Source: a virus. From it: a stretch of 24,283 bases of DNA. Position 1 is the stretch's first letter; the number at the start of each line of letters is the position of its first letter. Position numbers and translations under genes: made by a program. Positions 1-24,283 of the stretch are shown here, piece after piece. The notes under the pieces were generated by a model. That model worked only from the letters and a program-made list of their open reading frames with translations. It did not search any database and was not told the origin of the DNA. Where the stretch lies: positions 1 to 24,283 of IMG/VR virus record IMGVR_UViG_3300030117_000650; one strand, written 5' to 3'.

Positions 1-222
1 AAGATCATAATTACCATCAGATGCAGTAAGTGTTTGAGTTCTTTGAGCGATAGTCCATTGATTAAGGCCACGATTTGCCCAATCAGCAAATAGTAGGTTC
101 AGCGATCTTTTGGCAGTTTTGAGATCGTATCCTGTACGCATCTCTAAACCACAACGCTCAAATGCTTCTTCGATGTAATCACTTACATCAAGCTCAAAAT
201 TCGCTGAACCAGAAGTTGCCAT
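1..222 (-). CDS. Probable head-to-tail connector / tail adaptor protein, 3' end outside the window
   Basis: The frame opens at an ATG at 222 and reads without a stop to base 1, so only the first 74 residues are present. The protein begins MATSGSANFELDVSDYIEEA and continues with ERCGLEMRTGYDLKTAKRSL and then FADWANRGLNQWTI. I recognise this N-terminus from marine phage proteins placed at the end of the head-gene block, usually taken as tail adaptors of the P22 gp4 or tail-tubular type, which sit under the portal. That role is an inference from family memory and position. Its ATG overlaps the TAA of the preceding gene (TAATG), so translation is probably coupled. Confidence 0.6.
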   Translation of the reverse strand, partial: MATSGSANFELDVSDYIEEAFERCGLEMRTGYDLKTAKRSLNLLFADWANRGLNQWTIAQRTQTLTASDGNYDL

Positions 223-389
223 TATTTCTTAGCCTTACCGCCACGCATCATTTTCTTGGCTGCGCCGCCCTTTTTCATCCCCATCGCCTTGCGCGGAGAA
301 ACGTTCATAGCTGCTCCGCCACCACGCATACGACGCGCTGCCTTTTTAGCGGCTCCGCCACCCATCATCTTCTTAGCTTTTTTGACCAT
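222..389 (-). CDS. 55-aa Lys/Arg/Gly-rich protein with GGAA repeats
   Basis: The ATG at 389 is preceded by an AGAGGA Shine-Dalgarno-like sequence. The product is almost entirely K, R, M, G and A. It carries four short repeats of the type GGGAAKKAARR, GGGAAMN, KKGGAAKK and RGGKAKK. No globular domain is apparent and a nucleic-acid-binding or virion-internal role is only a guess from charge. The start lies inside the end of the upstream gene (17-bp overlap) and the stop shares a base with the next start. Similar Lys-rich tails with a GGA core recur in other proteins of this window. A random basic ORF is unlikely given the ribosome site and the coupled overlaps on both sides. Confidence 0.7.
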   Translation of the reverse strand: MVKKAKKMMGGGAAKKAARRMRGGGAAMNVSPRKAMGMKKGGAAKKMMRGGKAKK

Positions 390-840
390 TTTGGATCCTC
401 TTTTCTCGCCGGTGTAAGATAAGCTTGATGTAGTCTTCAGGCTCATAATTCTCGTAGTATCCCACTTTTTCTAGCTTTTGACTAGCATCGTCCAATTCAG
501 ATAGCCTCTGAATAAAAATGATAGCCACTTCTCCCTCAAACACCAATACCCACAAATCTTGTTTGGTGATGGAAAAGTAACTATTCATCGCCATACAGGC
601 GGCTTCTAGTTCGTCATATGAACGCTCTGGGTTCTCCTCAACGCAAACGGTTAAAGCGGTATTCGGATCAAAATTAACGCACTCATCTGCAACGCGATCC
701 CACAAATCACCGTCACAAACCACTACTTTCACGCGATTATCCATCCATGCTTTTTTGGCATAGGGACAAGAGGCAAACCCTGAATCTGGATCGACGGGGG
801 TTAAATCCTCCATGATCCAGCGACGAATCATTTCCTTCAT
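373..840 (-). CDS. 155-aa phage protein of unknown function with CPYAKKA motif
   Basis: The product starts MKEMIRRWIMEDLTPVDPDS, then GFASCPYAKKAW at about residues 21-32. Further cysteines lie at about 42, 54, 66 and 82, and the C-terminal part is acidic followed by a basic end. The CPYAKKA motif resembles a conserved N-terminal motif I associate with uncharacterised marine phage proteins, but I do not recognise a function. The start codon overlaps the stop of the upstream gene (ATGA), which supports ATG 840. Composition is ordinary, unlike its very basic neighbours on both sides. It could be a soluble enzyme or a virion accessory protein; nothing in the sequence decides this. Confidence 0.75.
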   Translation of the reverse strand: MKEMIRRWIMEDLTPVDPDSGFASCPYAKKAWMDNRVKVVVCDGDLWDRVADECVNFDPNTALTVCVEENPERSYDELEAACMAMNSYFSITKQDLWVLVFEGEVAIIFIQRLSELDDASQKLEKVGYYENYEPEDYIKLILHRREKRIQNGQKS

Positions 841-1115
841 TTCTTTTTACGTCGGACAGCCTTTACTCGGCGCGGCTTGCCTGCCGGTTGACCGATGCGT
901 TTTTTCTGGGCTATGCGTGATCTTTTTTCCGACTTTGTAAGTTCGGAAGCTGTTTTTGGAGTCTTAGAGGACACCCTTTTACTGGGGCGACAATATGGAG
1001 TACCCCGTTTTTCACCTTTGCGACGCCCACACGCCTTTCCTGTCCTAACGTCCTTCCAGTCTTCTTTGAACCATCTTTTAAGCGCAAGACCACTTTTTGT
1101 CTTTCTAACTGCCAT
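837..1115 (-). CDS. 92-aa basic phage protein with ALKRWFKEDW and CRPSKRVSSKTPKT motifs
   Basis: The product starts MAVRKTKSGLALKRWFKEDW, followed by RTGKACGRRKGEKRGTPYCRPSKRV and SSKTPKT, and ends in a run of Lys/Arg. This layout (KRWFKE.W, paired cysteines, P.CRPS, SKTPKT) is a small family found in many phages and in some large DNA viruses. I believe it corresponds to DUF5872, though the exact accession is from memory. Function is unknown; the charge fits nucleic-acid contact. ATG 1115 sits nine bases past the stop of the preceding gene, with only a weak ribosome site. A 60-aa ORF in another frame inside it looks like a shadow. Confidence 0.8.
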   Translation of the reverse strand: MAVRKTKSGLALKRWFKEDWKDVRTGKACGRRKGEKRGTPYCRPSKRVSSKTPKTASELTKSEKRSRIAQKKRIGQPAGKPRRVKAVRRKKK

Positions 1116-1123
1116 TGCTCAAA

Positions 1124-1594
1124 CTACCTACGTTGAACGTACAACCAAATAATAAAGACTATAAACGCTATAAACACCAAGGCCAAAAGCATTATGCAAA
1201 GTATCTCGACAAACTTACGCCGTCGCTCTCGTTGCCGATACAACGTCTCCTGACGTTGCTTGCGAATTCGACCCTCCATACGAACCAGTGAGTCCCAATG
1301 AGACTGACCCATGGTGAACTGAATCCATTGCTGGAGTTCTTGACGCTGTTTCTGTGCTTTAGTTTTGGCAGCGAAGACTTCAATAGCTTCTTGTTCGACG
1401 GTCTTGCCGCCAAATAACTTCTTGAAAATAGGGGGATTTTTGGCTTCTTTTTCTGCTTGGTCTAGGTCGCTCAAAGCGCCCATCCACCTAGATAAGTCGC
1501 TTGCCATAGACTCAATATCTCTGCCAATGGCGAAGCCCTTTTTCAGCGCACCAAAAGCTGCTGAAGCAGTGGCCATAGCTGTAACGGGATCCAT
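1124..1594 (-). CDS. 156-aa protein with coiled coil and C-terminal transmembrane segment
   Basis: The product starts MDPVTAMATASAAFGALKKG and has a Gln/Lys/Arg-rich helical middle (about residues 75-125) that looks coiled-coil. A strongly hydrophobic stretch at about 131-152 (ILCIMLLALVFIAFIVFIIW) is a clear membrane anchor, followed by a short basic tail. I recognise the family from marine phages, where it sits among late genes, but its role is not established. A holin- or spanin-like part in lysis, or a membrane-attached injection protein, are both possible. The ATG at 1594 overlaps the upstream stop (TAATG) and has an AAAGGTG ribosome site. Confidence 0.75.
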   Translation of the reverse strand: MDPVTAMATASAAFGALKKGFAIGRDIESMASDLSRWMGALSDLDQAEKEAKNPPIFKKLFGGKTVEQEAIEVFAAKTKAQKQRQELQQWIQFTMGQSHWDSLVRMEGRIRKQRQETLYRQRERRRKFVEILCIMLLALVFIAFIVFIIWLYVQRR

Positions 1595-1818
1595 TAGTAC
1601 ACCTTTACGTTTTTATTCACCACTTCTGGCAAACAATAAGACGTTATAAGGTTTCCTTGCCCATGAAGCCTTTTAGCAAAATAAATGCAATCATCTATAT
1701 TTCTAAATCTAAGAGGTTCGTCTTTCACTCTAACTCCGTCTAAGAAGACGTATAAGACGAAGACATGAATTATCTCAATTTTGTCGCCTTCCTTCGGCGC
1801 TCCATCACAGAGCCACAC
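1594..1818 (-). CDS. Small phage protein of unknown function, start uncertain
   Basis: The conserved-looking part is VFVLYVFLDGVRV, LRFRNIDDCIYFAKRLHG and the cysteine-containing end SYCLPEVVNKNVKVY, a pattern I know from short marine phage proteins of unknown role. The reading frame has no good ATG. The listed start is a GTG at 1818 whose ribosome site is too close, and it would overlap the upstream gene by 49 bases. A rarer start such as the ATT near 1779, just after a GAAGG, would remove most of the overlap. The stop is coupled to the next gene by TAATG. A gene here is likely, the exact start is not settled. Confidence 0.55.
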   Translation of the reverse strand: MWLCDGAPKEGDKIEIIHVFVLYVFLDGVRVKDEPLRFRNIDDCIYFAKRLHGQGNLITSYCLPEVVNKNVKVY

Positions 1819-2117
1819 CCTCTTGCGATCATGCCGTCTTTTGGTTGTTTATTGACCTTACGCTTCCGTGTCTGCATTTCAGCCGCTACTGCACCGCCAA
1901 CTTCCATCTTCTTGGCCTTCTTCTTCTTTTTGCCTCCGGTGCCATAGTTAGCAGCGCCGACCTTTCGGCATTTTGCGATAGCCCCACTTGCATATGCGCT
2001 CGGAAAAACTCTGTAGCGCGCCTTAACCTTATGATAACAAGCGTCTTTTGGCATGTTCTTCCCCTTCTGTGGTGGGTTAGATATTTGTTTGCTCATCTGT
2101 GAGCGGCCAATAGCCAT
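1770..2117 (-). CDS. Basic phage protein with DACYHKVKARYRVFPSAYAS motif
   Basis: The core is MPKDACYHKVKARYRVFPSA, then YASGAIAKCRKVGAANYG, followed by a poly-Lys run, a VGGAVAAEM element and a basic tail. The core is a short conserved family that recurs in marine phages and some large viruses; function is unknown and the two cysteines could bind metal. ATG 2117 shares a base with the TGA of the upstream gene, so coupled translation from there is my first choice. A second start at 2054 begins exactly at MPKDACY and has its own AAGGGG ribosome site. The GGAV element links it to other basic proteins of this genome. Confidence 0.72.
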   Translation of the reverse strand: MAIGRSQMSKQISNPPQKGKNMPKDACYHKVKARYRVFPSAYASGAIAKCRKVGAANYGTGGKKKKKAKKMEVGGAVAAEMQTRKRKVNKQPKDGMIARGCGSVMERRRKATKLR

Positions 2118-2275
2118 CAGATTAACTGTTCCAATCCAGCGGCCAGCACAATGAGAATCATTATCCCCCACATACGATTGTCTAATGATTTCAGCTTGTC
2201 CTGAATATCAGCATATCTTTCGCTGCAATCAGATTCATGCTTTTCCAAAAGCTTTAATACTTCATCGGCCTTCAT
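2117..2275 (-). CDS. 52-aa membrane protein with N-terminal coiled coil
   Basis: This small gene reads MKADEVLKLLEKHESDCSER and then ADIQDKLKSLDNRMWGIM, ending ILIVLAAGLEQLI. It has an amphipathic helical first half and one C-terminal transmembrane helix (about residues 35-50). That layout is like XhlA-type haemolysin-associated proteins and related small phage lysis accessory proteins, in which a cytoplasmic coiled coil is tied to the inner membrane. The start is coupled to the preceding stop (TAATG) and its own stop overlaps the next ATG (TGATG), which supports both ends. The functional reading is an inference from topology. Confidence 0.72.
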   Translation of the reverse strand: MKADEVLKLLEKHESDCSERYADIQDKLKSLDNRMWGIMILIVLAAGLEQLI

Positions 2276-2559
2276 TAACACTTCCACCTTTTACGAGCTT
2301 GACGAAGACGAGAATTAGGATTCTTCGCTGCTTTTGGAAACTTTTTCATCTGTCCAGCAGAACGAGCGCAGAAAGACTTTCTTCGCTTTGCCGCCGCACT
2401 TCCGGGCTTAACCTTGCCTGTAACAGCAGTTTTAAGCTTAGAGCCGGGGTTTTTTCTTCGATACGCCGCCACCCCAGCCTTAGTCATTCCCGCCCCAGCT
2501 TTTGTGGGGCGGAAATTCTTTTTATTGCGCGGCGGCATCTTTGCCTTGCGCCTAGCCAT
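2275..2559 (-). CDS. 94-aa highly basic conserved phage protein (MPPRNKKNFRP family)
   Basis: The product runs MARRKAKMPPRNKKNFRPTK, AGAGMTKAGVAAYRRKNPGS, then KLKTAVTGKVKPGSAAAKRR, KSFCARSAGQMKKFPKAAKN and ends RQARKRWKC. I recognise it as a small conserved family in marine phages (I believe DUF6321, from memory). About a third of the residues are Lys or Arg, and the SFCARSAGQMKK segment is the most family-specific part. Function is unknown; a DNA-associated or packaged protein is plausible. Both ends are coupled to neighbours by TAATG overlaps. Confidence 0.85.
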   Translation of the reverse strand: MARRKAKMPPRNKKNFRPTKAGAGMTKAGVAAYRRKNPGSKLKTAVTGKVKPGSAAAKRRKSFCARSAGQMKKFPKAAKNPNSRLRQARKRWKC

Positions 2560-2975
2560 TATGCGTACTCTTTACGCATATACAGGATGATGGTGTAGGT
2601 ATCAGCGCTACTGTGACCAACCGTAGTAAAGTTAATATCACCAGTTTTGCCAGATCCAGCGTTGTTAGTTAATCCACCAAACAACGAGTAATCGTGATTA
2701 CCACTTTGATTCTCGCCAAGCTCAATACAAAAAGCATCTGAAGATGCGTCAAAAAGAATTTGCACCTTCATGCCAATGCACTGCCACCAAATTCTTTCTA
2801 TGGCAACACCAGTGCATGTTTTTTGATTGCCTGTATTAGAGGTTGAAGCTCTTAAAGCACTAACATCAACTTTTGTAACAGCAGATTCACCACTACCATC
2901 GCTAACATTGGTGAATTTCATCACCGCATAGCGATCACCGTCGATAAGAGTTTGAGAGGTTACGGCATCAGCCAT
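2559..2975 (-). CDS. Probable virion protein of unknown role (VGHSSADTYTI family)
   Basis: The 138-aa product is low in charge and rich in Ser, Thr, Gly and beta-branched residues. Marker segments are MKFTNVSDGSGESAVTKVDV, CTGVAIERIWWQCIGMKVQI, LTNNAGSGKTGDINFTTVGH and DTYTIILYMRKEYA. These are typical of an all-beta protein family that I know next to capsid genes of marine phages. A decoration, fibre-base or other surface protein is likely, but not proven. ATG 2975 has a GGGAGG ribosome site. It is co-oriented with the Ser/Gly-rich protein upstream and starts 11 bases after it. Confidence 0.72.
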   Translation of the reverse strand: MADAVTSQTLIDGDRYAVMKFTNVSDGSGESAVTKVDVSALRASTSNTGNQKTCTGVAIERIWWQCIGMKVQILFDASSDAFCIELGENQSGNHDYSLFGGLTNNAGSGKTGDINFTTVGHSSADTYTIILYMRKEYA

Positions 2976-2986
2976 TTACGCCTCCC

Positions 2987-3442
2987 TTATTCTACGCCGT
3001 TATTGGCCATCGCGTATGTCAAGATGCCTGTAAAAGTTCCGCCAGAGGCCGCAGAAGATCCTACGTTGCCAGTAACGGTAGCATCAGCCGCGAGGCCGCC
3101 AGCAACAGCCAAAGCGCCGTCAGCGCCTTTTAAAGAGCCTTTTGTATCAGCATCTACTTCATTGAAAAGGCCATCAGGATCAGCGGATGTGCCAATGTCT
3201 ACAGTAGGATTGGTTCCACCAGTAGCGCCGCCAATTGACATAACCGAAATTGGCATCGCGCCAGCCGGTAGAACTAATGTCTCACCAGAGGAAGATGACG
3301 TGCCAATGCGAACACTGGTAGCACCAGTGGCAGTTGGATCAAATGAAAATTGAACAGATTGCACCATCACACCGGGGGTGTGAGTGCCTTTGAGGCCGCC
3401 GCCGTAAGAACGAACAACGCCTTGAAAGGTAGTATTTGCCAT
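2987..3442 (-). CDS. Gly/Ala/Ser-rich probable virion protein
   Basis: ATG 3442 is chosen because it has an AGGAGT ribosome site seven bases upstream; the frame is open further, but no such signal precedes the longer start. The 151-aa product starts MANTTFQGVVRSYGGGLKGT, has a mid segment GASSVRIGTSSS-like in beta-rich composition, and ends with TFTGILTYAMANNGVE. It has almost no cysteine and few charges, typical of phage head-decoration or fibre proteins. It is the first gene after the terminator that follows the major capsid gene, so it may be expressed separately from the capsid. Confidence 0.68.
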   Translation of the reverse strand: MANTTFQGVVRSYGGGLKGTHTPGVMVQSVQFSFDPTATGATSVRIGTSSSSGETLVLPAGAMPISVMSIGGATGGTNPTVDIGTSADPDGLFNEVDADTKGSLKGADGALAVAGGLAADATVTGNVGSSAASGGTFTGILTYAMANNGVE

Positions 3443-3510
3443 TTTGTACTCCTGTCGTGGCAAGTGTCAGATTCACAATGAATCTGTCAGGGACAAAAAA
3501 ACTATACACA

Positions 3511-3539
3511 AAAAAAGGGCGACTGAAAAGCCGCCCTTT
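3511..3539 (-). terminator. Rho-independent terminator downstream of the capsid gene
   Basis: On the minus strand the sequence forms AAAGGGCG, a loop of about ten bases, then CGCCCTTT and a run of T. It lies between the major capsid stop (3558) and the next gene (3442), with a GAACATTTGTTC element just before it. It would limit transcription into the distal genes. Confidence 0.8.
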
Positions 3540-3557
3540 CCGAACATTTGTTCTGGT

Positions 3558-4466
3558 TTATGCGCCGGGCGAACCAAACACACAACGCGGATCAGAGAAG
3601 CCGAAGCTATAACGCTCACGAGCCTTGAAACGCATATTACCAGTATCGAAGTCAGCTTCCATGTTGGTAGCCAATGGCGCACGTTCAAAGTGCTTAAAGC
3701 CATTTGGAGCATCCGTCTTGATGAAGAAGGCATCCGGGTCAGTCAGGAAGTGATTGATGGTATAACCATCAGGCAGCATACCCATGTTCCGAAGTGCGTT
3801 CACATCATTATCAGAAGTACCAACGCGAAGAGTCGATTCTAGCAGACGATCAGCAATAAACTGAAGCTGCGGTGGAATGATCAGCTTCATGCCACGAAGG
3901 GCAATGATCATGTTCCGCTCATCAACGAAAGTGGAGATGTCGATAAGAGCATTCTCCAGAGAAGTTTCGTTGAGGTCAGCCGCAACAGAAGGCTCATTAC
4001 GGAAAGTGCCTCCACCAGCAAGCGGGTGGTCAGTAGCGCAAAGCTCTTTACCATCACCGCCAGTAAAGCTGCTGCTGAACGCATTGTTCAGTGTTGCAGC
4101 GGCCTTAACCTGCTTAGTGTGAGCCATGGAACGTGCCAAGGCACGAGTATAACGAGCGCCAAGGCGGTCGTACAAGTTGTCTTCCATAGCCTCTTCTGTC
4201 AGCGCAAACGCCAAAGCAATTGTCTCGTGTGTATAACGAGCAGTATATGCCTCGGAAGCAGAATCGAATGCGACTCCAGCACCTTCCGACTTGGTGTTTG
4301 CATTTCCAAAGCCGACCAACATCACTTCTTCTTCAAATGCACGATCTGAAGATTCTGTTTCGTAGATTTCGGCATGTTCGGCATCGTAACGATCATATTC
4401 CATTCCGAACAGAACGTTGAGGCCGGGTTCTAGCTCTTTCGCTAGTTGAGCGCGAGAAATAGCCAT
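3558..4466 (-). CDS. Major capsid protein, Mu gpT-like HK97-fold family
   Basis: The 302-aa product is acidic and has the usual features of the gpT-like major head family: TEEAMEDNLYDRLGARYTRA at about residue 89, followed by ARSMAHTKQVKAAATLNNAF, the CATDHPLAGGGTFRNEPSVA segment, and GMKLIIPPQLQFIADRLLES. These segments correspond to the spine helix and central domain of HK97-fold subunits of this group. ATG 4466 follows an AGGGAGG ribosome site. Upstream lie a probable second head protein and the scaffold, the order expected for capsid assembly. No delta domain or protease segment is visible. A strong terminator follows the gene, consistent with a highly expressed transcript. Confidence 0.9.
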   Translation of the reverse strand: MAISRAQLAKELEPGLNVLFGMEYDRYDAEHAEIYETESSDRAFEEEVMLVGFGNANTKSEGAGVAFDSASEAYTARYTHETIALAFALTEEAMEDNLYDRLGARYTRALARSMAHTKQVKAAATLNNAFSSSFTGGDGKELCATDHPLAGGGTFRNEPSVAADLNETSLENALIDISTFVDERNMIIALRGMKLIIPPQLQFIADRLLESTLRVGTSDNDVNALRNMGMLPDGYTINHFLTDPDAFFIKTDAPNGFKHFERAPLATNMEADFDTGNMRFKARERYSFGFSDPRCVFGSPGA

Positions 4467-4478
4467 CGATCAGCCTCC

Positions 4479-5063
4479 CTATGCTAATCCAGCGCTTTTA
4501 ACGCCGAATATATGGTTTTGAATAACGCATAGAACATTTGTTGCATCGGAGGATACATCGTTATTCTCTGGATCCTCAGAAATGTCTATCACCTTAACTG
4601 ACAAAGTTGTACCTGTGCCACCGTCAGCGACATTCAACTCTGCACCAGAGATGCCAGTTGTTGTGCTTCCAGAGGTGGTATAAACAATGTCAAAGTTTCC
4701 GAACAAGTCAGCAACAGGGAATGCAGCATTACACTGAATTTCAAAAACAACCATAGGGTCATCAATGACAAAAGCAATAATGTCAGAAGCATTAGTGCTT
4801 GCGGGATAGAAGTTAGAGAACTTCTGCTCACCAGTTGTCGGATCAGTGTACTGACATCCATTAAACACACCAACGATTGGCACTGTGCCACCATCAGCAT
4901 GAACTTCGATTCCACCGCCAGTAACTTGAGCAACCATATCACCTTGGAAGATGTTGGTATCATAGTTAGCAGCGATACGATAACGGCTTTGCCCACCGGT
5001 ATAAGGGGTTCCCCCTATCCTTTTTACGGGGCGCATGCCAAAAGCGGCATCGTTATTTGCCAT
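4479..5063 (-). CDS. Probable head protein next to the major capsid gene
   Basis: The 194-aa product starts MANNDAAFGMRPVKRIGGTP, then GQSRYRIAANYDTNIFQGDM. Later segments are VGVFNGCQYTDPTTGEQKFS, NFYPASTNASDIIAFVIDDP and VFEIQCNAAFPVADLFGNFD. It is acidic, Gly/Thr-rich and probably all-beta. I recognise the family from the same position in marine phages, directly before the major capsid gene. A capsid stabilising or decorating role is the best guess. It starts with an AGGAGC ribosome site after an 11-base gap and ends 13 bases before the capsid start, so the two are probably made together. Confidence 0.75.
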   Translation of the reverse strand: MANNDAAFGMRPVKRIGGTPYTGGQSRYRIAANYDTNIFQGDMVAQVTGGGIEVHADGGTVPIVGVFNGCQYTDPTTGEQKFSNFYPASTNASDIIAFVIDDPMVVFEIQCNAAFPVADLFGNFDIVYTTSGSTTTGISGAELNVADGGTGTTLSVKVIDISEDPENNDVSSDATNVLCVIQNHIFGVKSAGLA

Positions 5064-5073
5064 TTTTTAGCTC

Positions 5074-5535
5074 CTAATTGTCAGCTACCTTTGGGCCTCC
5101 GAAAGACACAGAGGTAGAGCGTTGCGGTTTAAGCTTTGGCATCGCGGCATTGGATTCACGCATCCAATCACGATCCACAGCTTCCATCTGATTTTGAGTT
5201 ACGCCCTCATAGTGAGAGTTCCTCTGATCCGCAATTTCTTCTGGGATTCTTGCGAGAAGAAGACCCCCAACGCCAATTACGCCAGCGTTTTTGCCTTCAT
5301 CAATCACAGGCGCATCAAACTCAGGATAATCTTCAGCACGAACTAACTCATATCCTTCACGACGACGCTTATGAATGTTGTTCCGGTCATCGTATTCCAT
5401 GACCGACTCTCGAATCCACCTGTGTTTATACCCTACAGGAGCTTCGGGTGCTTCAAGCGTTGAGGGTGGTTTCCAATCGGCAGTACGCATCTCTGTTTCA
5501 CGGGTTTGCGAATCCCGACTTGCACGATTAGTCAT
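5074..5535 (-). CDS. Conserved phage protein of the capsid operon, unknown function
   Basis: The 153-aa product starts MTNRASRDSQTRETEMRTAD followed by WKPPSTL and HRWIRES. The second half contains GYELVRAEDYPEFDAPVIDE, then GVGGLLLARIPEEIADQRNS. This order (RASRDSQTRE, W.PP, WIR.S, then GGLLL..P.E...QR) is a family I know from marine phages, located between scaffold and major capsid. It is hydrophilic, with no signal peptide or membrane segment. Its location argues for a head-assembly or portal-vertex protein, but I have no functional evidence. Its ATG overlaps the stop of the scaffold gene. Confidence 0.7.
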   Translation of the reverse strand: MTNRASRDSQTRETEMRTADWKPPSTLEAPEAPVGYKHRWIRESVMEYDDRNNIHKRRREGYELVRAEDYPEFDAPVIDEGKNAGVIGVGGLLLARIPEEIADQRNSHYEGVTQNQMEAVDRDWMRESNAAMPKLKPQRSTSVSFGGPKVADN

Positions 5536-6437
5536 CAGGCACTCCTCTGCTTTTCAAGCCTAGAAACCTCTTGAGCATACTTCTCCAGAGGAATTTTCAT
5601 TTTGGTTGCAAATGCAACCTGACCGGGAGTTAACTCCACCGTTTTTTTGCCGCCCTTTCTGGTAGCTGACCGTCCACTGGACGCAGGAGCAACGGCAGGG
5701 GCGTTCTGCCTATTGCCCTGTGATTTATCAAGAAAAGCGCTCATACGCTTGTCAATCTCTGCATAATATTCGTCTGTAGATGGATCAAACCCTTCTGATC
5801 CAACAATTTGCTCATGGATGCCCTGTGCAGCACCTGTAAGCGCTCTATCTGTTCCAAACCAAGGATTTTGCTTCATCCATGATTGAAGCTTTGGATCAAG
5901 CTCCTCTACCCGCTGCACTTGTTGCTTCTGAGGCTCTTGAATTTGTTCTGGTTGTTGCGCTTGCTGCTCAGAACGAGCTTTTTGTACACGCAATCTTTCT
6001 TTTTCAACGGCCAATTGTGCTAATGCAGCATTTGCTTCAGCGATTTTATCGGTATCGCCAGCATCATACGCCTCTTTCAGAATACGCTTTGCAGCGACCT
6101 CTTGAGTTTCCACACGAGAGCCATATTCATTGATATAGCCCTTGTCCAGATCCTCCAGACGCTTGCGAAGCTCTTCATTCTGAGCCTTCATTTGATTAGC
6201 GTAATTATAAGCGGCTTCACTCTCTTCAAGAGCCTGCTTACGTTTGGCCGTCAGTTGATTAATGCGCTTCTGCACATTGTCACTGTAATTTTCTAGCTCT
6301 GAATCCTGATCTTCAGAATCACGAACAATTGTTCCTGTTTCTTCTGAATCTTGAGCTTCGACTTTTACTTCGCCGCCTTGCTCTTCAAATTCTACAGAAA
6401 CATTTTGCTCTTCAGCTTGTTGGTTTTCTTCGTTCAT
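5535..6437 (-). CDS. Capsid scaffolding protein
   Basis: The product is about 300 aa, rich in Glu, Gln, Ala and Lys, and mostly helical. The N-terminal 50 residues are very acidic. About residues 50-165 form a long coiled coil (SDNVQKRINQLTAKRKQALE onward), then a Gln-rich linker. A conserved patch follows, KLQSWMKQNPWFGTDRALTG, and the basic C-terminal end carries TPGQVAFATKMKIPLEKYAQ. Scaffolds of this class organise capsid subunits and leave before or during packaging. ATG 6437 was chosen because GGAG lies seven bases upstream; a GTG at 6452 and an ATG at 6443 have poorer spacing. The gene sits three reading frames before the major capsid. The core of a GAACAATTGTTC element lies inside it at 6323. 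Confidence 0.85.
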   Translation of the reverse strand: MNEENQQAEEQNVSVEFEEQGGEVKVEAQDSEETGTIVRDSEDQDSELENYSDNVQKRINQLTAKRKQALEESEAAYNYANQMKAQNEELRKRLEDLDKGYINEYGSRVETQEVAAKRILKEAYDAGDTDKIAEANAALAQLAVEKERLRVQKARSEQQAQQPEQIQEPQKQQVQRVEELDPKLQSWMKQNPWFGTDRALTGAAQGIHEQIVGSEGFDPSTDEYYAEIDKRMSAFLDKSQGNRQNAPAVAPASSGRSATRKGGKKTVELTPGQVAFATKMKIPLEKYAQEVSRLEKQRSA

Positions 6438-6451
6438 TGCCATGCTCCACA

Positions 6452-6934
6452 CTATACATACGAAATATCGGCAGGGTCAAGGATAGTAGCGATAATGTTA
6501 TCGTCATTTATGAGGCGAACCTCTAAACCATCCACTTTAAACCTATTTCCTGCATATCTACCCATAAGAACCCAAGATTTTTCACCACACCATGCCCCTG
6601 TTGGGAATTTTTGGGCATCTTTGTATGCGTCTGGGCCGACTTTTACGACGTAAGCTGCAACAGTTGCGAAACTTTCGCGCTCCCGCACTTTATCTGGGAT
6701 GATAATGCCTCCAGCGGTCTTAGCTTTCATGTAATAAGGAATTACAAGCAAGCGATATCCAACAGGTTGAGGCAACCGGTCAAGAGCAGAAGCCTCCATC
6801 TTTGATGGGTCTTCATTATTCTTGCTATCGGCCTCATCATCTTGGAAGGCTTGATTAATCGCTGGGGGGATATCTGTCTTTGGAGCTTCAGGAGATTTTG
6901 TCATTCTCTCCGGTACAAATAGCTTTTTAGCCAT
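6452..6934 (-). CDS. GroES-like co-chaperonin (Cpn10 fold)
   Basis: Residues from about 54 onward follow the Cpn10 pattern: LPQPVGYRLLVIPYYMKAKT, AGGIIIPDKVRERESFATVA (equivalent of the GroES mobile loop with its GGI.L/I.P), then YVVKVGPDAY, and VLMGRYAGNRFKVDGLEVRL near the C-terminus. The first ~50 residues are an acidic, probably disordered extension that bacterial GroES does not have. GroES caps the GroEL chamber. Phage versions such as T4 gp31 replace the host GroES to let capsid protein fold, and the position just before scaffold and capsid fits that. No GroEL gene is in the window. The start overlaps the stop of the upstream gene by eight bases. Confidence 0.82.
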   Translation of the reverse strand: MAKKLFVPERMTKSPEAPKTDIPPAINQAFQDDEADSKNNEDPSKMEASALDRLPQPVGYRLLVIPYYMKAKTAGGIIIPDKVRERESFATVAAYVVKVGPDAYKDAQKFPTGAWCGEKSWVLMGRYAGNRFKVDGLEVRLINDDNIIATILDPADISYV

Positions 6935-7124
6935 CTTCTAGTTCCACACCTTTCATCGCGGCTCTAATAAGATCCTCACATTGAGTCAGTCCGCGTACTT
7001 GACCCACTATGAACCGGTAGTCCTGAATGGTTTCTACCGCACCATCCGCCAGCCTTTGCGTCATGTCCGCTTTTTGCTGACGTATGTCCTTTAGCAGATA
7101 CTCTGCAAGATTCAGAGCGTCCAT
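6927..7124 (-). CDS. 65-aa helical phage protein, unknown function
   Basis: The product reads MDALNLAEYLLKDIRQQKAD, MTQRLADGAVETIQDYRFIV and GQVRGLTQCEDLIRAAMKGV with a short acidic end. It is predicted to be all helix, without membrane segment. I recognise the pattern YRF.VGQ.RGL..CED from small proteins between holin and head genes of marine phages, but its function is not known. Its start shares a base with the stop of the holin-like gene and its end overlaps the GroES-like start, so it is held in a strictly coupled row. Confidence 0.72.
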   Translation of the reverse strand: MDALNLAEYLLKDIRQQKADMTQRLADGAVETIQDYRFIVGQVRGLTQCEDLIRAAMKGVELEDG

Positions 7125-7510
7125 TATTTTTTACCAAAAAACTTTGTCGCTGACCTCACAGCAAAACTGGCGCTTACAATCACGCCCAAAGTATATTGAT
7201 AGTAATCTGGCATAGCCTCCAAGGCAGCAAAGCCTTGCGCCACAATCTCCCTGCCCCAATCACCACAGAAGGCTAAAATTAAGGGGATGCTGAACAAAAT
7301 TGTTAACCACTCGTCTTTCCACGAATTTTGGCTACCTTTAGCCATCAACTTTTCCCAGTCGGCAGTCGATGTCGCCGCAGAAACCATAACAGCAGCTTCC
7401 GCTTCGGCCTTGGCCTTGGCAACGGCAGACTTGCCGCGCTGCTCTTCTGTCTTTTTGTCCATCCATGAGCTAACCAACCCGCTCACAGGACCAATCAGTG
7501 CTTGTAACAT
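7124..7510 (-). CDS. Holin of the GTA-type 3-TM superfamily
   Basis: The 128-aa product has a hydrophobic N-terminus (MLQALIGPVSGLVSSW), a charged Ala/Lys helix (about 18-40), then WKDEWLTILFSIPLILAFCG at about 64-83 and LEAMPDYYQYTLGVIVSASF at about 97-116, ending in a basic tail. The WKDEW..L.FS.P and PD.YQY.LG.IV blocks are typical of the holin family first noted in the Rhodobacter gene transfer agent. Holins make holes in the inner membrane and set lysis time. No endolysin is seen beside it, so the partner must lie outside this window. The gene is coupled to the next by an overlapping stop and start. Confidence 0.82.
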   Translation of the reverse strand: MLQALIGPVSGLVSSWMDKKTEEQRGKSAVAKAKAEAEAAVMVSAATSTADWEKLMAKGSQNSWKDEWLTILFSIPLILAFCGDWGREIVAQGFAALEAMPDYYQYTLGVIVSASFAVRSATKFFGKK

Positions 7511-7519
7511 AATGCCCTC

Positions 7520-7837
7520 CTAACCCCTTTTACCCATGAGAGCAGATGCTCCCATGTAGGCACCCACAATGCCTGCGCCACTAATATAGAAAAGATTGCT
7601 AATATCTGAAAGAGCATTCACTCTTTCTATGTCCACAAAAAACATGGCCGCAGTAAACGCCGCCATAGCGGCAAGACTAGCAGTTGCCATACGACGTTGA
7701 GCGCGAAGCTTACGCATTTCATGCTCTGCCTGTCGTATTTCCTTAGCGTGAGCAAGTTCAGCATCAGTTATCTCTCCATCACCGTCGAGGTCATACTGCG
7801 CGTAAGTTGTTCCTTCTTCAAACTTTTTAGGTGCCAT
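7520..7837 (-). CDS. Membrane protein with one canonical EF-hand calcium-binding loop
   Basis: Residues 16-27, DLDGDGEITDAE, form a textbook EF-hand loop: Asp at positions 1, 3 and 5, Gly at 6, Ile at 8 and Glu at 12. A charged helix (about 28-50) follows, then two membrane segments at about 52-68 (ATASLAAMAAFTAAMFFV) and 80-100 (ISNLFYISGAGIVGAYMGAS). The total is 105 aa. A calcium-responsive membrane protein next to the holin suggests a role in lysis or in sensing ion entry, which is inference. ATG 7837 sits 9 bases downstream of the preceding stop with an AGGAGG ribosome site, so the start is secure. Confidence 0.82.
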   Translation of the reverse strand: MAPKKFEEGTTYAQYDLDGDGEITDAELAHAKEIRQAEHEMRKLRAQRRMATASLAAMAAFTAAMFFVDIERVNALSDISNLFYISGAGIVGAYMGASALMGKRG

Positions 7838-7846
7838 TTTTGCCTC

Positions 7847-8098
7847 CTAAGTCACACGAAACTTTCTTTGTTTCCTTACGCGCCCTTGTCCACGGCAAAC
7901 ACCACCGCCCTTGGAAAAACCAAAATAATATTGGCCATCTGCATCTCTTTTGTAAAAAGGCTTCCCCTTCATAGACTGAGGACGATCATACAGTTCTTTC
8001 AGAATACTGAGTTGCAGATCAGAAAGCCCTGTAGCCATCTGGTAGATGGGGTTGTCTCTACCGGGGCGGCGATAATCGTCATCATTCCTGTCAGCCAT
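7847..8098 (-). CDS. 83-aa phage protein with Gly/Arg-rich tail, unknown function
   Basis: The product starts [20 protein letters not shown], has a helical centre [20 protein letters not shown], then [20 protein letters not shown], and ends with [19 protein letters not shown]. The acidic/polar start and basic GGGVCRG tail repeat a pattern found at the C-termini of other proteins in this window. I do not recognise a functional family. The start shares a base with the stop of the upstream overlapping gene (TAATG), and the stop precedes the EF-hand gene by nine bases. Confidence 0.7.
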
Positions 8099-8288
8099 TA
8101 GCTTTTCTTACTGGCTTTTTTCGCCGCTGGCTTCTTTTTGGCTGCGGCTTTTTTCGTTGGTTCTTTTTTGACGGACTCGCTTGCGACAGAGCTATCGCTA
8201 CCGCCTGTCTCTGCGGATACCCCTCCGATCTCAGCTTGCTGATGTTGCTGCTGATCGTCTTCTGGCTTTTGCCTTGCTTCAAGGGCAT
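8091..8288 (-). CDS. Basic phage protein of the [16 protein letters not shown] family, in an overlapping frame
   Basis: The 65-aa product starts [20 protein letters not shown], then [16 protein letters not shown] and a Lys/Arg tail. This is a very recognisable small family of phages (I believe DUF6496, from memory), so the reading frame is probably real. It lies almost wholly inside the 85-aa gene at 8098-8355 in another frame. A GGAG sits seven bases before its ATG at 8288, and its stop runs into the next gene's start. Function is unknown; charge suggests nucleic-acid or phage-internal contacts. The alternative is that only one of the two frames is used; the family match favours this one. 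Confidence 0.72.
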
Positions 8289-8355
8289 GACGACGCTCCA
8301 CTTTTTTAGCTTTTTCGACTTCAGCGACTTGGCGTCTAATTGAACTAGCTGACAT
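8098..8355 (-). CDS. 85-aa protein with Lys/Ala-rich histone-H1-like tail, overlapping another frame
   Basis: The product starts [20 protein letters not shown], continues with a Gln/Glu-rich helical part and a Ser-rich segment, and ends [20 protein letters not shown]. The tail is similar in composition to histone H1-like proteins. The start is strongly supported: AGGAGG is placed five bases before ATG 8355, which also overlaps the portal stop. The last 190 bases code also for a recognised family in another frame. Either the region is truly double-coding or this frame is a by-product that provides ribosome access to the inner gene. I see no named function. Confidence 0.6.
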
Positions 8356-10793
8356 TACTGCCTCCTATTTCTGATATTCGCGGCTGCAATATCACGTTGC
8401 GCTTGCACACGATCTTCAGCCACCCTAATGCGCTCTTCATTTGCCTCTTCCTGCAAATCAAGGCGCTGTTGTGCGAGAAGAACGTCATTACGCTCTTTCT
8501 CACGATCCATATCTTGCTTTTCTTCGAACTGGCGAGATTTTTCCTGAATCTCGGCCCCTCGTAGAGCTAACTCCTGCTGCCTGATCGCTACCAATGGGTC
8601 AGTGTTGTCAGCAGGAGCTACTGCTTGTGCATACTGTTCAGTCAACTCGCCAATCTTGACTGCTGCAAGATCGTCAATTTGTGCCTGAATTTGCTGCATC
8701 ATCATCGGATCCTGCTGCAACATCATTTGTGCTTCAGGAGGCATAGTTGCCATAATTTCTTGCTGTGCCTGCACCTCAGCCATCATTCCAATATGCTCTG
8801 AAATGTGGCCCTGAAGCGTCATAACAATATTTGCATTAGCTTGTGCGACAGGAGTCGCCAACATGGCTAAATGAGCCTCAATATGAGCGGCATGATTCTG
8901 CTGCGGGAAGGCTTGCAACCTTTGATTACGCAACGCCTCCTGATTTTCACGAGCAGGGTTCATTGGCTGTGGTTGAGGCGGTTTTGGCAGTATGGAATCA
9001 ATGTTTGTAACCCCAAGAGCCTCATACATTTTGTAATATGCTTGATATAAGCCCTGTGGCCCACCGTGAATCTCTGGATTGGACTGCACAAGCTGCAATT
9101 GTGTCTGCGCCAAAGCAATTCTTTGCGACATAGAGAAGATATTCGGGTCAGAAACCGGCAAAACATCAATTCTAGCGTCAAAATCGCTTTGCATGATCTC
9201 TGGAGGAGCGCCGGGAACCGCATATGGGTACACAGGAGCGCTAAATTTGGCAAAAACATTAGCCAAAAGCTTAAATTCTATCTTCTGAGAGTAATGAAGA
9301 CGCTTATGAATGGCGCTCATTACCTTTGTGCCACGCTCCATGATGGCCATTGTCGTGCCAACAGGTGTTTCACCACCCATTTCGCTGATTTTCATGTCAG
9401 CCATAGACGCAAAACGGCGTCCAGAGTCAACAAGAGTGCCAAGAAGGTTGTAAAGCGTCCCTGACGGCTCTTTGAACGGCAAAGTCATAATGGATTGACG
9501 AATATCCATACCAGCGGCGTCGATATCACGGAACTCACCGGGCTGAAGTGGCTCATCTTCGTCCCTAATACGCGCACCACGCGCCTTAAAACCAGCGGGT
9601 AGGTTGGATAGCGTACCAGCGTCGATAAGCTGTCGTAGGATGCTCGTAGAAGCTTGGGACAGCCCTCCAATCATGTGGGTCAATCCAAAGCCGTAGAAAC
9701 CAAGTCCGGGCAAAAACTTATAATGAACAAAGTATTGCTGACGACGCACTAACGCATCGTTCTGGTCATAGTTTCTACGAATAGCCAAAACATCGCCAGT
9801 GGCTTCAAGAATGGTCACAATGTAAGGCAACTTTAGACCGCTTGCCTCACCAAATGCGTCCATGTCCTCGAAACCATCAAGATCAAGAGATGTATGAACC
9901 TCATACAACGTCATCTCCTGAGAAGGGCCAGCTATCTGTACGCCCTGCGCTTCATCAATGGATTCTTGAACTTCCGAATAATTGTTCTGGTTTCCACCAT
10001 CTGGCAAATCAACATCACGATAAAATCCAGCAATCTGCATCTTGCGGATTTCGTTACTATCCATGCGAATAACATGCGTGATGCGCGGAGATGTGAGCAA
10101 ATCAGTTGCACCGTAAGGCACAACAAGGTCTTCAGCATGAACAAACTTGCTCACACCACGCTGAAGAAGCGGGTCAAAGTAAACTTTCTTGAAAGTAGAA
10201 CCCACAATCGGCAGGTAGAACAGCATCTGATCTGTTTCGGGATCATACTCTTCCATCTCGTAGGTGAGCATGTAATTCATGTAATCTTTTACACGTTCAG
10301 CCTGTTGAGCAACATCTGGCGTTTCTACACCAACAATCTGACACCGCACAGGCCCACCTGACGGCAACATTTCACGATAAGCTTGTGCTTGGAACTGCGT
10401 TACAGACTCTGAAAGCAGAGGATGCACAACACCAGTGGAGCCTTCAAACGGCTCACTTCGCTCGTCATACTCCATGCCCAGAAGATCAATGCCACGCTTG
10501 TATGTGTCTTCCCAATCTTTTCGTGACGACAAATCTTCTTCGATGTCGCTAACTAAATCACTAGAGACACGCATAAGTTCAGAGTTGTCGATATAATCTG
10601 CCAAGTTGGCGTCGAAAGGAACTTGCGCTACCTCAATCTGCTCTTCGATCTCCCCAACCAAAACAGAGCCATCTTGCATCTGTTGAATATCTGGGTTCTC
10701 AGGAAGCATCGGAGGAACGTCAACTTGCTCTGGCATCGCTCCATTAACAAGCAACTGATCTCCACCAGCGCCAATCCCTCTTTCAATAGCCAT
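8355..10793 (-). CDS. Portal protein, P22-type long portal
   Basis: The 812-aa product has the features of the long portal proteins of short-tailed phages: DLSSRKDWEDTYKRGIDLLG at about residue 87, EGSTGVVHPLLSESVTQFQA, MLTYEMEEYDPETDQMLFYL followed by PIVGSTFKKVYFDP, EDLVVPYGATDLLTSPRITH, and LPGLGFYGFGLTHMIGGLSQ. The C-terminal 200 residues are Gln/Met/Ala-rich and helical and match the crown or barrel of P22-like portals. The portal forms a ring at one capsid vertex, is the DNA entry channel and binds the terminase. It follows TerL and two small genes, as expected. ATG 10793 has AGGAGT. A degenerate GAATAATTGTTC element lies within it at 9976. Confidence 0.88.
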   Translation of the reverse strand: MAIERGIGAGGDQLLVNGAMPEQVDVPPMLPENPDIQQMQDGSVLVGEIEEQIEVAQVPFDANLADYIDNSELMRVSSDLVSDIEEDLSSRKDWEDTYKRGIDLLGMEYDERSEPFEGSTGVVHPLLSESVTQFQAQAYREMLPSGGPVRCQIVGVETPDVAQQAERVKDYMNYMLTYEMEEYDPETDQMLFYLPIVGSTFKKVYFDPLLQRGVSKFVHAEDLVVPYGATDLLTSPRITHVIRMDSNEIRKMQIAGFYRDVDLPDGGNQNNYSEVQESIDEAQGVQIAGPSQEMTLYEVHTSLDLDGFEDMDAFGEASGLKLPYIVTILEATGDVLAIRRNYDQNDALVRRQQYFVHYKFLPGLGFYGFGLTHMIGGLSQASTSILRQLIDAGTLSNLPAGFKARGARIRDEDEPLQPGEFRDIDAAGMDIRQSIMTLPFKEPSGTLYNLLGTLVDSGRRFASMADMKISEMGGETPVGTTMAIMERGTKVMSAIHKRLHYSQKIEFKLLANVFAKFSAPVYPYAVPGAPPEIMQSDFDARIDVLPVSDPNIFSMSQRIALAQTQLQLVQSNPEIHGGPQGLYQAYYKMYEALGVTNIDSILPKPPQPQPMNPARENQEALRNQRLQAFPQQNHAAHIEAHLAMLATPVAQANANIVMTLQGHISEHIGMMAEVQAQQEIMATMPPEAQMMLQQDPMMMQQIQAQIDDLAAVKIGELTEQYAQAVAPADNTDPLVAIRQQELALRGAEIQEKSRQFEEKQDMDREKERNDVLLAQQRLDLQEEANEERIRVAEDRVQAQRDIAAANIRNRRQ

Positions 10794-10915
10794 TATTCAC
10801 TCCTATAGGTGAGGCTGACATCGGCGCTACTTGGTGTGGGTCAAGCAGCCGTGCCGTCGAAGGGCAAGAGACACAAAGCCAGACGCCAGCCTCTTTGCCC
10901 TTATACAACATATAG
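10794..10915. other. Intergenic gap with stem-loop, before the portal gene
   Basis: This is the only sizeable gap in the virion block. It contains an 11-12 bp inverted repeat, arms 10860-10870 and 10891-10902 (AAGGGCAAGAG against CTCTTTGCCCTT, one bulge), with no T-run on either side. It may be an RNA-processing or regulatory hairpin separating the portal from upstream genes. The portal ribosome site is at its left end. Confidence 0.5.
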
Positions 10916-11479
10916 TTACCTCACACCACGGAACTGTGTGCCACGCTCGGCAGAACGACCGCCACGGCAAACAGCGCCACCTTTTTTAAGCAGCTTGGGC
11001 TTACTACGATCTCGCGTAGTCATCATGCCAAGACCACCACCTGTAGTGATTTTTGCTGGCCCCATACCGACTGTAGCGCGACTTGCCTTCACACGTTCCT
11101 TCCGCCTTTTTTCTTCTTGTCTGCGAAGCTCATCAATCTCTGCGAGACGGCTAAAATTCCTTGCTTGTTCAAAATTAGAAGCTGGCTTTCCGGGGGTTTT
11201 GTCAATATCTAAGGGCTTTGCAGCTTTTTGACCGTCACGACGTTCTGATGCCCTTCTTCGGTTTTCTTTGCGCTGCCGCTCTTTTTCATCCCTAATTTCT
11301 GCCGGAGAAGCGCCTGCCATGCCGCCGCTCTGCATTTTCTTTGGTGTTTTTATATTTGTTACAGCAAGCTCTGGCATTGTTCTGATTGTCCCATCAGGAA
11401 GACGAAACTTCCCTGTGTGAACAATCCTTCCACCTTTAGGCGCAATTATTGAACGTTCACCTTTTTCTCTTTTAGCCAT
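10916..11479 (-). CDS. Basic charged protein with KKGGAVCRGG tail, unknown function
   Basis: The 187-aa product starts MAKREKGERSIIAPKGGRIV, has a segment RLPDGTIRTMPELAVTNIKT, then a long charged helical run of Arg, Lys and Glu (about residues 60-130), and ends LLKKGGAVCRGGRSAERGTQ and FRGVR. The tail follows the same design as those of the two genes at 11479-11805 and 7847-8098. It has no membrane segment. Its place between TerL and portal suggests a packaging or virion-internal role, which is only inference. ATG 11479 shares a base with the TGA upstream and has an AGTAAAG-type weak ribosome site, so coupling is likely. Confidence 0.68.
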   Translation of the reverse strand: MAKREKGERSIIAPKGGRIVHTGKFRLPDGTIRTMPELAVTNIKTPKKMQSGGMAGASPAEIRDEKERQRKENRRRASERRDGQKAAKPLDIDKTPGKPASNFEQARNFSRLAEIDELRRQEEKRRKERVKASRATVGMGPAKITTGGGLGMMTTRDRSKPKLLKKGGAVCRGGRSAERGTQFRGVR

Positions 11480-11805
11480 CACTTTACTCCTTTGAATGAG
11501 CCGCCACGCTTAGACATAACAGCGCCACCGTTCTTGTACTTCTTCGCGGCTTGCGGGTTCATCTTCACCTGAACTTCTTCAGGCAGCTTGGAGAAACCCT
11601 TGTATTCAGGTGGAACAGCGCCGCCGTCTTTAAATCGAGGCGCGATTCTCTCTTTTCCACCACGTTTAATTGGTTTTCCACCCCTTAGAGCTTTTGCAAA
11701 TTCTATTTTTAGAATAGTCGGTAAATTTCTTAAAGGATCCGCAGCAACCATAGTGTCAACAATGTTACTACCGCTTCCTTGTCCAAAACCTTTTCTCTTA
11801 GCCAT
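11479..11805 (-). CDS. Basic 108-aa protein between TerL and portal, unknown function
   Basis: The product starts MAKRKGFGQGSGSNIVDTMV, has PTILKIEFAKALRGGKPIKR in the middle, then APRFKDGGAVPPEYKGFSKL and PEEVQVKMNPQAAKKYKNGG, ending AVMSKRGGSFKGVK. The DGGAV and NGGAV elements and the RGGSFKGV end match the tail of the next gene. The start lies at the TerL stop as TGATG and an AGGAGT is placed ahead of it. No function is recognised; shared tails suggest that these proteins bind the same partner. Confidence 0.68.
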   Translation of the reverse strand: MAKRKGFGQGSGSNIVDTMVAADPLRNLPTILKIEFAKALRGGKPIKRGGKERIAPRFKDGGAVPPEYKGFSKLPEEVQVKMNPQAAKKYKNGGAVMSKRGGSFKGVK

Positions 11806-13289
11806 CAATAATACTCCTTACGCCTTCGGTATGCGTGAATATCCTCGTCCTCATAATCAGCACGAGTACGAATAAAACCGCCTTGTCTAAAACGAAGTAT
11901 AGCCTGTGTCATGCTATCGGCCAAGTCATCGTGTTCGCCGTTAGGAAACGACGCACATTCCTCAATGACCTCTTCTGCCCATCTAGACTCTGGCGACCAT
12001 ACCATGCCACTCTCAAAGACAGGCGCACAAGCATTCATACGAGAAAACTTGTCAGCGCCCCTGCCGGGGGTAAACGCACTCACAGGGATTCCCATCTGGC
12101 GCATCTCATGTGTGAGCGGCGTACCAGACGCCTTTTGCTCAATCAAAACCATATCAGGGTCGTAGTCCTTATAGAGCCTCAAAGCTGCATCTTTTAGCTC
12201 TGGGAACTCCCATCGTCCTTTTTCCGCATCCAAGAGAATGATCGCAGGCTCTTCACCCTCGTCCGGATAAAAGATTCCCCACGTTGTAATAGCGCTATAG
12301 TCTGCTCTTTCGCTTTTTGTAAACGCCGTGTCATAGCTCTGAATAATGTATTCACACGGCGGCGGATCATCAGCTTCCCAAACATTCCACCACTCCCTTT
12401 TAATGATTGCACCTTCTTCGGCTGTCGGATTTTGGAGGTATTGTGCATTCCACTTACTAACAGGAATACTTGCCCTAACACCTTCTAGCTCGTCCCTGCT
12501 CCAAAATTCTGGCCACAACACGTTGTCTGTATCGGGGAAGATCGCCGGAAACTCCACAACCTCCCACTGGTCCGCTCCGCCCTCGGCCTGCTTCTGCAAT
12601 ACCTTCGCGGTCAAATCCCTGATCGACCACCTCGTCATCACGATGATGATTGACCCGCCCGGTTGTAGTCGCTGTCTCGGTCCTGATGTGTACCATTCGT
12701 AAATCCCATCCAACGCGGTGGGAGACAACGCATCCTGCTCTGATACAGGATCGTCAATGATACAAAGGTTGGCACCACGACCTGCCAGCGCACCGCCTAC
12801 ACCAACAGCGTAGTATTCGCCACCTTCATTCGTAGACCAGCGACCACTAGCTTTAGCGTCCCTAGCCAATTCGATCTCAGGAAAAACATCACGGTAAATC
12901 TCACTGTCGAGAAGGTTCTTCACCTTTCGACCAAAGCCAACTGCAAGCTCGGCAGTGTGCGTCGCCTGAATGATCTTGGTATGAGGATCACGCCCCATAA
13001 CCCACGCAGGAAACAAATAACTCGCAAATTCAGACTTCGTATGACGAGGCGGCATGTTCACGATGAGCCTTTTTAGCTCACCCTTGGCAACACGCTCTAA
13101 CTTCTCAGCAAAAATCTTGTGATGACTGCCGCCAATAAAACTTGGCCAAACATGGCGAACAAACTCCAGAAACTCACCCTGAAGCTTATCACGCTCATGT
13201 AATTCTTTGTATTTGTCCAGATGCTTACTAAGCTGTTCTAACTCAGCATCAGTAAGGTATTCTGTGTTTATGTTAAAGGCTTCGTCCAC
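11805..13289 (-). CDS. terL: Terminase large subunit (ATPase-nuclease packaging motor)
   Basis: The 494-aa product has the full set of motifs. A Walker A-like loop MPPRHTKSEF lies at about 79-88, Walker B CIIDDP at 176-181 and the coupling motif VMTRW at 217-221. The nuclease domain has SYDTAF at 318-323 with its first Asp, VLIEQKASGTPL at 381-392, and the last acidic cluster EHDDLADSM at 452-460. It cuts concatemeric DNA and drives it through the portal. The start is a GTG at 13289, four bases after the upstream stop, with only a weak ribosome site; the next in-frame Met (79) would remove the N-terminus. The small subunit is not adjacent but about 7 kb upstream. Confidence 0.93.
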   Translation of the reverse strand: MDEAFNINTEYLTDAELEQLSKHLDKYKELHERDKLQGEFLEFVRHVWPSFIGGSHHKIFAEKLERVAKGELKRLIVNMPPRHTKSEFASYLFPAWVMGRDPHTKIIQATHTAELAVGFGRKVKNLLDSEIYRDVFPEIELARDAKASGRWSTNEGGEYYAVGVGGALAGRGANLCIIDDPVSEQDALSPTALDGIYEWYTSGPRQRLQPGGSIIIVMTRWSIRDLTAKVLQKQAEGGADQWEVVEFPAIFPDTDNVLWPEFWSRDELEGVRASIPVSKWNAQYLQNPTAEEGAIIKREWWNVWEADDPPPCEYIIQSYDTAFTKSERADYSAITTWGIFYPDEGEEPAIILLDAEKGRWEFPELKDAALRLYKDYDPDMVLIEQKASGTPLTHEMRQMGIPVSAFTPGRGADKFSRMNACAPVFESGMVWSPESRWAEEVIEECASFPNGEHDDLADSMTQAILRFRQGGFIRTRADYEDEDIHAYRRRKEYY

Positions 13290-13293
13290 AGCC

Positions 13294-15645
13294 CTACGCT
13301 ACTTTCAGCGCCTCCAAGAAATTACTCGCGGCCTGATCCAAAACTGCGCCACCATCTTGCATGGCCCTTGGAGCCGGACGGTTAAAGATTGCCAACAAAT
13401 CCAAGAACGACTGCGGAAGCCCAACAGACTGAATTGGATCAATGCTTGGCGCGGTCAAAATGGGAGCAGTCAAACGAGGCGCATTAACAGTTACAGGATC
13501 ACGCGGCGAAGGAACCACAACATTTGGTGGAGTTGTTGGAGTTCCAGTATCACGAACAATCATGTTCGGAGGCGGAGGTGCGGCAGGTGGCTGTGCTGGT
13601 GCTGCCGGAAGCGGCTGTAAAGCCCTCGGCGCACGTTCATCGCTGTCACCGCCTGCAACTTGCGGCGTCACGATGTAAGCCCCGGTACCTTCTTCAACAG
13701 TATATGAACTCCCATCTGCACCAAACGGGTTATAGCCGGGGCGTCCTGTGTAAACCTTGGTGCCAAAAAAGCCATCACCAACATAACCAACAATCTGATT
13801 GGTATCAGCAGCCACAATCGGTGTTCTACCTTTATTTACAACGTTGTCGAAAATATCAGTCGTTCTGCCAGTGATATTATTAACATTAAAACCGTCTACA
13901 CCCATGCGGTTCTCAAGGTCTTCAAGCCTGTTAACAATGCGATCTTTGCCGTATTTAACTTCGCCAGCCATCAACAGCCCAAGCGGATCGGGAGGCACAA
14001 GACCTTCGGTAGTGCCGTCTTGACCCGTCAAAAGAACAGATGAATCTCCCCTAGCTTTCTGATCCAAGGCAAACTGTTCCATTGGAGTAACGGACAAAAC
14101 GTTCGCTCTTGGATCAATGATTGGTGCTTGAACACCACCATTCCCAAAATCAAAATCATCAGCGCCCATGCCCATGTAAGGCTTTGCTAGCGCAAACGCC
14201 TGAGCATCTGCGTATTGCTTAGGACTCATCGTTGTACCCTTTACAACCAAAGCAGATGTTGGACGATCAGACAAAGTGCCGGGATAATCTAAATTTCCTG
14301 AAACTTCTTCTAAACCTTCATTAACCAACGGACTAATTGTACGAGCGGCGTTGCGAGTTTCTTCGATAAATTCCGGTGGACCTTGTAGCAGATTCGTTGG
14401 CGTGTACCCAAAGCCAAAGCCAAGATCAGGTGTTTCGCCAAAATTCACAGGGGCAACACCAGAAAAATCTCCAGCACTGTCAGGAACGTCAGAATTTTTT
14501 CTCATGAAATCAGCAACACCCGCCTGAATCTCTCTGTCTTTCTGCATGATGCTGTCAAATAACTTTTGATCCTCAGTCCGCATGTCAGGCAAAGGTTTGC
14601 TGCCCGTTGGCACAGAACCGGGAACAAAGTTTGCTTGAGCAGCATTCATAGCCGCAATGATAGGATCAGCTTCTTCAGCAGAGATTATGCTCTTCACTTT
14701 ACTCCTTTCGTCGTCACTGCCGCCATCATCACCGCCACCGAACGGACTATCAAAAGGATCAGGGAAGCCAGCATCACGCATAGCTTCTTCTATGCCCTCG
14801 TTGCTATACTCAACCTCGTCTGCCGCTGCTGCCGCTTCCGCTCTCTCACGCTGCTGTTCAGCAATGCCACGACCACTTTCAAAGCTTTCGCCACTCTTAA
14901 ACGTAACACCACCACGCTGCATACCAACAGGACCACCATCCTCGAATGGCAAGCTGAAGTTAGCCATGATACCTAAAGAATCATTCAACCCACCCCGCTG
15001 CACAACAGGACGAACACTAAATGTGCCACCCATGGGGCCGGGGGCTTGTACGCCTCTCATAATACCGCCTGCAAAATTCATGGCATCTTGCAACTTGGAT
15101 GGAGATTGCTCCATAGGAACATAATCAGTGTTCATAAAACTGCCGGGGGCGAAATACTGTGACAGCCCAACTAACGAACGATCAGGATCATTGTAGCTGC
15201 GATTTGTGGTGTACAAATCTTCAGCAAGCTGAAAAGCATTCCCAATCTTGTTAAGAACGTTTTGCGGCGGATTATAAGTATCTTCAGAATCATCAAAAGA
15301 CGGCGTTATGTTATTGCCGCTACCACGACTAGCATCAATGACATTCGTTGTGCCACCAACCATTCTAGGACCAACAGACTGACCAATCTTGCCCTCCATG
15401 GCATACGGATCGGCTACGCCGCCATTAGCCATCGGCACAGGAGCAAAAATGTCTACTTGATCCATGGGGGACGGCATAGGTGCCGGAAGCATAGGGGCAA
15501 TTGGCGCAGTAGTAGGTTGGACCTGCATCCCCTGCATGAACGACTTGAACTGCGCTCTTTGACTGGGATTTGTCCTGATGTCTAACTGCGCTGGTTGTGG
15601 CGTTGCCGCCTGCGGCGGTGCCATCGGCCCCATAAAATTTGCCAT
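13294..15645 (-). CDS. 783-aa Pro/Gly-rich protein, probable virion or tail-associated protein
   Basis: The product starts MANFMGPMAPPQAATPQPAQ, then SQRAQFKSFMQGMQVQPTTA, and is low-complexity over most of its length. It is rich in Pro, Gly, Ala, Asp and Asn, with few Cys. GG-motif segments occur as PMANGGVADPYAM (about residue 72), FEDGGPVGMQRGGV (about 234) and MQDGGAVLDQ near the C-terminus. A Pro stretch (AQPPAAPPPP) lies at about 683. I recognise such N-termini and NGG elements from large uncharacterised marine phage proteins, but no domain is clear. ATG 15645 has an AAGGGG site. It sits directly before TerL, so a structural or packaging-linked role is likely but unproven. Confidence 0.7.
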   Translation of the reverse strand: MANFMGPMAPPQAATPQPAQLDIRTNPSQRAQFKSFMQGMQVQPTTAPIAPMLPAPMPSPMDQVDIFAPVPMANGGVADPYAMEGKIGQSVGPRMVGGTTNVIDASRGSGNNITPSFDDSEDTYNPPQNVLNKIGNAFQLAEDLYTTNRSYNDPDRSLVGLSQYFAPGSFMNTDYVPMEQSPSKLQDAMNFAGGIMRGVQAPGPMGGTFSVRPVVQRGGLNDSLGIMANFSLPFEDGGPVGMQRGGVTFKSGESFESGRGIAEQQRERAEAAAAADEVEYSNEGIEEAMRDAGFPDPFDSPFGGGDDGGSDDERSKVKSIISAEEADPIIAAMNAAQANFVPGSVPTGSKPLPDMRTEDQKLFDSIMQKDREIQAGVADFMRKNSDVPDSAGDFSGVAPVNFGETPDLGFGFGYTPTNLLQGPPEFIEETRNAARTISPLVNEGLEEVSGNLDYPGTLSDRPTSALVVKGTTMSPKQYADAQAFALAKPYMGMGADDFDFGNGGVQAPIIDPRANVLSVTPMEQFALDQKARGDSSVLLTGQDGTTEGLVPPDPLGLLMAGEVKYGKDRIVNRLEDLENRMGVDGFNVNNITGRTTDIFDNVVNKGRTPIVAADTNQIVGYVGDGFFGTKVYTGRPGYNPFGADGSSYTVEEGTGAYIVTPQVAGGDSDERAPRALQPLPAAPAQPPAAPPPPNMIVRDTGTPTTPPNVVVPSPRDPVTVNAPRLTAPILTAPSIDPIQSVGLPQSFLDLLAIFNRPAPRAMQDGGAVLDQAASNFLEALKVA

Positions 15646-15685
15646 GCAACTGCCCCTTTGATGAAAATCTAAGGGGAATCATATG

Positions 15686-16063
15686 TTATTCAGGAAATTT
15701 TGACAACAGATAGTCAATCTCCTTCAAAGACTGACGCAACAGCTTGTCAGTCTCAGCGTCCATGCCCTCATGTGAGTCAAGAGCCAAACACAAACGACTA
15801 AGACGATCACGGTCAAAAGCCGTCAGGGTACCTTGAGACGCTAGGGTACCTTCGCCATTCTCATTCTTGCCCTTGTGTATGTAACGCAAAGACAACTCAA
15901 CCGACTTCGGTATGTCCTTAACGCCAGTCTCATAATAACAATACATCCGGTGACTTATGCCCAAGGCACGAGCCAACGCAACCTGCGTCATGTTCATCTC
16001 ACTACGCCTGCTGCGAAGCTCGTCACCGCCCCACATGCTGTAAGACTCTTTAGCCTTGTACAT
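15686..16063 (-). CDS. XRE-family helix-turn-helix regulator
   Basis: The 125-aa product has an N-terminal HTH_3-type domain: ELRSRRSEMNMTQVALARAL then GISHRMYCYYETGVKDIPKS, and ELSLRYI, at about residues 14-61. The recognition helix is about ISHRMYCYYETG. The C-terminal part is a helical domain of unknown role with an acidic cluster. Proteins like this bind short palindromes as repressors or activators. ATG 16063 is preceded by a GGAGGAAAT stretch. It overlaps the upstream gene by 14 bases, so both are read from the promoter at 16331-16359. That promoter holds a GCAATNATTGC-like site, so autoregulation is a reasonable guess. This is the only recognisable DNA-binding regulator in the window. 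Confidence 0.85.
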   Translation of the reverse strand: MYKAKESYSMWGGDELRSRRSEMNMTQVALARALGISHRMYCYYETGVKDIPKSVELSLRYIHKGKNENGEGTLASQGTLTAFDRDRLSRLCLALDSHEGMDAETDKLLRQSLKEIDYLLSKFPE

Positions 16064-16301
16064 GCTCTATTTCCTCCAACATCCCATGACGCATCATGTC
16101 GAGAGCAAAGCTCTCATCGTTGTCGAAACGAACAGTCTTGCCGCTCCAATCACATGCCAAAGCAGCAGCAGTACGCCGCCACCTGTCAGGATCAGATGAC
16201 CAAGACCTACTCACCTCACCCCACGCATCCAAAAAGCCAGTAGCATCCGCAGAGTCAAACTCAATCGGATCACCACCAATGTTCAATCTAAATCTAGGCA
16301 C
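16050..16301 (-). CDS. 83-aa acidic protein cotranscribed with the XRE regulator
   Basis: The product starts MPRFRLNIGGDPIEFDSADA, then TGFLDAWGEVSRSWSSDPDR and WRRTAAALACDWSGKTVRFD. It has three or four Trp residues and no membrane segment. The start is a GTG at 16301 with an excellent GGAGGGCAAA ribosome site. I do not recognise the family. Its overlap with the regulator gene suggests a joint function or at least a joint level of expression. Confidence 0.65.
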   Translation of the reverse strand: MPRFRLNIGGDPIEFDSADATGFLDAWGEVSRSWSSDPDRWRRTAAALACDWSGKTVRFDNDESFALDMMRHGMLEEIEHVQG

Positions 16302-16330
16302 TTTGCCCTCCTCTGATAGTTGATGGCCAT

Positions 16331-16359
16331 AACTTAATGCAAAGATTGCTATTGGTCAA
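16331..16359 (-). promoter_or_regulatory. Sigma-70-like promoter with operator-like palindrome, XRE unit
   Basis: On the minus strand TTGACC (16354-16359) and TAAGTT (16331-16336) are 17 bases apart, and the spacer holds GCAATCTTTGC (16339-16349), one mismatch from the palindrome shared by five other promoters here. It lies 30 bases upstream of the GTG at 16301. Confidence 0.65.
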
Positions 16360-16614
16360 TGACAAATATTTGGGAGATTGTTTAAGGGAAAGTTGGTGCA
16401 GCCGTGTGTCCGGTACGCTCTGACAGTCAGCGGGGGCCATATACACCCGTCCCCGTTGGCGTGGCGCGGTGTTTTGGTGGCAGGGTACCTGAATGGCCTA
16501 TTGCTGGCGATTTAAGGCCCGTACAGGCCGAACAATTGTTCTGGTACTAGGTAGGTACCAGACAAAAGAAAAGACCGCCAGCGGCGGCCTTTTGTATTTT
16601 GGGGAATTCCCGCC
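16360..16614. other. Intergenic stretch between amidoligase and XRE units
   Basis: Together with the promoter region this is about 310 bases without a gene. It holds the self-complementary 10-mer CAAATATTTG at 16363, a GC-rich patch (16420-16490) with no recognisable signal, one perfect GAACAATTGTTC (16530-16541) followed by a small TGGTAC/GTACCA inverted repeat (16542-16560), and the terminator at 16573. Confidence 0.5.
16573..16589 (-). terminator. Bidirectional terminator after the amidoligase gene
   Basis: The minus strand reads GGCCGCC, GCT loop, GGCGGTC (one G-T pair) followed by TTTTCTTTTG. T-rich sequence also lies on the plus side, so it may act both ways. It ends the transcript of the amidoligase. 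Confidence 0.75.
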
Positions 16615-17958
16615 TTAGCGGCGGGAATAGAGATTTTTGCGTCCCTGCCAGTATTCAAAGCACTGGTCTGACAGACCATACCAGATGGTAGCGGGGGCGC
16701 GGCGCGTGACTGGCAAGAGCGGGATATCAGCCGCCGCATTACGCACGGTGTATTCGCGCAACACTTCATAGCCGCTTAGATCATGCCGCCCGTTGCTGGC
16801 ACCGTAGGCATTGCCATAAACCTGTTGGTTATGGGTCACGACGGCGGCTTGTCCATTGTGGCCGGTAGCATCCAGCCGCTGGCGGATTTCAGTAATGCGG
16901 GGGCGGACGGTATCAGCATCCCAGCCCGTGGCGCTGATTATTTCCTGCACCGTCGCGCCACCGTCGCGGCGGCACATGGAATATATCAGGCCAATACGGC
17001 TATTACGGCGGAACAATTGGTCTGGCGTCTGGCGCGTATCGTTTGCGCCGCCAATGGCATCCCAGTCAATGCGGCCAGCGGCGCTGGTCATAAACAGATT
17101 TTCCAACAGGGTGAGCCACTGCCAAAGCTTGTCCGCGCTCATAGTCATGGGCGCTTGGCGGAATTCAATGGTGCCATGCCGCGCCCATGTATCCAGCGAC
17201 GCCACTGCAAATTTTGGGCTAGTAGGTGACAGGACGCCAGCGGCGGCACGGGCGGCATCTGCCACGCTGTCACCGCCAGCCTGCCAAAAGCGGTTGTAAC
17301 CGCTACCGTCTGCAACGTGGGCGATAGACCGGCATGCCCAATTGGCACCATTGGACGTGCGACGCCATGCGGGGAAACAAGCGTTAAATTCGCTTTCGTG
17401 GGCGGCATAGCGCGCTATCACGTCCTTTGCCAGTGCAAGCGGCATAACGTCTAAAGTCTCACCGTTGTCATAGCGGCCACTGGTAGCCATGGCGTCACGC
17501 GCTACCATCCAATGCATATCTGGCGAAAGCGCCGCGCCGTCAATTGGCGTATTGCCAACGTGGCAATGCATGCCAACGTGTATTTCACGCTGCCACTTGA
17601 ATTGATGCCAGCCACGTCCGCCAAGTTCTTCGATGGTATTCAGCAAACGCTTTATGTCCGCCTTGGCTTGCGCGGACCGTGGGCTGAAAGTGGGCGTGAC
17701 GAATTCCACGGCCACGCCGTGGGTGGTTTCTTCCTTATACTGTATCCAGTCAAAGCCACGGTCACGCAATTCACGTCCCCACTTTTCAACGCTCCAATTT
17801 TCATCACCGGCTTTGAAAGAAGCGGTATCGTTATATTCTGTTTTTTGGTCCCTCACCCTTTGACTATCGCCACTGCCAACGTTGGCGCGGACATTGTGTG
17901 CAGTCTCGAATTCGGTACCCATGGGCAAGAAATTTGTCTCAAGATTGATAGAAGTCAT
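16615..17958 (-). CDS. Amidoligase-family enzyme (glutamine-synthetase-like carboxylate-amine ligase)
   Basis: The 447-aa product fits the phage/bacterial amidoligase family (Amidoligase_2). GTEFETA lies at about 14-20, HGVAVEFVTPTFS at about 80-92, the His-rich HVGMHCHVGN at about 127-136, and the C-terminal core ARHGTIEFRQAPMTMSADKL at about 259-278. These acidic, His and Arg residues are placed like the metal/ATP site of glutamine-synthetase-type ligases, which join a carboxylate to an amine using ATP. The last ~130 residues look like an added winged-helix-type domain (TVQEIISATGWDADTVRPRI). It has its own promoter and terminator and is visibly richer in G+C than its neighbours, suggesting separate acquisition. 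The ribosome site before ATG 17958 is weak. Confidence 0.78.
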   Translation of the reverse strand: MTSINLETNFLPMGTEFETAHNVRANVGSGDSQRVRDQKTEYNDTASFKAGDENWSVEKWGRELRDRGFDWIQYKEETTHGVAVEFVTPTFSPRSAQAKADIKRLLNTIEELGGRGWHQFKWQREIHVGMHCHVGNTPIDGAALSPDMHWMVARDAMATSGRYDNGETLDVMPLALAKDVIARYAAHESEFNACFPAWRRTSNGANWACRSIAHVADGSGYNRFWQAGGDSVADAARAAAGVLSPTSPKFAVASLDTWARHGTIEFRQAPMTMSADKLWQWLTLLENLFMTSAAGRIDWDAIGGANDTRQTPDQLFRRNSRIGLIYSMCRRDGGATVQEIISATGWDADTVRPRITEIRQRLDATGHNGQAAVVTHNQQVYGNAYGASNGRHDLSGYEVLREYTVRNAAADIPLLPVTRRAPATIWYGLSDQCFEYWQGRKNLYSRR

Positions 17959-18014
17959 TGTTTTTACTCACTTTTTTCGGTTGTGGTAGGGCATAGCTTC
18001 GCCCCATGTCCTAG

Positions 18015-18043
18015 TTTATATCACAGGCAATGATTGCAAACAA
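18015..18043 (-). promoter_or_regulatory. Promoter with GCAATCATTGC operator, amidoligase unit
   Basis: On the minus strand TTGTTT (18038-18043, a weak -35) and TATAAA (18015-18020) are 17 bases apart. The perfect palindrome GCAATCATTGC (18027-18037) fills the -35 side of the spacer. It is 57 bases ahead of the amidoligase ATG. Confidence 0.65.
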
Positions 18044-18248
18044 GCATTTTAAGTGTTTGTTTTTAAACGATAAATTAATTTTCTAGAACAATTGTTCAAA
18101 AAAGAAGAAAACGGGTGATGTTATGGAGGAGAGTGGGAGGATGGCTAGATCCATAAGCTGCGCCAGAGATCCCCGATCCCGATCCCCGATGCCCGATGCC
18201 CGAACAATTTTTCCGGTAGTGAGATCCCCAGATTCAGGCACAAAAAAA
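18044..18248. repeat. Intergenic stretch with GAACAATT elements and CCCGAT heptamers
   Basis: Part of a 330-base region without a gene. It has a perfect GAACAATTGTTC (18086-18097), then five CCGAT/CCGAA words spaced 6, 7, 7 and 7 bases apart (18173-18204). The last runs directly into a degraded GAACAATTTTTC (18202-18213), and the stretch ends with the 19-mer described at the terminator. An ORF over this stretch has no ribosome site and I treat it as chance. Confidence 0.6.
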
Positions 18249-18271
18249 CCGGGCAACCATAAGCTGCCCGG
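18249..18271 (-). terminator. Rho-independent terminator of the two-gene small cassette
   Basis: CCGGGCA and TGCCCGG form a 7-bp stem with a 9-base loop; the minus strand continues with TTTTTTT. The sequence just beyond (AGATTCAGGCACAAAAAAA on the plus strand, 18230-18248) is identical over 19 bases to that at the terminator at 18852. Confidence 0.85.
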
Positions 18272-18291
18272 CACATCCCCGATCTGTAGAT

Positions 18292-18471
18292 TTATTGAGT
18301 TAGCTCTTCGTGTACTGCCCGGAGAAACTGGTCGTCATCCGGGAAGCTCTGGCGATACTCGGTATCGTAACGATGAGTTTGTGTGTCTTTGCCATCGTAG
18401 AACCGTACCACTGTATCTAGTGTTCCATCATCAATGATCCAGATGTTTGGTGAAACGCTTGCATAAAACAT
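18292..18471 (-). CDS. 59-aa phage protein of unknown function
   Basis: This ORF reads MFYASVSPNIWIIDDGTLDT, VVRFYDGKDTQTHRYDTEYR, then QSFPDDDQFLRAVHEELTQ. GGGAG sits about seven bases before ATG 18471 and a strong terminator follows the stop by about 20 bases, so both ends are well framed. It looks like a small compact beta/alpha protein with many acidic residues and no membrane part. It is read together with the 66-aa gene 11 bases upstream. No family is recognised; small acidic phage proteins of this kind are often host-takeover factors, but nothing here proves it. Confidence 0.72.
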   Translation of the reverse strand: MFYASVSPNIWIIDDGTLDTVVRFYDGKDTQTHRYDTEYRQSFPDDDQFLRAVHEELTQ

Positions 18472-18482
18472 TGTCTTTCTCC

Positions 18483-18683
18483 CTATTGAAAGAGTGTGTT
18501 GTAATCATACGCGTAGAGGAAATCCTCAAAAGACTCATTCGTCTGCAACTTCCACAGTTCCCATCCATGCCTGAAGATATCTGCACAATCTCCCTGCAAG
18601 TAGAATGACCATCCTGCTTCAATTTCTTTAACTGTCAGACCATGGATGCCTTGGTCGTCTAATGTGTATCCACCAATAAGCAT
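18483..18683 (-). CDS. 66-aa phage protein of unknown function
   Basis: The product begins MLIGGYTLDDQGIHGLTVKE, then IEAGWSFYLQGDCADIFRHG, and ends with an acidic/aromatic segment NESFEDFLYAYDYNTLFQ. ATG 18683 is preceded by AAGGAG and lies 32 bases from the promoter at 18715; longer in-frame starts lie within the promoter and are rejected. It is hydrophilic with several Trp/Tyr residues. I recognise no family. It heads a two-gene cassette with its own promoter and terminator. Confidence 0.7.
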   Translation of the reverse strand: MLIGGYTLDDQGIHGLTVKEIEAGWSFYLQGDCADIFRHGWELWKLQTNESFEDFLYAYDYNTLFQ

Positions 18684-18714
18684 TTGCTTTCTCCTTTTCT
18701 CGGTTGATGTATTA

Positions 18715-18757
18715 TTAATAAAGCAATCATTGCGACTCGTCAAGTATCAAATGATAC
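18715..18757 (-). promoter_or_regulatory. Promoter with two palindromic sites, small-gene cassette
   Basis: On the minus strand TTGACG (18738-18743) and TATTAA (18715-18720) are 17 apart. GCAATGATTGC (18723-18733) sits in the spacer. Immediately upstream of the -35 is a second palindrome GTATCATTTGATAC (18744-18757), and farther up an A-rich stretch that could act as an UP element. Confidence 0.75.
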
Positions 18758-18800
18758 TTTTTTTTCTTTTTTTTGAACTCAGGATCTTCGCAAAGTAGAC

Positions 18801-18812
18801 GAACAATTGTTC
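18801..18812. repeat. GAACAATTGTTC element
   Basis: A perfect 12-bp palindrome with CGGGTT on its right side, between the terminator at 18852 and the promoter at 18715. A half-conserved copy (GAACAATTCCCC) lies at 18881, between the cyclotransferase stop and that terminator. Confidence 0.8.
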
Positions 18813-18851
18813 GGGTTCGGAGGGATCCGGGGAGATTCAGGCACAAAAAAA

Positions 18852-18870
18852 GGGGAGCTAGAAGCTCCCC
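18852..18870 (-). terminator. Rho-independent terminator of the cyclotransferase cassette
   Basis: GGGGAGCT and AGCTCCCC form a perfect 8-bp stem with a 3-base loop, followed on the minus strand by TTTTTTT and the same 19-base tail as the terminator at 18249. Confidence 0.88.
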
Positions 18871-18894
18871 TTAAAACCCCGAACAATTCCCCGA

Positions 18895-19299
18895 TCACCA
18901 GAGTCTGTTTTGATCTCTCCAAGAATGCTGGTATGCCTCCCACAGTGGTTCTTCCTCCATGCCGAAGTCCCGATATCCCCGAAGAATAGTATCAAAATAG
19001 TCATCATATGGTGGCACAATCTCATCGCTATTCATGCGATAGGTCATCAAGCCACAGATTTCCTCCTTTCTATACAAGCGCGGGAAGCCTTCATATCTGT
19101 CGAGATTCTTCTCGTCACGAGAAGTAATGTCCCACAATCCACACATCAGCAGGCTGCCCTCGTGTGGTTCGATATCGGCTACGCCCCGAAAGACGAGTCG
19201 CCAGTTTTCTAGCGTAAACTTGCCCAAGGGTTTAGCGTCGGGGCAGCGCCCCGACATTTGCTCTTGATTCAGATTTGATCCATACGCGAAATAAAGCAT
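18895..19299 (-). CDS. Gamma-glutamylcyclotransferase-like (AIG2/GGCT fold) protein
   Basis: The 134-aa product has the features of the GGCT-like fold. The substrate-loop motif MLYFAYGSNL is at residues 1-10, followed by MSGRCPDAKPLG, WRLVFRGVADIEP and LMCGLWDITSRDEKNLDRYE. The last Glu (about residue 70) is in the position of the catalytic Glu, followed by GFPRLYRKEE. Members cleave gamma-glutamyl-amine bonds releasing 5-oxoproline, or act on related isopeptides. Its role with the amidoligase is an inference, although comparative genomics has tied these two families together before. ATG 19299 shares a base with the upstream TGA and has GAGGG six bases ahead; a GTG at 19302 is too close to it. 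Confidence 0.88.
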   Translation of the reverse strand: MLYFAYGSNLNQEQMSGRCPDAKPLGKFTLENWRLVFRGVADIEPHEGSLLMCGLWDITSRDEKNLDRYEGFPRLYRKEEICGLMTYRMNSDEIVPPYDDYFDTILRGYRDFGMEEEPLWEAYQHSWRDQNRLW

Positions 19300-19634
19300 C
19301 ACATGCCCTCTACCAAGTCCAGAGCGTCCTCAATCAATTCGTCGTTGAGACGTTCTAAATCGTTAGCCGGTACGATCTCCTTAATCATTTTTGCTGCGTA
19401 AGATGGTGAACAGTCCGAGTCGCAAGCTGTGTACAGCACGAACTCAGAGATCACGAAGCTACGCATCCGGCGTTTGTTGTTTTTGTTCTCTTGGATGAAC
19501 GCTACATTCCTGCGGTAGTGTTCCTCGCCATTGTAAGAGCCATCCAACCAGCAGCGGAAGTAACGCCGCGTCGGACAGTTAGCGTCAAACAGGTTGTCAG
19601 ATAAGTCGTTTGCAATTCTTTCTTTGATGAGCAT
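19299..19634 (-). CDS. 111-aa protein cotranscribed with the cyclotransferase, unknown function
   Basis: The product starts MLIKERIANDLSDNLFDANC and continues RCWLDGSYNGEEHYRRNVAF. It then has a Lys/Asn-rich turn, SFVISEFVLYTACDSDCSPS and an acidic helical C-terminus. Three or four cysteines are present. I recognise no family. It is first in the two-gene unit with the cyclotransferase (1-base overlap) and has a GAGGAGG ribosome site before ATG 19634. Its stable linkage makes it a candidate partner or substrate of the amidoligase/cyclotransferase system. Confidence 0.68.
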   Translation of the reverse strand: MLIKERIANDLSDNLFDANCPTRRYFRCWLDGSYNGEEHYRRNVAFIQENKNNKRRMRSFVISEFVLYTACDSDCSPSYAAKMIKEIVPANDLERLNDELIEDALDLVEGM

Positions 19635-19661
19635 TACGCCCTCCTCTCAGTTGATGCCTTA

Positions 19662-19723
19662 TATATAGGCAATCATTGCAAAGCTGTCAACAAGAAAAAA
19701 CAGAGAAAAGTATCATATGACAC
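19662..19723 (-). promoter_or_regulatory. Consensus promoter with operator and upstream second palindrome
   Basis: TTGACA (19685-19690) and TATATA (19662-19667), 17 apart, make the best promoter in the window. The palindrome GCAATGATTGC (19669-19679) lies in the spacer. A GTATCA-TA-TGACAC site (19710-19723 on the plus strand) lies 20 bases upstream. It drives the 111-aa gene and the cyclotransferase. Confidence 0.85.
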
Positions 19724-19748
19724 TTTTGCTGAGGGGACTGGCGGAAAC

Positions 19749-19760
19749 GAACAATTGTTC
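19749..19760. repeat. GAACAATTGTTC element
   Basis: A perfect palindrome with GGGTT to the right, located between the cyclotransferase promoter and the terminator of the upstream cassette. Confidence 0.85.
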
Positions 19761-19785
19761 GGGTTCTGAGCTGCGGACAAAAAAA

Positions 19786-19815
19786 GACCCCCCAGCCGCC
19801 GGTAGCTGGAGGGTC
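19786..19815 (-). terminator. Rho-independent terminator of the small membrane protein
   Basis: GACCCTCCAGC and GCTGGGGGGTC (minus strand) form an 11-bp stem with one T-G pair and an 8-base loop, then TTTTTTTG. Confidence 0.85.
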
Positions 19816-19851
19816 AGATTCAGACCTTCACCCTATATAGAAAGCCCGAAT

Positions 19852-20016
19852 CTATTTCTTGTACATCAACACGGCTCCGAGTCCGAGGGTTGCGACCGCG
19901 ATGTACATTAGCCCGACATGAATCCAGAACGCTGTCTCGTCCACCGGCTCTACTCCCGTTAGCAATACCAGCAAGAACATTCCGATTGTGGCGAACCCAA
20001 ATCCTAACTTACGCAT
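19852..20016 (-). CDS. 54-aa protein with two transmembrane segments
   Basis: ATG 20016 is preceded by AGGAGG. The product reads MRKLGFGFATIGMFLLVLLT, then GVEPVDETAFWIHVGLMYIA and VATLGLGAVLMYKK. There are two hydrophobic helices (about 5-21 and 31-51) and an acidic turn between them, with a basic cytoplasmic end. It stands alone between a promoter of the shared type (20045-20073) and a terminator. Small two-helix phage proteins of this kind can be superinfection-exclusion, holin-like or host-modulating factors; no family is recognised. Confidence 0.75.
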   Translation of the reverse strand: MRKLGFGFATIGMFLLVLLTGVEPVDETAFWIHVGLMYIAVATLGLGAVLMYKK

Positions 20017-20044
20017 ATTGTCCTCCTTTTCAGTTGACTCATTA

Positions 20045-20073
20045 TATATAGCAACCATTGCGACCCTGGTCAA
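20045..20073 (-). promoter_or_regulatory. Promoter with GCAATGGTTGC operator, small membrane protein
   Basis: On the minus strand TTGACC (20068-20073), 17-base spacer, TATATA (20045-20050). The near-palindrome GCAATGGTTGC (20051-20061) lies in the spacer directly against the -10. An A-rich stretch upstream (20078-20103) is UP-element-like. Confidence 0.8.
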
Positions 20074-20141
20074 CAACAAAAAGCACTTTTTTTATTTTTT
20101 TTTGGAACGAACACGGAGATCCGGGGAGCTTCGAATAACAC

Positions 20142-20273
20142 GAACAATTGTACGGGTGCGGGAGACCCCCGGTGGAGGATCCGGGGGCCGCCTTTTAACC
20201 GAACAATTGTTCGGGCCTTCAGGGAGATCCTGATCCATGCGTAAGACCCCGGCCCGATCCCGAACAATTGTAC
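20142..20273. repeat. Three GAACAATTG elements about 60 bases apart
   Basis: Copies at 20142 (GAACAATTGTAC), 20201 (perfect) and 20262 (GAACAATTGTAC) are spaced 59 and 61 bases apart. This is part of a 500-base stretch (20017-20516) with no gene I can support. A GC-rich inverted repeat (CCCCCGG 20166-20172, CCGGGGG 20181-20187) lies between the first two. Confidence 0.8.
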
Positions 20274-20292
20274 GAGTTTGGCCCGGCCCCCG

Positions 20293-20329
20293 AAAAGGCC
20301 CGGCCACTGATCGCACCCAATGGCCGGGC
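20293..20329 (-). terminator. Possible terminator downstream of the small terminase gene
   Basis: GCCCGGCC (20298-20305) and GGCCGGGC (20322-20329) form an 8-bp stem with a 16-base loop, and the minus strand continues CTTTTC. The stem word GGCCCGGCC is also repeated directly at 20280. Confidence 0.5.
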
Positions 20330-20359
20330 GAGTCGAGGGAGGAATGGACAATGATAGCC

Positions 20360-20444
20360 CCGATGACAGCCCCGATGTCAACCCGATCCCGATCAATCCC
20401 GATCCCGATGACCCCGATGCGGCCCCGATCCCGAACAATTCTTC
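20360..20444. repeat. CCGAT cluster ending in a GAACAATTCTTC element
   Basis: Nine CCGAT or CCGAA words between 20360 and 20435, spaced 6 to 12 bases apart, run straight into a GAACAATTCTTC at 20433. The arrangement copies that at 18173-18213. Confidence 0.65.
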
Positions 20445-20516
20445 GGAAACCCGATGATCTCCGCCTCCTCCCCCCGCATGGTGTGGACAGTGGGATTTAG
20501 TGGGACTTACGCTATC

Positions 20517-21032
20517 TCACACTATATCTTGTGGGTCATGTTCAATAACTTCTGTATCTGGTGTGACATTCACCATCCGAGACTCAGCTAAACGGCGGAA
20601 CTCCTCCAGTTTTTGACTGATTTCCTCCTTAGTCGCTGCCGTCACATCCTGCTTCACAACATGCTGCTTGTTGATAAGTAGCCCTGCTGCCTTCAAGCGT
20701 AACTCTTCAGCCCTGATTGCTTCGCTCAGTTTACCGGCCTGCCATGCCTCATCCCTGATCTTTTTCAGATCGCGGATAGACTTGTCCACAGTGACGCCGA
20801 ACTTGCTTTGCGCCTCCAGCCTCATCTCTTGCAGGCGCTCCTGCACGACGCTGTTCTGTAGCAAGCGCACAGCGGATACAGATGGGTTCTTGTACCCAGC
20901 CTCTCGCGCTGCTGCTGTTTGTGTCATGTCTTTGTGCAGGTAATTGTTCAGGAACTCCTGCTGCATAGGCTTCAGACGTTTCAGTCCAGCCAGTGATGCT
21001 TCTTTGGATAGGTTCTCGCCAACCTTCGGCAT
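20517..21032 (-). CDS. terS: Terminase small subunit
   Basis: The 171-aa product has a helical N-terminal region with LKPMQQEFLNNYLHKDMTQT and AAAREAGYKNPSVSAVRLLQ (about residues 21-60), the HTH arrangement of the Terminase_2-type small subunits (QQ.F...Y......T.AA..AGY). VVQERLQEMRLEAQSKFGVT and a coiled coil for ring assembly follow. It recognises the packaging site and hands DNA to TerL. ATG 21032 has AGGAGC, which overlaps the stop of the preceding 56-aa gene. It is unusual that seven accessory kilobases separate it from TerL. A partial AATTGTTC element lies inside it at 20942. Confidence 0.85.
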   Translation of the reverse strand: MPKVGENLSKEASLAGLKRLKPMQQEFLNNYLHKDMTQTAAAREAGYKNPSVSAVRLLQNSVVQERLQEMRLEAQSKFGVTVDKSIRDLKKIRDEAWQAGKLSEAIRAEELRLKAAGLLINKQHVVKQDVTAATKEEISQKLEEFRRLAESRMVNVTPDTEVIEHDPQDIV

Positions 21033-21041
21033 TATGCGCTC

Positions 21042-21212
21042 CTAGTAGCTTAAATGGATGATCTTCGGATTATCATCGTCTTGGTAATAGAATGCACCGC
21101 CTTCGGTTTGTTTCCATCCGGCGTTCATCATTCCTTGTCTTTCTGCTTTCTCGTCCAACATCTTTTCGATCATTTGTTCGTACTTCGCTATTTCGTCTGT
21201 CTCGTCGTCCAT
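21042..21212 (-). CDS. 56-aa acidic protein upstream of the small terminase
   Basis: The product reads MDDETDEIAKYEQMIEKMLD, EKAERQGMMNAGWKQTEGGA and FYYQDDDNPKIIHLSY. The start has GAGGTG about five bases before ATG 21212 and the stop lies in the ribosome site of terS, so the pair is probably read together. It is a short acidic helix followed by a small beta-like tail; no family is recognised. The 5' untranslated region upstream carries two hairpins that exclude each other. Confidence 0.72.
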   Translation of the reverse strand: MDDETDEIAKYEQMIEKMLDEKAERQGMMNAGWKQTEGGAFYYQDDDNPKIIHLSY

Positions 21213-21230
21213 ATTTCACCTCGCGCTACA

Positions 21231-21269
21231 GGGGGAAGGTTCGTATACCTTCCCCCCTATTTATAGGGG
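21231..21269 (-). promoter_or_regulatory. Two mutually exclusive hairpins in the leader of the terS unit
   Basis: GGGGGAAGGT (21231-21240) pairs perfectly with ACCTTCCCCC (21247-21256). CCCCTA (21254-21259) pairs with TAGGGG (21264-21269). They share bases 21254-21256 and so cannot both form fully. They lie 20 to 60 bases ahead of ATG 21212, close to its ribosome site. Confidence 0.6.
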
Positions 21270-21280
21270 TAAAAAAACCA

Positions 21281-21427
21281 AAGTTGTAAGTTTCAATGTT
21301 TTCAATAACTTACAACCCCATTTTTGGTTACTTTTAGCAATCACTGCCACCACTAAGTTGTAAGTAACAAGCCATTGAAAACATTGAACTTTATGAACTT
21401 ACATCCATTTACTTACAACTTTGTAAC
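21281..21427. repeat. Cluster of ACTTACAAC sites in alternating orientation, origin-like
   Basis: Copies of AAGTTGTAAGT or its complement lie at 21281, 21307, 21355 and 21411, with a degraded one at 21396. The first pair flanks TTCAATGTTTTCAAT (21291-21305), whose reverse complement recurs at 21374-21388, so the whole forms a nested inverted repeat. A GCAGTGATTGC site, a weak form of the promoter palindrome, sits at 21337-21347. The tract is A+T-rich. Iterons like this are typical of replication origins or repressor-operator clusters. Confidence 0.65.
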
Positions 21428-21460
21428 CAACTAACACAAACCAGAACGAAACAAGAACCA

Positions 21461-21472
21461 GAACAATTTTAC
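21461..21472. repeat. GAACAATTTTAC element
   Basis: A copy with conserved left half and ACTGGTT on the right, 15 bases past the end of the 21476-21691 gene; the same variant recurs at 23067. Confidence 0.6.
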
Positions 21473-21475
21473 TGG

Positions 21476-21691
21476 TTACGTTGCATGCTCTGCGCTGTCG
21501 GACAACTCGTCATAGATTTTGTACTTCACGCGATCCCATGCCTGACGAACTGTCGCCTCCTCTTGTGGCAGACTATCCAATTGATCGTTATCGCTCAACT
21601 GCCCAAACTCAGCGTCGGCCATGGCGCGTAAAACCGCCACGGCCTCGTAGTATGTCAGCACAAGATGGATACCACTATCAATCTTGTTCAT
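21476..21691 (-). CDS. 71-aa phage protein, unknown function
   Basis: The product starts MNKIDSGIHLVLTYYEAVAV, then LRAMADAEFGQLSDNDQLDS, and ends with a helical acidic part. ATG 21691 has an exceptionally good AGAGGAGG ribosome site, in preference to an upstream alternative start. It is the last gene of a four-gene overlapping row and overlaps the preceding gene by 14 bases. I see a soluble helical protein with no recognised family. Confidence 0.68.
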   Translation of the reverse strand: MNKIDSGIHLVLTYYEAVAVLRAMADAEFGQLSDNDQLDSLPQEEATVRQAWDRVKYKIYDELSDSAEHAT

Positions 21692-21848
21692 CGTCTTCCT
21701 CCTCTGCATCGCGTTCTAACATCCGCGCTTCGTACACGGCCTCTTCAACGTAGCGGAAGGGGCCAGCCACTGTGATGTCCAACTTGGTGTCCACCACATA
21801 GCTTTTGTAGAAGCCCTCTTCAGCAACTGCAAACCTTGTCTCACTCAT
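21678..21848 (-). CDS. 56-aa acidic phage protein, unknown function
   Basis: The product reads MSETRFAVAEEGFYKSYVVD, TKLDITVAGPFRYVEEAVYE, and ARMLERDAEEEDDEQD. The start at 21848 follows GGAGGTGG at eight bases, and it overlaps the upstream gene by eight bases and the next by 14, which argues for a true gene. It is probably a small beta-alpha unit with an acidic tail. No family is recognised. Confidence 0.68.
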   Translation of the reverse strand: MSETRFAVAEEGFYKSYVVDTKLDITVAGPFRYVEEAVYEARMLERDAEEEDDEQD

Positions 21849-22059
21849 GATCTGCCACCTCCATGATGCTAACGCCTGTATCGGCGCGGAAGTTATGTGC
21901 CAACTCGTCCAGCAGGAGAGACGCCTTAAAAGACGCCATGCCCCACTGCTCCTGCTTGCGATTAATCTCTGCGTCGTCCAAGTGACGCAAAATGTCGTTC
22001 AGCCTTTCGTAGATATACACAACGTCCACACGGCTCTGCTTGCGAATATCCTCATCCAT
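21841..22059 (-). CDS. 72-aa helical phage protein, unknown function
   Basis: The product starts MDEDIRKQSRVDVVYIYERL, then NDILRHLDDAEINRKQEQWG and MASFKASLLLDELAHNFRAD, all helical. ATG 22059 follows GGGGAGGT; earlier in-frame starts lack a ribosome site. It overlaps both neighbouring genes by eight bases. No family is recognised. Confidence 0.7.
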   Translation of the reverse strand: MDEDIRKQSRVDVVYIYERLNDILRHLDDAEINRKQEQWGMASFKASLLLDELAHNFRADTGVSIMEVADHE

Positions 22060-22456
22060 AACGAACCTCCCCAAATACACCAAGCTGGAAGATGTGGTCA
22101 GCGTCATTCGCGTCCCAATCGCCATTGGTCATAATGATCATCTTAACGTCATCAGACAAAAGCTTGATGCCGTCGTAGATAACGTCGAACGTCTTGACCT
22201 TGACAGTCTCGCTGTAGACACGGGAGTCGAACTCATCCGCGCCGTGGTAGATCGTCACCTCAAAGTTTTTTGCGAGATGCGCACCGCTCTTCAGTTTTGG
22301 TACGCTGCCCTCAAGAAGCCAGCTACTATCGTCGTAGTCGATCTTGTCCACCCAGTAATTGCTGCCACCCTCAAGGATGGTAACCCACAAGTCTTCAAGG
22401 GTGGTCTTCCACCATAGATCAGACTTGCTGTAAGTAATCGTGATGTCCCTATTCAT
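22052..22456 (-). CDS. 134-aa phage protein with EGGSNYWVD motif
   Basis: The product starts MNRDITITYSKSDLWWKTTL, followed by EDLWVTILEGGSNYWVDKID at about residues 21-40 and an acidic C-terminal half with DVIYDGIKLLSDDVKMIIMT. The EGGSNYW motif, followed by a basic or acidic turn, recurs in many uncharacterised phage proteins of this size; I know no function. ATG 22456 has GGAGGC. It is the first gene of the four-gene row driven by the promoter at 22485-22513. Confidence 0.75.
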   Translation of the reverse strand: MNRDITITYSKSDLWWKTTLEDLWVTILEGGSNYWVDKIDYDDSSWLLEGSVPKLKSGAHLAKNFEVTIYHGADEFDSRVYSETVKVKTFDVIYDGIKLLSDDVKMIIMTNGDWDANDADHIFQLGVFGEVRYG

Positions 22457-22484
22457 CAGTGCCTCCTTCGGTTGTAGTCTTATA

Positions 22485-22513
22485 TAGTTAATAGCAATCA
22501 ATGCCTATGTCAA
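22485..22513 (-). promoter_or_regulatory. Promoter with GCATTGATTGC operator, four-gene row
   Basis: On the minus strand TTGACA (22508-22513) with a weak TAACTA -10 (22485-22490) at 17 bases; a TATATA lies a few bases further. The spacer contains GCATTGATTGC (22494-22504), two bases from the shared palindrome. The T-run of the upstream terminator ends three bases from the -35. Confidence 0.65.
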
Positions 22514-22525
22514 TACAAAAAAATA

Positions 22526-22541
22526 GGGGGCTTTCGCCCCC
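22526..22541 (-). terminator. Rho-independent terminator of the 165-aa gene
   Basis: GGGGGC and GCCCCC form a 6-bp stem with a TTTC-type tetraloop, followed on the minus strand by TATTTTTTT. It starts only a few bases after the stop at 22548. Confidence 0.85.
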
Positions 22542-22547
22542 ATAGTT

Positions 22548-23045
22548 TTATGCTGCGTCTTCTTCTTTCTCATCGCGCAGGATCATTGCCATCTCTTCGA
22601 TTGGCGTCATGTCCAGCCCAATGTGTTCAGCGGCACCACGGTAGCGGTTGAGCCACGCTGCAAGCTGCACACCAGCCTGACGCCGCAACTCTGCCTGTGA
22701 CTCTTCGCTCTCAGGATCGAATGGCTCGTAGCCACCGCCCTGACGCCGTGTCGTCACTGGCGAGATGTACGCCGGATATTCAGTCACCTTAATGTGACGA
22801 ACATCGCTTTCGATCACCTCAGTCTTAGCCACAATCCGCAGTCCAGATGCGAACCGCCGTGCCAAGTCCAACTTGGCTTCATTCAGCAACTCGTCATCAC
22901 GCCCATGGAAAGCATGATAGGCTTCGTGATCAGGATGATCAGCCAACCAATCAATGAATTCCTGCGGAACAAACATGTTCTTGCCTGTCTGCTGCAAGTA
23001 ATCATCAATGATCCGCTGCTTCGTCTTCTTCGAAAAATAAGCCAT
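22548..23045 (-). CDS. 165-aa phage protein of unknown function
   Basis: The product starts MAYFSKKTKQRIIDDYLQQT, then GKNMFVPQEFIDWLADHPDH, and has EAYHAFHGRDDELLNEAKLD in the first half. A segment with KVTEYPAYISPVTTRRQGGG and an acidic helical C-terminus follow. It has no membrane segment. ATG 23045 follows GGAGG by five bases; longer in-frame starts run into the repeat array and are rejected. The first half looks like a small helical, possibly DNA-binding domain, and DUF-type relatives in Rhodobacterales and their phages are plausible; I cannot name them. A GAACAATTTTAC element lies 22 bases upstream of the start. Confidence 0.72.
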   Translation of the reverse strand: MAYFSKKTKQRIIDDYLQQTGKNMFVPQEFIDWLADHPDHEAYHAFHGRDDELLNEAKLDLARRFASGLRIVAKTEVIESDVRHIKVTEYPAYISPVTTRRQGGGYEPFDPESEESQAELRRQAGVQLAAWLNRYRGAAEHIGLDMTPIEEMAMILRDEKEEDAA

Positions 23046-23066
23046 TTTTACCTCCACATAGCTTAC

Positions 23067-23078
23067 GAACAATTTTAC
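23067..23078. repeat. GAACAATTTTAC element next to the pentamer array
   Basis: Same variant as at 21461, with TGGTTTG to the right. It lies between the 165-aa gene and the first units of the 5-bp-periodic array. Confidence 0.65.
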
Positions 23079-23085
23079 TGGTTTG

Positions 23086-23755
23086 TCATGCCATGCCCCG
23101 CCAGAACTCATCAAACCGAGCAAACCGTGACCGCCATGCCAATCCCAACCCAATCGGGACTTGTCCCACGCTGCCCCGCCTTGCCAAGACCGCCTTGCCT
23201 CGCCGAGCCACACCGCGCCGAAACTTGTAGCGCCGTTCCTAACCACGACCGCCTTGCCTAGAGACGCCTAACCCTACCAGACCTGAACATACCGAGACCG
23301 CCAAGCCCGACCACGCCCGACCCTAACTAGACGCGACCGCCAAATCTCGCCGAACCCCGCCGAACCTAAACCGCCAAATCCAGCCAATCCTCGCCACGCC
23401 CCTCCATGTGATACCTATCCTCACCTTGACTTGACCGCCATGCCCTGCCTAGCCTCGCCGTGCTCTACCTGAACCGCCTTGCCACTCCAAAGCCCCAACA
23501 TATCAGGCCGTACCTAGACCGCCCCGCCGTAACTGGCCCCGCCGTAACAAACCCGAACTTAGGTTGACAGACCACAACCGCCTGATCTCGCCACACCGCA
23601 TCTCACCCCGCCTAACCGTAACAAACCGTACCTAAACCGCCTTGACCAACCTGACCGCGACTAACCGTGCCGTGCCGGACCGAACCCCGCCTTTCCTAAA
23701 CAGAACCGCCAAACCCGACCTCGACATAACAGACAAAGCCATAACTAACCGCGAC
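23086..23755. repeat. Degenerate pentanucleotide array CCNNR with ACCG phase breaks
   Basis: The plus strand can be divided into pentamers mostly of the form CC followed by two free bases and a purine, for example CCTTG, CCAAG, CCGAG, CCACG, CCTAA. About a dozen 4-base ACCG units (starting near 23130, 23189, 23248, 23297, 23336, 23370, 23434, 23473, 23518, 23577, 23636, 23705) each shift the phase by one base. Distances between them are 59, 59, 49, 39, 34, 64, 39, 45, 59, 59 and 69 bases, all but one of the form 5n+4. No long reading frame, hairpin series or CRISPR-like spacer exists. It fills most of an 860-base region (23046-23908) without a long gene. On the minus strand the pentamers read YNNGG, giving regularly spaced GG pairs. 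Confidence 0.8.
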
Positions 23756-23776
23756 CACTAAATTTATTCTCCTCAT
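23696..23776 (-). CDS. Possible 26-aa leader-like ORF running into the array
   Basis: ATG 23776 has a strong AGGAGG nine bases upstream, but the frame, MRRINLVVAVSYGFVCYVEV then GFGGSV, ends after 26 residues within the pentamer array. It may be a leader peptide, a remnant start of a lost gene, or a way of bringing ribosomes onto the array. A second 26-codon ORF in another frame (23745-23825) overlaps it but has only a poor ribosome site. Confidence 0.35.
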   Translation of the reverse strand: MRRINLVVAVSYGFVCYVEVGFGGSV

Positions 23777-23801
23777 TGTTTGTTTCCTCCTTTTGAAAAA
23801 C

Positions 23802-23901
23802 AGGAGGGGCAACACCCAACAACATCCCGACCAACCACAGGAAAATGCTGCCCCTCCTTCTGTGAGGGGCGGCGAAGAAAAAGGACAAAACCCGCCGCCC
23901 C
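23802..23901 (-). promoter_or_regulatory. Competing hairpins with terminator-like end, attenuator-like
   Basis: Arms 23802-23811 (AGGAGGGGCA) and 23849-23858 (TGCCCCTCCT) pair over 10 bases and are followed on the minus strand by GTTTTT. GCCCCTC (23850-23856) can instead pair with GAGGGGC (23864-23870). A further stem uses GGGGCGGCG (23866-23874) and CGCCGCCCC (23893-23901). The shared arms make these exclusive. They lie between the stop of the right-edge gene and the ribosome site of the leader-like ORF. Confidence 0.55.
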
Positions 23902-23908
23902 TATCTTG

Positions 23909-24283
23909 TTATGCTGCCCGACGCAGACGCTCTTCCTGCAAGAACTGCATCAACTCAGCAGTCTGGCTATCAGCGCACTCCGGCTGCTCCATGGCAAGCT
24001 GCTGGATATCACGCGCTTCATGCGTGATGTTGTCCCACAACTCCTGATATTCGCCCATGTCTTCAGAACTAGCGACAGCGAAAGTGCCATACGAACCGCG
24101 ACCTTTCTCCTGACGGAAGTCACCGATCCCGACCATCTGCCCTGCATTATTCAGCAGCGACATGATGGAATAAGCACTGAACGTTGGCGTTACAAAGCGG
24201 ATGTCTACTTCCGCAACCCACTCAGGAAGAAACGCACGAGTACGCACATCTGGTGTCTTATTCATGTCAGCCGAGCGCACGAT
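23909..24283 (-). CDS. Conserved phage protein with VGIGDFRQEKG motif, 5' end outside the window
   Basis: The frame is open to the window edge. The visible 120 or so residues have DVRTRAFLPEWVAEVDIRFV, SIMSLLNNAGQMVGIGDFRQ and EKGRGSYGTFAVA, followed by an acidic helical end. This block (R.RP.F..W.....V, then AG...GIGD.R...G.YG.F) is the C-terminal half of a phage protein family I know as longer, about 200-250 aa, of unknown function. An internal ATG at 24265 has no ribosome site, so the gene most likely starts outside. The family's usual neighbours are replication and recombination genes. Confidence 0.7.
   Translation of the reverse strand: MVRSADMNKTPDVRTRAFLPEWVAEVDIRFVTPTFSAYSIMSLLNNAGQMVGIGDFRQEKGRGSYGTFAVASSEDMGEYQELWDNITHEARDIQQLAMEQPECADSQTAELMQFLQEERLRRAA

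What the first reader, a model, noticed from the sequence alone, without database searches (positions are those of the whole stretch)
23086..23755. A 670-bp non-coding array of degenerate 5-bp units with 4-bp phase-reset units
The sequence obeys a strict 5-base register (CCNNR) for hundreds of bases while the inner bases vary freely. The only register breaks are ACCG tetramers 34-69 bases apart, and ten of eleven distances equal 5n+4. Ordinary microsatellites keep the sequence, not just the register; here the register is kept and the content lost. Two pentamers equal about one helix turn, so a protein that contacts CC every half turn, or a two-tetrad G-quadruplex-forming strand (GG every five bases on the minus strand), could explain it. 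I know of no described element like this.
Basis: seen in the sequence. Interest (0 to 1): 0.85.

Follow-up and report, generated by a model that had tools for sequence, protein, structure and literature searches.

The report
VIPR guide-RNA array in marine phage
The strange five-base array is a string of about twelve guide RNAs of VIPR, a recently reported CRISPR-like system carried by viruses, and two of these guides spell out conserved stretches of genes of T7-like viruses, so this marine phage probably uses them to switch off rival phages.

Summary
Read on the minus strand, window 23082-23756 is GGYNN repeated in strict 5-base register, cut into 12 complete segments by a 4-base step (GGC|GGTY). 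It is the guide (vrRNA) array of a VIPR system, a class described in a 2026 preprint (PMC13142463). That preprint reports guides of alternating GGY/NN, in which only the NN pairs read the DNA target, with one skipped base per pair.
Evidence: the array lies between a gene homologous to SUSP1 Vipr (X; RAMP-like fold) and a second conserved gene (Y). Most relatives keep this layout with different NN content. NN pairs stay fixed in orthologous guides while the GGY frame drifts. Decoding by the 1-nt skip rule works. Guide g2 hit 55 viral contigs, nearly all in T7-type endonuclease I; the same bases with skip 2 hit none. Guide g4 matches the T7-type primase-helicase on the same contigs. Among 165 independent guides, 16 match those contigs with at most 1 mismatch under skip 1, and none under skip 0, 2, 3 or shuffling.
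So it is a new member of a very recently described kind. It has no hairpin tails. Transcription, binding and silencing are inferred.

The parts
23909..24283 (-). Gene X, Vipr homologue (last 124 codons; the N-terminus lies beyond the window end; about 253 aa in relatives). RAMP-like guide-RNA-binding protein
   Evidence: hhalign of the family against SUSP1 Vipr: 51 columns including the G-rich loop, E 1.2e-6; PDB sequence hit 36pp 'SUSP1 Vipr protein' E 9e-4; Foldseek top 50 all CRISPR Cas7-type or other RAMP proteins
23757..23908 (-). Spacer between X and the array with two terminator-like hairpins on the minus strand
   Evidence: 2 found, 1.4 expected by chance; sequence read directly
23082..23756 (-). 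vrRNA (guide) array: GGYNN units in segments GGTYNN(GGYNN)nGGC that abut directly
23708..23756 (-). guide g1: GC TA AT TT CT AT GA CG TT; candidate target the HsdM motif AYIYLIERF (weak)
   Evidence: 3 of 8 hits in HsdM-like frames at 17 specified bases
23639..23707 (-). guide g2: CT TA AA GG TC CC AC AC TA GC CA TG AA; target T7-type endonuclease I, peptide LYKGSPTTYAQW
   Evidence: 55 viral contigs; 24/24 bases of the first 12 NN in L216, L218, L223; Pfam Phage_endo_I E 1e-52 to 1e-54
23580..23638 (-). guide g3: TA AC TT AC TA GG GA GC GT GA CA; no target found
23521..23579 (-). guide g4: GT CT AA AA CG TT AC GG CA AC GG; target T7-type primase-helicase, peptide VLKNRFTGQTG
   Evidence: 21/22 bases on L216 and L218, the one mismatch being a synonymous Leu codon; shuffled maximum 16/20; Pfam Helic-prim_T7_N and DnaB_C
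23476..23520 (-). segment g5, the one whose length (45) breaks the 5n+4 rule
23437..23475 (-). guide g6: CA AG AC GA TA AG AT (too short to decode)
23373..23436 (-). guide g7: AA AA GA TA AT AT GG GT GA TT TG TT (target unknown)
23339..23372 (-). guide g8: TA TC GG TC GA TT (too short to decode)
23300..23338 (-). guide g9: GC TA AG CG GT CG TT (too short to decode)
23251..23299 (-). guide g10: TC AT CA CT AG TA GT TA AA; a near-identical guide recurs in many relatives (target unknown)
23192..23250 (-). guide g11: GT TA AC GC AA TC GC GT TC GA AA (target unknown)
23133..23191 (-). guide g12: TT AA GG AG GG AA CC TG TG TT AT (target unknown)
23082..23132 (-). 3' end of the array, irregular last segment
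22548..23045 (-). Gene Y (165 aa), next to the array in relatives; candidate VIPR accessory protein (vap) of unknown fold
   Evidence: found in 80 fetched loci and beside the array in genome contigs; no confident Pfam, PHROG or PDB-fold match; no similarity to SUSP1 vap1

Best explanation
The array is the guide-RNA locus of a phage-encoded VIPR system. It is probably transcribed on the minus strand together with, or downstream of, vipr (gene X). Vipr (RAMP) subunits would bind the RNA one per five bases, using the conserved GGY as the protein footprint, and present each NN pair. Consecutive NN pairs base-pair with double-stranded DNA that has one unread base between them (NNxNNx). That unread base falls on codon wobble positions, so a guide tolerates synonymous changes. 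The 4-base step GGC|GGTY marks where one guide ends and the next begins. The phage aims the guides at conserved genes of competitors: here T7-like phages (endonuclease I, primase-helicase), and in relatives also DNA polymerase, ribonucleotide reductase and tyrosine integrases. By analogy with the tested SUSP1 system, binding would repress transcription of the target. Shown here: array anatomy, Vipr homology, conservation of the NN pairs, the 1-nt skip code and the targets. Inferred: transcription, processing at GGC|GGTY, RNA-protein complex, silencing, benefit to the phage.
For: Register and boundary are real. Same layout (X, GG-register array on the sense strand, Y) in most of 80 relatives with different NN content. 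X matches SUSP1 Vipr and its model hits Cas7-type and other RAMP proteins only in the top 50. The unit equals the published vrRNA consensus. NN fixed while GGY drifts. g2 by 1-nt skip: 55 viral contigs, nearly all endonuclease I; same bases with skip 2: none. A relative's guide: 10 contigs, all integrase LRFHDLRHEAI or LRFHDFRHEAI. 165 independent guides against the endonuclease contigs: 16 with at most 1 mismatch under skip 1, none under skip 0, 2, 3 or shuffled order; 23 of the 25 best in wobble phase. g4 matches the primase-helicase on the same contigs. Matches do not run past the boundary (21-27%, chance 25%).
Against: No RNA data. No sigma-70-like promoter near the array. No 3' hairpin tail as in the characterised type II vrRNAs. 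The X model is weak (mean pLDDT 57.6) and X is truncated in the window. Y shows no similarity to SUSP1 vap1. Targets were found for two guides firmly and one weakly; g3, g11 and g12 gave no convincing target.
Confidence: 0.95

Rival explanations
1. The array is a DNA or RNA landing platform for a multimeric protein that reads only the GG register (for example a packaging or partition site on DNA, or a TRAP-like ring on RNA); the NN bases carry no information.
For: Strict 5-base register. The packaging genes lie downstream (TerS 20517-21032 and TerL 11805-13289). TRAP binds RNA triplets at about 5-nt spacing (own knowledge).
Against: NN pairs are the most conserved positions in orthologous guides and spell out conserved phage proteins in the right codon phase. 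Segments have 6 to 13 units, not a fixed ring size.
Confidence: 0.02
2. A G-quadruplex-forming strand (two-tetrad, GG every five bases) acts structurally.
For: GG every five bases on the minus strand.
Against: In relatives the second G of the unit is T, A or C in 29% of units. The RNA folds no better than shuffles (z -0.7; this program does not model G-quadruplexes). It does not explain 5n+4 boundaries, conserved NN or targets.
Confidence: 0.01
3. A decayed microsatellite or a degraded VIPR array without present function in this phage.
For: Some units are off-consensus, segment g5 breaks the rule, and several guides have no target found.
Against: Register intact over about 675 bases. g2 has a perfect 24-base match and g4 a 21-of-22 match in present-day contigs. 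Guides turn over quickly between relatives, whose arrays share at most two guides with the window, as expected of an active system.
Confidence: 0.02

Closest known systems
VIPR type II system of Escherichia phage SUSP1 (PMC13142463; PDB 36pp)
   Same: Phage-borne; Vipr RAMP homologue; GGY/NN tandem repeats next to vipr; 1-nt skip decoding with the skip at codon wobble positions; targets in competing mobile elements.
   Different: SUSP1 vrRNAs are separate RNAs of about 100 nt with a structured 3' tail. Here about 12 guides abut in one 675-base array without hairpin tails, separated by GGC|GGTY. Vipr is about 253 aa instead of 195. The neighbour Y shows no similarity to SUSP1 vap1. Decoded targets are conserved genes of T7-like phages and integrases, where the preprint names a satellite and resident prophages.
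VIPR 'staggered arrays with overlapping vrRNAs' (PMC13142463, fig. S18)
   Same: Possibly the same architecture: many guides packed in one tract.
   Different: Cannot be judged: the figure, sequences and type assignments are not in the text held here.
Class 1 CRISPR-Cas (Cas7/Csm3 effectors)
   Same: RAMP protein fold; arrays of guides against viruses; some target bases left unread.
   Different: No identical repeats separating spacers and no cas genes seen; unread GGY triplet every 5 RNA bases; carried by the phage.

Membership tests
VIPR | RAMP-fold Vipr protein encoded at the locus | tested here: met
   hhalign E 1.2e-6 with SUSP1 Vipr over the G-loop region; PDB 36pp E 9e-4; Foldseek top hits Csm3/Cas7. 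The model is low confidence.
VIPR | vrRNA of tandem YNNGG (GGY/NN) repeats, conserved GGY, hypervariable NN | tested here: met
   376 segments from relatives and window: G1 96%, G2 71%, Y 95%, NN mixed.
VIPR | 9-16 repeats per guide | tested here: met
   In relatives the common GGCGGT distances are 44-69 bases, that is 8-13 NN, with some up to 15 NN; the window has 6-13, so some window guides are shorter than the published range.
VIPR | Target recognition by the 1-nt skip rule, skip at codon wobble | tested here: met
   Sequence test only. Binding itself not tested.
VIPR | Targets are competing mobile genetic elements | tested here: met
   g2 and g4 in T7-like phage contigs; g2 target absent from 397 genomes of the family of Pararhodobacter marinus.
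VIPR | Accessory gene vap next to vipr | tested here: inconclusive
   Y is strictly linked but matches no family and not SUSP1 vap1; vap2-6 sequences not available here.
VIPR type II | Invariable structured 3' tail on each vrRNA | tested here: not met
   Segments abut as GGC|GGTY; array RNA z -0.7; no Rfam match in the array.
VIPR | vrRNA expressed and bound to Vipr; target repressed | not testable with these tools
   Needs RNA sequencing, pull-down and reporter assays.
CRISPR-Cas | Identical direct repeats separating contiguous spacers, with cas genes | tested here: not met
   TRF reports no array in the region; no CRISPR-like repeat-spacer layout; no cas gene among the window proteins examined.

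The most novel reading that the evidence does not exclude
A tail-less VIPR subtype of alphaproteobacterial (mainly Rhodobacteraceae-type) phages. Up to a dozen guides are packed in one tract and delimited by a frame-breaking 4-base punctuation (GGC|GGTY here, GGCA in distant relatives). Guides are aimed at catalytic or conserved motifs of T7-like phages and integrases, and possibly also at type I restriction-modification (HsdM, guide g1), which would make it a counter-defence tool as well.
Probability: 0.4. Interest if true: 0.82.

Novelty: new member of a known kind. Interest (0 to 1): 0.72.

Why it matters
VIPR has one preprint behind it. This locus independently confirms its odd 1-nt skip code from sequence alone, in a marine phage clade that the text of the preprint does not mention, and it names the rivals: T7-like phages and integrase carriers. 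It also suggests how guides are delimited without tails. Guides that spell conserved protein motifs in codon register, blind to synonymous change, open a readable record of who competes with whom among uncultured ocean phages.

Tried and rejected
BLASTN of the array and megablast of the window in INPHARED: no match. Decoding against the viral relatives themselves gave no excess at skip 1; the perfect hits at skip 3 are probably leftover array, which has that spacing itself. TRAP-like RNA ring, packaging or partition site, G-quadruplex and structured RNA were considered and dropped. Y as the RAMP was considered first and dropped when X matched SUSP1 Vipr. g3 exact scan of viral contigs: none; g3 and g11 with 3 mismatches in 26 T7-like records: none; g12: one 3-mismatch hit, not trusted. 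The HsdM target of g1 was not found in 397 genomes of the family of Pararhodobacter marinus, so it stays weak.

Full report
What is there. CC pairs at lag 5 number 56 against 25.2 +/- 4.5 in dinucleotide-preserving shuffles, with extra peaks at lags 34 and 39, and the signal stops at both edges. Read on the minus strand, the unit is GGYNN and the register is reset by a missing base at GGC|GGTY. The window holds 12 complete segments in 23133-23756 plus an irregular end to about 23082.

Where it sits. The window is a 24,283-base IMG/VR virus fragment. Its genes run mainly on the minus strand: portal, TerL, TerS and major head protein are recognisable. TerL is 56-62% identical to phages such as 023Pt_psg01, DSL-LC04 and Pelagibacter phages HTVC027P and HTVC023P. 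The array lies downstream of gene X (23909-24283, cut by the window end) and upstream of gene Y (22548-23045).

Relatives. Scans of viral contigs with X and Y gave 90 loci. Most loci with X have a GG lag-5 array directly after X on its sense strand; after removing identical copies, 60 distinct arrays remain, and of 487 GGCGGT-to-GGCGGT distances in them 380 are 4 mod 5. In 376 segments, position 1 is G in 96%, position 2 is G in 71% and T in 22%, position 3 is a pyrimidine in 95%, and positions 4 and 5 are mixed. Y homologues sit beside the array. In bacterial genome assemblies the same trio occurs in Pararhodobacter marinus, Methylobacterium pseudosasicola, Aureimonas ureilytica, a Nannocystis MAG and a MAG labelled Nealsonbacteria; a Rhodobacteraceae MAG contig has X and an array but ends there. 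This points to alphaproteobacterial hosts. The more distant of these loci use GGCA as the 4-base step.

Identification. A literature search returned PMC13142463, which reports VIPR: a Vipr protein (an ancestral CRISPR RAMP) with vrRNAs of 9-16 YNNGG units. The NN pairs read double-stranded DNA with one skipped base per pair, usually the codon wobble base, and the system represses competing phages. I located the SUSP1 vipr locus in KT454805; its GGTNN tracts and hairpin tails are visible there (the gene assignment is mine, from the layout the preprint describes). The X family aligns with SUSP1 Vipr over 51 columns including the NAG...G(I/V)GD(F/W)R glycine loop (hhalign E 1.2e-6). It also finds PDB 36pp 'SUSP1 Vipr protein' (E 9e-4) and Pfam RAMPs below threshold. 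An AlphaFold model of a full-length relative is weak (mean pLDDT 57.6), but its 50 best Foldseek matches are all subunits of CRISPR effector complexes or RAMP proteins (best E 4e-4). Y has no recognisable family or fold and shows no similarity to SUSP1 vap1.

The code. If NN carries the information, orthologous guides should keep NN and let GGY drift. Choosing pairs by identity of NN in one half and measuring in the other half, the differences are G1 10%, G2 24%, Y3 29%, N4 3%, N5 16%; unrelated units differ 11, 48, 49, 74 and 74%. Counted per family and position there are 53 and 66 changes at positions 2 and 3 against 15 and 35 at N4 and N5. The two N positions therefore carry the conserved message.

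The targets. A guide shared by L051, L068 and L070, decoded with one skipped base, hit 10 viral contigs at all 22 bases. Every hit lies in a tyrosine-recombinase frame LRFHDLRHEAI or LRFHDFRHEAI, with the skip at the wobble base (Pfam Phage_integrase in L173). Window guide g2, with the 19 bases it shares with L009, L010 and L027, hit 55 viral contigs. Nearly all lie in the motif DIRFVFSN..AKLYKGSPTTYA of phage endonuclease I. L216, L218 and L223 match all 24 bases of its first 12 NN. The same bases with two skipped positions hit nothing. A 17-base scan (g1) gave 8 hits of which about five look like noise, so the chance level for 19 bases is well below one (inference).

Independent test. I took 165 guides of at least 10 NN that do not resemble the selecting pattern and compared them with the 55 g2 contigs. 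Sixteen match with at most one mismatch under skip 1, and none under skip 0, 2 or 3 or with shuffled NN order. Some of the 165 are near-identical guides of related phages, so the 16 are not all independent events. Of the 25 best, 23 lie in the wobble phase. Hits include primase-helicase, DNA polymerase, ribonucleotide reductase and integrase (Pfam). Window guide g4 spells VLKNRFTGQTG and matches 21 of 22 bases of the T7-type primase-helicase on L216 and L218, the contigs that also hold perfect g2 sites; its one mismatch is a synonymous leucine codon. Matching stops at the boundary: the next guide matches at 21-27% where chance is 25%, and the last NN of a guide is matched less often (66%) than the first or middle ones (85-89%). 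So GGC|GGTY separates guides.

What is inferred. Transcription, processing, the complex with X, silencing and benefit to the phage rest on analogy with SUSP1. No promoter of the simple sigma-70 type is seen, the array RNA has no special fold and Rfam has no match inside the array. g1 may aim at HsdM (three of eight hits, motif AYIYLIERF or AYMYLIERF), but this pattern is absent from 397 genomes of the family of P. marinus, so I treat it as a lead only.

Novelty. By every testable sequence feature the locus belongs to VIPR. It lacks the structured tail of the characterised type II guides. [quoted passage not shown] S18), whose sequences I could not see, so this may be one of its seven types. 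I file it as a new member of a known kind, with a tail-less, punctuated subtype as the more novel reading.

Noticed in passing
L252 3300-4207 (Phage DSL-LC04, OR003939.1): A gene annotated 'helix-turn-helix transcriptional regulator' (WJZ48083.1) is an X/Vipr homologue and has a GGYNN tract just upstream, so a published phage probably carries an unannotated VIPR locus.
   Followed up: partly
L253 2593-3480 (Gordonia phage Ecliptus, gene 19): A gene annotated as hypothetical protein is an X homologue followed directly by a dense GGYNN tract: VIPR in an actinobacterial phage.
   Followed up: partly
L090 999-2391: Two GGYNN arrays flank gene Y in this relative, one before and one after it.
   Followed up: partly
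window 23731-23800 (-): A strong Shine-Dalgarno-like AGGAGG followed by ATG lies just before the first guide; the short frame would read into g1 and g2. Possibly a remnant or a leader.
   Followed up: no
window 20226-20447: A second, weaker stretch with CC at lag 5 and a short 16-base tandem repeat (TCAACCCGATCCCGA), possibly inside a gene; not checked.
   Followed up: no
L071 array: Two guides read on the opposite strand as [DE]ATVHGFRSAF[KN] (integrase) and LRCRLHGGLSTGPRT (an HGGxSTGP motif that I associate from memory with a phage protein), suggesting temperate phages as targets; not confirmed by a collection scan.
   Followed up: partly
orthologous guides in relatives: The second base of NN varies about five times more often than the first (16% against 3%); this may reflect weaker pairing at that position.
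   Followed up: partly
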